Source: Hoeflea prorocentri (GTDB lineage: Bacteria > Pseudomonadota > Alphaproteobacteria > Rhizobiales > Rhizobiaceae). Taken from it: a stretch of 64,000 nucleotides of DNA. This document shows, in pieces, positions 1 to 64,000 of the stretch. Position 1 is the stretch's first letter, and the number at the start of each line of letters is the position of its first letter. The stretch is from NCBI RefSeq assembly GCF_027944115.1, contig NZ_JAPJZI010000001.1:806001-870000 (forward strand), read 5' to 3'. The position numbers and the translations under genes are program-made. Under the pieces are notes generated by a model. The model was not told the DNA's origin. It did no database searches and saw nothing but the letters and a program-made list of their open reading frames with translations.

Positions 1-587
1 CCTTTGTGGGATATTACCTGAACCAGAGGGGCGCACGCCGTATTATGGCGGGCGGCATTGCGGGCATGGGAGACATCGCCTATGCCATCCCGGGCCTGGT
101 GATATCGGTCGGTTTTATCCTGGCCTTTATCAAACCTCTGCCGCTTGTGAATGTCTCCCTTTACGGGACCTGGGGGATCATTTTTCTTGCCTATCTTTGC
201 GCCTTCTTCTCGATTGCGCTAAAGCCAGTCGGCGCGGCCTACGGGCAGCTCGACCGGTCGCTTGATGATGCGGCGCGTGTTGCCGGAGCCCGTTTCTTCC
301 TGAGGATCAAGCGTATCTTTCTGCCTTTGGTGATGCCGTCCGCTGCCTCCGGCGCCATTCTGGTATTTCTGACGGCCTACAATGAGGTCACCGTATCGGC
401 GCTCCTCTGGTCGACGGGCAATGAGACCATCGGAACGACCATTTTCAACTATGAGGATGGCGGCTACACGACGCTCGCGGCCGCCATGTCGAGCATAACC
501 GTCCTTGCAACCGTCCTTTTGATGCTGGCGCTTAACCTTTTCTCGGGCCGGATGCCGGCCGGTGTCATTCCCTGGCGCGATGAATGA
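1..587 (+). CDS. ABC transporter permease, C-terminal part (iron(III)/spermidine type)
   Basis: The reading frame is open at the left edge of the window, so only the last ~194 codons of a longer permease are present. The protein is strongly hydrophobic with several membrane spans. It contains the inner-membrane coupling loop typical of binding-protein-dependent permeases (around LDDAARVAGA, with the Glu-Ala-Ala signature read as Asp-Ala-Ala, then a Gly). Such permeases form the membrane channel of FbpB/PotB-like importers. The ATPase gene lies convergently 22 bp downstream on the other strand, an unusual arrangement for partners, though both belong to the same importer class. The substrate cannot be told from this fragment. 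Confidence 0.85.
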   Translation, partial: FVGYYLNQRGARRIMAGGIAGMGDIAYAIPGLVISVGFILAFIKPLPLVNVSLYGTWGIIFLAYLCAFFSIALKPVGAAYGQLDRSLDDAARVAGARFFLRIKRIFLPLVMPSAASGAILVFLTAYNEVTVSALLWSTGNETIGTTIFNYEDGGYTTLAAAMSSITVLATVLLMLALNLFSGRMPAGVIPWRDE

Positions 588-608
588 CCGGGTGCGCCGC
601 GTGAGGCT

Positions 609-1643
609 TCAGAGGTTGTCGGGAAGGAGCCAGGCTGAATTGACCGTCACCGGAAGCGTCTCGCCAATCTCCAACCTCTTTTGCACCGTGACGGGCAGGG
701 TATCTTCCAGGCCTTCAATGGCGACCCGCGCATCCCAGCTTCCGCCGCGATAGGCGACCGTCGTCACCCTTGCATCCCGGCCGTCGTCGCCGATCGCGAT
801 ATCGGATGGGCGGATGACAGCCCTGTGCATGTTTCGGCTGCCTCGCGCCGAAGCGCCGGTATCGACCGGCTTGCCGCCGATCATCACATGACCATCCGGA
901 TCGGTGGTCGCAGCAACAATGCCGCTTCGTCCGACAAAACGCGCCACTTTCTCGGTGGCGGGACGGTTGTAGATCTCCTCCGGTGTGCCGACCTGCAGGA
1001 ACCGGCCATCGTCCATAACGGCAATATGGCTCGCAAGCGCCATGCCTTCGCGCTGATCGTGGGTGATAAAAAGCGTCGTTGCTCCGGCCATACGATGAAA
1101 TGTTGCCAGTTCCTCCTCCATCGCATTCCTGAGATGGGGATCAAGATTGGCCAGGGGTTCATCCATCAGGATGATGCGGGACTGCCCGGCAAGGCATCGT
1201 GCGAGTGCGACACGCTGGCGCTGTCCACCCGAAAGTTCCGATGGTTTGCGGCCCTCAAGGCCTTCAAGTGAAACGGCTTTAATCTGCGCATCGGCAATGC
1301 TGGCGGCGGTCTTGGCATTGCCGCCCGAGGCGGTGACCGGGAAAGACACGTTTTGCCGGACATTCATATGCGGCCACAGTGCATAGGACTGAAAGACCAT
1401 ACCGATCTTCCTGTCTTCCGGCGAGATATGCGTCTGCGGTCCCGATACAGTTTTGCCGTCGATAAGGATTTCCCCGTCGTCGAGCGTCTCAAGACCCGCA
1501 ATAAGGCGCAAAAGCGTGCTCTTGCCGCATCCGGATGGTCCGAGGATGACAAAGAACTCACCGTCCGGAATCTCTGCTGAGACTTTGTTTACCGCGGCAT
1601 GATCCGCGAAGGTCTTCAGGGCCGATCTTATGACGACGGACAA
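609..1643 (-). CDS. ABC transporter ATP-binding protein, FbpC/PotA-like
   Basis: This 344-residue ATPase powers an importer of the iron(III), spermidine or 2-aminoethylphosphonate class at the inner membrane. Visible motifs are Walker A GPSGCGKST (residues 35-43), Q-loop near 85, signature LSGGQ (137-141), Walker B ILMDEP (158-163), and the H-loop in FITHDQ. After residue ~240 there is a TOBE-like C-terminal domain. Length is normal for the family. It ends tail-to-tail with the permease at the left edge. The substrate-binding protein gene is not in the window, so iron transport is only an inference. Confidence 0.88.
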   Translation of the reverse strand: MSVVIRSALKTFADHAAVNKVSAEIPDGEFFVILGPSGCGKSTLLRLIAGLETLDDGEILIDGKTVSGPQTHISPEDRKIGMVFQSYALWPHMNVRQNVSFPVTASGGNAKTAASIADAQIKAVSLEGLEGRKPSELSGGQRQRVALARCLAGQSRIILMDEPLANLDPHLRNAMEEELATFHRMAGATTLFITHDQREGMALASHIAVMDDGRFLQVGTPEEIYNRPATEKVARFVGRSGIVAATTDPDGHVMIGGKPVDTGASARGSRNMHRAVIRPSDIAIGDDGRDARVTTVAYRGGSWDARVAIEGLEDTLPVTVQKRLEIGETLPVTVNSAWLLPDNL

Positions 1644-1818
1644 TTGTTTTCCGCTCCCATGTTCTATCCTGCAAAAGGTTGCTACCGGACAATTCCATCC
1701 GAATACAACAATCGATCTTCATGATTGTGACAGTATGTTCTGGTCGCAGGTCAATCACATGGCAAGACCGTCATTTGGCTGCTATAAGCGAGCTGACGGG
1801 CTTTTCAGGAGGTGTACG

Positions 1819-2157
1819 GTGGAAATCAGGCAGATCAACGATGAGTATTCGGTTGCAGGTCAGATAACAGTCGAAGACCTTGAGACAATTGCGGCCATGG
1901 GTTTCAAGTCGATCGTTTGTCACCGGCCCGACAACGAAACGGAAGGTCAGCCTTCCTATGGGGAACTGGCCGCCGCCGCGGCGGCGCGCGGCATTGAAAT
2001 GCGCCACATTCCAGTCGGACGCGAAGGGATCAGTTTTGAACTGGTTCAGGCCTTTGTCGATGCGCTCGATGAAATGGATCGCCCGATGCTGGGCTATTGC
2101 CGCTCGGGCGCGCGTTCGACGGCGATTTATCAACAGACCCTGCACATCAGGGCTTAA
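1819..2157 (+). CDS. DUF442 / TIGR01244 family sulfurtransferase-phosphatase-like protein
   Basis: A 112-residue protein of the family formed by the N-terminal domain of Blh-like proteins (beta-lactamase-hydrolase-like), which has a dual-specificity-phosphatase/rhodanese-like fold. The loop YCRSGARS places the catalytic Cys at residue 94. The GTG start at 1819 is chosen because a perfect AGGAGG lies at 1807-1812 with 6 nt spacing. An upstream in-frame ATG at 1630 would add 63 residues with no family resemblance and overlap the divergent ATPase gene. The stop shares the palindromic TTAA at 2154-2157 with the converging CoA-transferase gene. The biochemical substrate is unknown. Confidence 0.82.
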   Translation: MEIRQINDEYSVAGQITVEDLETIAAMGFKSIVCHRPDNETEGQPSYGELAAAAAARGIEMRHIPVGREGISFELVQAFVDALDEMDRPMLGYCRSGARSTAIYQQTLHIRA

Positions 2158-3332
2158 CGCCCTTCAAGCTTCCTCAGTTCTGCGCGGACTTCGTCATTGT
2201 GTTCGCCGAGACGCGGGGAGGGGCGTGCATTGCCGGGCGGCGTTTCAGACATCTTGATCGGAGAGGCAACGCCGGGGATTTTTGTACCACGTCCGTCATC
2301 AAGCTCGACACGCATGTTGCGGGCCTTGATTTGCGGGTCGTCAAACATCTCGCCAATGGAATTGATCGGGCCGGCGGGCACGGCATTGTCCTTACACTGG
2401 TCCAGCAGGCTCGAACGTTCGAATTTCTGTGTCGCTCCGCAGAGGCGTTCGCGTAGATGCGATCGGTTCGCCACCCTGTCCCGGTTGGTGGCAAATCTTG
2501 GATCGGCCGCGATGTCGTCGGCACCGAGGATCTTGCACAGGCGCTGAAACTGGCCGTCATTGCCGATCGCAAGGATCAGATAGCCATCGCTTGTCGGGAC
2601 GACCTCATAGGGCGAGATATTGGGGTGGAAGTTGCCGAGCCGCGTCGGGCTTTGTCCGGTCGCCAGAAAATTCATGTTCTGATTGGACAGGATCGCCGCC
2701 TGGCTATCAAGCAGCGCCATGTCGATATGCTGGCCCTTGCCGGTTCTCATGGCGTGGATGAGGGCGGCCTGGATCGCCGATACGGCGTAAAGGCCGGTCA
2801 CGATGTCGGCAATCGCCACGCCGGCTTTCATTGGCTGGCCGTCGGGTTCGCCGGTGATGGACATGAAGCCGGACATGCCCTGAATAATGAAGTCGTAACC
2901 GGCATGGGAAGCATAGGGTCCGCTGTGTCCGAAGCCGGTGATGGAGCAATAGACGAGCTTTGGATTGATGGCGCACGCGCTCTCATAGTCCAGGCCGTAT
3001 TTCTCAAGACCCCCGGTCTTGAAGTTCTCGATCAGAATGTCGGCTTGGGCAACGAGCTGGCGTACGAATTCCTGATCTTCCGGGTCGCGCAGATCTGCCG
3101 TGACCGACCGCTTGCCGCGGTTCGTCGAGTGGAAATAGGCTGCGCCAAGGTTTTCTCCGTCCGCTCCGGTCAGGAAGGGCGGCCCCCAGTGTCTTGTGTC
3201 GTCGCCGCCCTTCGGGTTTTCCACCTTGACCACATCCGCACCCAGATCGGCGAGAATCTGCCCCGCCCAGGGCCCGGCCAGAACCCTGGCCAGTTCAACA
3301 ACTCGGATGCCCTCAAGCGACGCATTAGACAT
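2154..3332 (-). CDS. CaiB/BaiF family (type III) CoA-transferase
   Basis: A 392-residue member of the family III CoA-transferases, which move CoA between carboxylic acids through an aspartyl-CoA thioester. The N-terminal signature (VVELARVLAGPWAGQ, then ADLGADVVKVENP) and the segment GKGQHIDMALLDSQ carrying the candidate catalytic Asp are clear. Length matches the family. Its first 8 nt overlap the end of the upstream terC-like gene (3325-3332), so the two are probably cotranscribed. Substrate specificity (formate, carnitine, succinate or other) cannot be read from the sequence. Confidence 0.9.
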   Translation of the reverse strand: MSNASLEGIRVVELARVLAGPWAGQILADLGADVVKVENPKGGDDTRHWGPPFLTGADGENLGAAYFHSTNRGKRSVTADLRDPEDQEFVRQLVAQADILIENFKTGGLEKYGLDYESACAINPKLVYCSITGFGHSGPYASHAGYDFIIQGMSGFMSITGEPDGQPMKAGVAIADIVTGLYAVSAIQAALIHAMRTGKGQHIDMALLDSQAAILSNQNMNFLATGQSPTRLGNFHPNISPYEVVPTSDGYLILAIGNDGQFQRLCKILGADDIAADPRFATNRDRVANRSHLRERLCGATQKFERSSLLDQCKDNAVPAGPINSIGEMFDDPQIKARNMRVELDDGRGTKIPGVASPIKMSETPPGNARPSPRLGEHNDEVRAELRKLEGR

Positions 3333-4134
3333 TATGGGCTCTTGCCTCCCGGCGTTTTGCGGCTGCTTCCAGAAGAATCCGTTTCTGATAGCGGCTCTGT
3401 ACGATTTCCACGGCGACCAGGGTCACCAGGACGAAGTAGAAGGTGGATTTTGCCATTGGCTCAATGGCATGACCGAAGAAGGCCAGATGACCTATATGGC
3501 CTCCATCCGACATCAGCATGACGCCAACCAGCAACAGGACAAAAAGTCCCAGTACCTCATACATCCGGTTTTTCTGCAGAAAGCTCGCAACTTTATCCGC
3601 CATCAGCACCATCAGGGCGCCGGAGACGACAATGGCGGCGGTCATGACGATGAAGTTTTCTGTCAATGCAACCGCTGAAAGCACTGTATCGAATGAGAAA
3701 ACCAGGTTCATCGCGACGATCCATATCAGTGCGGTTCTCACCGATCGCCTTGGCGCGGCATCTTTTTGATGTTCGAGGTCGTCCACCCCGATCATGTGGT
3801 AGATTTCCTTCATGGCCGTGTAGATGAGGAAGATGCCGCCAGCCAGCACAATCAGTGAATGGCCGCTCACTGCTCCCGAAAACCACGGATGATTGACCGT
3901 GAAGAGCGGAGCTTGAAGCATCGCGATGAGTTGCAGGACAGCGAACAAGAGGACGATGCGCAACACGATGGCGAGGGTGATGCCCACACGCCGCACCCAT
4001 GATTGTTGCGCCGGGTCGACCTGTTTCGCCTCGATCGAAATGTAGAGAAGATTGTCAAATCCAAGCACGGTTTCGAGTGCGGTCAGCACCAGAAATGTGG
4101 TCAGATTGTCGAGTGTGAAGAGAGTTTCCAGCAT
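3325..4134 (-). CDS. TerC family integral membrane protein
   Basis: A 269-residue polytopic membrane protein of the TerC family, with the typical opening ALETVLGFDNLLYISI and a second acidic segment SFDTVLSAVALTENF within membrane spans. These paired Asp-containing helices are the hallmark of the family, linked in other bacteria to metal (manganese) export at the membrane and to tellurite resistance. About seven hydrophobic segments are visible. The downstream CoA-transferase gene overlaps it by 8 nt. No other tellurite genes are present, so a metal-homeostasis role is only an inference from the family. Confidence 0.88.
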   Translation of the reverse strand: MLETLFTLDNLTTFLVLTALETVLGFDNLLYISIEAKQVDPAQQSWVRRVGITLAIVLRIVLLFAVLQLIAMLQAPLFTVNHPWFSGAVSGHSLIVLAGGIFLIYTAMKEIYHMIGVDDLEHQKDAAPRRSVRTALIWIVAMNLVFSFDTVLSAVALTENFIVMTAAIVVSGALMVLMADKVASFLQKNRMYEVLGLFVLLLVGVMLMSDGGHIGHLAFFGHAIEPMAKSTFYFVLVTLVAVEIVQSRYQKRILLEAAAKRREARAHNV

Positions 4135-4242
4135 GGGCCATCCCCGTTTTGCCTTTATGCTTTGGCCCGTGGTAGCAAACCGTCATCGCCAACGCTATGA
4201 CAATTTGCCGCAGCGCAAGCTATGTCCGGGAAAAGGCTCTTT

Positions 4243-5214
4243 TCAGCTTGTCGCCTTGGCGCTGCGTTGCAATGCCGACAGCGCCCAGGCGGCGAAATCC
4301 TCCATGGCTCCGCGGGCGCCGGGCGGGGCCGATTCGTTCAGCGTCTCGTGTCGCAGGCCTTCATAGATGCGTCCCGTCACGTCCTTCTTCCCATGGCTGC
4401 ACAGTTTCCTGGCGAACCACGTTACCGCTCCCCCCTTTGCAGTGGCCGGGTCCTGGCCGCCTCCCACCAGATGGACCGGCATTGTGTTCGGCAGGGCGGC
4501 CAGAGCACGCGGATTGCTGCCGCGAAACGCCATGGCAAAAATGTCCTGCCAAAGGCTGACCGTCGCATCCCATCCGCAAAGCGGGTCTTCGATATAGGCC
4601 GAGACAGCTGCCGGATCGTGCGAGAGCCAGTCGAATGGCGTTTCAGCTTTCCTGATCGCCTTGCCCCAGGCCTGGAATGTCAGCCTGGGCAGCATGCCGC
4701 TTGGAACGTCGGATCCTTTCAGCATCCTTTCGGCAGCAAGAAGGGCCTGGGCAATGCGGCCTTCAAAGCCCATCTTGAAGTTGGAATTCCAGACAGCGAG
4801 CGCTGCCTGCCTGTCAGGATGGGAGAGCGCGAAGTTCATGGCGATGAGGCCGCCCATGGAGTGTCCGAAGGTGATCAGCGGCGCATCCGCATACTGTTTT
4901 TGCGCGTGCAGATTAACGGCAAGCGTATCGGCGACGGTTTTCTCCCAACCGCGTCCCGCCGCTGCTGTGGCAAAGCGGCCCAGCGGCGCATCGTCTGCCC
5001 TTGTGTGTCCGTGTCCGCGGTGATCGTGTGCAAAAACGGCAAAGCCGATCTGTGACAGGTACTGCGCAAAGGGCAGGTAGCGTGCCGCATGCTCGGCCAG
5101 GCCGTGGTTGATCTGCACGACGGCGCGCAGTCTGTCCTTCGGGTGCATGTGAAAGAGGTTTAGGTTTGCCCCGGTCGGTGATGCAAGGGTGGTCTGTTCG
5201 TCAAAACCGCTCAT
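4243..5214 (-). CDS. Alpha/beta hydrolase, lysophospholipase/monoacylglycerol lipase type
   Basis: A 323-residue serine hydrolase of the Hydrolase_4 (PldB/monoacylglycerol lipase) group. The nucleophile elbow GHSMGG, the oxyanion region INHGLAEHAARY and the Asp/His region near the C-terminus (VGGGQDPAT, then EGLRHETLNE) complete the expected triad. There is no signal peptide, so it should be cytoplasmic. I prefer ATG at 5214 (MSGFDEQ); an in-frame GTG at 5229 would add five residues, and neither has a strong ribosome site. It follows the DUF6969-like gene on the same strand with a 42-bp gap and may share its transcript. Confidence 0.87.
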   Translation of the reverse strand: MSGFDEQTTLASPTGANLNLFHMHPKDRLRAVVQINHGLAEHAARYLPFAQYLSQIGFAVFAHDHRGHGHTRADDAPLGRFATAAAGRGWEKTVADTLAVNLHAQKQYADAPLITFGHSMGGLIAMNFALSHPDRQAALAVWNSNFKMGFEGRIAQALLAAERMLKGSDVPSGMLPRLTFQAWGKAIRKAETPFDWLSHDPAAVSAYIEDPLCGWDATVSLWQDIFAMAFRGSNPRALAALPNTMPVHLVGGGQDPATAKGGAVTWFARKLCSHGKKDVTGRIYEGLRHETLNESAPPGARGAMEDFAAWALSALQRSAKATS

Positions 5215-5256
5215 GACGCGAGCTTGCACGCGCCGGAGAAAAAGCGCAATGCCACG

Positions 5257-5994
5257 TCAGGCGTCGAGAGCTTCCTCTATCGCGGCAATCTGACCGCCGA
5301 GATCAAAAGGGAAAGAGGACAGGACTTCGATATCCTCGTCTTCGGAGAACCCTTCCGGGTCCTTTTCGCGAAGCCGGGCAATTTCGATGTCGCGCTCGCG
5401 CAGGCTCCATTCGATCTGGGGCCGGAAAAGTTTCAGCGCCGCGACCAGCCATCTGCTGGTCAGCGCATATTCCTCATTGTCGAGATCGAAGAAATCCAGA
5501 AGCCTGATGACTTCTTCGGCCGGATATTGCCATTCCATCGCAACCCAGCGGTTGACGGTGAAAATGCGCATCGGCGTACCGGACTGGTCGAAGGAGATGG
5601 CCACCAGATGGCAGAGCCCGCCAAGCTCGAAATCGGGCTCGGGCGGCAAGGCGATGGGCTCTATACCGTCCTGTACATGTTCGGTGTAGACAAACAGGTG
5701 GAAGTGGCCGTGCTCGGCCCAAGGGCGTGCCTCCGGATCCTCCGAATGGGCGTGATAAAACCACAGGGCGCCCTTTTCCCGGTCATGCACATCGCCGGGT
5801 GGATAGTGCTGCCACTGGGTGAATGCATCCGGCGCCGTTGAGCTCAGCACGTCGATCAGGATATGTTTTTCCTCTTGCGCCGCCTGCTCGAGCACGCCGA
5901 TCATGTCATCCGCCGCCTTCTGCATGGCCTCAAGGTCGGACCGGGGCAGGCTTTTGAAGTCAATTTTCGGATCGTCGCGTACCGGGCTGTTCAT
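5257..5994 (-). CDS. Conserved protein of unknown function (probably DUF6969 family)
   Basis: A 245-residue soluble acidic protein without signal peptide or membrane spans. I recognise it as resembling the DUF6969 group but cannot give a function. Visible features are a Trp/His-rich central part (WQHYPPGDVHDREKGALWFYH, then HGHFHLF), which could bind metal, and a mixed acidic C-terminal tail. I prefer ATG 5994; a TTG at 6006 is possible. It lies directly behind the Cys-Gly-Ala repeat peptide gene (gap 119 bp containing a strong stem-loop) on the same strand, and this pairing is the main hint to its role. Confidence 0.7.
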   Translation of the reverse strand: MNSPVRDDPKIDFKSLPRSDLEAMQKAADDMIGVLEQAAQEEKHILIDVLSSTAPDAFTQWQHYPPGDVHDREKGALWFYHAHSEDPEARPWAEHGHFHLFVYTEHVQDGIEPIALPPEPDFELGGLCHLVAISFDQSGTPMRIFTVNRWVAMEWQYPAEEVIRLLDFFDLDNEEYALTSRWLVAALKLFRPQIEWSLRERDIEIARLREKDPEGFSEDEDIEVLSSFPFDLGGQIAAIEEALDA

Positions 5995-6070
5995 TACGTC
6001 GGCCAAGGGAAATCATCTTTCGAAAAGTCTTATCAGGAAATATGCCAGGGGAACACAAGGTTCCGGCAGA

Positions 6071-6104
6071 CGTTTGCCGGGAACCTGACGGCTCCCGGCA
6101 AACG
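6071..6104 (-). terminator. 12-bp perfect stem-loop after the Cys-rich peptide gene
   Basis: Perfect inverted repeat with arms 6071-6082 and 6093-6104 (core GTTTGCCGGGA / TCCCGGCAAAC) and a 10-nt loop, starting 10 nt past the stop of the peptide gene. On the minus strand no T-run follows the stem, so it may be an imperfect terminator, an RNA-stabilising 3' end, or a differential-expression element between the peptide and the following gene. Confidence 0.65.
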
Positions 6105-6113
6105 GGAAACGCG

Positions 6114-6347
6114 TCAGTTGGTCTTTTTTGCTCCGCAGGCGCCACATGCGCCGCAGGCACCACATGCGCCGCAAGCCTTTTTCTTGGCGCCACAGGCACC
6201 ACAGGCACCGCAAGCAGCACAGGCGCTGACCTTGGTCGATCCGCAAGCACCGCAGCCTGCAACGGCCGGCGTAGTCGCAGCAACCGCAGCAGCCAGGCCG
6301 CCACTGACGACCATCATTGCGAGAGCTTTTTTGGATTTGCTGTTCAT
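6114..6347 (-). CDS. Small secreted Cys-Gly-Ala repeat protein
   Basis: A 77-residue protein. Residues 1-30 form a convincing Sec signal peptide (basic MNSKSKK, a hydrophobic core, then AVA). The rest is almost only Cys, Gly, Ala and Lys: runs of the tripeptide CGA, two of them ending in a short lysine stretch (GAKKKA, GAKKTN), with 11 cysteines in about 45 residues. The ribosome site AGAGGAG is 7 nt before the ATG, so translation is credible. Cys-rich low-complexity secreted peptides in other bacteria include metal-binding or post-translationally modified (RiPP-like) precursors; no MNIO/DUF692 enzyme, the usual partner in bufferin-type systems, is in this window. Function is unknown: periplasmic metal or redox buffering is my inference. 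Confidence 0.8.
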   Translation of the reverse strand: MNSKSKKALAMMVVSGGLAAAVAATTPAVAGCGACGSTKVSACAACGACGACGAKKKACGACGACGACGACGAKKTN

Positions 6348-6368
6348 AGAATTCTCCTCTGGAATTTC

Positions 6369-6385
6369 GCCGAAACTGTTTCGGC
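6369..6385. promoter_or_regulatory. 17-bp perfect palindrome before the Cys-rich peptide gene
   Basis: GCCGAAAC-T-GTTTCGGC: two perfect 8-bp arms around one base, centred 30 bp upstream of the peptide's ATG and ending about 10 nt from its ribosome site. The position suits a repressor operator over or just after the promoter, or an RNA hairpin in the leader. The cognate regulator is not identified. Confidence 0.6.
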
Positions 6386-6690
6386 CCGCCCCAACCTAGC
6401 CGAAGGAATTGTAAACTGGTGTCACGATGAGATTGCGGAAAATCACGCTTTTGCGAGGCCGGCGTGAGGGGTGGGCAGATTGGGGACAAATAGTCACCAA
6501 GTCTTACGGTTCGGCATTTTGCGTGACTGATTGTGGTGGATTGGCGGGTATGCTCAGCACGGCGCCGTCCCGGGCCGAGCCTGCCGCTTGCTCCCTATAG
6601 GTCGCATATTTGCGTTGCCCTTGGGGCACGGTTTGCATAAAAGCGGGGCAATCCCGATTTCATCCGTATTTATGAGGAAGTTTGCGCGCG
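6386..6690. other. Divergent intergenic region between the Cys-rich peptide gene and ettA
   Basis: About 305 bp without a credible gene. It must carry the promoters of the peptide gene (leftward) and ettA (rightward). GAGGAAG at 6674-6680 is the likely ettA ribosome site. I see no further repeats, terminators or RNA genes. Confidence 0.5.
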
Positions 6691-8340
6691 ATGGCACGCC
6701 AGTTCATTTATCACATGGCCGGCCTGAATAAGGCCTATGGCTCCAAGAAAGTCCTGGAGAATATTCACCTGTCCTTCTACCCCGATGCCAAGATCGGGAT
6801 TCTCGGACCGAACGGTGCCGGCAAATCCACGGTTCTGCGCATCATGGCAGGCCTTGATACCGAGTTCAGCGGTGAAGCCTGGGTGGCTGAAGGTGCAACT
6901 GTCGGCTATCTGCCGCAGGAGCCTGAGCTCGATGAGACAAAAACCGTGGCGGAAAACGTCATGGAAGGCGTGGCGGAGCAAAAGGCCATTGTCGACCGCT
7001 ACAACGAGCTGATGATGAACTATTCCGACGAGACTGCGGAAGAGGGCGCCAAGCTTCAGGACATTATCGATGCGCAGAACCTTTGGGATCTCGACAGCCA
7101 GGTCGAGATGGCCATGGATGCGTTGCGCTGTCCGCCCGGCGACAGCCCGGTCGCCAACCTGTCGGGTGGTGAAAAACGCCGTGTGGCTCTGTGCCAGCTG
7201 CTGCTTTCCCAACCGGATCTGCTGCTGCTTGACGAGCCGACCAACCACCTTGATGCCGAGACGATCGCATGGCTGGAAAAACACCTGCGGGAATATCCGG
7301 GCGCCGTCCTGATGATCACGCACGATCGCTACTTCCTCGACAATGTGACAGGCTGGATCCTGGAGCTCGACCGGGGCAGGGGCATTCCGTACGAGGGCAA
7401 CTATTCGGCCTATCTTGAAAAGAAGGCCAAACGCATGGCCCAGGAGGGCCGCGAAGAGGCCAACAGGCAAAAGGCGATGTCACGCGAGCAGGCCTGGATC
7501 GCGTCCAGTCCGAAAGCGCGCCAGGCAAAATCCAAGGCGCGTATCAGGGCCTATGACGAACTGGTCCAGTCGGCTGGAGACCGGAGGCCGGGCGATGCGC
7601 AGATTCTTATCCCCGTCGGTGAGCGCCTCGGGCAGGTGGTCATCGAGGCCGAGCACCTTTCGAAAGGTTATGGCGACAAACTGCTGATCGATGATCTGGA
7701 ATTCAAGCTGCCGCCCGGCGGCATAGTCGGCGTTATCGGACCGAACGGCGCCGGCAAGACGACCTTGTTCCGGATGATCACCGGCCAGGAGACACCGGAT
7801 AACGGATCAATCACTGTCGGAGATACCGTTGATTTGAGCTATGTCGATCAAAGCCGGGATGCGCTCGACCCGGACAAGACGGTCTGGGAGGAAATCTCGG
7901 GCGGCAATGACATCATCAAGCTTGGACCGCATGAGGTGAATTCGCGAGCCTATTGCTCGAACTTCAATTTCCGCGGCGGCGATCAGCAGCAAAAGGTCGG
8001 TACGCTCTCGGGCGGTCAGCGCAACCGTGTGCATCTCGCCAAGATGCTGAAATCGGGCGGTAACGTGGTTCTGCTCGACGAACCGACGAACGATCTCGAC
8101 ACAGAAACGCTCGCGGCGCTTGAAGATGCGCTTGAGAGTTTTGCCGGCTGTGCCGTTATCATAAGCCACGACCGCATGTTCCTCGATCGGTTGGCGACGC
8201 ATATACTGGCGTTTGAGGGCGACAGCCACGTGGAATGGTTCGAAGGCAATTTCGAGGACTATGAGCAAGACAAGATCCGCCGGCTGGGTCCTGAAAGCGT
8301 CAATCCGAAGCGGGTCACCTACAAGCGGCTGACGCGCTGA
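6691..8340 (+). CDS. ettA: ABC-F translational regulator EttA
   Basis: A 549-residue ABC-F protein: two ATP-binding domains and no membrane part. Walker [10 protein letters not shown] appears at residues 39-47 and again in the second half (GPNGAGKTT); signatures are NLSGGEKRR and TLSGGQRNR, with the linker (residues ~245-325) rich in charged residues as in the P-site tRNA interaction motif. EttA binds the ribosomal E site and gates entry into elongation according to the ATP/ADP ratio. The start at ATG 6691 matches the family N-terminus ([12 protein letters not shown]); a TTG at 6682 would add only three residues. Length equals that of E. coli EttA. An SDR gene follows after 29 bp. Confidence 0.95.
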
Positions 8341-8369
8341 GGCCGTACTAGCCCCGGAGGGCAAGGAAG

Positions 8370-9050
8370 ATGACAACGATCCTGATAACCGGTGTGGGCA
8401 GAGGCATTGGCCATCAGTTGGCGCGCCAATCGCTTGACAAGGGTTGGACTGTCATCGGTTCGGTTCGTGAGGCCTCTCACGCTGATCGGCTGAACGATCT
8501 TGCTGCGGACCGGTTCCGGCCTCTGGTGTTCGATGTGCGCGACGGCGCGGCGGTCGAGGCGGCCGCAAGCGGTGTCGATACGCCGATCGACATTCTGATC
8601 AACTGCTCCGGCATCATCGGGCCGGAGAGGCAATCCGTTCTCGATATGGATTTTGACGGATTTGCCGACACGCTGGCCGTCAACACGGTGGGGCCGCTGC
8701 GCATCATTCATGCCTTCCTGCCGCATATTCGCAGAAGCGAGCACGGACGTATCGTTACCCTGTCGAGTTATATGGGCTCGATGTCGCATACGAAATCGGA
8801 CCGGATCGCCTACCGTGCATCCAAGGCGGCGGTGAATAAGGTGATGCAGGGGCTGTCAGGCGAGCTGCGTGCCGAGGGGATTGCCGTGGCAACCGCGCAT
8901 CCGGGCTGGGTGCGCACTGATATGGGTGGAAACCTCGCCGATATCAGTGTCGAGGAGAGCGCCGGCGGTGTCCTTGAACTGTGCGAACAGCTCAATTTGT
9001 CCAATAGCGGACATTTCTGGAACTGGGACGGCGAGCATCTTTCCTGGTGA
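8370..9050 (+). CDS. Short-chain dehydrogenase/reductase
   Basis: A 226-residue classical SDR. The NAD(P)-binding motif is TGVGRGIG near residues 7-14, the family NAG motif is read here as NCSG, and the catalytic Ser/Tyr/Lys set is in LSSYMGS and YRASKAAVNK. A ribosome site (GGAGGGCAAGGAAG) precedes the ATG. The gene follows ettA by 29 bp. The substrate is unknown; proteins of this compact type are often carbonyl reductases. Confidence 0.88.
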   Translation: MTTILITGVGRGIGHQLARQSLDKGWTVIGSVREASHADRLNDLAADRFRPLVFDVRDGAAVEAAASGVDTPIDILINCSGIIGPERQSVLDMDFDGFADTLAVNTVGPLRIIHAFLPHIRRSEHGRIVTLSSYMGSMSHTKSDRIAYRASKAAVNKVMQGLSGELRAEGIAVATAHPGWVRTDMGGNLADISVEESAGGVLELCEQLNLSNSGHFWNWDGEHLSW

Positions 9051-9137
9051 TGCGGTGGCGGGTTTGATTGCGATCGCCCGGACGTTCTACCCATAGTTCG
9101 CATGCGACATTTTAAGTTGTTGTTGCGCCGCATGGTG

Positions 9138-9169
9138 AAATCATATAAAGATATGTTTATGTGATTTCG
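9138..9169. promoter_or_regulatory. 32-bp palindromic operator upstream of the ArsR-methyltransferase/metF operon
   Basis: The segment has dyad symmetry at 28 of 32 positions, centred at 9153.5. Its core is ATAAAGATATGTTTAT (9146-9161) and the outer arms are GAAATC and GATTTC. It ends 48 bp before the ATG of the ArsR-type regulator, fitting an autoregulatory site. ArsR regulators next to methionine-cycle genes (SahR group, sensing S-adenosylhomocysteine) bind AT-rich palindromes of this look; assignment to that regulon is inference. Confidence 0.75.
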
Positions 9170-9217
9170 CAATCGGTGAGGACGTCATCCTGCCATGAGC
9201 GGGAAGCCGAGGAAGCG

Positions 9218-10228
9218 ATGCTGGATAACAACAGGCTCAGTCTGGACAAAACCGTTGATGTGCTGAAGGCCGCCGGCGAACCGACCCGGCTTAGGGTGCT
9301 GGCGCTGTTGTTCGGCGGAGAACTGACGGTCACGGACCTGACCGAAATCCTCGGACAATCACAGCCGCGCATTTCCCGCCATCTGAAACTTCTGGCCGAA
9401 GCCGGCCTTGTCGAGCGGTTTCAGGAAGGGGCCTGGGCCTATTTTCGCCTGACCGGAGACGGTCTTGCGCACGCCTTGACCCGGAACATTGTCGACTCGG
9501 TTTCGCCTTCCGATGCGCTGCTGGCGCGCGACGCGGAAAGGCTGTTGGCGGTCAAGCGCGCGCGCGCCGAACGTGCGCAGGCCTATTTCAGCCGCAATGC
9601 GGCCGGGTGGGATCAGTTGCGCTCGCTGCATATCTCCGACGAGCAGGTGGAAAAGGCGCTGGTTGAAATGGTCGGCGAGCAGCCGTTCGATTCAATGCTG
9701 GACCTTGGAACCGGGACCGGGCGTATTCTCCAGCTCTTTTCTGCGCTTTACCGGCGCGGCGTCGGAGTCGACGCCAGCCGCGACATGCTGGCGATCGCCC
9801 GCACCAATATCGACGAGGCAGGGATCGGCCATGCTTCGGTGCGTCAGGCCGATATTCTCAATCTCCCGCTGCCGCGTGGGTCGTTCGATCTGATATCGAT
9901 TCACCAGGTCCTGCATTTTCTGCAGCATCCCGAAGAAGCGATTTCCGAGGCAGCGCGGATGCTCAGCCCCGGCGGACGGATGATCATTGTCGATTTTGCG
10001 CCCCATGATTTTGAGTATCTTCGCGATGAGCATGCGCATATGCGGCTGGGCTTTTCGGCCGATACCGTTTCCGGCTGGCTGCGCGATGCGGGTCTGACAG
10101 TTGAAAACGTTGTTGCTTTGACGCCGCAAGACAAGGCTGAGAAGGGGCTGACAGTGTCGATCTGGCTTGCCAGAGACCCGCGGCTTGTTATCGCCAATGA
10201 ACAAACATCCCAAGAAGGAGTCGCCTGA
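9218..10228 (+). CDS. ArsR-family regulator fused to a SAM-dependent methyltransferase
   Basis: A 336-residue two-domain protein. Residues ~10-95 form an ArsR winged helix (SQPRISRHLKLLAEAGLVER is the recognition-helix region). Residues ~125-330 form a class I methyltransferase with motif I LDLGTGTG at 161-168 and an acidic motif II (GVDASRDML). ATG 9218 is preferred because GAGGAAG precedes it; an in-frame GTG at 9161 would overlap the palindrome. It is two bases upstream of metF. The layout suggests a sensor of the SAM/SAH ratio controlling methionine synthesis, with the palindrome as its operator. Whether the methyltransferase part is catalytic or only a ligand-sensing domain is open. Confidence 0.9.
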   Translation: MLDNNRLSLDKTVDVLKAAGEPTRLRVLALLFGGELTVTDLTEILGQSQPRISRHLKLLAEAGLVERFQEGAWAYFRLTGDGLAHALTRNIVDSVSPSDALLARDAERLLAVKRARAERAQAYFSRNAAGWDQLRSLHISDEQVEKALVEMVGEQPFDSMLDLGTGTGRILQLFSALYRRGVGVDASRDMLAIARTNIDEAGIGHASVRQADILNLPLPRGSFDLISIHQVLHFLQHPEEAISEAARMLSPGGRMIIVDFAPHDFEYLRDEHAHMRLGFSADTVSGWLRDAGLTVENVVALTPQDKAEKGLTVSIWLARDPRLVIANEQTSQEGVA

Positions 10229-10230
10229 TT

Positions 10231-11154
10231 ATGTCCGTACTGCGCCGTTCCGGCCCAACGCTTCTGGGTGACGACATGAACGTCTCCTTCGAGTTTTTCC
10301 CACCGCGAAGCGGCGATATGGAAAGCCAGTTGTGGGAAAGCGTCATGCGTCTCGCACCCTTCGGGCCGGATTTTGTTTCTGTGACCTATGGCGCGGGCGG
10401 CACGACCCGCCAACCGACCCTTGCGACGGTGAAACGGCTTCTTGCCGAGACGGATCTGGCGCCGGCAGCGCACCTGACCTGCGTCAACGCCAGCAAGGAC
10501 GATGTTGATGCGGTTGCCCGGGAGTTCTGGGAAGCCGGTGTCCGGCATTTTGTTGCCTTAAGGGGTGATTCTCCTGACGGCATCGGATCGGCTTATCGTC
10601 CGCACAAGGACGGCTACCGCAATGCGGCAGAACTGGTTGCGGGCCTGAAAGCCTTCGCGGATTTTGAGATCACAGTCTCGGCCTATCCGGAAAAACATCC
10701 GGAGAGCCCGGATTTCATGACCGATATCGATATGCTCAAACGCAAGGTCGACAATGGCGCAACGCGGGCCATTACCCAGTTCTTTTTCGACAATGACAGT
10801 TATGAGCGCTATGTGGAGCGGGTCCGCAGGGCCGGTATCTATGTGCCCATCGTGCCCGGCATCCTTCCGGTTCACAATTTCTCGCAGGTTGCGAAGTTTG
10901 CGGATCTGTGCGGCGCCTCCATACCCGACTGGCTTGCGACCCGCTTTGAGGGTCTTGAGCAGGACCCCCAGACCCGCTCGCTCGTTGCCGCCGCCGTTGC
11001 GGCAGATCAGGTTATGGATCTTGTCGAGCGCGGTGTGCAGGACTTTCATTTCTACACGATGAACCGTGCACAGCTTGTTTATGCGATCTGTCACCTGCTG
11101 GGACTGCGTGCCCCAAAGGGCAATGGCACCGTCACAACTGCGACTGCTGCTTAA
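10231..11154 (+). CDS. metF: Methylenetetrahydrofolate reductase
   Basis: A 307-residue FAD enzyme that reduces 5,10-methylene-THF to 5-methyl-THF for methionine synthesis. Family signatures visible: FEFFPPRSG near the N-terminus, the FAD-binding stretch HLTCVNASKDDVD, ALRGDSP, and GATRAITQFFFDNDSYERYV. C-terminal FHFYTMNRAQL is typical of the family end. The ATG lies two bases after the stop of the ArsR-methyltransferase gene, so the two are translationally coupled and presumably respond to the 32-bp operator. Slight N-terminal extension before NVSFEFFPP (about 14 residues) is common in rhizobia. Confidence 0.96.
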   Translation: MSVLRRSGPTLLGDDMNVSFEFFPPRSGDMESQLWESVMRLAPFGPDFVSVTYGAGGTTRQPTLATVKRLLAETDLAPAAHLTCVNASKDDVDAVAREFWEAGVRHFVALRGDSPDGIGSAYRPHKDGYRNAAELVAGLKAFADFEITVSAYPEKHPESPDFMTDIDMLKRKVDNGATRAITQFFFDNDSYERYVERVRRAGIYVPIVPGILPVHNFSQVAKFADLCGASIPDWLATRFEGLEQDPQTRSLVAAAVAADQVMDLVERGVQDFHFYTMNRAQLVYAICHLLGLRAPKGNGTVTTATAA

Positions 11155-11170
11155 CAATAATCTTCATTTC

Positions 11171-11187
11171 GTTCATTATTATTGAAC
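11171..11187. promoter_or_regulatory. Inverted repeat upstream of azoR
   Basis: GTTCA-N7-TGAAC (perfect 5-bp arms) overlapping a second dyad TATTG-AA-CAATA at 11180-11191, in an AT-rich stretch about 100 bp upstream of azoR and 16 bp after metF. Overlapping dyads at a promoter-like position suggest an operator for a redox- or aromatic-responsive repressor. The regulator is not identified. Confidence 0.45.
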
Positions 11188-11290
11188 AATATGTTGCAGG
11201 TTTCGGCGCTTTCTGAGCGCCGGAGCGCACCTATCTTCCGGTCAATGCCTGGCCCTTGCGGCCCTAATTGAAAATCGGAGACAGGTGACA

Positions 11291-11881
11291 ATGACACGTA
11301 TCCTTGCAATTCATTCATCGGCACGCCGGGACGAATCCGTCAGCCGTAGGCTTACGGAAGAGCTGGTGGCGCGGCTTGTAGAGAAGGCTGACAATTCCAC
11401 CGTTACGATCCGCGATGTTGCTGAGGGGCTGTCCTTTCCGAGCGAGGCTTGGGTGACGGACCGGACGATACCGCAGGAGCAGCGCACGGCGGAGCAGAAC
11501 ACGGCGCTGGAACAGACGGACAGGCTTGTTGAGGAGTTGCGCGCTGCCGATATTATCGTGGTTGGTGCGCCAACATATAATTTTGGAATTCCGGCGGCCC
11601 TGAAGGCCTGGATCGATCACGTGGCGCAACCCGGCCGGACATTCAGATATACCGAAGACGGCCCTGTCGGCCTTTTATCGGGCAAGAGGGTTTATGTCGT
11701 CAATGCATCCGGCGGCGTTCCGGTTGGCAGTCCTGCGGACTTCGTCACGCCCTATCTGAAACATGTTTTTGCATTTCTCGGAGTTACGGATGTGGAGTTC
11801 GTTGCTGCGGACCAACTGATGGTGACCGGCGACGACAGCATGCGCCAGGCCCGCGATGCGATCGAAAAAGCGGCGGCTTGA
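11291..11881 (+). CDS. azoR: FMN-dependent NADH-azoreductase (AcpD/AzoR family)
   Basis: A 196-residue flavodoxin-like oxidoreductase that reduces quinones and azo compounds with NADH. The FMN phosphate-binding start HSSARRDESVSRRLTEEL, the segment APTYNFGIPAALKAWIDHV and the later NASGG motif are all present. ATG 11291 is chosen over a GTG two codons earlier. It stands alone between an inverted repeat and a bidirectional-looking terminator, so it is probably a monocistronic stress-induced gene. Confidence 0.93.
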   Translation: MTRILAIHSSARRDESVSRRLTEELVARLVEKADNSTVTIRDVAEGLSFPSEAWVTDRTIPQEQRTAEQNTALEQTDRLVEELRAADIIVVGAPTYNFGIPAALKAWIDHVAQPGRTFRYTEDGPVGLLSGKRVYVVNASGGVPVGSPADFVTPYLKHVFAFLGVTDVEFVAADQLMVTGDDSMRQARDAIEKAAA

Positions 11882-11898
11882 ATCTTCGCAAAAACAAA

Positions 11899-11922
11899 CG
11901 GGGGTGGCGATTGCCACCCCCG
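11899..11922. terminator. Rho-independent terminator, probably bidirectional
   Basis: CGGGGGTGGC-GATT-GCCACCCCCG: perfect 10-bp stem with a tetraloop. On the plus strand it ends azoR (tail CTGTCTGTTT). On the minus strand it is followed by GTTTGTTTTTGC, a better U-tract, serving the small gene at 11971-12048. Confidence 0.85.
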
Positions 11923-11970
11923 CTGTCTGTTTCCGGCTGGCCGGTCCTGCCGGCTGCCAAGCGTCGGTGC

Positions 11971-12048
11971 CTAGAGGAATAACATCAACGCGACAAATAG
12001 AAATGCTGCACCGATCACCAGGACATTGAGCGAACGCACCAATCCCAT
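11971..12048 (-). CDS. 25-residue single-span membrane peptide
   Basis: The minus strand encodes Met-Gly-Leu-Val-Arg-Ser-Leu-Asn followed by a run of about 17 hydrophobic residues to the stop (ending LMLFL). A strong ribosome site GGGAGG lies 7 nt upstream of the ATG, and the gene ends 49 bp before a hairpin with a good U-tract in its direction. These three signals together make translation likely despite the size. The peptide should insert as one membrane helix. Function is unknown. Confidence 0.6.
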   Translation of the reverse strand: MGLVRSLNVLVIGAAFLFVALMLFL

Positions 12049-12354
12049 AGCTGACCTCCCTGCGGTTAACCCTGTTAGGCTAGGACGGAGTCGAGGGTTT
12101 TGGAAAGCAAATTTGTTGCTGCGCTGCCGAAAACGGCAAAGGGTTTTCCAACAAAACCGATTCTAAGCGCATGAAATTCATTGACTAAGCGTGGTGCCAA
12201 AAAAATGTGAGTCATGAGCCAGATCTGCCTTGTTTTTTGCAGTTGCGAAGAGATTTTCGTGGCCACTTTGTGGCAACTGGTCGTAATCCTGACAGCGTAA
12301 ACGGTTGTTGCGTGGGCAGTCTTTTCTTTTGGAACCTACCTTATCTACCTGAAT
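12049..12354. other. Intergenic region without a recognisable gene
   Basis: About 305 bp that should hold the promoter of the 25-residue peptide (leftward). Reading frames here are short with no ribosome site and no family resemblance. I see no tRNA-like or strongly structured element; a small stem (GCCGAAAACGGC, 12126-12137) is the only dyad noticed. Confidence 0.4.
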
Positions 12355-13299
12355 TTATTTCCTTTTCATAATTCGAAAAAAGCGGCCATCGATTGTCAGC
12401 AGGCCGATTCCGATCAGTATGAGGCCGGCCATCGCCTCCAAGCTCAAGGTTTCATTGAGAAAAAGAGCACCAAGCACAATCGCGCTCGGTGGGACGATGA
12501 GAGTGACGAGGGACGCGTTCGTCGCGCCGGCTGTGGAAATAATCCGAAAATAGAGGATGTAGGCAAATGAGGTCGAGACGACGGCCAGTGCGACAACGGC
12601 AAGAATGATAGGAAATGGCGGCAGATCAATCGTCCAGGGACGATCGAAGAAGACTACGACCGGCAGCATTATCAATGAAGACGCGGTTAACTGCCCGGTA
12701 GCGGTCACGGTCGGGCGCAGATCCGAAAACCGCTTTCCGAATGTCGCCGCCAACCCGTAGGACACCGCTGCGCCAACCACAAAAAGCTGTGCCCAGACCG
12801 GTGCGCCCAGACCGGTCAGAGCCGACGGGCCGATGAGAACAGCGGTCCCGGCCAGGCCGAGAAGACAGCCTGCCACCTTTGCAGCGGTCATCTTCTCATC
12901 GCTTGTCAGGACGTTGGCGATGAGAATTGTCCACAAAGGCGTTGTGGCGTTGAGAATGGAGGCAAGACCGGCGCCGATCGCCGTTTGACCGAAGAAGAGG
13001 AGGCTGAACGGGATGACATTGTTCGTTAATCCCAGCAGCAGGAAGTCCCGCCACCTTGAAAAAATGGCGCTCAGGCCACCATTTCGGGCAATCAGATAAA
13101 TATGCAGGGCAATGGCCGCCAGAAAGACCCGTAAAAACACGAGCGTCAAAGGCGGGATGTACTCCACCGCGACACGTGTGAAGAAAAACGATGCGCCCCA
13201 GATTGCTCCAAGCATAAAGAGCAAGAGCCATGTTGTCGCCGAGATGGTGTTGTTATTGCTTTGCATGATGGATGCCGCGCTGTTCATCTGACCGGTCAT
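12355..13299 (-). CDS. EamA/DMT-family inner-membrane transporter
   Basis: A 314-residue protein with about ten hydrophobic segments arranged as two EamA repeats: one opening with LFMLGAIWGASFFFTRVAVEYIPP and the second around GAAVSYGLAATFGKRF. This is the drug/metabolite transporter superfamily (RhaT/YdcZ-like), which mostly exports amino acids and related metabolites. Three in-frame ATGs (13299, 13287, 13266) lie before the first span and no ribosome site decides between them. It is divergent from the small membrane protein gene at 13424. The substrate cannot be inferred. Confidence 0.88.
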   Translation of the reverse strand: MTGQMNSAASIMQSNNNTISATTWLLLFMLGAIWGASFFFTRVAVEYIPPLTLVFLRVFLAAIALHIYLIARNGGLSAIFSRWRDFLLLGLTNNVIPFSLLFFGQTAIGAGLASILNATTPLWTILIANVLTSDEKMTAAKVAGCLLGLAGTAVLIGPSALTGLGAPVWAQLFVVGAAVSYGLAATFGKRFSDLRPTVTATGQLTASSLIMLPVVVFFDRPWTIDLPPFPIILAVVALAVVSTSFAYILYFRIISTAGATNASLVTLIVPPSAIVLGALFLNETLSLEAMAGLILIGIGLLTIDGRFFRIMKRK

Positions 13300-13423
13300 A
13301 GGGGTGGAAGGTTCGCTCGGCTATCCGAAACTTGCGGACAAACTGTAGCAGTGCTTTGCCAGCTCTCATCTTGTATACTTTTGTTCGGACCGATGATGAG
13401 AAAAATTCGCCAGGAGCGAGCCA

Positions 13424-13684
13424 ATGGATCTTCCCAAGCCGCCCAAACTTGTACGATTTGTCGTGAAAAACAGCCTGGTGGGCATGGTCATCGGCTGGTT
13501 GGTGGCAAGCGCCGTCGTTTATTTTGATTTCAACGGCTTTGGCAGCCTGGTGATGGAATCGCGCCACGTGGTGGTCGCGCTTTTCATCATGTTCTTTTCC
13601 TTTGGCATTACCTTCGGTTTTGCCTATCTGACAACCGCCGTTCTTCTTCTTCCCACCGACAAGGACGATTTCGACAGGGTTTGA
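13424..13684 (+). CDS. Small two-span membrane protein of unknown function
   Basis: An 86-residue protein with a basic N-terminus (PKPPKLVRFVVKN) and two or three hydrophobic segments at residues ~17-35 and ~48-78, ending in an acidic tail DKDDFD. A ribosome site AGGAG lies 8 nt before the ATG. It looks like a conserved hypothetical protein of rhizobia, but I cannot name a function. It is followed by the antiporter gene after 119 bp on the same strand. Confidence 0.7.
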   Translation: MDLPKPPKLVRFVVKNSLVGMVIGWLVASAVVYFDFNGFGSLVMESRHVVVALFIMFFSFGITFGFAYLTTAVLLLPTDKDDFDRV

Positions 13685-13803
13685 GGCCGCGTGTGTGCCT
13701 TGCCGCTGTCCCGGCGTCATGCCAGTATCGACCGGTGGATTCGTGAAAAACGAATGTGTGACGGTGCCGAGCGCGCCCCGTCCGCCATCTCGGGAGAACG
13801 TTT

Positions 13804-15252
13804 CTGGAAGGCACGATCCAAACCGCTGTCGCTGATACTGCCGCTCACGGAGCGGCGTTAGGCGATATCGCGTTTGTGGCGGCGGTTGCCGCGCTCATGG
13901 GCCTTGGGCTTTTGTGGCTCAGACAACCGCCCCTCGTTGGATTCATTCTCGCCGGTGTGGCGCTCGGCCCCACGGGTTTTGGTGTCATTCCCAATTCCGA
14001 AAGTGTCAATCTGCTGGCGGAGATGGGTGTGCTCATACTGCTCTTTTTCATCGGCATGGAGCTGTCTCTGAAAGCCTTTGTGGTATCGCTCAGACAGTCC
14101 GTTCTGGTCGCCGGCGGACAGATCGTCGCCGCGCTCATCGTTGCCATTCTGATCGGGTTTGCGTTGGGTCTGGATTTTGCCGAATCTCTCATTCTCGGCT
14201 TTATCATCGCGATGTCCAGCACCGTCGTTGCTATGAAGATGCTTGACGATATGGGCGTGCTGCGAGGGCGGGAAGGGCGCATTGCGGTCGGTGTGCTTAT
14301 TGCACAGGATATTGCCGTGGTGCCGATGCTGATCTTCGTCAGCAGTTTCGGTTCCGGCGATATCAACTATGTGTCGGTCACATTCAAGGTGATTGTTGCC
14401 GTCGCGTTTCTGGGTGGGCTTTTGTGGTGGCTCGGCAAGCGGGGAAAGCTGCGGGTGCCCTTCACCGAGCAGATCGAGAACAAGGTGGAAATCCTCGCGC
14501 TTGGTTCCCTGGCCATCTGCTTTTCCGCTGCAACCATCTCAGGCATTGCCGGCCTTTCCCCGGTCTATGGGGCGTTTATCGCCGGAATTCTTATCGGCAA
14601 TTCAACGCTGCGGACTCGTGTCATACCGGTGATCGAGCCGATCCAGAGTGTCCTCCTGATTGTGTTTTTCCTGTCCATCGGCCTGTTGATGGATCTGAGC
14701 TTCATCTGGAACAATCTGCTTTTGGTGATTGCCGCATCGCTGGCGGTGATTGCTGCAAAATCGGTTCTCAATATCGCGCTTTTGAGGCTTACCGGCTCGG
14801 ATGAACAGACAGCACTTGTCGCCGGCCTTTCGATGGCGCAGATCGGGGAATTCTCCTTCGTGCTTGCCGCTGCCGGTCTTGCCGCCTCGGCGCTTGGGGG
14901 CGATGCCTATCGGCTGGCGATCGCGGTCACGGCCATATCATTGCTGATATCGCCGGTCTGGGCCAATCTCATGCGCCGGGTGGAACGCGTTGCCAGTGCC
15001 GGGCTGACCTCATACCGGCAGGCCTTGATGGAGGCCTATGCCAATGAGATCGGCGAGGTGCAGCGCGGCCGGCAGGCCGTTGACCGCGCAGTCTTCCATG
15101 TGCGCTTGCGTTATCGCGCGGCCCGTCTTGCACTTTATCACAGGCGTGCGGAAAAGGCCGCCGAGGGGAGTGGGGCAAGCGAGGACAAAGGTGACAAGGC
15201 CGCCGAAGCCGACCCAAAGGCTCAACCTCAGCAGCCGGTCAAGGCCGAATAG
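13804..15252 (+). CDS. Monovalent cation:proton antiporter, CPA2/KefB-like
   Basis: A polytopic transporter with about twelve spans. Landmarks are QPPLVGFILAGVALGPTGFG at the end of span 1, the family helix around FIIAMSSTVVAMKML, and a C-terminal cytoplasmic tail rich in Lys/Glu/Ala after residue ~400; no RCK (TrkA-N) domain is present. The start needs comment: the first ATG/GTG-type codon in frame (GTG 13876) would cut off half of the first membrane helix. In-frame codons extend upstream to CTG 13804, which has GGGAGAA 5 nt before it, giving a 482-residue protein that starts like KefB. I therefore annotate from CTG 13804 as an inferred non-standard start. Role: K+/Na+ or H+ exchange at the inner membrane. 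Confidence 0.85.
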   Translation: MEGTIQTAVADTAAHGAALGDIAFVAAVAALMGLGLLWLRQPPLVGFILAGVALGPTGFGVIPNSESVNLLAEMGVLILLFFIGMELSLKAFVVSLRQSVLVAGGQIVAALIVAILIGFALGLDFAESLILGFIIAMSSTVVAMKMLDDMGVLRGREGRIAVGVLIAQDIAVVPMLIFVSSFGSGDINYVSVTFKVIVAVAFLGGLLWWLGKRGKLRVPFTEQIENKVEILALGSLAICFSAATISGIAGLSPVYGAFIAGILIGNSTLRTRVIPVIEPIQSVLLIVFFLSIGLLMDLSFIWNNLLLVIAASLAVIAAKSVLNIALLRLTGSDEQTALVAGLSMAQIGEFSFVLAAAGLAASALGGDAYRLAIAVTAISLLISPVWANLMRRVERVASAGLTSYRQALMEAYANEIGEVQRGRQAVDRAVFHVRLRYRAARLALYHRRAEKAAEGSGASEDKGDKAAEADPKAQPQQPVKAE

Positions 15253-15255
15253 GCG

Positions 15256-16452
15256 CTATCTCAGGCGTTGCAGGAGCTGCGGTGTCGGCCATGCATCGGC
15301 CGGCATGCCGAGGCGCATCTGTTCGGCCTGTACGGCTGCGCGCGTGCCTGCCCCAAGGATACCGTCGATCTTGCCGACATCGTAACCCTTGCCGTTGAGG
15401 ATCGTTTGAAGCTGTTTCATCTGCGCATCCGAAAGGCCCTGATCGGGGTTGCCGGGATCATAGCGCCCGGCGCCGGCTAGACGCGTTCCGAAATAAGCTG
15501 CAGTCGTTGTGTAGATAAACGATTTGTTCCATTCCAGGTAAACGGAGAAGTTCGGATAGGCGAGGAAGGCCGGACCCTTGCGGCCTTGGGGCAGAAGCAA
15601 GGCGGCAGACAGTTCACCGGAGGGCAGGGTGCCCTGACGCGCATTGACGCCCATTGCTTCCCATTCCTTCACCGGCAGCGCCTTTCCAAGGCCCGTGCCC
15701 TGCCAGGCCATGTCTGATGGCACGGTGACTTCCTGCAGCCAGGGCTGGTTTGCCTGCCAACCAAGATGGCGGATAAAGTTTGCGGCGGTGAGTATCGCGT
15801 CCGGCGCGCTCTTTTTCAGGCGCACATGGCCGTCTCCATCGGCATCGACTCCAAAACGGATGATATCCAGCGGCAGCATCTGCACCTGTCCGATTTCACC
15901 GGCCCAGGCGCCGGTCGTGCGCGCCGGATCGAGGTCATTGTGCTGAACCATTTCGATGGCGGCGATGAGCTGCGGGCGGAACAGTTCCGGACGCCTGCAA
16001 TCATGGGACAAGGTCACCAGCGCGTTGACGGTGTTAAAGTCGCCCTGTACGGCGCCGAAATCGGTCTCCAGGCCCCAGAAGGCCGTGATCACCGCTCCGG
16101 GCACGCCGTATTCGAATTCGGCGCGGGCAAACACATCGGCATATTTTGCAAGGTTCTTTTTGCCGTTTTGCATGCGGTTGGCGCTGATGAGCCGTTTGGT
16201 GAATTCGGTGAAGGTCATCTTGAAGACGCCCTGGGCCCGGTCGCGCCGCAGCACCTTGTTGTCAATTGCGGCGTTGGCAAGGGTCCGGTCCGCGGCCGCT
16301 GTCGAAAGCCCCTTCGCAATGGCCTCCTGTTTTACACCGGCAAGAAACTCGCTGAGGCTGCCCCCGCACGCCGCGGCAAAAGATGGTGTCGATATGGCGA
16401 GAGCCGCAATACCGACAAGCGTGGCGGCAATGCGGTTGATCGGTTTTGTCAT
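15256..16452 (-). CDS. Lytic murein transglycosylase (MltB-like) with peptidoglycan-binding domain
   Basis: A 398-residue periplasmic enzyme that cleaves the MurNAc-GlcNAc bond of peptidoglycan non-hydrolytically. The signal peptide is MTKPINRIAATLVGIAALA and following to SFAAA. The catalytic-Glu segment FWGLETDFGAVQGDF and the GEIGQVQMLP motif match the SLT_2/MltB domain. The last ~60 residues form a PG_binding_1 repeat (QMKQLQTILNGKGYDVGKIDG). ATG 16452 is chosen because the signal peptide starts there; upstream in-frame ATGs (to 16569) would bury it and overlap the next gene. It converges with the antiporter gene, stops 3 bp apart. Confidence 0.92.
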   Translation of the reverse strand: MTKPINRIAATLVGIAALAISTPSFAAACGGSLSEFLAGVKQEAIAKGLSTAAADRTLANAAIDNKVLRRDRAQGVFKMTFTEFTKRLISANRMQNGKKNLAKYADVFARAEFEYGVPGAVITAFWGLETDFGAVQGDFNTVNALVTLSHDCRRPELFRPQLIAAIEMVQHNDLDPARTTGAWAGEIGQVQMLPLDIIRFGVDADGDGHVRLKKSAPDAILTAANFIRHLGWQANQPWLQEVTVPSDMAWQGTGLGKALPVKEWEAMGVNARQGTLPSGELSAALLLPQGRKGPAFLAYPNFSVYLEWNKSFIYTTTAAYFGTRLAGAGRYDPGNPDQGLSDAQMKQLQTILNGKGYDVGKIDGILGAGTRAAVQAEQMRLGMPADAWPTPQLLQRLR

Positions 16453-16532
16453 GGATGGGTCCCCAGTGTAGCTGTGCTTCATTTTTGACAGTTCAGAATT
16501 TCGGGCATTTGTGGCCGGAACAAGATGTTGCA

Positions 16533-17312
16533 TCATGGGCTGCGGGCGCTCTGCAGCCATTTGGCCCACTGATCCTTGTTGCCGACAAAGACATTGATAT
16601 CCGTGTCACCGTCGATCCCCGGCACGCGGCCGGTGCCGGTATATTGCCAGAAATGCCATGTCCTGCGGTGATAGACATTGTCGGGATGATCGGCGACCGA
16701 GCGAAGCCAGAACTGATACTCAGCGAAGTGCCCTTCAAGGTTCTGGCGGTGGAAGTCGACGGTTGTATAGATCAGGGGCCGTTTTCCATAGTGTTTCTCG
16801 ACGGCATCGAGGAACACCTTCATTTCCCGGCGCACTGTTGTGGGTTCTGGCCGCAGCTTGCAGGTCTTGGAATGATGGTTCCACTCGACATCCAGCACCG
16901 GAGGCAGGGCTGACCGGTCGCGCGGCGTGTTGGCTATGAACCATTGCGCCTGTTCGATCGCGGGACGGCAAAAGTAGAAAAAATGATAAGCGCCGCGGGG
17001 AATGCCGGCGCGCTTTGCATCATGCCAGTAAGTGTCGAACCGTTCGTCGCGGTGGTCGCCGCCCTCCGTCGACTTGATGAATGCAAAGGCGATATCGGCG
17101 CGGCGCAGCTTGTTCCAGTTGATATCGCCCTGCCATTTCGACACGTCGATGCCATGGATCTGATGCTTGGCAGGATGCCTGTCGCCGAAATATTGCGGGT
17201 CACTATCGCCGTAGCGCGATGGCGAGACCTCAGGCTCCAGGCCGAGGTCGTAACTCATGCAGGATGACAGAGTCAGCAGCAACGGGATCAGCGCAAAGCC
17301 GAAACGGGGCAT
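16533..17312 (-). CDS. Glycoside hydrolase family 25 muramidase, lipoprotein
   Basis: A 259-residue Lys-type muramidase. The N-terminus has a lipobox (LTLSSC, Cys at 18), so it should be anchored as a lipoprotein. GH25 features follow in order: HGIDVSKWQGDINW, FAFIKSTEGGDHRDERF, GAYHFFYF, the catalytic DVEWN, and the C-terminal WHFWQYTGTG with PGIDGDTDINVF. It hydrolyses the MurNAc-GlcNAc bond. It sits next to the MltB-like gene on the same strand (80 bp apart), making a small cell-wall-turnover group. Family GH25 is often phage-derived, but no phage genes surround it. Confidence 0.93.
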   Translation of the reverse strand: MPRFGFALIPLLLTLSSCMSYDLGLEPEVSPSRYGDSDPQYFGDRHPAKHQIHGIDVSKWQGDINWNKLRRADIAFAFIKSTEGGDHRDERFDTYWHDAKRAGIPRGAYHFFYFCRPAIEQAQWFIANTPRDRSALPPVLDVEWNHHSKTCKLRPEPTTVRREMKVFLDAVEKHYGKRPLIYTTVDFHRQNLEGHFAEYQFWLRSVADHPDNVYHRRTWHFWQYTGTGRVPGIDGDTDINVFVGNKDQWAKWLQSARSP

Positions 17313-17376
17313 ATGGAACCGGTCCGAATCACATGTCGATCATTACAGAGACTTGTAATGGACAATCCCGTTCGGG

Positions 17377-18009
17377 TCACGCCATTTGGACAGCGGCGTG
17401 TTGCGCAAAGCCGCGATAGAGGCTGTTTCCGGTCACGCGCGCGCCATGAGCATCTGCTTTTTCGGAGATCGCATTCATCATATTTTCGCGGGGGCTGACG
17501 TGGAATTTCCGCAGCCAGGCATTCAGACCGGCCTTGAACCAGGCGGGCATTGCGTTCTGGTCGCCGAAATCCACGACATGCAGGGAGCCGCCCGGTGACA
17601 GGTGCGCCAGGGCCTGATCGATGGTGGCCTCCCAGCCCGGTATCATTGACAGCGCATAGGAAATGAAAATTCGGTCAAACCGGTCATGGCCGAACAGTTC
17701 GCCACCATCGAAAGAGGTGGCGTCCGCAAGGGCGAGCCTGGCGTCGATACCCCTTTTTCGCGCTGTTTCGAGCATCTCGGAGGAGATGTCGAGGCCAAAG
17801 AATTCCGCCTGCGGATAGTGCCTGGCTGCAAATGCGATGTTTCGTCCGGTTCCGCAGCCCAGCTCCAGGATGCGTGCGCCGTGCGGCGCGCCCATTTCAC
17901 GGATCATTCCGTCTCGTCCGAGCAGGAAGTATTTCCGCGTCAGGTCGTATATGTGTTTTTGATGGCGATAGACGCCATCCATGCGGGCAGCGTGCGTGGA
18001 GGACTTCAT
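17377..18009 (-). CDS. btaB: Diacylglyceryl-homoserine N-methyltransferase BtaB
   Basis: A 210-residue class I SAM methyltransferase (motif I LELGCGTGRN at 48-57, motif II GLDIS, then the DATSF acidic loop). It directly follows btaA with a 4-nt overlap (18006-18009), which fixes the start at ATG 18009. In rhizobia and Rhodobacter BtaB trimethylates the homoserine head group made by BtaA, giving the phosphorus-free betaine lipid DGTS. The N-terminal segment MDGVYRHQKHIYDLTRKYFLLGRD is typical of BtaB. Expression should follow the Pho box upstream of btaA. Confidence 0.92.
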   Translation of the reverse strand: MKSSTHAARMDGVYRHQKHIYDLTRKYFLLGRDGMIREMGAPHGARILELGCGTGRNIAFAARHYPQAEFFGLDISSEMLETARKRGIDARLALADATSFDGGELFGHDRFDRIFISYALSMIPGWEATIDQALAHLSPGGSLHVVDFGDQNAMPAWFKAGLNAWLRKFHVSPRENMMNAISEKADAHGARVTGNSLYRGFAQHAAVQMA

Positions 18010-19262
18010 TGGGTGCGTTTGATATAGAGATGGAAACCACCATAGATCGCCGACCGGTCCCGACGGCAACAGGCGATGGACTCCTGATCCCTATACTCCC
18101 ACTGTTCAAGCAGCGCCTGCGGTATCTTGCCGTCGACAATGGAGTCCTTTCCGGCGGTCCGGAAGATGATGCGGGCACCGGAGGCCGCCGTTCGTGTCAT
18201 CTCGCTCCAAAGCTCCGTCAGCTGATCAGGCCGCATCCAGTCCTGCGCATCAAGCAGCACGAATCTGTCGACGGACTTTTCGGGTTTGCGCCGGAGGAAC
18301 TGCGTATAGCTGCAATGATGGATGTCGACATTCCTGACGCCGTCGCGGATTGTCGAATAGTGGTCTGCCTCCAGGTAGGCCGGCAGGCTGGTATCCGCAG
18401 AGGTGTCGTAGCGGCGCGAGAATGCCTGCTGCGCGAAGTAGTTTTCGCGTAGTGGAAAATGGCAGGCAAGTTTTTCCACCCGTTCCTTCAGCACGGATGC
18501 CATCGTACCGTCACTGCCGGAGGCGAGCAATTCATCATATTGAGCGGGCGGAATGCCAAGGCCGAAAAGTGAAGCCTTGCGGCTCGACGCCCAGCGGACG
18601 AGGGGGCTGTCGAAGATGGGCGCAAGGCGCTCGTCGAAGAAGCGGCGCTGTTCGCGCAGGCACCGGCTTTGCATGATTTCGGCGGGATTGACGCCATGCA
18701 GGCGCGACACGAGATGGCCCGCCGTGATGCACCAGCCAAGCAGGCCGGTACGATAGAAATTGCCGTTGAAGACGGCGATGCGTCGCGAACCGCGCCAGGT
18801 GCGCTGTTCCCAATAGGCCCGAGACTTGCCGTCCAAATGCGGGGCAATGAACCGGTCATAGGCTGCGCTGTTGTGTTTCTGATCCGGTTTTCCGAAGAAG
18901 CGCAACACATCGCCATGGCTCGGCAGATGCTCAAGCGCCGTCAGTTTCATACGGTTGAGCGCCACGTGGGAGGCGTTGAGATCAACCGCGTCGATCTGCG
19001 CCGGTGAGCGCGTGAGATAGGCGAGAATATTGCAGCCGCCGGATGCGATCGTGACAATGCGGTGGCCCTTGTCCAGGGCCATGGCGTCCATATCGACATC
19101 CGGGTCTTCCCAGATCTGAGGGTAGACAAGGCCCGTGAAGAAGAGCGCAAACACACGCTCGGACAATCCCCGGCGGGACAGGAGCCTGTTCTGGTAGACC
19201 GCATTTGCAAGGTTCCTCGTGGTGCTTGCTGTCAAGCCGGCATTTTCGATCGCATCAGACAT
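18006..19262 (-). CDS. btaA: SAM:diacylglycerol 3-amino-3-carboxypropyl transferase BtaA
   Basis: A 418-residue DUF3419-family protein. BtaA transfers the aminocarboxypropyl group of SAM to diacylglycerol, the first step of DGTS betaine lipid synthesis at the inner membrane. Landmarks are LVYPQIWEDPDVDMDAM, a SAM-binding stretch IVTIASGGCNILAYLTRSPAQ with VDLNASHVALNRMK, and a C-terminal DAQDWM segment. Length fits the family. Three 11-bp-phased Pho repeats lie 46-74 bp upstream of the ATG, consistent with betaine lipid replacing phospholipid under phosphate limitation. Confidence 0.94.
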   Translation of the reverse strand: MSDAIENAGLTASTTRNLANAVYQNRLLSRRGLSERVFALFFTGLVYPQIWEDPDVDMDAMALDKGHRIVTIASGGCNILAYLTRSPAQIDAVDLNASHVALNRMKLTALEHLPSHGDVLRFFGKPDQKHNSAAYDRFIAPHLDGKSRAYWEQRTWRGSRRIAVFNGNFYRTGLLGWCITAGHLVSRLHGVNPAEIMQSRCLREQRRFFDERLAPIFDSPLVRWASSRKASLFGLGIPPAQYDELLASGSDGTMASVLKERVEKLACHFPLRENYFAQQAFSRRYDTSADTSLPAYLEADHYSTIRDGVRNVDIHHCSYTQFLRRKPEKSVDRFVLLDAQDWMRPDQLTELWSEMTRTAASGARIIFRTAGKDSIVDGKIPQALLEQWEYRDQESIACCRRDRSAIYGGFHLYIKRTQ

Positions 19263-19307
19263 GAATCACCCGTCCGTCATTATTCAAAACGCGGGTAAGC
19301 CTGCGCC

Positions 19308-19336
19308 GTGACAGGTTCATGACGGGGCGATGACCG
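19308..19336 (-). promoter_or_regulatory. Pho box (three PhoB half-sites) upstream of btaA
   Basis: Read on the minus strand there are three direct repeats CGGTCAT, CCGTCAT and CTGTCAC separated by exactly 4 nt, i.e. an 11-bp period as in PhoB boxes (consensus CTGTCAT). The block ends 46 bp before the btaA ATG and lies in the short gap after the hydantoinase gene. Known biology: btaAB is PhoB-dependent in Sinorhizobium. Confidence 0.85.
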
Positions 19337-19357
19337 TTTGATGAACGGCAGGCCGGA

Positions 19358-22300
19358 TCAGGCCTTGCCGTAACCGCCTGCGGTGGGTGTCGTCAGGATA
19401 ACCGCTTCTCCTGTTTCCAGAACAGTCTGGTCGCAGGCTTTCAGTTCATCGTGCGTGCCGTCGAGGCGGCGGATGACCGTCTGGCCGACCTCGCCGTCAC
19501 CGCCGCCATCGGCGCCCTGCGGCGGGCGGTTGCGGTGCGATGATAAAATGGCGCATTCCATCTGCTCGAGGAAGCGTATGGTGCGCCGCGTCCCGTCGCC
19601 GGCACTGAAGCGTCCTGTGCCTCCGGAATCCTCGCGAATGTGGAAATCCTCAAGCAGCACGGGAAAACGCATTTCCAGGATTTCCGGGTCGGTCAGGCGG
19701 GAGTTGGTCATGTGAACATGCACACCCGATGTGCCGTTGAAACCCCGCCCGTCATTCATCCGTCCGGCAGGAGATCCGGAACAGATGGTCTCGTAATACT
19801 GATACTGGTCGTTGCCGAAGGTCAGATTGTTCATCGTGCCCTGACTGTTGGCGAGCGCTCCAAGAGCGCCGAAAATGGCGTTGGTGACATGCTGCGATGT
19901 TTCCACATTGCCGGCGACCACCGCTGCCGGATAGGACGGTTTGAGCATGCAGCCTTCCGGCACCACGATGTTGATCGGGCGCAGGCATCCGGCGTTCATC
20001 GGGATCGCGCCCTCGACCATAACGCGGAAACAGTAAAGCACCGCCGCACGGGTCACCGGCTCCGGCGCATTGAAGTTGTTTTTCATCACCGGAGAGGTGC
20101 CGGTGAAATCCACCGTTGCCGTGCGCTCCTTGCGATCGACGGTGATTGCCACCTTTATCGTCTGCCCCGTGTCGGTCTGGTATTCATAGGCGCTTTCAGA
20201 CAGCGCATCGATGACACGACGGACGCTCTCGGCGGCATTGTCCTGAACATGGCCCATATAGGCCTCGACAACATTAAGGCCGAAATTCTCGACCATCTTG
20301 CGCAGTTCGCCGACGCCCTTTTCGTTGGCGGCGATCTGCGCTTTCAGATCCGCAACGTTCTGATGCACGTTGCGAACGGGGTAGGGGTGGTCGGTCAGAA
20401 CCTTGATCAGTTCGTCTTCACAGAAGCGGCCCTGGTCGACGACGAGGACGTTGTCGATCAAAACGCCTTCCTCATCCACCGTTGTCGCCAGCGGGGTCAT
20501 CGAACCGGGTGCGGTTCCGCCGACATCGGCATGGTGACCGCGCGAGGCGACATAAAACAGGATCGTTTTATCGTCATCGTCGAAGACCGGAGTGACGACC
20601 GTGATATCGGGCAGATGGGTGCCGCCATTGTAGGGTGCATTGAGCGCAAAGACATCGCCCGGGCGGATCTTGCCCTCGTTGAGCTTGATGATGGTTTCGA
20701 CGGACCGGTCCATCGAGCCCAGATGCACCGGCATGTGGGGCGCGTTGGCAACGAGTGCTCCGCTACGGTCGAACACCGCGCAGGAAAAGTCGAGCCGTTC
20801 CTTGATGTTGACCGAATAGGCCGTGTTCTGCAGCGTGATGCCCATCTGTTCGGCGATCGACATGAAGAGATTGTTGAACACCTCGAGCATCACCGGGTCA
20901 GCATTTTGCGTGCCGATGGCGTCCTGCCGCGCCATTTTTTCGTGACGGCGCAGAACAATGTGGTTCTTGGCGTTGATCTCGGCCTGCCATCCGGGTTCGA
21001 TCACGATCGTCTGGTTGGCTTCGATGATCAGGGCCGGACCTTTGAGGGCGTTGCCAGGGCTCAGATCGCCGCGCATGTGGATCGAGGCCTGATGCCACTC
21101 TCCGCCCGAGAACATGGCGCGCGTTCCTGCGGCCTTTGACGCGGCATCGCTCAAGGGGTGATCCTTTTCCGTCGCGGCGTTGTTGCGGTTGTCATTGGCC
21201 TCGACCGCGACGGCCTCGACGATAATCGGCTTGTTGTCATAGATGAAACCGAACTGCGCTTTGTGTGCCGCTTCGAATGCCTTGCGCGCCTTGTCCTGCG
21301 ATCGGTCCTCGAAGGCCACGGTCAGCGGCGTGTCGGTTCCGTCATAACGCAAATGGAGAAGAGGGCGCCAGGAAACGGCCGTTTCCGGAACGCCTTGCGC
21401 CTTGAGTTCCGCTGTTGCTTCCTGTGACAAATTTTCGATGATCCGAACGATTTCGTCCTGGGTTTCTCCGGCCAAGGGTTTGACCAGCGCCTGCTGACGG
21501 GACGCGAAGAGGCCGGCAAGGCCGATCCCGTAGGCTGACAGCAGACCGGAGAAGGGGTGGATCAAGATGGCTTCCATGCCCAGCGCATCGGCAACAAGGC
21601 ATGCATGCTGACCGCCGGCTCCGCCGAAACAGTTGAGCAGATAGCGGGTGACGTCGTAGCCGCGTTGCACGGAGATTTTTTTGATGGCGTTGGCCATGTT
21701 TTCAACGGCGATGGTTATGAAGCCTTCCGCGACCTCCTCGGGCGAGCGGCCATCGCCGATCTCATTGGCCATCGCCTCGAATTTCTCCCGTACCGTATCG
21801 GTATCGAGCGGCTGATCCTGGCCGGGGCCGAAGATGGGCGGGAAGAATTCGGGTTGCAGCTTGCCAATCATGACATTGGCGTCGGTGACGGCGAGCGGCC
21901 CGCCGCGGCGATAGCAGGCAGGGCCGGGGTCGGCGCCAGCTGATTCCGGGCCGGCACGGAAACGGCCGGCTTCATAGTCAAGGATCGAACCGCCGCCGGC
22001 GGCAACGGTGTGAATGCGCATCATGGGCGCGCGAATGCGAACGCCAGCCACCTCGGTATCAAAGGCGCGTTCATAGTCGCCGTCGAAATGCGCGACATCG
22101 GTCGACGTTCCGCCCATATCAAAGCCGATCACCTTGTCGAAACCGGCAAGGCCGGCCGTTTCCACCATGCCGACAACACCGCCGGCGGGGCCGGAGAGGA
22201 TTGCATCCTTGCCCTGAAAGAGATCGGCAGCCGTCAGACCGCCCGACGACATCATGAATTTCAGCGATGGGCCGTTATCCGATCCGGCTTCACTGTCCGC

Positions 22301-22993
22301 GCCGAGGTCGGAGGCGACCTGCTGGACGTAACGGCGCAGGATCGGCGACAAGTAGGCATCGACCACGGTCGTGTCGCCGCGGCCCACGAGCTTGGCAAGC
22401 GGCGAAACGCGATGGCTGACCGAGATCTGGCCGAAGCCAACCTCCTCAGCGATGTCGGCAACAGTTGCCTCGTGTTCGGGGTAGTTCCAGGAATGCATGA
22501 AGACGATCGCGACGGCATCGATGCCGTCGTCACGCGCGGCTTGCAATTGCTGCCTTATCTCCTGTGCCCGGGGTTGCGCTTCAACCGTGCCGTCGGCCCT
22601 GACCCTCTCATCGACCTCGACGACCCGTTCATAGAGCTGTTCGGGCAGAATGATTTCCTTGGCAAAGATGTCGGGGCGGGCCTGATAGGCAATCCGCAGC
22701 GCATCGCGAAAGCCGCTTGTGATGACAAGGAGGGTCCTGTCGCCCTGGCGTTCAAGCAGGGCGTTGGTGGCAACGGTGGTGCCCATCTTCACCTCGCCGA
22801 TGCGACCGCCCGGCACGGGCTCGCCCGGTTTGACACCCAGCAGATCGCGAATGCCCTGAACGGCTGCATCGCGGTAGGCTTCCGGATTTTCCGACAGCAG
22901 CTTCTTCTGGATAAGCGTCCCGTCCGGCGCGCTGCCGATCACATCGGTAAACGTGCCGCCGCGATCAATCCAGAAATCCCACTTGCCTGCCAT
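19358..22993 (-). CDS. 5-oxoprolinase / hydantoinase (HyuA-HyuB fusion)
   Basis: A 1211-residue fused enzyme. Residues 1-~690 are the HyuA-type ATP-binding part ([11 protein letters not shown] at 10-20, [12 protein letters not shown], and the phosphate loop [16 protein letters not shown]). Residues ~690-1211 are the HyuB part ([35 protein letters not shown]). Such fusions hydrolyse 5-oxo-L-proline to glutamate at the cost of ATP (OPLAH) or open hydantoin rings. The fused order and length match eukaryotic-type 5-oxoprolinase, which favours 5-oxoproline, but substrate is not provable here. A ribosome site (AAAGGAAG) precedes the ATG. Confidence 0.93.
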
Positions 22994-23207
22994 ACCGTCT
23001 TCCTTTCATTTTCAGCAACAGATGCACAGGGCAGGGGCGGCTGTCCATAGGGAATGTCAGTCAAGCAAATGGCAAAGTGCGATGGAGAAGCTGCACAACA
23101 AAATTTTTAAATTGCTTGATCGCCGAATGCGCAGAAGGTATGTCGCTTTTTTGGTTGTATATGACGAAATATATTCTACTTATGAGTGTATAAAGGATTT
23201 ATCCGAT

Positions 23208-23987
23208 ATGTATCAGCAGGCATTTCGTCTTTGCCTCAGGCTGAAAGGTTACTTCGGTCTTGCTGTGGCAGTTGCACTCATCCTTGAGTTCATCAATGAC
23301 GCGTTTTCGGTCGCTAACGGGACAATCGTTGGGTCTGTCTTGAACTGGGGCTATCTGGCCTACATAAGCCACGCGGCGCTCTTGTTGCCTGACCATCGAG
23401 ATAAGGCCAAAGATGGTGTGCGTATGGTTGGCTTCTCAATTCGCCTATTCGGCCTAGGTGTGTTGATGGCCCTGCCCGCCATTATTTTGGGTGTATTCGT
23501 ATTCCTTTTCAGCAACGATCTAGACAACGTAGATGCCCGTCTGTTTGTTTCGATTACGATACCTGCACTCCTGTCGGCGATACTTTTTGTTCTCGTGTTA
23601 GCTTCTATCGGGACCGTGCTTCCGGCATATGTTGTGCAATCCGGCAAGGGGGTTTCCGCTGCGTTTCGACGCGGAATGCGGACTTTTTGGAATACGGCCG
23701 CCTACTTGCTCGCCGGTCCGCTCATATTCACCTCGATAGCCTTTATCATCCCCTTTGCAGCGGTCTTGCTTTTTCCTGAGCTCCTTGAAGCGGACCACGA
23801 CGCGCCGCAAAACATGTGGGGCAGTATACAGTCGAGTGTCACAATATTTCTCGTCAGACTGGTTGCTAATGCCGCATACGCGTTTGCTGTGGTTATGACC
23901 GCCTGGGTGCTTTCCTGCGCTTTTCTAGATGCGCTGAAATCTGAAGGCAGGGATGCGCCATTGCGTAGGGGCAATTCACCGCTGTAG
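23208..23987 (+). CDS. Polytopic membrane protein of unknown function
   Basis: A 259-residue protein with about six hydrophobic segments and no recognised signature. I choose ATG 23208 because AAAGGA lies upstream with ~10 nt spacing and because the DNA from ~23095 to 23207 is clearly AT-rich and promoter-like; an in-frame ATG at 23082 would add 42 residues that look non-coding. The gene's base composition is lower in GC than its neighbours and it uses more A/T-ending codons (Ile ATA, Arg CGA), which hints at recent acquisition. The 214-bp gap before it has no other gene. Function unknown. Confidence 0.65.
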   Translation: MYQQAFRLCLRLKGYFGLAVAVALILEFINDAFSVANGTIVGSVLNWGYLAYISHAALLLPDHRDKAKDGVRMVGFSIRLFGLGVLMALPAIILGVFVFLFSNDLDNVDARLFVSITIPALLSAILFVLVLASIGTVLPAYVVQSGKGVSAAFRRGMRTFWNTAAYLLAGPLIFTSIAFIIPFAAVLLFPELLEADHDAPQNMWGSIQSSVTIFLVRLVANAAYAFAVVMTAWVLSCAFLDALKSEGRDAPLRRGNSPL

Positions 23988-24029
23988 ACCGCTTGCCGCT
24001 GACGCGCCTTGCATGACATAGATGGCTTC

Positions 24030-25370
24030 ATGCTTGAGGTGCTTTCAAATCGCGCCTATGCGCGCTTGTTCAGTGCGCAGGTTGTTGCACTGCTCGGGAC
24101 GGGGCTGCTGACGGTCGCGCTTGGGCTGGCAGCCTATGAGATCGCCGGCGCGCAGGCGAGCGTCGTGCTCGGTGTGGCGCTGACCATCAAGATGGTCGCC
24201 TATGTCGGGTTTTCCCCGATTGCCAGCGCGCTGATTTCGGAATTGAACCGCAAAAAGGTGCTGGTCTATTCCGATCTCATTCGGGCGGTTGCAGCGCTGT
24301 TTTTACCGTTCATCGATGCGGCCTGGCAGATTTATGTCCTGGTCTTCGTGCTGCAGGCCGCCTCGGCGACCTTCACGCCGGCCTTTCAGGCGACCATTCC
24401 GGATATCCTGACCAAAGAGGCCGACTATACGAAGGCGCTGTCCCTGTCGCGCCTTGCCTATGATCTTGAGAACATTGTAAGCCCCGTGGTCGCCGGGCTC
24501 CTTTTGACCGTGATCGGCTTTCACTGGTTGTTCGCGGGTACGGCCATCGGTTTTTTGGTGTCGTCCTATCTGGTGCTTGTCGCCACCGTTCCAGCCGTCT
24601 CCGATCTGAAACATCGCGGTTTCTTCGACCGGCTGACGAGGGGAAGCCGCATCTATCTGGCGACACCCCGGTTGCGCGGGCTTCTTCTCCTCAATCTTGC
24701 GGCGGCCTCGGTCGGGGCAATGGTGATCGTCAACACCGTTGTTGTTGTGCGTTCCCTTTATGGTGGGTCGGAGCCGGAGGTGGCGTTGGCCCTTGCGATG
24801 TTCGGGTGTGGTTCAATGGTGTCGGCTCTTGCGCTTCCAAGATTGCTTGATCACCTTGCCGATCGGACCGTAATGGCAACGGGTGCGGTCCTTGTCGCAA
24901 CGCTGCTGACTGGTGTCGGCGCGGTTTTGTTCTCCGGTATCAGTCTGCCTTGGCTCGTTTTGCTCTCAATCTGGTTTCTGACCGGCCTTTTTTATTCTTC
25001 GATCCTCACCCCTTCCGGGCGGCTTTTGCGTCGCTCCGCACATTCTGAAGACCGGCCGGCTCTTTTCGCAGCCCAGTTTGCGCTCTCACATGCCTGCTGG
25101 CTTTTAACTTACCCGCTCTCAGGTTTTTTGTTTGCATCCGCCGGCATGGGCTGGACGATGATTGTGCTGGGTTCAACAGCCGGAATTGCTGCGCTCGCAG
25201 GCCTGTTGTTGTGGCCGCGTGACGACGCCGATGTCATTGAACACAGCCACGACGAAATGCCCGAGGACCATCCGCATCTGCGCAATACCGGCCGTCGAAC
25301 CGGCGCGCACAGCCACGCCCATGCCTTCGTCATTGACGACGAACATCGGGTCTGGCCGACCCATGGTTAG
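24030..25370 (+). CDS. MFS transporter with histidine-rich C-terminal tail (NreB-like)
   Basis: A 446-residue MFS protein with about twelve spans; the loop between spans 2 and 3 has NRKKVLVYSDLIRA, matching the MFS_3/enterobactin-exporter-like group. After the last span (near residue 405) the tail is rich in His: HSHDEMPEDHPH and, further on, AHSHAHAFVIDDEH. NreB-type nickel exporters share this architecture, so metal (Ni2+/Co2+/Zn2+) efflux is a reasonable inference but not shown. ATG 24030 is preferred; TTG 24009 is an alternative. It ends tail-to-tail with the DUF2189 gene, sharing 4 nt. Confidence 0.82.
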   Translation: MLEVLSNRAYARLFSAQVVALLGTGLLTVALGLAAYEIAGAQASVVLGVALTIKMVAYVGFSPIASALISELNRKKVLVYSDLIRAVAALFLPFIDAAWQIYVLVFVLQAASATFTPAFQATIPDILTKEADYTKALSLSRLAYDLENIVSPVVAGLLLTVIGFHWLFAGTAIGFLVSSYLVLVATVPAVSDLKHRGFFDRLTRGSRIYLATPRLRGLLLLNLAAASVGAMVIVNTVVVVRSLYGGSEPEVALALAMFGCGSMVSALALPRLLDHLADRTVMATGAVLVATLLTGVGAVLFSGISLPWLVLLSIWFLTGLFYSSILTPSGRLLRRSAHSEDRPALFAAQFALSHACWLLTYPLSGFLFASAGMGWTMIVLGSTAGIAALAGLLLWPRDDADVIEHSHDEMPEDHPHLRNTGRRTGAHSHAHAFVIDDEHRVWPTHG

Positions 25371-26173
25371 GGCTGCTTGTCCTGCGAACCGATTGCTGTT
25401 TCATAAAGGTGCCAGGTCGCATGGCCGAGAATGGGCAGAATAACGATCAGCCCGATGAAGGCCGGCAGCATGGCGAGAATGGCAAGCGCGACCACGACGA
25501 TGCCCCAGGCGATCATTGGACCGGGACTTTTAAGGACTGTCTTGAAACTGGTGATCATGGCCGAGACGAAGTCGAGTTCGCGATCGAGCAGGAGCGGCAT
25601 GGATATGACGGTTGCTGAAAACAGGAACAGTGAAAGAATGGCTCCGGAAATCGTACCTACCCCGACAAAGAGCATGCCTTCATGGGTCGTGGTGATGATC
25701 TCAAGAAAGCGGGGAATGGAGGAAAAGCTCTGGAACCCGAGGAAAAGGGCCAGCAACAGCCTGACCTGATAGATCCACAACCAGAATATGAACAGGACCA
25801 CGAAGGCCATCCAGCTCAGTTGCCGTTCCCGTTGTCGGAAAATAACCAGCAGGATTTCCTTCCAGACCAGCGGCTGTCCCGCCGCCAGACGGCGGCTGAC
25901 CTCATAGAGGCCGACCGCAACAAACGGTCCGATCAGTGGAAAGCCGATTGCCACCGGAATAATCATCCAGGGCATTTCCAGATATGTTAGTGAGGCAAGA
26001 ATAAACCAGCCGCCGATCGCGAATATTCCACCGAAGAACAAACCGAACAACGGTGCTTTGAGAAAGTCACTGACACCGGCTTTCAGGGCGTTGCCGATAT
26101 CGGCAAACGACACGGACCTCACGTCCGGCATTTTTGGCGGCTCGTAGGTGATGGTCTGTTCGCTTTTTTCCAC
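25367..26173 (-). CDS. DUF2189 family membrane protein
   Basis: A 268-residue polytopic protein of the DUF2189 group: N-terminal cytoplasmic PPKMPDVRSVSFADIGNALKAGVSDF, then about six spans including PLIGPFVAVGLYEVSRRL and a C-terminal ILGHATWHLYETAI motif typical of the family. The GTG start at 26173 is chosen because GGGAGG lies 6 nt before it; ATG 26191 is six codons upstream without a good ribosome site. Function unknown; some members sit near cytochrome oxidase genes, not here. Confidence 0.85.
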   Translation of the reverse strand: MEKSEQTITYEPPKMPDVRSVSFADIGNALKAGVSDFLKAPLFGLFFGGIFAIGGWFILASLTYLEMPWMIIPVAIGFPLIGPFVAVGLYEVSRRLAAGQPLVWKEILLVIFRQRERQLSWMAFVVLFIFWLWIYQVRLLLALFLGFQSFSSIPRFLEIITTTHEGMLFVGVGTISGAILSLFLFSATVISMPLLLDRELDFVSAMITSFKTVLKSPGPMIAWGIVVVALAILAMLPAFIGLIVILPILGHATWHLYETAIGSQDKQP

Positions 26174-26475
26174 TGTCGTCCTCCCAATCATGTCGATTAT
26201 ACAGCATTTTCTGCGTGTTTTCTCACAGATTCGACTCTGGAACGGTGCAAATAAGGTCTCAAACGGCACATGTCCGCGTTTGACGGGGCCGCATCGGCTC
26301 CCGGCAAGTGAAGGCTGTGCTTCAATTTTCTGCATATGGCGTCTAGTTTGGGGCCGCGGTGTGCTTGATAAAACGGAAGGTCCGTAAAGCATGCCGCACC
26401 CGGGACAACCGGCGCAAAAGAAAGAAATTTCGCGTGGGGCGCCAGGCGGCCCGAGTAGAGCGATAAGAGGTAGTT
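26174..26475. other. Divergent intergenic region without a recognisable gene
   Basis: About 300 bp between the DUF2189 gene (leftward) and the Popeye-like gene (rightward). The minus-strand frame stays open here but has no ribosome site or family resemblance. Promoters for both genes are expected; I see no strong repeats or RNA genes. Confidence 0.4.
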
Positions 26476-27165
26476 TTGGAACACATTATTGAGACCGCCA
26501 CATCTCCTTCGGCGATTTCCGGTCATTTGTCCTACGGTCTCCTGGTCCTTTCGATGCTGATGAACTCCATCGTTTGGCTGCGGATCATAGCGTTGGTGTC
26601 CGGGGTTGCCGGCATCATCTATAGCGGCTTTGTCCTGCACGATCCTATCGGGGCGGGCTGGGAGACGCTTTTTGTCACCGCTAATCTGACCCAGCTCTGC
26701 CTGCTCGCGTGGCGCAGCCGCAAGGTCCGTTTTTCGGATGAGGAGTTTTTGTTCTGCCAAAATGCGCTGGTGCTCGTACCACCGTTTCTGGCGCGTCAGT
26801 TCATCAATATCGGGACGTGGAAAACGATTCCGGCAGGTACGATACTGACGCAGCAGGACGAGACGGTTGAACAACTGACCTATGTTGCCGAAGGGCATGT
26901 CGACGTTGCGGTCAATGGAAAGCTGGTCGCCAATTGCGGCACGGGCGATTTTATCGGTGAACTTGGGATATTGTCGGGGCGCACGGCGACGGCGACCACA
27001 ACGGCGACGACGGATCTCAGGGCGCTGGTTTTTGAGCGCGACAGCCTGATGCGGCATCTGAGCCGCCAGCCAGACATCAAACTGGCGCTTCAGGCCGGCT
27101 TCAAGATCAATCTTCGGCAGAAGCTGGCGGCGGCGAACGAACGGACGCTCGCGGAAACCAGGTGA
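26476..27165 (+). CDS. Popeye-like membrane protein with cyclic-nucleotide-binding domain
   Basis: A 229-residue protein: two or three short hydrophobic spans in the first ~85 residues (SYGLLVLSMLMNSIVWLRI, GVAGIIYSGFVL, ETLFVTANLTQLCLLAW), then a Crp-like beta-roll (residues ~105-215). The phosphate-binding-cassette region reads DFIGELGILSGRTATATTTA, close to the FGELALL...PRAA pattern of cAMP-binding proteins but with the key Arg replaced by Thr. There is no DNA-binding helix-turn-helix. The layout matches bacterial Popeye-domain proteins. The TTG start is supported by GAGGT 6 nt upstream. It heads a cell-envelope gene group. Confidence 0.75.
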   Translation: MEHIIETATSPSAISGHLSYGLLVLSMLMNSIVWLRIIALVSGVAGIIYSGFVLHDPIGAGWETLFVTANLTQLCLLAWRSRKVRFSDEEFLFCQNALVLVPPFLARQFINIGTWKTIPAGTILTQQDETVEQLTYVAEGHVDVAVNGKLVANCGTGDFIGELGILSGRTATATTTATTDLRALVFERDSLMRHLSRQPDIKLALQAGFKINLRQKLAAANERTLAETR

Positions 27166-27254
27166 TGAGAACCACCCTTTCTAGTTGCTGCTCGGAGGCG
27201 CCAGGCGTGGCGTCCCATCTCGCAATGCACAAACAAATGGCGTAAACATCCCTC

Positions 27255-27965
27255 ATGTCCATATTCGACCGACTCAGCCAGTTTGTCAGTATTGCCACTT
27301 CGGGAGCGATTTCCGGGGTGATCGAGGCTGTGCGAACGGTTTTCGAAGGCGATTTGCAGACGCGAAGGCGCGTTGCCTTTTCTGTTGCGATGATTGCCCT
27401 TTCGGCCAAGATGGCCAAGGCCGACGGAATTGTAACACCGGACGAAGTGGTGGCCTTTCAGGAGATATTCGAAATCCCCGACAAGGAGGCGCGCAATGTC
27501 GCACGGCTCTACAATCTGGCGAAACAGGACGTTGCGGGCTTTGACTCCTATGCAACCAAGATGGCCGACCTTTGCCATGCAGACGGCACGGACGAGCGCA
27601 TTCTTGAAGATATTCTCGATGGTCTTTTTCACATTGCCAAGGCGGATGGCGTTCTGCACGAAAAGGAGCAGAACTTCCTTGCGCGCGTGGCCGAGATTTT
27701 TGATGTCAGTGAAGCGAGCTTCGAGCAGATCACGGCCCGTCATACCTATGAGACGACCCACGATCCCTATGCTGTTCTTGGCCTGACGCGCGACACGCCG
27801 TTTGAAGATATCAAGAAGCATTACCGCAAGCTGGTTTCGGATGCGCATCCGGACCGGCTGATCGCTCGCGGTGTGCCGGAAGAGTTTCTGGCGATTGCCA
27901 ACAGCCGCATGGCTGCGCTCAATCTTGCCTTTGCAGCGATTGAAAAAGAGCAGCAGGCGGCATGA
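27255..27965 (+). CDS. DjlA-like co-chaperone (TerB domain plus J domain)
   Basis: A 236-residue protein. Residues ~30-155 resemble the TerB/DjlA helical domain (two repeats MAKADGIVTPDE and IAKADGVLHEKE, each with an acidic metal-binding look). Residues ~167-236 form a J domain with the diagnostic HPD (DAHPDRL), which stimulates DnaK. There is no N-terminal membrane anchor, unlike E. coli DjlA. Its last 4 nt overlap the amidase gene (ATGA), so translation is coupled. A link between chaperone recruitment and cell-wall recycling is inference from context. Confidence 0.9.
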   Translation: MSIFDRLSQFVSIATSGAISGVIEAVRTVFEGDLQTRRRVAFSVAMIALSAKMAKADGIVTPDEVVAFQEIFEIPDKEARNVARLYNLAKQDVAGFDSYATKMADLCHADGTDERILEDILDGLFHIAKADGVLHEKEQNFLARVAEIFDVSEASFEQITARHTYETTHDPYAVLGLTRDTPFEDIKKHYRKLVSDAHPDRLIARGVPEEFLAIANSRMAALNLAFAAIEKEQQAA

Positions 27966-28729
27966 CGCTGGAACGGCCTGAGTTTGAAGACGCGACGCTG
28001 AAAACCTCTGCGAATTTCAATGAGCGGTGCGGCGGGCCGCCGGATATGCTGCTGTTGCACTATACCGGTATGGACGATGCGCACGAAGCGTTGGACTGGC
28101 TTTGCTCGCCACAATCCGAAGTGTCGGCGCATTACTTCGTGTTCGAAAATGGCGACGTCGTGCAGATGGTGTCGGAGGAAAAACGTGCCTGGCATGCCGG
28201 TGTCAGCCATTGGAAGGGCGAGGAAGACAACAATTCACGCTCCATTGGCATCGAGATCGCCAATCCGGGCCATCAGGGCGCCTATCCTGATTTTCCCGAG
28301 GAACAGATTGCGGCGGTTATTCGATTGTGTCGAAAGTGCGTCGACAGGTGGGCGATCGCCCCGGAGCGGGTGCTTGCCCACAGCGATATTGCACCGCAGC
28401 GCAAGCAGGATCCGGGTGAAAAATTCCCGTGGCGATCACTTTTTGAAACCGGCATAGGACATTGGGTTGAGCCATCGGTTGCGACCGGCGGCCGTTTCTT
28501 CCAGATGGGCGACGCCGGCCAGCCGATAGAAGCGCTTCAGGCCATGTTGGCAATGTATGGTTATGGTATTGAAATAAATAGTATATTTGATGAAAGAACG
28601 GAAGCTGTGGTGCGTGCTTTCCAGCGCCATTTCCGGCCTTCCCGGGTTGATGGCGTGGCCGATCCATCGACCATAGAAACACTCCACAAACTGCTTGTCG
28701 CACTGCCGGCTCAGCCGCCGAAGTCTTGA
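27962..28729 (+). CDS. N-acetylmuramoyl-L-alanine amidase (AmpD/AmiD type) with PG-binding domain
   Basis: A 255-residue zinc amidase that cuts between MurNAc and the peptide. The Amidase_2 zinc ligands are in MLLLHYTG, LAHSDIAP and the Asp of KQDPG; the catalytic-Glu-type segment SIGIEIANPG is present. The C-terminal ~70 residues form a PG_binding_1 domain (ALQAMLAMYGYGIEIN...FDERTEAVVRAFQRHF). No signal peptide is visible, so it is probably a cytoplasmic recycling enzyme as for AmpD, though the binding domain is more like AmiD. It overlaps the djlA-like gene by 4 nt. Confidence 0.93.
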   Translation: MTLERPEFEDATLKTSANFNERCGGPPDMLLLHYTGMDDAHEALDWLCSPQSEVSAHYFVFENGDVVQMVSEEKRAWHAGVSHWKGEEDNNSRSIGIEIANPGHQGAYPDFPEEQIAAVIRLCRKCVDRWAIAPERVLAHSDIAPQRKQDPGEKFPWRSLFETGIGHWVEPSVATGGRFFQMGDAGQPIEALQAMLAMYGYGIEINSIFDERTEAVVRAFQRHFRPSRVDGVADPSTIETLHKLLVALPAQPPKS

Positions 28730-28832
28730 ATATTGCACTGCAGCAATCTCTATTCTTACAGTCCGTAACCTAACGTTACAGGCCTGCCACCATTCACAAA
28801 ATATTGCGACTACGACTGTTGCCGGATTTTAG

Positions 28833-28858
28833 GCCGCCATTTGTATCGCGTTGGCGGC
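28833..28858 (+). promoter_or_regulatory. Leader stem-loop before the lytic transglycosylase gene
   Basis: GCCGCCA (28833-28839) pairs with TGGCGGC (28852-28858), followed by TCTTTCTATT and then the ribosome site. It lies 22 nt before the ATG. It could terminate the amidase transcript or act as a regulatory hairpin in the leader. A 5-bp dyad GTAAC-N5-GTTAC at 28765-28779 lies in the same leader. Confidence 0.45.
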
Positions 28859-28879
28859 TCTTTCTATTGGAGTAAGTCA

Positions 28880-29407
28880 ATGAAAAATACCGGAACCTTC
28901 CTTGGCGCGATCCTGTGCGCCGGCCTGGTTTCATTCTCAGGTGCGGTTTTTGCTGAAGAAGACAAAGAAGCGACACGGGTTGATTTCAGCGCCATCACGG
29001 CGTCGATCTTCAAACGCCCGGAGCCCGAGATCAACAGCCACCCCAAATATTCACGGCTCATCAACAACTATGCCCGCAAGCACGGCATTCCTTCGGACCT
29101 TGCCCATGCGGTTGTCCGGGTCGAGAGCAATTTCAATTCCAAGGCCCGCGGGCGGGCTGGTGAAATCGGTCTCATGCAGATCAAGTTGGCAACGGCGCGG
29201 CTGATGGGCTATCGCGGCTCCCGCAAGGGGCTGTATGAGCCGGAAACCAATATCAAATACGGCATGAAATATCTCGGTAAAGCCCATGAACTCAGCGGCG
29301 GCGATACCTGCGGGACCATCCTGCGATACAATGCCGGGCATGGCGCGAAGCGGATGAATCCGATCTCATCGCGCTACTGCAAGAAAGTAAAAAAACTCAT
29401 CAGCTAG
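28880..29407 (+). CDS. Soluble lytic transglycosylase-like protein (SLT domain)
   Basis: A 175-residue secreted protein: signal peptide MKNTGTFLGAILCAGLVSF and on to VFAEE, a short linker, then a single SLT domain with the catalytic Glu in VVRVESNFNSKA, the GEIGLMQIK motif, ETNIKYGMKYLG and LRYNAGHG. It cleaves peptidoglycan strands in the periplasm. ATG 28880 is fixed by the signal peptide and a GGAG ribosome site 8 nt upstream. At this size it is a minimal SLT, similar to VirB1-like or small housekeeping transglycosylases; no type IV secretion genes are near. Confidence 0.92.
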   Translation: MKNTGTFLGAILCAGLVSFSGAVFAEEDKEATRVDFSAITASIFKRPEPEINSHPKYSRLINNYARKHGIPSDLAHAVVRVESNFNSKARGRAGEIGLMQIKLATARLMGYRGSRKGLYEPETNIKYGMKYLGKAHELSGGDTCGTILRYNAGHGAKRMNPISSRYCKKVKKLIS

Positions 29408-29490
29408 GCTGATCTGCCGACAACCTCAAAACCACACTTGGAACACTCTTGCCGTGTTGCTACATCCTGTTGCAGCTCGAAGAGGGGAGT

Positions 29491-30674
29491 ATGGTTTTGA
29501 GGAAGCGTCATCTGTTCTGGATCGTGCCGCTGGCACTCATCGTTGTGGCAGGGGGCGCGCTTCATTTCGCCGTCCCGGGCATCCTGGAAAGCGGGCGGAA
29601 TGTGGTTGAGGAGGGTGCGCCATCCTCTGCCTCCGATGCCGCGCAGTCCCTGCACAAAGACCTTACTGTAGCTGACCTGCATGCAGATTCGCTTTTGTGG
29701 AAGCGTGATCTGCTGGAACGGTCGGATCGTGGACACGTGGATGTTCCGCGTCTGATCGAGGGCAATGTTGCCCTTCAGGTTTTCACCACGGTGACGAAAT
29801 CGCCACAGGGACAGAATTACGAAGAAAACAGCAGCGATGCGAGTGACAACATTACTTTGCTGGCGCTCGTCCAGATGTGGCCGCCGCGCACATGGCAGAA
29901 CCTGACCGAGCGGGCGCTCTATCAGGCGGAGAAGCTGCATGGATTTGCAGCCCGCGCGCCCGACCAACTGGTGATCATCAAGAATGCAGGGGACCTGCGT
30001 TCACTGTTGTCCAGGCGCGCAGCAGGTCAAAAGGTGGTGGGAGGGTTGCTCGGAACCGAAGGGTCCCATGCGCTTTCGAAGAACCTCGACAATATTGGCC
30101 GGCTCTATGACGCAGGCTTCCGCATGATGAGTCTGCAGCACTTTTTCGACAATGCCCTGGGCGGTTCGCTTCACGGTTCCGGCAAGAAGGGCCTGACGGA
30201 ATTCGGCCGCAGTCGGTCCGGGCAATGGAAGAGGCGGGGATTATGATCGATGTCTCCCACTCATCCGAAAATGTCGTGCGCGAAACCCTTGAGATCGCCA
30301 CCCGGCCTCTGATTGTCAGCCACACAGGTATTCGTGGCCATTGTGATACGCATCGCAATATTTCCGATGAGCTTATGGTCGAGATCGCGAGAAGAGGCGG
30401 CCTGATCGGCATCGGCTACTGGGATGCGGCGATTTGTGATTACTCGCCGGAAGGGATTGCAAATGCTCTCGAAGCAGCCGTCGCGCTGGTCGGCCCCGAC
30501 CATGTTGCGTTGGGTTCGGATTTCGACGGGGCCGTTGCGACCAAGATCGATGCATCCCAGATGGTTTTGATCACCGATGCTTTGCTGAAGCTCGGCATGG
30601 ACGACAACACGATCCGCAAGGTCATGGGGCAGAACCAGATCGATTTTTTTCTCAGGCACCTGCCGTCGACCTAG
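29491..30674 (+). pseudogene. Membrane dipeptidase (M19) broken by a one-base frameshift
   Basis: Two adjoining frames together encode a complete M19 zinc dipeptidase. The first (from ATG 29491, GAGGGGAG upstream) has an N-terminal membrane anchor, the metal motif DLHADS, GTEGSHAL and ends ...TEFGR. The second continues with VRAMEEAGIMIDVSHSS, IVSHTG, NISDELM and ALGSDFDG. The break is at about 30209-30215: restoring one base after GGCCG (for example a lost C) gives FGR-QSVRAMEEAG, the family sequence. All metal and catalytic residues survive on both sides, so the lesion is very recent or is a sequencing error. Confidence 0.85.
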
Positions 30675-30692
30675 TTTTTGCGCCGATTGGTG

Positions 30693-30853
30693 TCAGCATT
30701 GCAGCTGGCGAGGCGGAAAGCGCCGGTCCGGTCCGGCTTGATTGAGGCAAGGCTCGTGGCCGCCAAGGTCGGCAAGATGGGTCTCCTTCCATCTCCAATC
30801 CTGTTCGACCGGTTCGCTGTCGAACTGATATTCCTGGCCCTTTTCAAGAATGG
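30693..30853 (-). pseudogene. Decayed C-terminal fragment of a VOC/glyoxalase-like gene
   Basis: The minus strand reads about 52 codons ending FDSEPVEQDWRW...AGPDRRFPP and a stop. Aligned to the C-terminus of the VOC protein at 31801-32172, 31 of 48 positions are identical. The N-terminal two thirds are missing; the fragment abuts the stop of the TauE gene. It is the remnant of a duplicated or recombined VOC gene. Confidence 0.8.
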
Positions 30854-30854
30854 A

Positions 30855-31586
30855 CTACCCCACCGAAGACTTGATCAAGAGCAGGATCGCTCCGGTTGAT
30901 GCTATGGATAGCATCAGAATTCGTCCCATCGCCTGGGTCATGTATTGGCGGGCCCATCTTCCAATGGCGAAGCCTATCAACAACCCTGGCAAGAGCATCA
31001 GCCCGTCCATCGCCAGTCTGAAATTGAAGGCTCCGGCATAGGCCAACGCAACCAACGACGTGATGTAGGTGAATGTGAAGACAAGGGCCATTGTTGGCCG
31101 GGTCTTCTCTAGCGGCTCGTTCTGATACATGATGACGAGCGGCGCGCCCGGAATGCCTGATGTCGATCCCATCGCCCCTGCGGCCACTCCGCATATGGAC
31201 AGGTTTCGTGTTGTCAAAGGCTGTGCCTTGGCAAAAAGGGAAATCGCGACCGCCAGCAAAACCAAACTCGCAAACAGGATGGCAAGTGAGTCACCTGGAA
31301 CCCCGGTTAGGATCGCCGCACCGATAAGTGTCCCGATCAATATTGTTGGGCACAGCGTCACGATCTCGCGTCGGACGATGTGAGATCGACCATCTCCGAG
31401 CATAAAGAGCGATAAAAACAGGTTCACGAACAACATGGGTCCCGGGACAAACTCCAAGCTCACCAGCGCCAGCAAGGGGGCTGCAATCATGGCAAACCCC
31501 ATGCCCGTGGAGGTTTGGACCAGAGACGCGATAACCACAGCACAGTTTGCAATCACATAGGGCAAAAGTGAGTGGCTCAGTTCCAT
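30855..31586 (-). CDS. TauE/SafE family sulfite/sulfoacetate-type permease
   Basis: A 243-residue membrane protein with about eight hydrophobic spans and the internal repeat of the TauE family: FVPGPMLFVNLFLSLFMLGDG in the first half and AGAMGSTSGIPGAPLVIMYQ in the second. Members export sulfite, sulfoacetate or other organosulfonates, or import small anions. Here it stands alone between an intact and a decayed VOC copy on the same strand, so substrate is unknown. The ATG at 31586 starts directly before the first span. Confidence 0.88.
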   Translation of the reverse strand: MELSHSLLPYVIANCAVVIASLVQTSTGMGFAMIAAPLLALVSLEFVPGPMLFVNLFLSLFMLGDGRSHIVRREIVTLCPTILIGTLIGAAILTGVPGDSLAILFASLVLLAVAISLFAKAQPLTTRNLSICGVAAGAMGSTSGIPGAPLVIMYQNEPLEKTRPTMALVFTFTYITSLVALAYAGAFNFRLAMDGLMLLPGLLIGFAIGRWARQYMTQAMGRILMLSIASTGAILLLIKSSVG

Positions 31587-31646
31587 CGTGTACCTCTAAA
31601 ATGCTTCTTTATCCTTCGTACGTATCGCTCAATTTCCAATCAAACC

Positions 31647-31676
31647 AGAATCTCAACGCAGTGGATTAGAGATTCT
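31647..31676. repeat. Inverted repeat between the VOC and TauE genes
   Basis: AGAATCTC (31647-31654) and GAGATTCT (31669-31676), perfect 8-bp arms 14 nt apart, 61 bp upstream of the TauE ATG. It could be an operator or hairpin controlling TauE. The remainder of 31587-31800 shows nothing else. Confidence 0.4.
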
Positions 31677-31800
31677 AAGCCATTGGTAGTACCGACTTCC
31701 ATGGAGGTTGAGTGAGTTACGGACGGCCCTTACCTAATGGTCTACGTGCATTTGGGGCGTCCGCGCGTTACCTCAGTTTCAAGATCGCAGCGCGCGAGCT

Positions 31801-32172
31801 TTACAGCCGCCAGGGCGGAAAGCGCCGGTCCGGTCCTGCATGAAAGAGGCAGAGCCTGTGACCGTCGGGGTCGGTGAGATAGGCTTCCCTCCATCTCCAA
31901 TCCTGATCGACCGGTTCACTGTCGAACAGATATCCGAGGCCCTTCAATTCCTGATATCTACGATCCAGATCATCGACCTCGAAATAGATGACTGTCCGGC
32001 CCGGGGCCGGGTGATCGGAGACATGAAGTGAAAATGTGCTTGAGCCGGACGGAAGTTCGAAACGCGCATATTCATCTCGCTGCGAAACAATCAATCTCAG
32101 TCCGAGCCCTGAATAGAATGCGACGCTTTGCTGATAGTCGCTGACTTCGATCGTCACCTGGTTAAGGTCCAT
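31801..32172 (-). CDS. VOC superfamily (glyoxalase/bleomycin-resistance-like) protein
   Basis: A 123-residue protein with the two beta-alpha-beta-beta-beta modules of the vicinal-oxygen-chelate fold: MDLNQVTIEVSDYQQSVAFYSG and VIYFEVDDLDRRYQELK, then DPDGHRLCLFHAG. At the usual metal-ligand Glu near the C-terminus (family DPDGxxxEL) this protein has Cys, so a classical metal site is doubtful. ATG 32172 is preferred; an upstream ATG (32208) adds 12 residues outside the fold. Function unknown. A decayed copy of its C-terminus lies on the other side of the TauE gene. Confidence 0.82.
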   Translation of the reverse strand: MDLNQVTIEVSDYQQSVAFYSGLGLRLIVSQRDEYARFELPSGSSTFSLHVSDHPAPGRTVIYFEVDDLDRRYQELKGLGYLFDSEPVDQDWRWREAYLTDPDGHRLCLFHAGPDRRFPPWRL

Positions 32173-32329
32173 AACCGGTCTCCATGCTTGCCAATCACGC
32201 TGCGACATGGAGCCTACAGCCTCAAGTGTGGTTGAGGTAAAGGGCTATCCGGTGCAGTGCGGCTGTTGCCTTCGAGCGGTTTGGAGCTGATTGTTTTTGT
32301 TGGTTTTGCCACCCAACTTGGTTATCAGA

Positions 32330-32766
32330 GGGTGCCAGTCGGCCAGGCAGCCGCACCCGGCAATGCCGAAAGGCAGCCGGGTGAGGAAAGTCCGGGCTCC
32401 ACGGAAACACGGTGCCGGATAACATCCGGCGGGGGCAACCCCAGGGAAAGTGCCACAGAAAGCAAACCGCCCCGCCTGCTTTCCGGTCCAAAATGGTTCA
32501 CGGACCGGAAAGCCGGCGGGGTAAGGGTGAAAGGGTGGGGTAAGAGCCCACCGCGTTTTTGGCAACAGGAACGGCACGGTAAACCCCACCGGGAGCAAGA
32601 CCGAATAGGGATGACGCGGAGCGCAAGCTCCAGCCTGTTTCCGGGCGGATCATCCGGGTTGGTTGCTTGAGGCGCTTTGCAAATTGCGCCCCAGAGGAAT
32701 GGCTGTCGCTGCCAGCGCTCCGGCGATGCGCAGTACAGAACCCGGCTTACAGGCCGGCTGGCGCTG
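32330..32766 (+). ncRNA. rnpB: RNase P RNA (class A)
   Basis: The catalytic RNA of tRNA 5' processing. The conserved GAGGAAAGTCCGGGCTCC lies at 32383-32400. The 3' end has the conserved ACAGAACCCGGCTTACA (32735-32751). The outermost helix P1 is visible: GCCAGTCGGCC (32334-32344) pairs with GGCCGGCTGGC (32752-32762) along its full 11 bp with one G-U. Length (~430 nt) fits alphaproteobacteria. The ends are approximate by a few nucleotides. It lies just upstream of the dcw cluster. Confidence 0.95.
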
Positions 32767-32836
32767 AATTTTCACGAATCAGTCTCTTTAAAACCCGTTG
32801 CCGGCTAAATTTTATGCCGCGTCGCAGCGGCCAATC

Positions 32837-32852
32837 TTAGCGATTTATTAAC
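32837..32852 (+). promoter_or_regulatory. Candidate CtrA-binding site upstream of the dcw cluster
   Basis: TTAG-N7-TTAAC (32837-32852) differs by one base from the alphaproteobacterial CtrA box TTAA-N7-TTAAC. It lies ~240 bp before mraZ and ~50 bp before the MraZ repeats. CtrA controls division genes in Caulobacter and rhizobia. A one-mismatch 9-base motif can arise by chance. Confidence 0.4.
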
Positions 32853-32901
32853 CATATGAAGGCTTTGCTGGCTGCGGCAAAACCAGCTTTGATAGGGTCT
32901 G

Positions 32902-32936
32902 TCCCATTGACGCCCAAATCGTCCCATGCTATCCCA
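32902..32936 (-). promoter_or_regulatory. MraZ box: four TGGGN repeats at exact 10-bp spacing
   Basis: On the minus strand four TGGGN pentamers (forward NCCCA at 32902-32906, 32912-32916, 32922-32926, 32932-32936) are separated by exactly 5 nt each. E. coli MraZ binds three TGGGN repeats with 5-nt spacers in the mra promoter, so this is very likely the autoregulatory operator of mraZ, 155 bp upstream of its ATG. The remaining gap between rnpB and mraZ (32767-33090) shows no gene. Confidence 0.85.
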
Positions 32937-33090
32937 AATATGCAGTGTGAGGGGTATTCAGGCGTTACCCGAGAGCGGGTCCGGTCAGCGCGTCGCTTCG
33001 CGGCGCCGGCGTACTCGCGCAGCTTGCAGTCGGTAAACTCCGGAGGCGGCATGTTATGGTCTTCAGGCCTGGAAACGGCGGTTTTGCGTA

Positions 33091-33549
33091 ATGAACCGGT
33101 TCCTGTCGAATGCGACGAACAAGATCGACGCGAAGGGAAGGGTGTCCGTGCCTGCTCCGTTTCGCAACGTTCTGACGCGTCTCGACATACAGGAACTCTA
33201 CGCCATTCAGGACTTTGTCTATCCCGCTATCACAGTGGGCGGGCCCGATCTGCTCGACCGCTACGAGCGGCAGATCGACGGAGGCGATCCGTTCTCCGTC
33301 GACTCGAACGACATGTCGCTGCTCATACACGGTGGTGGCGTCTTCATGAAACTGGACGGCGAGGGTCGTCTGATGGTGAGCGACTTTATTCGCGACTATA
33401 CGGGCATAACCGATCAAGTGACCTTTGTGGGTCGCAACGATCATTTCCAGCTTTGGGATCCTGTCTGCTACGAGGAAAAAAGACAGGAAGCCCTGGGCCG
33501 GCGCATGGGCGGGGGACGCCCTGGCGCCGATCAAGGAGAGACGGGATGA
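33091..33549 (+). CDS. mraZ: Transcriptional regulator MraZ
   Basis: A 152-residue AbrB-like DNA-binding protein that forms a ring and regulates the dcw operon. Two MraZ repeats are visible: residues ~5-50 ([19 protein letters not shown], the conserved DxKGR motif) and ~80-125 ([20 protein letters not shown]). The glycine-rich tail [13 protein letters not shown] is typical of rhizobia. It opens the dcw cluster, overlaps rsmH by 4 nt (ATGA), and has four phased TGGGN repeats upstream. Confidence 0.96.
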
Positions 33550-34571
33550 CAACGCACTCTGGCGGCATTGAAGATGGCGCCGGTGGCGGACCAGTGCGTC
33601 ATATCCCGGTTCTTCTGAACGAGGTCCTGTCCGCGCTGATGCCGGGGCGCGGACAGGTCGTTCTCGACGGAACCTTTGGCGCGGGCGGCTACAGCCGCGC
33701 CATCCTGGAGCGCGGTGCCGATGTCATCGCGCTTGATCGTGATCCGCAGGCAATTGCCGACGGGCACGCGCTTGCGGAGGCGTTTCCCGGTCGTTTGAAG
33801 CTGATCCGGTCCCGGTTCAGCGATCTTTCAGCGCATGCGCCGCAAGGCGGGCTCGATGGCATTGTTCTGGATGTCGGCGTTTCTTCCATGCAGATCGACA
33901 AAGCCGATCGCGGGTTCTCCTTCCAGAAGGACGGGCCTCTCGATATGCGGATGTCGTCCACCGGGCCGACGGCGTCCGACGTGGTCAACCGGTTCAAGGT
34001 GTCCGACCTGACACGTATTTTTGGGTTTCTGGGCGAAGAAAAAATGGCCGGGCGGATCGCCAGGGCCATTGAAGCGCAGCGTGCGACAAAACCGTTTGCG
34101 ACAACACGTGATCTGGCCGGGCTAATCGAGATGATCAAGCCGCGCCGGGCTCGCGACAAGATACATCCGGCGACCCAGGTGTTTCAGGCGCTGCGGATTT
34201 ATATCAATGAGGAGCTGCTAGAGCTCGCCGGCGCCTTGTTTGCCGCCGAGCGGACCCTCAAGCCAGGAGGGCGGCTGGTGGTCGTCAGCTTTCATTCGCT
34301 GGAAGACCGGATCGTCAAGCGTTTCTTCCAGGACCGGTTCGGCAAGCGTGGCGGCTCTTCGCGGCATTTGCCGGAAGCGCGCCAGGATCCGCCCAGCTTT
34401 GAGCCGATCGGCAAGGTTGTTGCAGCCAGCCAGGCAGAGGCGGTCGAAAACCCGCGTGCGCGTTCTGCCAAACTGCGGGCCGGCAAACGAACCACAGGTG
34501 CATCGCTGCCAGCCGATATGACGCTTTTCGGGTTGCCGGATTTGCCCGTCATAGCTGCTAGAGGGGGTTGA
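33546..34571 (+). CDS. rsmH: 16S rRNA (cytosine1402-N4)-methyltransferase RsmH
   Basis: A 341-residue methyltransferase (formerly MraW) that makes N4-methyl-C1402 in 16S rRNA. SAM-binding [15 protein letters not shown] is near residues 39-53, followed by [28 protein letters not shown] and [16 protein letters not shown] are family signatures. ATG 33546 overlaps the mraZ stop. A much longer in-frame extension upstream is not used, as it would run through mraZ. Confidence 0.96.
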
Positions 34572-34576
34572 ACGCG

Positions 34577-34942
34577 GTGCTCAAAACCATTGATTTCATT
34601 ATTATCGGTTTGATGGCGGCCGCGGCGGTAATGACCTTCCATGTCAAATACAAGGCCGAGGAACAGGTCGCCGAAATCAAACGACTTGAGGCCGAAATTC
34701 GGCTTGAGCAGGACACGATTGACCTTCTGAAGGCCGACTGGAGCCTGCTAGTCCAGCCAGGTCGCCTGCAGGGGCTGGTGGAGGCGCACAAGGACGAACT
34801 GGGTCTGGAGATCACCGAACCTCATCAGATTGTCCGCCCTGAGGAACTTCCGGCGCGTGTCCGGGATCTTCCCGAGCCCATTGAAGAAATGATGGCCGAT
34901 GTACCTGATTCCGAAACCGTGACGGGATCGGTTGGCCAATGA
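34577..34942 (+). CDS. ftsL: Cell division protein FtsL
   Basis: A 121-residue bitopic protein: one N-terminal membrane span (residues ~5-22), then a coiled-coil (VAEIKRLEAEIRLEQDTIDLLK) and a short periplasmic tail. FtsL bridges FtsQ/FtsB with FtsW/FtsI in the divisome. I choose GTG 34577, with GAGGGGG 9 nt upstream; TTG 34568 would sit inside that ribosome site. It overlaps ftsI by 4 nt. Confidence 0.92.
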   Translation: MLKTIDFIIIGLMAAAAVMTFHVKYKAEEQVAEIKRLEAEIRLEQDTIDLLKADWSLLVQPGRLQGLVEAHKDELGLEITEPHQIVRPEELPARVRDLPEPIEEMMADVPDSETVTGSVGQ

Positions 34943-36675
34943 GACGTCTGTTCAAGCGCAAAGCGTTGGCGGCAAGGCCGTCATTTTCCGGCGATCTGTC
35001 GGGCAGGCGGGCGAGCCATGCCGAAGGTGCGCGCAGGTCTTCGGGCAGTCAGACCCGCAACCGCATCACCCTGGTGATGATCGGCGTGTGCATGGTTTTT
35101 GCGATTATTGCCGGCCGGCTCGTTCAATACGGGTTTCGCGACATGGAAACGGTTGCAAGCATCGCGCGGGGCAATGAACTTCTCGCCTCGCGGCCTGATC
35201 TGCTTGACCGCAACGGTCAGGTGCTTGCAACGGATATTCGTACTGTTTCGCTCTACGCGCAGCCGCACAAGATCACCGACCCCGACGAAGTCATCGAAAG
35301 GCTTGCGACGGTTCTTCCTGATGTGGACGCCCGCTCCGTCTATCGCAAGCTGACGTCGAAGTCGCAGTTTCAGTGGCTTCGCCGGCAACTCACACCCAAG
35401 CAGCAAAGCGATATTCTGGCGCTTGGCATTCCGGGCGTTGGTTTCAGGCCGGAGAAGCGACGCTTTTATCCGGGCGGGCCGACGGCCTCGCATATCGTCG
35501 GACATGTCAATATCGACAACAAGGGCATCGCCGGCATGGAAAAGTTTGTCGATGGCGAAGGACTTGCCGACCTTGCCGCTGCCGGGATGACGATCGAAAG
35601 GCAGCTTGAACCGGTACGGCTTGCCGTTGACCTGCGGGTCCAGCATATCGTGCGCGATGAGCTGGCTACCGCCATGGAACGCTACCAGGCCATCGCAGCA
35701 GGGGCCGTTGTTCTCAATGCCAAGACCGGCGAAGTCCTGGCCATGTCCTCGCTGCCCGACTACGATCCAAACCTGCCGGCCCAGGCGCTGGAAAAGGACC
35801 GGCTGAACCGGATGTCGGCGGGCACGTTTGAGATGGGGTCGACCTTCAAGGCCTTCACAACCGCGATGGCGCTCGATTCCGGCCTTGTTTCCATGGAGGA
35901 CGAGTTCGACGCGCGCCGGCCGATCCGTATCGCCGGCCATACGATCAGCGACTTTCATGGCAAACACCGTATCCTCAGTGTTCCGGAAATTTTTATCTAC
36001 TCCTCCAATATCGGTACGGCGAAAATGGCCGATGTGGTCGGCATTGACGGGCAGCGCGAATTCTTGACGCGCATCGGGCTGCTGACGCGGATGCAGACTG
36101 AACTGCCGGAAGTCTCGCGGCCCACCCAGCCGCAAGTCTGGAAGAAGATCAACTCTATTACGATCTCGTTTGGACACGGGGTTGCGACAACACCCCTGCA
36201 AACGGCGGTCGCGGCAGCGGCGATGCTGAATGGCGGCAATCTCATTGCGCCGACTTTCCTGCCGCGTACCGAAACGGAAGCCGAGCAGGTCGCTATCCGG
36301 GTGATCCAGCCCGAAACCAGCGCCGCGATGCGTTATCTGATGCGCCTTAATGTTGAGAAGGGATCCGGGCGCCGGGCCGAAGTGCCGGGCTTCCGCGTCG
36401 GTGGAAAGACGGGTACGGCTGAAAAAGTGGTCAATGGCCGATACTCGTCCGACGTGCGGTTCAATGCGTTCCTGTCGGCCTTTCCCATCGAGGATCCGCA
36501 ATATGTCGTCCTGGTGATCATTGACGAGCCGAAACCGGCTGAAGGTCAGCACTCGGCGACTGCCGGTCTGAACGCTGCACCGACCGTCAAGGCCATTATA
36601 CGCCGCAGTGCTGCGTTGCTCGGGGTTCGTCCGGCATTTGGTCAAGGCGACGCCGCCTTGCTCGTGTCATATTGA
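34939..36675 (+). CDS. ftsI: Septal peptidoglycan transpeptidase FtsI (PBP3)
   Basis: A 578-residue class B penicillin-binding protein, the essential septum transpeptidase. After a basic cytoplasmic tail there is one span (residues ~44-62), a dimerisation/pedestal domain, and the transpeptidase domain with active-site SxxK as S301-TFK, SSN (SSNIGTAK) and KTGTAEK. The junction with ftsL is a 4-nt overlap. A 79-bp gap separates it from the murE/F gene. Confidence 0.96.
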   Translation: MRRLFKRKALAARPSFSGDLSGRRASHAEGARRSSGSQTRNRITLVMIGVCMVFAIIAGRLVQYGFRDMETVASIARGNELLASRPDLLDRNGQVLATDIRTVSLYAQPHKITDPDEVIERLATVLPDVDARSVYRKLTSKSQFQWLRRQLTPKQQSDILALGIPGVGFRPEKRRFYPGGPTASHIVGHVNIDNKGIAGMEKFVDGEGLADLAAAGMTIERQLEPVRLAVDLRVQHIVRDELATAMERYQAIAAGAVVLNAKTGEVLAMSSLPDYDPNLPAQALEKDRLNRMSAGTFEMGSTFKAFTTAMALDSGLVSMEDEFDARRPIRIAGHTISDFHGKHRILSVPEIFIYSSNIGTAKMADVVGIDGQREFLTRIGLLTRMQTELPEVSRPTQPQVWKKINSITISFGHGVATTPLQTAVAAAAMLNGGNLIAPTFLPRTETEAEQVAIRVIQPETSAAMRYLMRLNVEKGSGRRAEVPGFRVGGKTGTAEKVVNGRYSSDVRFNAFLSAFPIEDPQYVVLVIIDEPKPAEGQHSATAGLNAAPTVKAIIRRSAALLGVRPAFGQGDAALLVSY

Positions 36676-36754
36676 GTCTGACATAAGCTCATGCTCTATG
36701 AGGACGAGAAAGGCCCGCCCGCGCTGCAATTCAAAGGAATGATGGCAACGAACA

Positions 36755-39664
36755 ATGAAGCTGAACATACTGGCCGCAGACCTTGCCACCATACCCGACG
36801 ATCTTGCTGAACTGGATATTTCGGATGTCACCGCCGATAGCCGCAATATTCAGCCCGGCGATCTCTTTGTTGCCATTGCCGGTGAGTTGCGCGACGGGGC
36901 GGCCTTTGTCAGCGATGCTGCGGGGAAAGGTGCTGTTGCAGCAGTTGTCTCGGCTCAGAGCGAATTGCCCGATCCCGGTATTCCGGTAATCCGGGTCGCC
37001 GATCCGCGTTATTTTCTTGCCAAGGCGGCGGCCCGTCTCCACAGCGATCAGCCCGAGACGATGGTTGCCGTGACCGGAACAGCCGGCAAAACCTCCGTTG
37101 CGTCCTTTACCCGGCAGATCTGGGAACGCACTGGCCGGCCCGCGGCCATGATCGGGACAACGGGTGTGGAGACCGCCTCCCGCAAACAATATGGCCAGCT
37201 GACGACACCCGATCCGGTCGTCCTTCATCGGACCCTTAGCCAACTGGCGGGCGAGGGGATTACGCACGGTGCGATGGAAGCCTCCAGTCATGGGCTGGAT
37301 CAGCACCGGCTTGACGGCGTGCGGCTTGCCGCCGGAGCCTTTACCAATCTTGGGCGCGACCATCTCGACTACCACGACAGCATGGAGGACTATTTCTCCG
37401 CCAAGATGAGGCTGTTCGAGGCGCTGTTGCGGCCTGGTTCGCCGGCGGTGATTTATTCCGACGACGCCTGGTCCGACCGGGTGATAGAGAGGGCAAAGGC
37501 CAGAGGCCTTGATGTGCGCACTGTCGGGCGTAGCGGTGATTTCCTTGCTCTTAAACGAGTCGAACATCAGCGCCACCAGCAGGTTGCGGAAATCCACCAC
37601 GATGGTGCGATCTATCAGGTTGACGTTCCGCTCGCCGGAGATTTTCAACTCGCCAATGCGCTGGTTGCCGCAGGGCTGGCGATTGTCACCGGCGTTCCGG
37701 CGGGCGAAGCCATTGCAGCGGTCGAACACCTGTGCGGTGCGCCAGGGCGGCTGGAACTTGTCGGTTCCGCGCCGAACGGCGCGCCTGCCTATGTGGACTA
37801 CGCGCACAAGCCGGAGGCGCTGGAGCAGGTTCTGCAATCGGTGAGGCCGTTTACGACCGGCCGTGTTGTTGTCGTCTTCGGCTGCGGGGGCGATCGGGAC
37901 AAAGGCAAGCGCCCTCTCATGGGCGAAATCGCGACCCGGCTGGCGGATGTGGTGATTGTCACGGACGACAATCCGCGCAGCGAGGAACCGGCTGTCATCC
38001 GCGCGGAAATACTGGCCCAGGCCCCCGGCGCGTTGGAAATCGGCGATCGGCGGCAGGCGATTGCTGATGCGATTTCCCTGCTGAAGGAAGGCGATACGCT
38101 GGTCGTTGCAGGTAAGGGGCATGAGGAAGGTCAGATTGTCGGCGATACAGTATTGCCGTTCTCCGATCATGAGGCGATTGAGAGTGCGCTCACGTCGATT
38201 GCGCCACGCCGGTGGCTTTGGCTGACCCGCGATATGATCGATGCGATGAACGGCAGGCCGGTGGGTGATCTGCCGGAGGGCATTGACGGGATTTCCATCG
38301 ATAGCCGCTCGGTGGCACCGGGCGATGCCTTCTTTGCCATCAAGGGCGACCGGTTCGACGGCCATGATTTTGCCAGCGGTGCGGTTGCAAACGGCGCTTC
38401 GCTGCTGGTTGTCTCCGAGTCGAAACTGCCGGCGCTTGGCCGTGTCAACGCACCGATGATTGTCGTTGACGACGTGCTTGAAGCCATGAGCCGGTTGGGC
38501 ATAGCGGCCCGTGCAAGGACGAAGGCCAGGATCATCGCAGTGACGGGATCGGTCGGTAAAACCTCGACCAAGGAAATGCTGCGCCAGGTCTTGAGCGGGC
38601 AGGGCAAGGTGCACGCATCCGTCGCCTCCTTCAACAATCACTGGGGCGTGCCGCTGACGCTGGCACGCATGCCGGAGGACACGGCATTTGGTGTCTTTGA
38701 AATTGGAATGAACCATCCGGACGAGATACGCCCGCTCGTCAAGCTGGTCCGCCCGCATATAGCCATTGTCACAGCGATTGCGGCCGCCCATCTCGGTCAC
38801 TTCAAGAACCTCTCGGAAATAGCTGCGGCAAAAGCGGAAATCTTCGAAGGCGTCGTCTCCGGCGGGCACGTTCTGCTGAACCGTGACAGCGAGAAATTCG
38901 CGCAGCTTAAAAAGACCGCCACCGGTTGCGGGATCAGTAATATCCATGTCTTTGGCGAACATCGCCAGGCCAATATCCGGCTGAAGCAATGGCAAGCGAC
39001 GGAGAGCGGCTCGTCGGCCGAAATCGATGTGCTGGGCGAGTCGCTGACCCTCAATGTGGGATTGCCTGGTCGGCATATGGCACAAAACGCGCTGGCCGTT
39101 GCCGGAGCGGCAAAGCTTGCCGGAGCGAATTTGCGGTCGGTGGTTGAGGCAATGGCCAGGCTGGAAGCGGCAGACGGACGTGGAACGCAGCTTGCACTTA
39201 GGGTGAATGGAGGGTCCTTTACGCTGATCGACGAGAGCTACAATGCAAATCCCGCATCGATGCGTGCCGGTATCGCATTGCTCCGCGATGCGCCCGTCGG
39301 CGAGGGTGGACGGCGCATTGCCGTATTGGGTGACATGCTCGAACTCGGCTCGTTTGCCAAAAAATTGCACGCCGAACTGAAAGAGCCGCTTGAGGCCGCC
39401 AGCATCGACATCGTGCTGCTTGGCGGTGATGAGATGAAGGCGCTTGACGACGTGTTGGACGAACCGCCTGTGCACGAACACCGCGACAATGCGGATGAGC
39501 TTGAGCCCGTCCTTTTCAAGACCATCAAGGCCGGTGACGCGGTGATGATCAAGTCGTCCAAAGGCATAGGTTTTTCAAGGCTGGTCAAGGCCTTGGTTGA
39601 CAAGTATCCGGCGGTATCCGACAGCGTGTCGGAACGGAACACGCGAGAGGGGGTGTCCGCCTAA
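36755..39664 (+). CDS. murE-murF: Fused MurE-MurF: two successive muropeptide ligases in one chain
   Basis: One uninterrupted frame of 969 residues. Residues 1-~480 are MurE (UDP-MurNAc-L-Ala-D-Glu:meso-DAP ligase): ATP loop TGTAGKTS at 107-114, [15 protein letters not shown], and DDNPRSE, whose DNPR marks meso-DAP specificity. Residues ~484-969 are MurF (adds D-Ala-D-Ala): [23 protein letters not shown] loop [11 protein letters not shown] around 597-607, [21 protein letters not shown]. The joint is only a few residues (around IAPRRWLW, near 38200) where other rhizobia have a stop and a new start. Each half has its usual length and all motifs. The mraY start overlaps the stop by 1 nt (TAATG). 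Confidence 0.93.
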
Positions 39665-40767
39665 TGTTGATCTGGCTCGTCGAACTATCCGATCATCTGC
39701 AAATCTTCAATCTATTCAGATACATCACCTTTCGTACAGGCGCGGCGGCACTAACGTCCGCCTTCATCGTTTTCATGTTCGGGCCGCGAATCATTGCGTC
39801 GCTTTCCATTCGTCAGGGGCGCGGACAGCCGATCCGGGCTGACGGGCCGCAGACCCATTTCAAGAAAGCCGGAACGCCGACAATGGGCGGACTGATGATC
39901 CTGACGGGCATCATTGTCAGTTCACTCTTATGGGCGGATCTGTCGAACACATATGTGGTGACGACCCTGCTCGTTACGCTGGGTTTCGGTGCGATCGGCT
40001 TCTACGATGACTATCTCAAGGTCACCCAGCAGTCCCATCGCGGGGTCTCCGGCAAGACACGTCTTCTTGCCGAGTTCCTGCTGGCCGGGCTTGCCGTCTA
40101 TGCGATCATGCTCGCATCCATGGCGGCGGTCGGAACAGCCGGTCCAAGCTTCGGCTCGTCGCTGGCGTTTCCGTTCTTCAAGGATTTCGTTATCGATCTC
40201 GGCTGGTTCTATATCGCGTTCGGCGCCTTTGTGATTGTCGGTGCGGGCAATGCGGTCAACCTGACGGACGGGCTGGACGGACTTGCCATCGTTCCGATCA
40301 TGATCGCCGCCGCATCGTTCGGCGTGATCGCCTATCTTTCCGGCAACGCGGTCTTTGCCAATTATCTGCAGATCAATTTTGTACCTGGAACCGGCGAACT
40401 GTCGGTCGTACTCGGCGCGGTGATCGGCGCCGGCCTCGGGTTCCTGTGGTTCAATGCGCCTCCGGCTGCGATCTTCATGGGCGACACGGGATCGCTGGCG
40501 CTTGGCGGTTTAGTGGGCGCCGTGGCGGTCGCCACGAAACACGAGCTGGTCATGATCATCATTGGCGGCCTGTTTGTAGCAGAAGCCCTGTCGGTCATCA
40601 TTCAGGTGGCGTCCTTCAAGCTGACCGGTAAGCGGGTGTTCCTGATGGCGCCGATCCATCACCATTTCGAGCGGCTGGGATGGACGGAAAGCCAAGTGGT
40701 CATACGGTTCTGGATTATTGCTGTCGGTCTTGCCATGCTCGGGCTGGCCACACTCAAGCTGCGGTGA
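39664..40767 (+). CDS. mraY: Phospho-MurNAc-pentapeptide translocase MraY
   Basis: A 367-residue polytopic enzyme that forms lipid I on undecaprenyl phosphate at the inner face of the membrane. Family motifs: [37 protein letters not shown] (catalytic Asp), [12 protein letters not shown] and the His-rich loop [13 protein letters not shown]. About ten spans are visible. The ATG shares its A with the murE/F stop (TAATG), so coupling is tight. Confidence 0.97.
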
Positions 40768-40771
40768 GCCA

Positions 40772-42178
40772 ATGATTGCGGCGACGGCTTTTTCGGGGAA
40801 AAACGTTGCCCTCTTCGGGTTGGGTGGATCGGGCATTGCGACCGCCCATGCGCTGATTGCAGGCGATGCGAGTGTGATTGCCTGGGACGACAATCCCGAC
40901 AGGGTCGAAGACGCCTCGCGGGCAGGCATCCCGGTGGTGGACCTCAGGACGATCAGCTGGAGCGAACAGGCCGCGCTGGTGCTTGCACCCGGTGTGCCGT
41001 TAACCCATCCAAAACCGCATTGGAGCGTTGATCTTGCACGTGGAGCCGGCGCGGAAGTCATTGGCGATATCGAGCTTTTTGTCCGCCAAAGACGCCTTGA
41101 AGCGCCGGATTGTCCCTTCATCGCCATTACCGGAACGAACGGGAAATCGACCACCACGGCGCTGATTGCCCACATCCTCGGCGAAGCCGGGCGCGACACG
41201 CAGCTTGGCGGTAACATCGGTACGGCCATCATGACGCTTGATCCACCCAAGAACGGGCGCTTCTTCGTGGTCGAGTGTTCGTCCTACCAGATTGACCTTT
41301 CGCCCTCGATCAACCCGACCGCCGGTATCTTGCTCAACCTGTCGCCCGATCATCTCGACCGGCACGGGACCATGCAGCACTATGCCGAAGTCAAGGAAAG
41401 GCTGGTTGCCGGAAGCGATCTTGCGATCATCGGAACCGATGATCATTGGTGCATGCTGATTGCCGACCGGCTGGAAAGGGCTTCGACCCCCGTTTTCAGA
41501 ATATCCAAACGCGATGCGCTGGCCGACGGCTATTATGCCGCAGGTGCGAAACTCATGCGCGCGTCCGGGGGGACAGCTCATCAGGTCGCCGATCTTTCGT
41601 CCATATCCACGCTGCGGGGCGCGCACAATGCGCAAAACGCAGCGGCGGCCATCGCGGCCTGTATCGCGGTCGGCCTTACCGAAAGCGAGATATTGGCAGG
41701 GCTCGGCAGTTTTGGCGGGCTTGAACATCGTATGCAGCCTGTTGCCCGGCGTGCGCGGGTGCTATTCGTCAATGATTCAAAGGCCACCAATGCCGATGCA
41801 TCGGCGCCCGCCCTATCGAGTTTTGACCGGATATACTGGATTGCCGGCGGGCTTGAGAAGGAAGGCGGGATCCATTCACTCAGCGGCCTCTATCCTCACA
41901 TTGCCAAAGCCTATCTGATTGGCGAGGCGGCGCCGGCTTTTGCCGCGACGCTGGGCGATGATGTCGACTACGAGATTGCCGGAACGCTGGAGCGTGCCGT
42001 GGCGCGCGCCGCCGAAGATGCGGCTGAGGATGCTGCTGAAGAGGCCGTAGTGCTGTTGTCACCGGCTTGCGCAAGCTTCGATCAGTACAAGAACTTTGAA
42101 ATCCGCGGGAACGCTTTTGTCGATTGCGTCGCGACGCTGCCGGATATCACCATGCTCGTGAATCCAAAGGAGAGCTGA
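40772..42178 (+). CDS. murD: UDP-MurNAc-L-alanine:D-glutamate ligase MurD
   Basis: A 468-residue cytoplasmic ligase adding D-Glu to UDP-MurNAc-L-Ala. Motifs: ALFGLGGSG for the N-terminal Rossmann-like domain, ATP loop [29 protein letters not shown], and C-terminal [18 protein letters not shown]. Near the C-terminus there is a short imperfect repeat of Ala-Ala-Glu-Asp ([13 protein letters not shown]), probably a flexible helix. ATG 40772 is chosen; the longer frame would overlap mraY. ftsW follows 2 bp later. Confidence 0.96.
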
Positions 42179-42180
42179 AG

Positions 42181-43341
42181 ATGGTTAGCCGAGCCGAACG
42201 AGGACCGATCTCCGACTGGTTCTGGACTATAGACAGATTTCTGCTGGCGGTCTTTGTCGCGCTGATCGGCCTTGGCTTCATCCTGTCCTTTGCCGCAAGC
42301 CCGGGCGTTGCCGAACGTCTCAACATCGACAGCCTGCACTTCGTCAAACGGCATGCTCTTTTTATCTTTCCCGCGCTTGCGGTGATGATCGGGCTGTCGT
42401 TTTTGTCGCCGCGCCAGGTCCGGCGGGCGGCGTTGCTGCTGCTCTTGTTTTCGATTGCGATGATGGTCTTTACCCAGTTTTACGGATTTGAAGCCAAAGG
42501 CTCGCGCCGCTGGTTCTCAATCGCCGGCTTCTCCGTACAGCCTTCGGAGTTCCTCAAACCGGCCTTTATCATCATCTGCGCGTGGCTGTTTTCCGAGCAT
42601 TCGCGCCAGCCGGATATTCCTGGCAACCTCTTTGCCATCATTCTTTTCGGTATTGTTGTGGCCCTGCTTATTGCGCAGCCGGATCTCGGCCAGACCATTC
42701 TCGTGACGATAGCCTGGGGCACGCTGTTCTTCATGGCCGGCATGCCCTGGTTCTGGATTATCCTTCTGGCCTGTGCAGCGGTCGCGCTGTTTGTCTCGGC
42801 CTATTTTGTCTTTCCCCATGTCGCGGGACGGATTGACCGGTTCTGGACAGGCGAGGGCGACACCCATCAGGTGGACACGGCCCGTGAAGCCATCATGCTT
42901 GGTGGCTGGTTCGGACAGGGGCCGGGTGAGGGCACCATGAAGGGCATTCTTCCCGATAGCCATACCGATTTCATCTTTTCGGTGGCCGCCGAGGAATTCG
43001 GTATCCTGTTCTGCCTCGTACTTGTTGCGATTTTCCTTGTCATTGTCCTGCGCGGTCTCAGCCATGCCAACCGTGAGGGCGATGAGTTCACCCGGCTGGC
43101 GATCGCCGGCCTGACGCTTCTGATCGGTTTTCAATCCATGATCCATATCGGCGTCAATCTGGAACTGCTGCCTGCAAAGGGCATGACCCTGCCTTTGATC
43201 TCCTATGGCGGCTCGTCCATGCTGGCGATTTCGATAACCGCTGGTTTCCTGCTGGCGCTGACGCGACGCAATCCGGAAAAACGGGCAACCGGCCGGCAGA
43301 CCGGTTATCACGATATGAAACTGACCGCGGAGCATGTCTAG
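42181..43341 (+). CDS. ftsW: Septal peptidoglycan glycosyltransferase FtsW
   Basis: A 386-residue SEDS protein with about ten spans. Signatures: FYGFEAKGSRRWFSIAGFSVQPSEFLKPA, including the PSE motif, the extracellular region with QGPGEGTMKGILPDSHTDFIFSV, and the C-terminal GMTLPLISYGGSSML. It polymerises lipid II at the septum together with FtsI. The start ATG 42181 follows the murD stop by 2 bp; murG follows by 3 bp. Confidence 0.97.
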   Translation: MVSRAERGPISDWFWTIDRFLLAVFVALIGLGFILSFAASPGVAERLNIDSLHFVKRHALFIFPALAVMIGLSFLSPRQVRRAALLLLLFSIAMMVFTQFYGFEAKGSRRWFSIAGFSVQPSEFLKPAFIIICAWLFSEHSRQPDIPGNLFAIILFGIVVALLIAQPDLGQTILVTIAWGTLFFMAGMPWFWIILLACAAVALFVSAYFVFPHVAGRIDRFWTGEGDTHQVDTAREAIMLGGWFGQGPGEGTMKGILPDSHTDFIFSVAAEEFGILFCLVLVAIFLVIVLRGLSHANREGDEFTRLAIAGLTLLIGFQSMIHIGVNLELLPAKGMTLPLISYGGSSMLAISITAGFLLALTRRNPEKRATGRQTGYHDMKLTAEHV

Positions 43342-43344
43342 CTC

Positions 43345-44466
43345 ATGGCTGCAAGCGTCCTATTGTGCGCCGGTGGGACCGGCGGTCACCTGTTCCCCGC
43401 CGAGGCGTTGGGACACGAGCTGCGCGGCCGCGGTTTTTCCGTTCATCTTGCGACGGACGAGCGGGCGGAACGCTTTTCGGGCACGTTCCCGGCCGATGAG
43501 ATCCACATCATTCCCTCGGCAACCATTACGTCCAAGAACCCCATTGCATTAGCAAAAACCGGTCTGAAGCTCTTTCGCGGTCTGCGTCAGTCCGGCCGCT
43601 TGCTGTCGCGGCTAAGGCCCGCCACCGTTGTCGGGTTCGGTGGTTACCCGACCCTGCCGCCGCTCATGGCGGCGAGCAGGGGCGGCATACCGAGTGTCAT
43701 CCATGAGCAGAACGCGGTGATGGGCAGGGCCAACAAGTTCCTGGCCTCGCGCGTCGATGTCATAGCGGGCGGTTTCCTGCCGGAAGGCGAGGGACCGTTT
43801 GGCGACAAGATTGTCACGACCGGAAACCCGGTCAGGCCGGATGTTCAGAAAGCGGCTGAAACTGAATACCGGTCGCCGAAAGGCGATGAGACCTTTCATC
43901 TGCTGGTTTTCGGAGGCAGCCAGGGTGCGCGCTTTTTCTCGGAGATACTGCCGGAGGCTCTTGTTCGCGTGCCCGAGCAATTGAGGAGCCGGTTACGGAT
44001 TACGCAGCAGGCTCGACCGGAGGACCGGGGCACCGTCGAGCGGTTTTACGAAGACAATGTGGTGGACGCGGACGTCTCGCCTTTTTTCGAGGATATGGCC
44101 GAGCGTATCGCACGCGCGCATCTGGTTATCAGCCGGTCGGGCGCATCGACTGTTTCCGAGCTTTCGGTTATCGGGCGGCCTTCCATTCTGGTGCCGTTTC
44201 CCTACGCGCTGGATCACGATCAGGCGGCAAATGCGGCGGCGCTGCAGGATAAGGGCGGGGCACAGCTCATCCGCCAGTCCGAGCTCTCGGCGGAGAAACT
44301 GGCGTCGCTGCTGACGGCGTTCATGGAGCAGCCGCATCTCCTGGAGGAGATGGCGAAACGGGCAAAATCAGCCGGCAAGCCGGATGCCGCGAGCTTGCTT
44401 GGCGATCTTGTAGCAGATATTGCCAGTGGCAAGTCCCCATTGGAAAAGCGGAGTGCGCAGCAATGA
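43345..44466 (+). CDS. murG: UDP-GlcNAc:lipid I N-acetylglucosamine transferase MurG
   Basis: A 373-residue GT28 glycosyltransferase making lipid II at the inner membrane face. Motifs: [15 protein letters not shown] (first Gly loop), [38 protein letters not shown], and the donor-binding [24 protein letters not shown] with AADHDQ read as [10 protein letters not shown]. It overlaps murC by 4 nt. Confidence 0.97.
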
Positions 44467-45878
44467 AAATGCCGCAGAACATTGGTCTCGTTCATTTCGT
44501 CGGTATTGGCGGGATAGGCATGAGCGGCATTGCTGAAATGTTGCACAATCTGGGACACCGCGTTCAAGGGTCTGACATATCGGACAACGCCAATGTTCAA
44601 AGGCTGAGAGGCAAAGGGATTGCCGTGTCGGTCGGCCATGCGGCCGACAATCTGGGCGATGCGGAAGTGCTGGTGGTGTCCACGGCTATCCGCAAGGACA
44701 ATCCGGAACTTGCCGCCGCGCGCGAGCGGGGACTTCCGATCGTGCGGCGCGCCGAAATGCTGGCCGAACTGATGCGGTTTCGTAATGCGGTGGCAATCGG
44801 CGGGACACACGGCAAGACAACCACCACATCGATGGTCGCCGCGCTGCTTGATGCCGGCGGGCTTGATCCGACGGTCATCAATGGCGGGATCATCAATGCC
44901 TATGGCACCAATGCCCATATGGGCAGCGGCGAATGGATGGTTGTCGAGGCTGATGAATCCGACGGTACCTTCCTGAAGCTGCCGGCGGATATCGCCGTCG
45001 TCACCAATATCGATCCCGAGCATCTCGATCATTACGGTACGTTCGACGCTGTCCGTGAAGCCTTTGCCCAGTTCGTCGAGAACGTGCCGTTCTACGGTTT
45101 CGGCGTTATGTGTGTGGACCATCCGGAGGTTCAGGCCCTTGTCGGGCGCATCGACGACCGGCGGGTAGTGACCTATGGGCAAAACCCGCAGGCCGATGTC
45201 CGCTACTCAAATCACCGCATGGACGGTGCGACCTCTATATTCGACATTTCAATCCGGCACAGGAAAACCGGCGAGATTTCCAAGGTCAGCGATCTGCGTC
45301 TGCCGATGCCGGGCGGCTACAACGTCTCCAATGCGACGGCTGCTATCGCGGTTGCCCATGAGCTGGGTCTGGGACCGGAGGCCATTGCCAAGGGCCTTGC
45401 TGCTTTTGGTGGTGTTAAACGGCGTTTTACCCATGTGGGAAGCTGGAACGGGGCGGATATCTTCGATGATTATGCCCACCACCCGGTTGAGATCCGATCG
45501 GTTCTTTCTGCGGCGCGCGATGCCTGTTCGGGCCGGGTGATCGCCGTTGCCCAACCGCACCGCTATACACGGCTTGAAAGCCTGTTCGACGAATTTGCAG
45601 CCTGTTTCAACGATGCGGACATCGTTATAGTCGCGCCGGTGTTTTCCGCCGGGGAAGATCCGATCGACGGTGTCAGTTCGGAAGAGCTGGTGCATCGCAT
45701 CAGGGCCGGGGGGCATCGCGATGCCCGAACGCTTGCCGGTCCGGAGGAGCTTGCCGGTTTGATTGCGGATGTCGCGCAGAATGACGATTTTGTCGTGTGC
45801 CTGGGAGCAGGCAGTATCACGGCCTGGGCCGGGGCGCTTTCCGATCAGCTCGAAGCGCTTGATGGACATCCGGCATGA
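44463..45878 (+). CDS. murC: UDP-MurNAc:L-alanine ligase MurC
   Basis: A 471-residue ligase that starts the pentapeptide stem. Motifs: [19 protein letters not shown] loop [44 protein letters not shown] and VAQPHRYTR. It overlaps murG upstream and murB downstream by 4 nt each (ATGA), so three successive genes are translationally coupled. Confidence 0.97.
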
Positions 45879-46840
45879 GCGATCAGCTTAACCTGATGGA
45901 AAACATGCCGGAGGTCTTTCAAGGCTTGAGAGGCAAGGTCACGCCCAATGCGCCTTTGGCCAATGTCACCTGGCTTCGCGTTGGCGGACCGGCGGAAGTC
46001 ATGTTCCAGCCGGCTGACGCCGATGACCTGCAGGACTTTTTGAAAAAACTGCCGGAAGAGGTGCCGTTGCTGGTGGTCGGTGTCGGCTCCAATCTGCTTG
46101 TCAGGGATGGCGGTGTGCCCGGCGTCGTAGTCAGGCTGTCGGCAAAAGGGTTTGGCGAAATCAACCAGATCTCCGATACGCGCATCGAGGCCGGAGCGGC
46201 CTGCCTTGACAAGCGGCTGGCCGCGGCCGCGCATCTTGCCGGCATCGGCGGCTTTCACTTCTATCACGGTATCCCGGGCGGGCTGGGCGGTGCTTTGCGG
46301 ATGAATGCCGGGGCAAACGGCGCTGAGACCCGTGAGCGTGTCGTCGAGGTTCACGCGATCGACCGCCGCGGCGAAAAACATGTGCTGTCCAATGACGAGA
46401 TGGGCTATGCCTATCGCCACAGCGGTGCGCCGGCCGATCTGATCTTCACCCATGCGGTGCTGGAAGGCTATCCGGAGGCAAGTGACGCGATCAAGACCGC
46501 CATGGACGAGGTTCAACACCACCGCGAGACGGTGCAGCCGATCCGTGAGAAGACCGGAGGGTCGACCTTCAAGAATCCGCCGGGTACGTCGGCATGGAAG
46601 GAGATCGACGCTGCCGGATGCCGAGGCATGATGGTCGGGGCAGCGCAGATGTCGCCGATGCACTGCAACTTCATGATCAATACCGGCAATGCGACGGCCT
46701 ATGATCTGGAAACGCTCGGCGAAACGGTCCGGGCGCGCGTGCTTGAACATTCCGGCATCCGGCTGGAATGGGAGATCAAGCGCGTCGGCACGTTCCGCGA
46801 AGGGCAGATGGTCCAGAAATTCCTCGGACGAATGCTCTAA
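45875..46840 (+). CDS. murB: UDP-N-acetylenolpyruvoylglucosamine reductase MurB
   Basis: A 321-residue FAD enzyme (type I/II MurB fold) completing UDP-MurNAc synthesis. FAD-binding [41 protein letters not shown], and the catalytic region [10 protein letters not shown] with C-terminal [12 protein letters not shown] are present. The stop TAA lies in the 4-nt CTAA shared with the converging SMR-transporter gene (46837-46840). In most rhizobia ddl follows soon after; here 6.8 kb intervene. Confidence 0.96.
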
Positions 46841-47166
46841 TGCGTTGACGACTGCGAAAGCGTATTGAGCACAAGGACACCGGCCAGGATCAGAGCGATG
46901 CCGATAACCGCAGGAAGATCAAGCGACTGTCGGAACACCACATAGCCGATGATGGAGATGATAAGGATCCCCGCGCCTGACCAAACAGCATAGGCAACGC
47001 CGACCGGGATGGTGCGCAAAGCCAGCGACAGAAAGTAGAATGCAACGGCAAACCCCATGGCCGTGATCACAGACGGCCCAAGGCGCGTGAAGCCATCCGA
47101 GGCCTTGAGCGCCGATGTGCCGATCACCTCTCCAACAATTGCTATTGAAAGAAAAATCCAGTTCAT
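46837..47166 (-). CDS. Small multidrug resistance (SMR) family transporter
   Basis: A 109-residue four-span protein. The essential membrane Glu is E13 in [14 protein letters not shown], and [18 protein letters not shown] is the conserved span-3 segment. SMR proteins exchange protons for cationic drugs or guanidinium as antiparallel dimers; the AYAVWSGAG form and length fit the EmrE branch. It is in opposite orientation to the dcw genes and converges with murB, sharing 4 nt. Confidence 0.93.
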
Positions 47167-47329
47167 CCGCGCCCGTCTCCGTGATGATTGATAGTGTCAG
47201 AAGCCACCATTTGTTCACAAGCAGTGGCCATTATGGCAGGCAGTCTAGCAGCAATTGGTATGTCCGGATATTCCGCTAATGGCCATTTTTCGTGGACCGT
47301 TCGCCGATTATGGTTTGCATTGGTTTTTC

Positions 47330-47348
47330 TGCCGCCGAGCTGGCGGCA
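47330..47348 (+). promoter_or_regulatory. Leader stem-loop next to the ribosome site of the oxidoreductase gene
   Basis: TGCCGCC-GAGCT-GGCGGCA, perfect 7-bp arms with a 5-nt loop, ending 3 nt before the ribosome site AGGAGA and 15 nt before the ATG at 47364. It could modulate translation initiation. Otherwise 47167-47329 shows no gene. Confidence 0.4.
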
Positions 47349-47363
47349 CACAGGAGACTTAAG

Positions 47364-49415
47364 ATGAACGAAGCGGTTCGAGAGCTGGTGAAGCCAAGCG
47401 TCTGTCCACTGGATTGCCCGGATACCTGTTCCTTGTCGGTTTCGGTCCAAGGCGACCGGATCACTGCCATTCGCGGTTCAAAGGTCAACCCGTTTACCGA
47501 CGGTGTCATCTGCAACAAAGTTGCCCGGTCCTATCCCGAATTCGTCCACGGAGCCGGACGTTTGATGCACCCCATGAAACGCGTCGGGCCGCGCGGAAAG
47601 GGGCAATTTGAACCGGTGTCATGGGATGCCGCGCTTGATCTTGTTCACGAGGGCTTCAGCCGTGCCATTGCACAATACGGTCCCCAGTCGGTCATGCCGT
47701 TCAACTATGCCGGGCCGCATGGTGAACTGGCCGGCGGGTCGATGGACCGGCGTTTCTTCCACAAGCTCGGCGCGACCTTGTTGAACCGTGGCCCGCTTTG
47801 CGGCGCAGTTCGCGGCACGGCCTACACCAGCCTCTACGGTTCGTCACCTGGCATGCCGCCCGAGCAGGCCCGCCAGTCTGATCTTGTTGTCATCTGGGGA
47901 AACAATGTCACGGTCTCCAACCTTCACCTCATGCGGGTTTTGAAGGATGCGGGCAAACGGGGCGTGCGTGTCGTCGTGATCGATCCGAAGCGTACGAAGA
48001 TTGCCGAACGGGCCGATCTCTTCATACAGATCAGGCCGGGTAGCGACGTGGTTTTTGCCATGGCTGCGGCGGCGGAGCTGGAGCGGAGAGGGGCCCTTGA
48101 CCGCGCGTTTATTGAAGAATGGACCGTCGGGTTTGACGCCTTTATGGACGAGGCGCGGCGATATGGCGTTAAACAGGTTGAGGACATCTGCGGCCTATCG
48201 GCGGATACCCTTATGGAGTTTGTCGAGCTCTATGCCGGCGCTGAAAATGTCGCCGCGTCCTTTGGCAACGGAATTGAGCGCGGCCGCAGCGGCGGGTCCG
48301 GATTGCGTGCGGGAATGGCGCTGCAGGCGCTGACTGGCAACCACGGCCGTCCCGGCGCCGGCGTCATTGCAAAGCCAGGGCTCAGTGCTCCGAAAACCAC
48401 CGAGAGGCTTCAGCGGCCCGATCTGGTGCCGGACGGAACCCGTACCTTCAACATCGTGGACGTCGCGCACAAGCTTCTGGACAAGACACTTGATCCGCCG
48501 GTGATGGCGACGATGATCTACAACCACAACCCGGTCTGTACGCACCCGGATCAGAAGACCCTGATCAAGGCGTTGCGGCGGGAGGACCTTTTCATCGCGG
48601 GCTGCGATGTGGTGATGACTGACAGTCTGGCGTTTGCAGACGTCATATTGCCGGCTGCAAGCCACTTTGAATTCGATGACGTTTATGGCGCCTATGGGCA
48701 GAATTACGTTCAGCGCGCGGCACCGGTCATTCCCTGTGTTGGCGAAAGTCTGCCGAATACGGAGATATTCCGCCGGCTTGCGGCGCGGTTCGGGTTTGAC
48801 GATCCGATTTTCAAAGATGACGATGCGGCCCTGATGGATGCGGCGTTCGACGGTTCGGACGAGCGGTTCCAGGGTTTTTCGCCCGGCGGTGTTCCGCTTG
48901 AGCGGGCACTTGTCATGACGGCAAAAGGCGGATCAGAACCGGTCATGTGCAAGAACGTGTTTCCAGCGACACCGTCCGGCAGGATCGAGCTTTATTCTGA
49001 GGATCTGGAAGAGCGCTTCGGTTATGGTGTGCCGCGCTTTGAACCTGTTAAGCGTGATCGTCCGTTGATCCTCATTTCACCGTCGTCGGACAAAAGGACA
49101 AATGCGACTTTTGGGGGCTGTGCGGAGTCAGACGGGATGGAGGTTGTTGAAATCCATCCGGACAATGCAGCGGAACGCGGATTGACATCGGGTGACCAGG
49201 CCACCGTTTCCAACGAACGTGGAAAGGTCACGCTCAAGGTGGTCGTCAGCGACGCGGTCCTGCCTGGCGTCCTCTACAGCCCCAAGGGCACATGGTTGAA
49301 GACGAGCGCGACTGGAAACACGGTCAATGCGTTGATCCCGTCGCATATCAGGACCGATATCGAGGACGGGGCCTGCTACAATGAAACCTTTGTCGATATC
49401 GAACGGTCGGCATAG
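47364..49415 (+). CDS. Molybdopterin-dependent oxidoreductase with N-terminal [4Fe-4S] site
   Basis: A 683-residue protein of the DMSO-reductase superfamily. Cys14, Cys18, Cys22 and Cys50 (CPLDCPDTC...GVICNK) make a [4Fe-4S] site. Cofactor-binding stretches follow: NYAGPHGELAGGSMDRRFF, VVIWGNNVTVSNLHL, VVVIDPKRTKIAERADLFIQIRPG, FIAGCDVVMTDSLAFADVILPA, and a C-terminal molydopterin dinucleotide-binding domain (LISPSSDKRTNATF, then IHPDNAAERGLTSGDQ). No Tat signal is seen, so it is probably cytoplasmic. Ribosome site AGGAGA fixes ATG 47364. Substrate unknown. It is followed at 10 bp by a PNPOx-like gene. Confidence 0.92.
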   Translation: MNEAVRELVKPSVCPLDCPDTCSLSVSVQGDRITAIRGSKVNPFTDGVICNKVARSYPEFVHGAGRLMHPMKRVGPRGKGQFEPVSWDAALDLVHEGFSRAIAQYGPQSVMPFNYAGPHGELAGGSMDRRFFHKLGATLLNRGPLCGAVRGTAYTSLYGSSPGMPPEQARQSDLVVIWGNNVTVSNLHLMRVLKDAGKRGVRVVVIDPKRTKIAERADLFIQIRPGSDVVFAMAAAAELERRGALDRAFIEEWTVGFDAFMDEARRYGVKQVEDICGLSADTLMEFVELYAGAENVAASFGNGIERGRSGGSGLRAGMALQALTGNHGRPGAGVIAKPGLSAPKTTERLQRPDLVPDGTRTFNIVDVAHKLLDKTLDPPVMATMIYNHNPVCTHPDQKTLIKALRREDLFIAGCDVVMTDSLAFADVILPAASHFEFDDVYGAYGQNYVQRAAPVIPCVGESLPNTEIFRRLAARFGFDDPIFKDDDAALMDAAFDGSDERFQGFSPGGVPLERALVMTAKGGSEPVMCKNVFPATPSGRIELYSEDLEERFGYGVPRFEPVKRDRPLILISPSSDKRTNATFGGCAESDGMEVVEIHPDNAAERGLTSGDQATVSNERGKVTLKVVVSDAVLPGVLYSPKGTWLKTSATGNTVNALIPSHIRTDIEDGACYNETFVDIERSA

Positions 49416-49425
49416 GAGAAACACA

Positions 49426-49887
49426 TTGCTGACCACAGACATGATCGAGCTGATCCGAAACTACCCGGCCGGTATGGTGGCGACCGTCAACGAAGATCGA
49501 ACGCCCTCGGTTTCACCCAAGGCGACCTTCGTCATCATTGACGACAGGACAATTGCTTTCGGTAACCTCAGATCACCCGGTACGCTTGCCAATATTCGCA
49601 GGCATCCGGCGGTTGAAGTGTGCTTTCTCGACGTCCTGGCGCGCAAGGCATTGCGTGTCACCGGCACCGGTTCGATCATTTCCAAGTCGAAGGCCAGCAC
49701 GGCCATGATTGCCGCTTTTGACGACGCATGGGGCGATTATCTGCCATTGATGTCCGCCTTCGTCTCCATCGCGATCAGCGAGGCCGAGCCGATTCTCTCG
49801 CCGGCCTATGATGTCGGGCACAGCGAGGCCGATCTTAGGGCCGCCAATCTGAAGAAGCTCAACCAACTCCAGGCCGGTCAGCCGTAG
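49426..49887 (+). CDS. Pyridoxamine 5'-phosphate oxidase-like flavin-binding protein
   Basis: A 153-residue split-barrel flavoprotein-like protein. The first strands MVATVNEDRTPSVSPKATFVIIDDRTIAFG and the segment TLANIRRHPAVEVCFLD are characteristic. TTG 49426 is preferred, with AGGAGA 8 nt upstream; ATG 49441 is the alternative. It is 10 bp behind the molybdopterin oxidoreductase gene and may serve with it. It is probably not PdxH itself, being short and lacking the PdxH C-terminal signature. Substrate unknown. Confidence 0.85.
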   Translation: MLTTDMIELIRNYPAGMVATVNEDRTPSVSPKATFVIIDDRTIAFGNLRSPGTLANIRRHPAVEVCFLDVLARKALRVTGTGSIISKSKASTAMIAAFDDAWGDYLPLMSAFVSIAISEAEPILSPAYDVGHSEADLRAANLKKLNQLQAGQP

Positions 49888-50075
49888 CGCCCGGGTGAGG
49901 ATACGGCGACCGGAGCATCGCAGCCGGTGGCGATTCTGACTTGTGACAGGTGCGGGGATACATCGCTTGGTGTGCTCAGCGTGTGGCCGGTTTGCAGCCG
50001 TCGCATCAGCAGCTTGTATTGGGTGCTGTGTTCATGCGAGAATTGAGCTGTAAAAACACGCCAATAGTCTTCGAA

Positions 50076-51530
50076 ATGAACAAACCAATAACGACCGGAT
50101 CCGGCTCTTCGGTGTCGGTCCCAATAGATCGATCAAGCGCCATGCCGATCTTTCAGCAGGTGTATGAAGGTTTGCGCGCCCGCATTGCCGAGGGAGCTTT
50201 TGAGGCGAGCGGTCATTTGCCGCCGACCCGGGCTCTCGCCGTGGAACTGGGCGTTTCCCGTTCGACCATCGTCACTGCCTACGATCAGCTTGTTGCGGAA
50301 GGCTATATCGAAGGCCGTCAGGGTGCGGGCTTTGCGGTCTGTCAGATGGGAGAAGTCGAATTTGCCCGCCGGGAAGAACCGCGCAAGGCGGCCTCTGCCG
50401 AGCAAAAGCGCCGCGGACCGCGTCCGTTTGATCCAGGCGCGCCGGATATGAGGCACTTTCCCTATCGGCAATGGGCGCGGTGCGTTGCCCGTGTCGCCCG
50501 CAATGAAGCCGAAGCACTGGTAATGCCGGATGATGTTTTCGGCGACAGGCGTTTGCGTGAAGCGGTGTGTGAGCATGTTCTGCAATGGCGGGGCGTGAAG
50601 GCGGCTCCCGAACAGGTGCTGATCACGGCGGGGTCGGGTGATGCGCTCGAAATCTGCATCCGGACTATTGCAAGTCGCGGCGACTGGATCGGGCTAGAAA
50701 ACCCCGGCTATCCCCAAATCCGCAATTTTGTCGTCAGTCTGGGCATGCAGTCGCTGTGGTTGGAGGTCGATCAGGAAGGGGCCGAACTGCCGCCGCTGGA
50801 TGGTCCCCGCAAGCCAAACCTCGTCGTTTTGACGCCATCGCAGCAATATCCGCTTGGCGGCGCGATGACACAGGCGCGCAGGCTTGCCTTTCTCAACTGG
50901 TCACAGCAAGCTGCGGCGTGGATCATTGAGGATGATTACGACAGCGAGTTTCGCTATGCCGGCCGCCCGATCCCGGCGCTTGCCGGGTTCGACAGGGAAG
51001 CGCGCACGATATATGCCGGCAGCTTTTCCAAGATATTTTCCAACAATTTACGCATTGGGTATCTTGTAATACCTGAGCTTTTGATCGACCGTTTCACCAC
51101 CACGTTGCACCGTTTCGGCGGCAAGGCGTCGATCATGCCTCAGCGTGCGTTGGCGGTGTTTTTCGAGGATGGCGAATTCTATCGTCATTTGCGGCGCGTC
51201 AGGCGCGTTTATTCTGAGCGCCGACGTGTCCTCATTGATCTGCTGTCAATGCGCCTGGGGCCGTCGCTGGTTATTGAAGACCATCAGGCGGGCATGCAAT
51301 TTATTGTCGGATTGCCGCCGTATTTCGATGACGTCGCGTTGTCAAGGGATGCGAGAGACAAGGGGCTTTCGGTTGCCCCGTTGTCAGAGTTTTACGCCGG
51401 GCCTGAAGCCCGCAAGGGATTGGTCCTGGGTTTTTGTGCGTTTACACCAAAGGAGCTTGAGGCCGGTGTCGACAAGCTCGTGCCTCTGATTGAATTCCAT
51501 TGCGGCGACCCCGGGAAGATTGCCGGTTAA
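50076..51530 (+). CDS. MocR/PdxR-type regulator (GntR winged helix plus aminotransferase-like domain)
   Basis: A 484-residue fusion. Residues ~20-95 are a GntR winged helix (PIFQQVYEGLRARIAEGAF, LAVELGVSRSTIVTAYDQL). The rest is a fold-type I PLP domain: TAGSGDALEIC, ENPGYPQIRN, EDDYDSEFRYAG and the PLP lysine in GSFSKIF with downstream LRIGYLV. MocR proteins sense PLP, amino acids or related amines; which genes it controls is unknown, though the next gene or the PNPOx-like neighbour are candidates. ATG 50076 is chosen by fit to the family; ATG 50034 is possible. The 188-bp gap before it shows no gene. Confidence 0.92.
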   Translation: MNKPITTGSGSSVSVPIDRSSAMPIFQQVYEGLRARIAEGAFEASGHLPPTRALAVELGVSRSTIVTAYDQLVAEGYIEGRQGAGFAVCQMGEVEFARREEPRKAASAEQKRRGPRPFDPGAPDMRHFPYRQWARCVARVARNEAEALVMPDDVFGDRRLREAVCEHVLQWRGVKAAPEQVLITAGSGDALEICIRTIASRGDWIGLENPGYPQIRNFVVSLGMQSLWLEVDQEGAELPPLDGPRKPNLVVLTPSQQYPLGGAMTQARRLAFLNWSQQAAAWIIEDDYDSEFRYAGRPIPALAGFDREARTIYAGSFSKIFSNNLRIGYLVIPELLIDRFTTTLHRFGGKASIMPQRALAVFFEDGEFYRHLRRVRRVYSERRRVLIDLLSMRLGPSLVIEDHQAGMQFIVGLPPYFDDVALSRDARDKGLSVAPLSEFYAGPEARKGLVLGFCAFTPKELEAGVDKLVPLIEFHCGDPGKIAG

Positions 51531-51581
51531 CGATCCGCGCTCCAACCTGGCTGGTGATGTCTTGTGGATATATGGACACGT

Positions 51582-51600
51582 TGCAAAACGTGATTTTGCA
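51582..51600. repeat. Inverted repeat after the MocR gene
   Basis: TGCAAAA-CGTGA-TTTTGCA, perfect 7-bp arms and 5-nt loop, 51 bp past the mocR-like stop and 201 bp before the transglutaminase-like gene. It may be an operator or a weak terminator-like hairpin (no U-tract). The rest of 51531-51801 shows no gene; GCAATT-N12-AATTGC near 51734-51757 is a second dyad. Confidence 0.35.
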
Positions 51601-51801
51601 GCCGATGTGCCGGACAGACGGTCTTTGCGGGTTTGCAAGTCTTTTGTTCCCGCGTTGTCCTTACAATTTTCATTAACGGCTCGCCGTTCATTTTGATCCC
51701 TGTCGTCTCAATCTGCCCCCAATTCATGTCTGCAATTAACGGATTGCTGAATTGCGTACGCATTTCGCGTTTGAGTGACACGAGTTTAAGGGCGAACATT
51801 C

Positions 51802-52740
51802 ATGGAAATCAGTTATGCAACACACACGGCCTGGTCCAATCCGGGCTCGTTCCGTCACCGGCTTGACGAATTGCCTTCAACGCCACGCGATCTTGCCGAT
51901 GTTTTCGAAAACTTCATGATTCATAACGACGTCGCGCGCCTTTTGTCCGAGGCCAACGCGCGTTACGCTGATTCCGATCACGCCTTGAGAACGGTTGAAC
52001 GATTGCTTGGCGCCGCATTTGCCCGTGATCGCCGTACATTGCTGGCGCGGCGAGACATACCGGCCTATCTGAACGTGACCTCAAGGGATTTTGCCTTGAT
52101 TGCGACGAGTGTTCTGCGCTCAAACGGGATCGAGGCCCGGGTGCGAGTAGGGTTTGCGGATTATTTCCGCGTGGATCACTGGGAGGAGCACTGGCTTTGT
52201 GAATATCGCCTCGGCGAGCAATGGCGGCTGCTGGACGCTCAGTTGGGCTGGCTTGCGCGACAGGCGCTTGGTATCGGTTTTGCCGTACACGATGTGCCGC
52301 GCGATCGATTTCTGACCGCCAGCCAGCTTTGGCTTGCCATCCGGTCGGGCAATATTAAGGCGGCCAATTGCGGACGATATCACCACCGTACACGTGGAGC
52401 ATGGTTGCCGGCCGTCAATCTTTTCAAGGACGTTGCGGCCCTTTGCGGCGTCGAGGCCTTGCCAACCGACTATTGGGGTCCAGCCGTTGAGTTCAGCCGC
52501 AACAGGGCCGTGTCGGTAAAGGCCTATGAGGAGCTGGACATGCTTGCCGGCGCATTCGACGACGCGCCGCAATCACCATGGGAGGCGCGGGCGCGCGTTG
52601 CCCGGTACCCCTGGGCAAACCCTTTTGAAGCCCGCGTGGCGAGTGAAGACCGCGCTGCGGGGCGAAGTTGGGCCGTCAAACTTCCGTCTCTGGGCCGCTT
52701 CGTGGCGCCTCAGATGGGATCAGCGATCGCAAACAACTGA
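51802..52740 (+). CDS. Transglutaminase-fold protein with Ser in place of the catalytic Cys
   Basis: A 312-residue cytoplasmic-looking protein whose middle part follows the transglutaminase-like core: SRDFALIATSVLRSNGIEARVRVGFADYF (residues 94-122), EEHWLCEY (H130) and WRLLDAQ (D145). The family nucleophile sits just before RDFA; here it is Ser94 instead of Cys, while His and Asp are kept. It may be a serine hydrolase or an inactive binding protein. The C-terminal half (residues ~165-312) matches nothing I know. It lies inside the interruption of the dcw cluster. Function unknown. Confidence 0.75.
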   Translation: MEISYATHTAWSNPGSFRHRLDELPSTPRDLADVFENFMIHNDVARLLSEANARYADSDHALRTVERLLGAAFARDRRTLLARRDIPAYLNVTSRDFALIATSVLRSNGIEARVRVGFADYFRVDHWEEHWLCEYRLGEQWRLLDAQLGWLARQALGIGFAVHDVPRDRFLTASQLWLAIRSGNIKAANCGRYHHRTRGAWLPAVNLFKDVAALCGVEALPTDYWGPAVEFSRNRAVSVKAYEELDMLAGAFDDAPQSPWEARARVARYPWANPFEARVASEDRAAGRSWAVKLPSLGRFVAPQMGSAIANN

Positions 52741-52839
52741 TCCGGACCGTTTTCCGCGTTCTGCAACCTGTGAACAGGCAACGTGATAATTGTACAGTGC
52801 CGAAAGCTTACACGCGATTTCTCGTCTGGAATAATATGA

Positions 52840-53657
52840 TTTATTACCGCGGTCGCGGTTGTGCAGACAGCCGACCCCACGGGGATTCCTGCCCGGAATC
52901 TTGATGTCGTGTTCGAAGCCAATACAAGGGGAGGCTATCTGTGGCGCGGAGGTGACGCGGTCAATTCCTCGGCCGGTGCACCCGACGAAATCGAGGGTAT
53001 TCCGTTCCCCGGGGGTGGGGTGATGTTTGCGGTGCCGTTCTCGACAGTTGGCATGTATAGTTGGATTTCGATGGCGAGAGCGTCTTTGACAATGACAGTG
53101 TCGGCGGCGTTTCCGCAGATGACACCTATTCCGGCAGCTATACGGGCGGTGGTCATTTTGCATTCACCCGCGACTATTTTCTGATGGGTGCTTTCGCCGG
53201 CGCGGGTCAGACATTTTTTCATGAAACGTCGACGGATCACGACGTCACCCAACGGTTGGCCGGTGGTCAGACGCGTTTTCTGAATGAACGCGGCTCTCTT
53301 GGATTGCAGATCGGTCATTTTGATACCCGTGCCGACAGCGGCAACATGGAGACGCTGATCGACGCGATGTTTGTGTGGTCCATCGGGCAGGTTTTCTTCA
53401 ACAACGGTGCGACGATGCGGGAGGGAGTGTCGCGCGTGGCCTTCCGACGTTGCGTCGCTGGCTGGGTTCGGTTCCGGCCGTCGACTGACGCTCCAGCCAA
53501 TTTCGATCAAAAATGCGCCTTTTGCAGCAAAACCTATTGCGAAGGGCGCAACTCTCTGATTCTACTGGCCTTAGAGTTTCCGTATTTGAGTCGATTTCAT
53601 CCCGTACACGTCGTGCGATGGAAACGCGACTCAATTCAAGTGCGAGACGGTAACTGA
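52840..53657 (+). pseudogene. Decayed outer-membrane beta-barrel-type gene
   Basis: A first frame (from ~52840) reads the end of a signal-peptide-like stretch, then QTADPTGIPARNLDVVFEANTRGGYLWRGGD and on to PFSTVGMYSW. At about 53060 the sense continues in another frame with DFDGESVFDNDSVGG, TYSGSYTGGGHFAFTRDYFLMG and IGHFDTRADSGNMETLIDAMFVW, alternating aromatic/polar strands typical of outer-membrane barrels. No intact start or signal peptide exists (an in-frame stop precedes), there is at least one frameshift, and the 3' end runs into unrelated sequence after ~53440. I therefore call a pseudogene. The intact ancestor is unidentified. Confidence 0.7.
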
Positions 53658-53672
53658 GGCCGGGGGAACGAG

Positions 53673-54599
53673 ATGAGCAAGAAACACGTAGCCGTGCTGA
53701 TGGGCGGGTTCTCGTCGGAGCGGCCCGTCAGCCTGTCCTCTGGCAATGCCTGTGCCGATGCGTTGGAGCAAGTGGGCTACACCGTCACACGGGTGGATGT
53801 CGGTCGTGATGTTGCCGCTGTCCTTCAGCAGTTGAGGCCGGATGTCGCCTTCAATGCGCTTCATGGCCCTTACGGTGAAGATGGCACAATTCAGGGCATC
53901 CTGGAATATCTGGAGATTCCCTACACGCATTCAGGCGTTATGGCCTCGGCGCTTGCCATGCACAAGCAGCAGGCAAAGCGCATTGCCGCTTCGGTTGGCA
54001 TCCCGGTTGCCGACGAGCGGGTCATGCACCGTCTGGAGATCGAGCTCATTCACCCGATGCAGCCGCCCTATGTGGTCAAGCCGGTCTCCGAGGGCTCCAG
54101 TTTCGGTGTGGTCATTGTGGCAGAGGATCACCCGCATCCGCCGCAAAGCCTTGGATCAGATGATTGGCCCTACGGCGATCAGGTCATGGTCGAGCGATTC
54201 GTCCATGGGCGCGAATTGACCTGCGCCGTCATGGGTGATGAGGCGCTGGGCGTCACCGAAATCTTCCCTGTCGGGCACAGCTTCTACGATTATGAATCAA
54301 AATATGTAAAAGGCGGTTCAAAACACGAGTATCCGGCAAGAATTTTACCAAATATTTACCAAAGGATACAGAAACTGTCTCTGATGGCGCACCAAGCTCT
54401 CGGGTGTCGCGGCGTAAGCCGTTCCGATTTCAGATTTGACGACCGTTTTTCGGAAGACGGTGAGTTGATCTGGTTGGAGGTGAATACGCAGCCCGGCATG
54501 ACTCCGACATCCTTGGTGCCCGAACTCGCGGAACTCGCCGGGTACAGTTTTGGCGAACTGCTGACCTGGATGGTGGAGGACGCTTCTTGTATGCGTTGA
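53673..54599 (+). CDS. ddl: D-alanine--D-alanine ligase
   Basis: A 308-residue ATP-grasp enzyme supplying D-Ala-D-Ala for MurF. Motifs: [67 protein letters not shown], and the C-terminal [17 protein letters not shown] that binds ATP-Mg. Length is typical for DdlB. It resumes the dcw cluster after the 6.8-kb interruption; the pseudogene ends 15 bp upstream, so its promoter must lie in or beyond that remnant. It overlaps ftsQ by 13 nt. Confidence 0.96.
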
Positions 54600-55519
54600 A
54601 AAACAGGTGGGTTAAGAGACGGCAAGGAGCCGCAGACCGCTTTGAGGGCGGCGCGGCCGATTCTTCCGTTGTCCTGCCGCGCATACTTAGGCGGCCCATG
54701 CGCCTGTTTAACGGCCTGATTGACGGCCATATCGTTATCCCGCCGCATACCGGAACCATGGCCGCTGCCGCGCTGTTTGCCATGACCGGCCTTTATGGCG
54801 TTGTTGAGGGCGGGCACCTTCGCGCCCTCACCGAGAGCACAACGTCTGCGGCGGGATTTGCCATTGACGGCATCAACGTGTCCGGAAATGTCGAGACGTC
54901 GCCGATCGATGTCATTCAAAAGCTGGGGCTCGACGGCCATACCTCATTGATCACGCTTGACGTTGCGTCGGCGCGAAAAGCCATCATGGAGTTGCCGTGG
55001 GTCCTGGATGCGGAAGTCCGCAAGGACTATCCGGACGTGATTGAAATCAAGCTTGCCGAGCGGCGCGCCTTTGCCATTTGGCAGCACGGCGCGGAACTCT
55101 CGATTATCGATCGGCATGGCAACGTGATCGGCCCCCTGACGAGTGAACGCTTCACCCGGCTGCCGCTCTATGTTGGCCTCGGGGCAGAGACAAATGCCGA
55201 AGCGTTCGACCTCCTGCTTGACAACTGGCCGGAACTGAAACCGCGTATTCTTGCTCATATCAGGGTTGCGGACCGGCGCTGGGATATCCGTCTCGACAAT
55301 GGTGTGACCGTACAGTTGCCGGAGGAGGGCGCACAATTTGCCCTCTCCAAGTTGCGTCGTATGGATATTCAGCAGGATCTGCTTGAGCGTGATATCCGGT
55401 CGGTGGATTTGCGCCTGGACGATCGGGTGACGATCGGTCTGACAGAGGATGCGATGTCGCGCCGCCAGAATGCCCTGGAAGCGCGCGAACGGATGCTGAA
55501 AAAGGGGCGCAATTCATGA
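54587..55519 (+). CDS. ftsQ: Cell division protein FtsQ
   Basis: A 310-residue bitopic divisome protein: basic cytoplasmic N-terminus, one span (residues ~58-78), a POTRA domain ([25 protein letters not shown]) and the beta domain ([23 protein letters not shown]). FtsQ links FtsL/FtsB to the early divisome. The TTG start 54587 is supported by GGTGGAGGA 6 nt upstream, and lies within the end of ddl. It overlaps ftsA by 4 nt. Confidence 0.94.
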
Positions 55520-56847
55520 GCGTCTTCCGTTCAGCCTCTTTTTCCGTTCCCTATCTCAGGGCACTTCCGGCCAAGCGATCCAGTGTGGTTACCGTTCTCG
55601 ACATCGGCTCGACCAAGGTTGTGTGCCTGATCGGCAGACTGGAGCCACGCGAAGAATCGCGTCTGTTGCCTGGACGCACACACGATGTTGAGATCATCGG
55701 TGTCGGGCATCATAAATCGCGCGGTGTGAAAGCCGGTGTCATTGCTGATCTGGATGCCGTTGAAAGTTCGGTGCGCATGGCTGTTCACACGGCTGAAAAA
55801 CGTGCGGGACTGCACGTTGAATCACTGATTATCAACGTCTCGGCCGGCAGGCTTCACAGCGATCACTATTCCGCTGAAATCGATCTTGGCGGTCATGAGG
55901 TCGAGCGCTCGGACCTTCGCAAGGTTTTGGCAACGGCAGCGGCGCAGATCGAGCAGACGGACCGGGCCATTCTTCATTCCCTGCCGACTGGCTACAGCCT
56001 GGACGGCGAACGCGCAATCCGCGACCCGCAGGGCATGTATGGTGATCGCCTCGGCGCTGACATGCATGTGTTGACGGCCGAGCAGGCGCCTCTGCGCAAT
56101 TTGGAGCTGTGTGTGAACCGGGCTCACCTTACGGTTGAGGCAATGGTTGCAACGCCTTATGCAAGCGGACTTTCTGCTCTCGTTGACGATGAAGCGGAGA
56201 TTGGCTGTGCATGTATTGATATGGGCGGCGGAACGACAACGATCTCGGTTTTCGCCGATGGCCGCATGGTCCATGCCGACGCGATTGCGCTTGGCGGTCA
56301 TCACGTGACCATGGATCTGGCCCGTGGACTTTCCACACGCCTGGAAGATGCCGAGCGGCTGAAAGTCGTCCACGGGTCGGCCTTGCCGATGACCGGAGAT
56401 GAAAACGATACGGTATCCGTGCCGGCTATCGGCGACGGAGAATCAGAATTGCCGGCGCAAATGCCGAAGGCGCTCATCGGGCGGATCGTCCGGGCGCGGG
56501 TCGAGGAAACACTGGAAATGATCCGGGACCGCATCCAACGGTCCGGTTATGCGCCTCTGGTCGGACGGCGCATCGTACTGACGGGCGGCGCGAGCCAGTT
56601 GACCGGCATCGCGGATGCCGCGCGGCGGATTCTCGCCCGTAATGTGCGCATTGGCCGACCCCTTGGGGTTGCCGGCTTGCCGGCGGCTGCGAAGGGACCG
56701 GCCTTCTCGACCGCCGTGGGCCTGATGATTTATCCGCAGGTCGCCGATTTGGAGAGCCGTGGCGCCGAGCGGGCGGGTATCTACCGGGCAATTGGCGGGG
56801 GTGGACGCTTTGCCCGGGTGGGACAGTGGCTGAAAGAGAGCTTTTGA
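55516..56847 (+). CDS. ftsA: Cell division actin-like protein FtsA
   Basis: A 443-residue actin-fold ATPase that tethers FtsZ to the membrane. Visible are the phosphate-1 loop VLDIGSTKVVCLIG, the phosphate-2 loop CIDMGGGTTTISVF, LTGGASQLTGIADAARRI (adenosine motif), and a C-terminal amphipathic helix FARVGQWLKESF for membrane binding. It overlaps ftsQ by 4 nt and precedes ftsZ by 55 bp. Confidence 0.96.
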   Translation: MSVFRSASFSVPYLRALPAKRSSVVTVLDIGSTKVVCLIGRLEPREESRLLPGRTHDVEIIGVGHHKSRGVKAGVIADLDAVESSVRMAVHTAEKRAGLHVESLIINVSAGRLHSDHYSAEIDLGGHEVERSDLRKVLATAAAQIEQTDRAILHSLPTGYSLDGERAIRDPQGMYGDRLGADMHVLTAEQAPLRNLELCVNRAHLTVEAMVATPYASGLSALVDDEAEIGCACIDMGGGTTTISVFADGRMVHADAIALGGHHVTMDLARGLSTRLEDAERLKVVHGSALPMTGDENDTVSVPAIGDGESELPAQMPKALIGRIVRARVEETLEMIRDRIQRSGYAPLVGRRIVLTGGASQLTGIADAARRILARNVRIGRPLGVAGLPAAAKGPAFSTAVGLMIYPQVADLESRGAERAGIYRAIGGGGRFARVGQWLKESF

Positions 56848-56902
56848 AGTGTAGTCGGCCGACGCGGCAGGCGGCCGAAGGTTAAGAAGGGAACGAGGTA
56901 CC

Positions 56903-58591
56903 ATGACTATCAATTTGCAGAAGCCGGATATCACCGAGCTTAAACCGCGGATCACCGTTTTCGGTGTCGGCGGCGGCGGCGGCAATGCTGTCAACAACAT
57001 GATCAATGCCGGACTTCAGGGGGTAGACTTCGTGGTCGCCAATACCGACGCCCAGGCACTGACCATGACCAAGGCGGACCGGGTCATTCAGATGGGTGTC
57101 GCGGTTACCGAAGGGCTTGGCGCCGGATCGCAGCCCGAAGTTGGCTGTGCCGCGGCGCGCGAGTGCATCGATGAGATCAATGATCACCTCAACGGAACGC
57201 ATATGTGTTTCGTAACCGCCGGCATGGGTGGCGGAACCGGAACCGGAGCGGCGCCAGTTGTCGCCGAAGCGGCCCGCGAGCGGGGCATCCTGACCGTCGG
57301 CGTGGTGACCAAGCCGTTCCATTTCGAAGGCCAGCGCCGCATGCGCATTGCCGAAGAGGGCATCCTGGAACTTCAAAATGCGGTCGATACGCTGATCGTC
57401 ATTCCGAACCAGAACCTTTTCCGCATCGCTAATGACAAAACGACATTCGCCGATGCCTTCGGCATGGCGGACCAGGTGCTTTATTCGGGTGTTGCCTGCA
57501 TTACCGACCTGATGGTCAAGGAGGGTCTCATCAATCTGGATTTTGCCGATGTGCGCTCGGTCATGCGCGAAATGGGCAAGGCCATGATGGGGACCGGCGA
57601 AGCCTCCGGCGAGGCCAGGGCAATGGCTGCCGCCGAAGCGGCCATCTCCAACCCGCTGCTTGACGAGACGTCGATGAAGGGCGCGGAAGGCCTGCTGATC
57701 TCGATCACCGGCGGTCGCGACATGACGCTCTTCGAGGTTGATGAAGCGGCAACCCGGATCCGTGAAGAGGTCGACACAGATGCCAACATCATCCTAGGCG
57801 CGACGTTCGATGAAGACCTTGAGGGTCTGATCCGCGTCTCGGTCGTGGCGACAGGCATCGATCGTGAGGCGGGCGATGAAGAATCGGCTCCGACCCAGAT
57901 CACGGCACCGGTGAAACCGGCTGTTGCCCAACCGGCGCAGCGGCCCGCCGCACCGGCCGCGCCAGTTGCGCCGCCGGCGGACCAGGTTGAGGCGACGATC
58001 CAGCTTGCCGAAGCCGAACTGGAAAAGGAACTCGCCATTGCTGTTCCGGCGGAGCCGGCAGCAGAGCGTGAGGAATTCCATCCGCAAAGCAAGCTGTTTG
58101 CTCAGTCCGATGCGCCGAAACCGATTGTCCAAAGCCGAGCCACACCGCAGGTGGCTCCTCAGGCAGCGCCTCAGCCCGTCGCTCAGGCTCCGGCTCAACC
58201 GGCTCCGGTCGTTCAGGCCGCCGCTGCGCCGGCGCAGCCTCACGAACCTGCTCCGAAGATGCCCCGAATCGAGGATTTTCCGCCGGTCGTGCAGGCTGAA
58301 GTCGATCAGCAGCAGCGCCCGGCTGCCAGTCAGGATGAACGCGGGCCAATGGGGCTGTTGAAGCGTATTTCAAACAGTCTTGGCCGTCGTGAAGATGAAG
58401 AAGCCGCGGACCCACGGGCAGCTGCTCCGGCAGCTCCGAGCCAACGTCGTCAATTGTCGGCGGAGGCGAGCATGTATGCTCCGCGCAAGGGCGCCCTGGA
58501 CGATCAGGGGCGCGCCCAGCCATCAACACAGGCCCAGTCGGAAGACGATCAATTGGAGATTCCGGCCTTCCTGCGCCGGCAGGCCATGTAA
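56903..58591 (+). CDS. ftsZ: Cell division tubulin homologue FtsZ
   Basis: A 562-residue GTPase that forms the Z ring. The G-box loop is [10 protein letters not shown] at ~109-118, with [13 protein letters not shown] near the N-terminus and [16 protein letters not shown] in the T7/C-terminal globular region. After residue ~320 there is an unusually long Pro/Ala/Gln-rich linker (about 220 residues), normal for alphaproteobacteria, and the conserved C-terminal peptide [10 protein letters not shown] that binds FtsA. A good terminator follows. Confidence 0.97.
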
Positions 58592-58624
58592 GCGGCGAGA
58601 GCCCGCGACTCACTCCACTCAGAT

Positions 58625-58662
58625 AACCGGGGCGATTCCATGTGATTTGCCCCGGTTTTTAT
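58625..58662 (+). terminator. Rho-independent terminator after ftsZ
   Basis: AACCGGGGC (58625-58633) pairs with GCCCCGGTT (58649-58657) in a 9-bp stem with a 15-nt loop, followed by TTTTT. It lies 33 bp after the ftsZ stop and ends the ddl-ftsQAZ transcript. Confidence 0.9.
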
Positions 58663-58687
58663 CATATGGTCGAAATATACCCCTTTG

Positions 58688-58703
58688 CTAACGCTTCATT
58701 AAC
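58688..58703 (+). promoter_or_regulatory. Candidate CtrA-binding site between ftsZ and lpxC
   Basis: CTAA-N7-TTAAC, one base off the CtrA consensus, in the AT-rich gap before lpxC (58664-58932 holds no gene). Its position upstream of an envelope gene fits, but the motif is short. Confidence 0.35.
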
Positions 58704-58865
58704 GATTGTAAATTCTTCTAAGTCATTAAAGATATTTCATAATTTGGCCGTTACAAACCGTAAAAAACCGTGATTTGGTTTGTCTCTGGACGGCACGTAT
58801 CTTTCAGTCGTGGGGATTTAGTCGGGACAATAAGATTTTCCGAAAAAGATGAGATAAAACGCGGT

Positions 58866-58883
58866 CTTAACGGCAGCGTTAAG
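58866..58883. promoter_or_regulatory. Inverted repeat before lpxC
   Basis: CTTAACG-GCAG-CGTTAAG, perfect 7-bp arms with a 4-nt loop, 50 bp before the lpxC ATG. It may be an operator or a leader hairpin; the two TTAA cores are 8 nt apart, one more than in a CtrA box. Confidence 0.45.
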
Positions 58884-58932
58884 GGGCTCAAGCGTTCGGA
58901 TAATCTTGGCTGAAGATATCAGGCTTGAATGT

Positions 58933-59883
58933 ATGAGTATTAACTATTTTGGCTATCAGACAACGGTGCTGAACGAAGCTACGCTCTCGGGGGTTGGAGT
59001 GCATAGCGGGTCCAAGGTTTCCGTGACATTCAAGCCGGCAGAGGCCGATACCGGCATTGTTTTCAAGCGCACGCTCGAGAATGGCGAGACGCATCATATC
59101 AGAGCCGTCGCGTCCCAGGTTGCAGCAACCGATCTTTGTACGGTTCTGGGTGATGCGGGCGGAGCGAGTGTCGCCACGGTCGAACATCTCATGGCCGCTT
59201 TCTATGCCATGGAAATCGACAACATCATCGTGGACATCGATGGTGCGGAAGTGCCTATTATGGATGGCAGTTCCATTGTCTTTATCGAGGCGCTGGATCG
59301 CGCCGGCGTTGACATCTTGAGCACCAAGCGGCGCTACCTTCGCGTTGTTAAGCCGGTTCGTATCGAAGCCGGCGCCTCCTGGGCCGAGTTTGTTCCCTAT
59401 GAGGGGACACGTTTTGAAATCGATATCGATTTCGATTGCAAGCTTATCGGCCGGCAGTCCTGGAAAGGCGACATCACCGCCGACACGTTCCGTAAAGAGC
59501 TTGCCAGAGCGCGCACTTTCGGGTTCATGCGCGATGTCGAGTTCCTTTGGGCATCCGGCCACGCGCTGGGCTCTTCGCTGGAAAACTCCGTGGTCATCGG
59601 CGACGATGATTCGGTCATCAATATTGAAGGCCTGCGGTTTGAAAACGAGTTCGTGCGCCACAAGACACTTGATGCCGTCGGCGACCTGGCACTGGCGGGT
59701 GCGAAGTTCATTGGCTGCTACCGGTCCTATCGTGGCGGTCACAAGCTGAACTCGCTGGCACTGAAGGCGTTGCTGAGCGATGCAAGTGCTTATGAGGTTG
59801 TCGAGACCTCGCAGCCGCGCGAGAAGCCGCGTGGCGGGGAACTTGTCGCTGTCAGCGGGCCGATGTTCGCTCCCTGGACCTGA
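58933..59883 (+). CDS. lpxC: UDP-3-O-acyl-N-acetylglucosamine deacetylase LpxC
   Basis: A 316-residue zinc deacetylase, the committed step of lipid A synthesis. Zinc/catalytic motifs: TVEHLMAAF with a zinc His, and HKTLDAVGDL with the second His and Asp; IMDGSS and GGHKLNSLALKAL complete the family pattern. ATG 58933 (MSINYFGYQTT) is preferred over TTG 58906, which would add nine residues. It lies alone behind the ftsZ terminator and an AT-rich promoter region. Confidence 0.96.
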   Translation: MSINYFGYQTTVLNEATLSGVGVHSGSKVSVTFKPAEADTGIVFKRTLENGETHHIRAVASQVAATDLCTVLGDAGGASVATVEHLMAAFYAMEIDNIIVDIDGAEVPIMDGSSIVFIEALDRAGVDILSTKRRYLRVVKPVRIEAGASWAEFVPYEGTRFEIDIDFDCKLIGRQSWKGDITADTFRKELARARTFGFMRDVEFLWASGHALGSSLENSVVIGDDDSVINIEGLRFENEFVRHKTLDAVGDLALAGAKFIGCYRSYRGGHKLNSLALKALLSDASAYEVVETSQPREKPRGGELVAVSGPMFAPWT

Positions 59884-60141
59884 GCAGTTCCACGCGTTCA
59901 CCCAATTGTTATGTGCGAATGCCGCAAGGCCTGGAAAGGTCCGGCATGCTGCCATAAAATTGTACCAAAACATGGCCATGACATTGCGGTCATCATGCAT
60001 TTGGCGTTATGACAGCTTGCGCGGTGACGGAGGCGGCCGGAAACCGGCTTGACGGACGTGTTGATCAGTGGCTTCGGCCCGATGCTCAACAGGATCTGCC
60101 GCAGGCGATACTGTCGTTGTGAATTTGGGGTGATAGCCAGA

Positions 60142-61014
60142 ATGCTGAAACGGGGACTTTTTCCACTCGGACGGGGATCGCGCAGCCTGCTTGCCGCAGC
60201 CATGATCGGCAGCCTTGTGACGCTTACAGCCTGCCAGGGCAACAAGGATATCGATATTACGGCGCTTGATATCGAAACGGAGCCCGCGGACGTTCTGTAC
60301 AATCAGGCACTGGCGAATATCAAAGCCGGAAAGATGAAAGAGGCCTCGCGGAAATTCGACGCGATCGATAAACAGCATCCTTATTCCGAGTACGCGCGCA
60401 GGGCGATGGTGATGAATTCCTTCGCCAATTACCGCATGGGTCGCTATTCGGAGTCGATCAATTCGGCGCGACGCTATATCAGCCTCTATCCCAATTCAGA
60501 GGATACGGCTTATGCCTATTACCTGATTGGCCTGTCTTACTACCGGCAAATCCCGCAGGTAACACGCGATCAGGGTACCGCACGCAAGGCGATTGCCGCC
60601 TTCTCGGAGATCATTCAGCGCTATCCGGAATCCGAATATGTGGCCGATTCGGAGGTGAAGCTCAGATTTGCCCGCGATCAACTTGCCGGCAAGGAAATGC
60701 AGATCGGGCGCTACTATCAGGAGCGCAAGGAGTATGCAGCGGCCGTCAACCGGTTCCGTACCGTTGTCGAATCCTATCCGAACACGCGACAGGTGGAAGA
60801 AGCACTGGCCCGGCTGACGGAGGTCTATTTCGCCATGGGTCTTACCCAGGATGCGCAGGCAGCTGCCGCGGTGCTGGGGCATAACTACCCTGACAGCCAG
60901 TGGTATGCCGATTCTTACAAGCTCCTGCAGACCGAGGGTCTTGAACCCAGGGAAAACAGGGGATCCTGGATAACACGCGCCGGGTCCAGGCTGATCGGCG
61001 GCTCGCAGAGCTAA
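60142..61014 (+). CDS. bamD: Outer membrane assembly lipoprotein BamD (ComL)
   Basis: A 290-residue lipoprotein of the beta-barrel assembly complex. Signal and lipobox LVTLTAC, then five TPR-like repeats ([57 protein letters not shown]). ATG 60142 is chosen as the start of a sensible signal peptide; earlier in-frame codons give a non-hydrophobic extension. The 258-bp gap before it holds only an inverted pair ATGAC-N6-GTCAT (59978-59993). recN follows 13 bp later. Confidence 0.95.
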
Positions 61015-61027
61015 TTCAGAGAAACCC

Positions 61028-62695
61028 ATGCTCTCGCACCTTTCGATCCGGGATATCGTTCTGATCGAACGACTTGATCTCGGCTTCGAGAAGGGACTGT
61101 CGGTTCTGACGGGCGAGACCGGAGCGGGCAAATCCATCCTGCTAGACAGTCTTTCGCTGGCGCTCGGCGCGCGCGGAGACGGAGGACTGGTGCGTCAGGG
61201 CGCGCAGCGCGGTCAGGTCACGGCCGTATTCGACGTTGCCGCAGACCATCCGGTTCGCGCGCTTCTTCGTGACAACGGCCTTGACGACGATGGCGACCTG
61301 ATTTTCCGGCGCGCCCAGAGTGCCGACGGGCGCACCAAGGTTTTCATCAACGACCAGCCGGCCAGTGTTGCGCTGATGCGTGAGGCAGGCCGTATGCTTG
61401 TCGAAATCCACGGCCAGCACGACGACCGCGCCCTTGTCGAGCCGGATGCCCATCGCAGACTGCTTGATGCGTTTGCGAGTCTGCAGGCGGTTGCCGCGGA
61501 TGTTTCCTCAAAATACACCTTATGGCGCGCGTGTGTGCGGGACGCTGACGACCACCGCAAGAGGGTCGAAGAGGCAGCGCGCGAGGCTGATTATCTGCGC
61601 GATTCAGTTGATGAACTGGAAACGCTGTCGCCCGTTGATGGCGAGGAAGACGAACTGGCTGAAAAGCGTGCGCTCATGATGAAGGCGGAGAAGATTGCCG
61701 CCGACATCAACGAGACGAATGACATACTGTCCGGACAGGGATCGCCGGTGCCGGTCATCAGTTCACTGTTACGCCGGCTGGAGCGAAAGTCGGCAGAGGC
61801 GCCGGGACTGCTGGAAGAGATTATCGCCAATTTGGACGCAGCGGTGCACCAGCTGTCGGATGCCCAGACTGCAACAGAGGCGGCGATCCGGGCGGCGGAA
61901 TTTGACCCCCGGGAACTTGAAGCCTGTGAGGAAAGGCTGTTTGCGCTTCGCGCCGCATCGCGCAAGTACAGTGTTCCGGTTTCGGAACTGCCGGCGCTGG
62001 CGGAACGCATGGTCACGGCGCTGGCCGATCTTGATGCGGGCGAAGAGCGTATGACGCAGCTTGATGCCCGGACTGGGGAGACCCGCAAATCCTATGACGC
62101 TGCGGCGCTCGCTCTTTCAAAACAACGTCACGAAGCGGCTGACAGTCTTGCCAAAGCGGTGATGGACGAATTGCCGGCTCTGAAACTTGAACGCGCGGAG
62201 TTCCTTGTTCAGATACAGAGCGATGCTGACCAGGGTGGACCGGACGGTATCGATCAGGTGGCGTTTCACGTCCGCACCAATCCGGGAACCCGGCCCGGGC
62301 CGATACTCAAGGTTGCTTCAGGCGGGGAACTGTCGCGGTTTCTTCTTGCGCTGAAGGTCGCACTGGCTGATCGCGGATCGGCACCGACGCTCGTATTTGA
62401 CGAAATCGACACCGGCGTCGGTGGTGCCGTTGCTGATGCGATCGGTAAAAGGCTCAAGCGGCTCTCAGGCAATGTCCAGGTCTTGTCGGTCACCCACGCA
62501 CCGCAGGTTGCCGCAAGGGCGAGCACGCACATGTTGATTGCCAAGGGAACGGCCGATGGCGATGCGGTCACCACGCGCGTCAGCATGATGGATAGCAGCT
62601 CGCGCCAGGAGGAAATTGCGCGCATGCTGGCCGGCGCGTCCGTGACGGACGAGGCGCGTGCGGCTGCCGGAAGGCTGCTCTCCGAAAAGTCCTGA
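61028..62695 (+). CDS. recN: DNA repair ATPase RecN
   Basis: A 555-residue SMC-like protein acting at double-strand breaks. Walker A TGETGAGKSILLDSL is near residues 31-40, followed by coiled-coil arms (residues ~150-390) and the C-terminal signature SGGELSRFLLALK with Walker B LVFDEIDTGVGG and the D-loop VTHAPQVAA. It lies 13 bp behind bamD, a common rhizobial order (bamD-recN-ligA). Confidence 0.96.
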   Translation: MLSHLSIRDIVLIERLDLGFEKGLSVLTGETGAGKSILLDSLSLALGARGDGGLVRQGAQRGQVTAVFDVAADHPVRALLRDNGLDDDGDLIFRRAQSADGRTKVFINDQPASVALMREAGRMLVEIHGQHDDRALVEPDAHRRLLDAFASLQAVAADVSSKYTLWRACVRDADDHRKRVEEAAREADYLRDSVDELETLSPVDGEEDELAEKRALMMKAEKIAADINETNDILSGQGSPVPVISSLLRRLERKSAEAPGLLEEIIANLDAAVHQLSDAQTATEAAIRAAEFDPRELEACEERLFALRAASRKYSVPVSELPALAERMVTALADLDAGEERMTQLDARTGETRKSYDAAALALSKQRHEAADSLAKAVMDELPALKLERAEFLVQIQSDADQGGPDGIDQVAFHVRTNPGTRPGPILKVASGGELSRFLLALKVALADRGSAPTLVFDEIDTGVGGAVADAIGKRLKRLSGNVQVLSVTHAPQVAARASTHMLIAKGTADGDAVTTRVSMMDSSSRQEEIARMLAGASVTDEARAAAGRLLSEKS

Positions 62696-62795
62696 CACGA
62701 TCGGCAGTGCTACAAACGCCGCAAAGCCCGAAATCCATCTCTTGTCCCGGTGATGAAACAGACTACAACGCAACTTAAGAAAAACTGACGGGTAG

Positions 62796-64000
<1,205 letters not shown>

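Follow-up and report, generated by a model that had tools for sequence, protein, structure and literature searches.

Genes and Features at the Locus

On its minus strand, the window, i.e. the whole stretch of 64,000 nucleotides that was analysed, carries an ATG-initiated gene (6114..6347, stop included) encoding a peptide of 77 aa with 11 Cys in Cys-Gly-Ala (CGA) repeats, as claimed in an initial annotation of this DNA. Encoded from 6347 to 6114, the peptide reads MNSKSKKALAMMVVSGGLAAAVAATTPAVA-GCGACGSTKVSACAACGACGACGAKKKACGACGACGACGACGAKKTN. Its N-terminus, MNSKSKKALAMMVVSGGLAAAVAATTPAVA, is basic, then hydrophobic, and ends in A-x-A; read by eye, it resembles a Sec signal, and this putative signal or leader would cover residues 1-30 (6258..6347, minus strand) with a cut before GCGAC, also placed by eye, leaving a mature part of CGA repeats with two Lys runs (6117..6257, minus strand). 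As the peptide matched 0 families of Pfam and NCBIfam at E up to 1, its assignment to a known peptide family was dropped. In an alignment of 10 homologous loci, the leader is conserved and the number of CGA repeats differs, the frame being always kept, and dN between the mature part and those of nine relatives is 0.02-0.18 with synonymous sites near or at saturation. Five comparisons have a finite dS and give a dN/dS of 0.02-0.04, the other four being saturated at synonymous sites; a chance ORF is ruled out by these ratios where dS is finite, and the CGA-repeat peptide is, to judge from its codons, under strong purifying selection. Alignment and dN/dS comparison together bear out the maintenance of the repeats in frame in relatives that the initial annotation had looked for. 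One match among the relatives of the peptide comes from Streptomyces (L002).

The ribosome site of its own that had been attributed to the peptide is the motif AGAGGAG (6354..6360, minus strand), identical in 10/10 loci. The upstream 17-bp palindrome, GCCGAAACTGTTTCGGC (6369..6385, no strand), is likewise exact, its 8-bp arms flanking one base; by eye, the arms CCGAAA...TTTCGG are retained in 8/10 loci, the exceptions being L157 and L159, and as RNA the palindrome is weak, the 56-nt leader having a z of -0.69 vs. shuffles. Further upstream lie a putative ECF-type promoter-like pair TGACACC-N15-CGGCTA (6397..6424, minus strand) and a conserved box CTCGCAAAAGCGTGA (6443..6457, minus strand), exact in 8/10 loci. 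By eye, this box is followed in the 10 loci by GTGAC (six loci), GTTAC (two) or GTGAG (two), and next downstream of this GTGAC-type step come an element ending in CTA or TTA (CGTCTA in 4/10) and then AGAGGAG in 10/10. The pair TGACACC-N15-CGGCTA, a pattern picked after seeing the alignment, has one match in 64 kb for 0.02 expected and loosely resembles an ECF sigma promoter. Regarding such promoters, PMC3511200 describes in Caulobacter a sigma-F sequence GTAACC-N16-CGAA driving DUF2282/DUF692/DUF2063 operons under chromium and cadmium.

Downstream of the peptide gene and before the next gene, an RNA stem-loop spans 6071..6104 (minus strand), with arms at 6071-6085 and 6090-6104 forming 15 pairs, including one G-U, on the transcribed strand. 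The stem-loop of the initial annotation, given there as a perfect 12-bp one, is real and longer than described. Its folding energy is -30.7 kcal/mol (z -5.5); among 10 homologous loci, 85.6% of the pair cells are standard, a value that falls to at most 48.2% when the stem is slid, and both sides have changed at 7/15 pairs. A standard terminator was rejected, no T-run following the stem-loop; because the structure sits between genes without a T-run, a role as a processing or mRNA-stabilising element would be likelier. The search for a known RNA family in 5200-7000 was dropped with 0 matches up to E 1.

The conserved protein reported behind the peptide on the same strand is a member of DUF6969 (PF22308, E 1.2e-58), scoring 198.5 bits for a Pfam curated cut-off of 27. 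The gene (5257..5994, minus strand) encodes 245 aa from an ATG start deduced from L001, the start in the ORF list being TTG at 6006. Counted from this TTG, invariant His residues stand at 85, 87, 101, 103 and 133; in domain numbering, P52, H68, H70, G83, H84, H86, H116, F132, N135, V138, R188 and D189 are invariant across 56 of the 76 DUF6969 sequences. With five histidines invariant, the protein may have a metal site. No signal sequence is evident by eye, and a sequence search of solved structures returned no clear relative (best E 0.46). Regarding its distribution, DUF6969 was found in 41/297 genomes of the order, 20/398 of the phylum and 23/101 related genomes, in 0/14 named control genomes, in 167 plasmid records (mostly Sinorhizobium, Burkholderia and Azospirillum) and, in a scan of viral contigs, as one partial sequence (L165). 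In the literature searched, no paper contained the word DUF6969 or paired 'cytochrome P460' with 'cysteine-rich', and nothing related by title was retrieved for NPCAAK, NPCNPC or CNPCAA repeats.

A Unit of Two Genes

The peptide has a match at E up to 0.01 in 16/101 relatives. In the 10/101 where this match is at E 2.2e-6 or better, DUF6969 adjoins the peptide in all 10, in agreement with the conserved neighbourhood anticipated earlier; in the weakest of the ten (G046), the match crosses a stop codon and a 53-aa Cys-rich signal-bearing ORF is present there. The six weak matches (G039, G042, G047, G049, G064 and G093; E 1.5e-4 to 0.009), all in genomes without DUF6969, were treated as chance. 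Besides, all seven other genomes of the window's genus carry both peptide and DUF6969. The codon pattern CGACGACGA occurs in 10/101 related genomes, all 10 DUF6969-positive, for 0 with the reversed control pattern, and all 36 sites listed fall within ~3 kb of a DUF6969 gene.

Ten genomes without DUF6969 have the ABC-F gene. In three of these 10 (G019, G021 and G022), the hydrolase gene is divergent and, from the aligned ends, ~150 bp from ABC-F, the pair being missing; in G014, G018 and G053, the hydrolase is 2-3 kb from ABC-F with neither peptide nor DUF6969 matched between; in the other four, no hydrolase was seen in the short stretch covered. Across the genomes compared, the peptide and DUF6969 are shown to be present or absent together, and they constitute the unit. 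The protein clusters of hydrolase and TerC do not extend beyond the lineage of the window, and the hydrolase can persist in genomes that lack the pair; both genes, which lie behind DUF6969, were therefore rejected as parts of the system. They seem to reflect the general synteny of the region, and the description of the peptide as the head of a whole locus was too broad.

DUF6969 and Putatively Exported Cys-Repeat Proteins in Proteobacteria

The pairing at large was assessed on 76 loci, namely the window, L001 and 74 places from searches of the order, the phylum and the relative genomes, many of the latter being drafts; G281 and G318 were left out as belonging to the same genus as two loci kept, and loci that share a genus cannot be counted as independent. 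Each locus, of ~10 kb with some shortened by contig ends, was scanned on both strands for ORFs in which a Cys-repeat stretch comes after a signal-like start, the thresholds being fixed after the first repeats had been seen. The 452 kb of control DNA combined the rest of the window with 20 segments, each of 20 kb, taken from DUF6969-positive genomes. At a threshold of at least 3 Cys per 24 residues, 61/76 DUF6969 loci are positive vs. four matches in the 452 kb of control, which corresponds to 87 matches in ~747 kb where ~7 are expected from the control rate. With 4 Cys, 50 loci stand against one control match and, with 5 Cys, 44 loci against none; counted by genus, 36/47 are positive at the 3-Cys and 29/47 at the 4-Cys threshold. 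At least two of the matches counted (L063 and L139) were judged spurious, and 15/76 loci were missed by the loosest scan, of which four were recovered by eye (L082, L085, L091 and L144); among the scan-negative loci, L056 and L137 are at contig ends and L092 is partial. For Azospirillum brasilense p3, a coarser look revealed no Cys-repeat ORF near DUF6969.

The co-occurrence above chance that the initial annotation had set as a test is found for two repeat types: CNPCNPC codons are present in 13/297 genomes of the order, of which 11/13 are DUF6969-positive vs. 41/297 overall (p 6e-9, kinship ignored), and CGA x3 is present in 10 genomes, 10/10 DUF6969-positive vs. 23/101 (p 6e-8, kinship ignored), a genus-level test giving 3/3 genera (p 0.004). 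As exceptions, G096 encodes a CNPC-repeat P460-like protein (L190:7356-8897) with no DUF6969 detectable, G210 has CNPCNPC codons but no CNPC-P460-type protein seen, and one CNPCNPC match in G244 (C66), among the matches listed, lies apart from its DUF6969. From these scans and counts, the DUF6969 family is shown to be usually accompanied, across Proteobacteria, by Cys-repeat proteins that are putatively exported. The two are very probably functional partners, and the earlier view of the downstream protein as a handling partner thereby gains strong support from its co-occurrence with Cys-repeat proteins. DUF6969, so far a domain of unknown function, is thus given a context, that of diverse and apparently undescribed exported Cys-repeat proteins.

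These partners are of several types. Short peptides just upstream of DUF6969 have CGA repeats in the window and CNPCAAK, CGAKCGA, CCAAEG or CAACAAG repeats elsewhere. CNPCAAK repeat proteins can end in a C-terminal cytochrome P460 domain (PF16694, above cut-off in L058 and L148, below in L053), and NPCAAK repeats can be joined to a SoxA/TsdA-type cytochrome c domain. NPCAP repeats are joined to a phosphatase-like domain, ANPCAA peptides are on the strand opposite DUF6969, PCAAG peptides sit between a YeeE-type sulphur transporter and DUF6969, and NPCGP and TPCGL repeats were also seen. The largest partners reach 774 aa and 111 Cys (L061 and L059). Both proteins, L059:1776-3875 (111 Cys) and L061:3401-5722 (110 Cys), have a signal-like start, and their CNPCAAK-type repeats are accompanied by a C-terminus that resembles cytochrome P460. 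In 31 of 33 proteins, each weighted once (L055 and L142, out of frame and giving no Cys, being excluded), the residue preceding Cys is P or A in 83% and the residue following it is A, G or N in 90%.

On the DUF6969 tree, partner architecture requires 18 changes vs. 48.9 in shuffles, 0/200 of which were as low, in a test on 75 rows (the partial L092 excluded) with type labels and genus numbers assigned by hand, L001 as its own genus and the bootstrap unsettled. On this test, DUF6969 clades are shown to follow partner type. Among the short-peptide rows, 16/17, window included, fall in one supported set, with L143 outside. The second DUF6969 copy of the window's genus (G001, G003, G004, G006 and G007) adjoins a P460 repeat protein and falls elsewhere in the tree.

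Relation to Known Cys-Rich Systems

Bacterial metallothioneins and copper storage proteins are rich in Cys, presumed to be soft-metal ligands, a feature that the window peptide would share. Unlike metallothioneins, the CGA peptide has CxxC-spaced tripeptide repeats, a signal-like N-terminus and a dedicated partner gene; searched against Pfam and NCBIfam to E 1, it also matched no metallothionein model. Small SbtA-type peptides with Cys-Gly repeats, which carry thio(seleno)oxazoles, are tied to a radical SAM maturase; the window peptide is similarly small with Cys-Gly repeats, and radical SAM is absent among the families listed for the seven window proteins scanned.

The closest parallel is with the MNIO-dependent (DUF692) bufferins, captophorins and oxazolins, which PMC12452194 presents as exported Cys-rich RiPPs with fusions to, and clusters with, cytochrome c, FGE-sulfatase and sigma-factor genes. 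According to PMC13097082, the captophorin enzyme FonB prefers a small residue after Cys. The window peptide has in common with captophorins and bufferins repeated Cys in a small-residue context and a dedicated adjoining partner, and its start, by eye, has features of the Sec-like signal of their precursors (PMC12452194, PMC13097082); as in those systems, DUF6969 partners are fused to or near cytochrome c, FGE-sulfatase and sigma-factor genes and include very long members. It differs from them in its partner, which is DUF6969 and not MNIO plus DUF2063, and in lacking both a Pfam match and an EGKCG motif, none being found in its sequence; it is accordingly neither a DUF2282 nor an EGKCG-repeat precursor. 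No DUF2063 or PME partner was found among the seven window proteins scanned.

Proposed Function and Alternatives

Taken together, these findings point to a so far undescribed system by which exported Cys-repeat proteins would be made or handled, probably for binding metal ions. In the mechanism that we infer, the CGA peptide would be made with a Sec signal doubling as leader, and DUF6969, with no signal seen by eye and five invariant His that likely form a metal centre, would act on the Cys repeats in the cytosol prior to export, either by covalent modification or by maintaining them in a reduced and loaded state. Once exported to the periplasm or envelope, the product may be a multi-thiol or Cys-derived heterocycle ligand that buffers a soft metal, copper being the likeliest; the DUF6969 of relatives would serve longer Cys-repeat domains attached to cytochromes. 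This explanation as a whole, i.e. a module of precursor and DUF6969 partner making an exported soft-metal ligand, has in our estimation an even chance of being right, and the same balance applies to soft-metal buffering as the end purpose of the system. Covalent modification of Cys by DUF6969 is a plausible step to which we give slightly less than even credence. Still more tentatively, DUF6969 might be a new family of His-rich metal-dependent enzymes, unrelated to MNIO, whose substrates would be the Cys residues of [A/P]-Cys-[A/G/N] repeats in proteins exported by Proteobacteria at large, up to the ~110-Cys domains on cytochrome P460, its products being a new class of ribosomal, modified metal ligands. 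If DUF6969 does modify Cys repeats, there would be a second, independent enzyme route to exported Cys-derived metal ligands beside that of MNIO.

The neighbour genes give hints in two directions, as seen in a census of 129 proteins, 126 of them hand-picked from 266 candidates, the two family lists, of 61 and 89 entries, being considered down to the 25th. Among the families listed, cytochrome P460, SoxA/TsdA cytochrome c, FGE-sulfatase and sigma-70 occur in partners or neighbours, and the company of cytochromes, FGE-sulfatase and sigma-70 hints, by analogy, at a metal or redox role. In the window itself, the only metal-related neighbour is the TerC-family gene two genes behind, which we take to be metal-related, and no copper gene is present among the seven proteins scanned. 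Of note, SUMF1/FGE-like proteins were seen near DUF6969 in 11 loci (L058, L059, L060, L061, L068, L070, L072, L074, L132, L133 and L135), the assignment being Pfam-checked for L072. On Skermanella mucosa pSM-3 (L168:7004-9668), a factor of the sigma-70 family and a gene of the NrsF family are found near DUF6969, an arrangement reminiscent of the metal-responsive regulation of bufferins.

The other direction is sulfane-sulphur handling, where the Cys repeats would take up or carry persulfide sulphur and DUF6969 would load or unload them, in connection with thiosulfate uptake and rhodanese. Although unlikely in our judgement, this alternative is a serious one because sulphur transport is the commonest neighbour among the families listed (Sulf_transp, 16/129) and rhodanese the second (8/129); the same list has SoxA/TsdA-type cytochrome c in four proteins and a BLH-type phosphatase domain in two, presumably L079 and L083 with their NPCAP repeats. 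On S. meliloti 1021 pSymB (L166, 1083809-1098321), a rhodanese-like frame, a YeeE-like transporter, a PCAAG peptide and DUF6969 follow one another by eye, the last three in the same order as in S. medicae. The gene table, incomplete, has no gene entered at this pSymB row. Such a neighbourhood fits sulphur handling as well as metal; yet it is limited to particular DUF6969 clades, and 0/7 of the window proteins scanned is a sulphur gene. As S. meliloti 1021 is a laboratory standard, its pSymB row makes the question directly testable.

As another alternative, the action of DUF6969 might be non-enzymatic, that of a chaperone or metallochaperone under which the long Cys repeats stay reduced, unfolded or loaded with metal up to their export by Sec. 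That the partners are so varied in sequence and size, from short peptides to 774 aa and 111 Cys, would suit a chaperone, and metal could be carried by the five invariant His. Indirectly, the invariant R188-D189 and the dense HxH...HGHFH...H pattern nevertheless resemble an active site more than they do a holdase, and we regard a purely non-enzymatic role as improbable, to the same degree as sulphur handling.

Far less probable than either is the possibility that the peptide is a captophorin or bufferin modified in trans by the MNIO of the genome, with DUF6969 as accessory. The putative Sec-like signal and the Cys-Gly dyads of the window peptide speak for it, as do an MNIO in the window genome and in 9/10 genomes with CGA x3, and AKCGA is, according to PMC13097082, one of the common motifs tried as captophorin substrates. 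Besides, L143 (1701-5630, G682) is a natural hybrid linking the DUF6969 and bufferin systems, a Buf1-like precursor (by eye), MNIO, DUF2063 and DoxX directly preceding a CGAKCGA peptide and DUF6969. Against this, the only MNIO of the window genome (C1:112747) is ~700 kb from the window peptide and has its own company at L222:2196-3497 (C1 ~112.7-114.0 kb), where it appears to form an ordinary Buf1/MNIO bufferin cluster with a Buf1-like precursor, a DUF2063-like gene and a DoxX-like gene, these three identified by eye. No MNIO (PF05114) is present in the window cluster, the profile built here finds MNIO within ~5 kb in just 1/76 DUF6969 loci, and the alignment of the DUF6969 and MNIO profiles gives a 0.3% probability of relation. 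Furthermore, G015, G058, G066, G080 and G082 have DUF6969 and Cys-repeat proteins and are outside the 62 MNIO-positive genomes. As a separate observation, a DUF6969/CNPCAAK-cytochrome cluster lies at most 10 kb from a Buf1-like/MNIO cluster in L223 (G061:C2:168000-180000).

Lastly, an unmodified, exported metallothionein-like thiol buffer with DUF6969 merely as a co-regulated neighbour is highly improbable, for while the repeats alone could bind metal, the pairing persists across differing genomic surroundings and peptide types.
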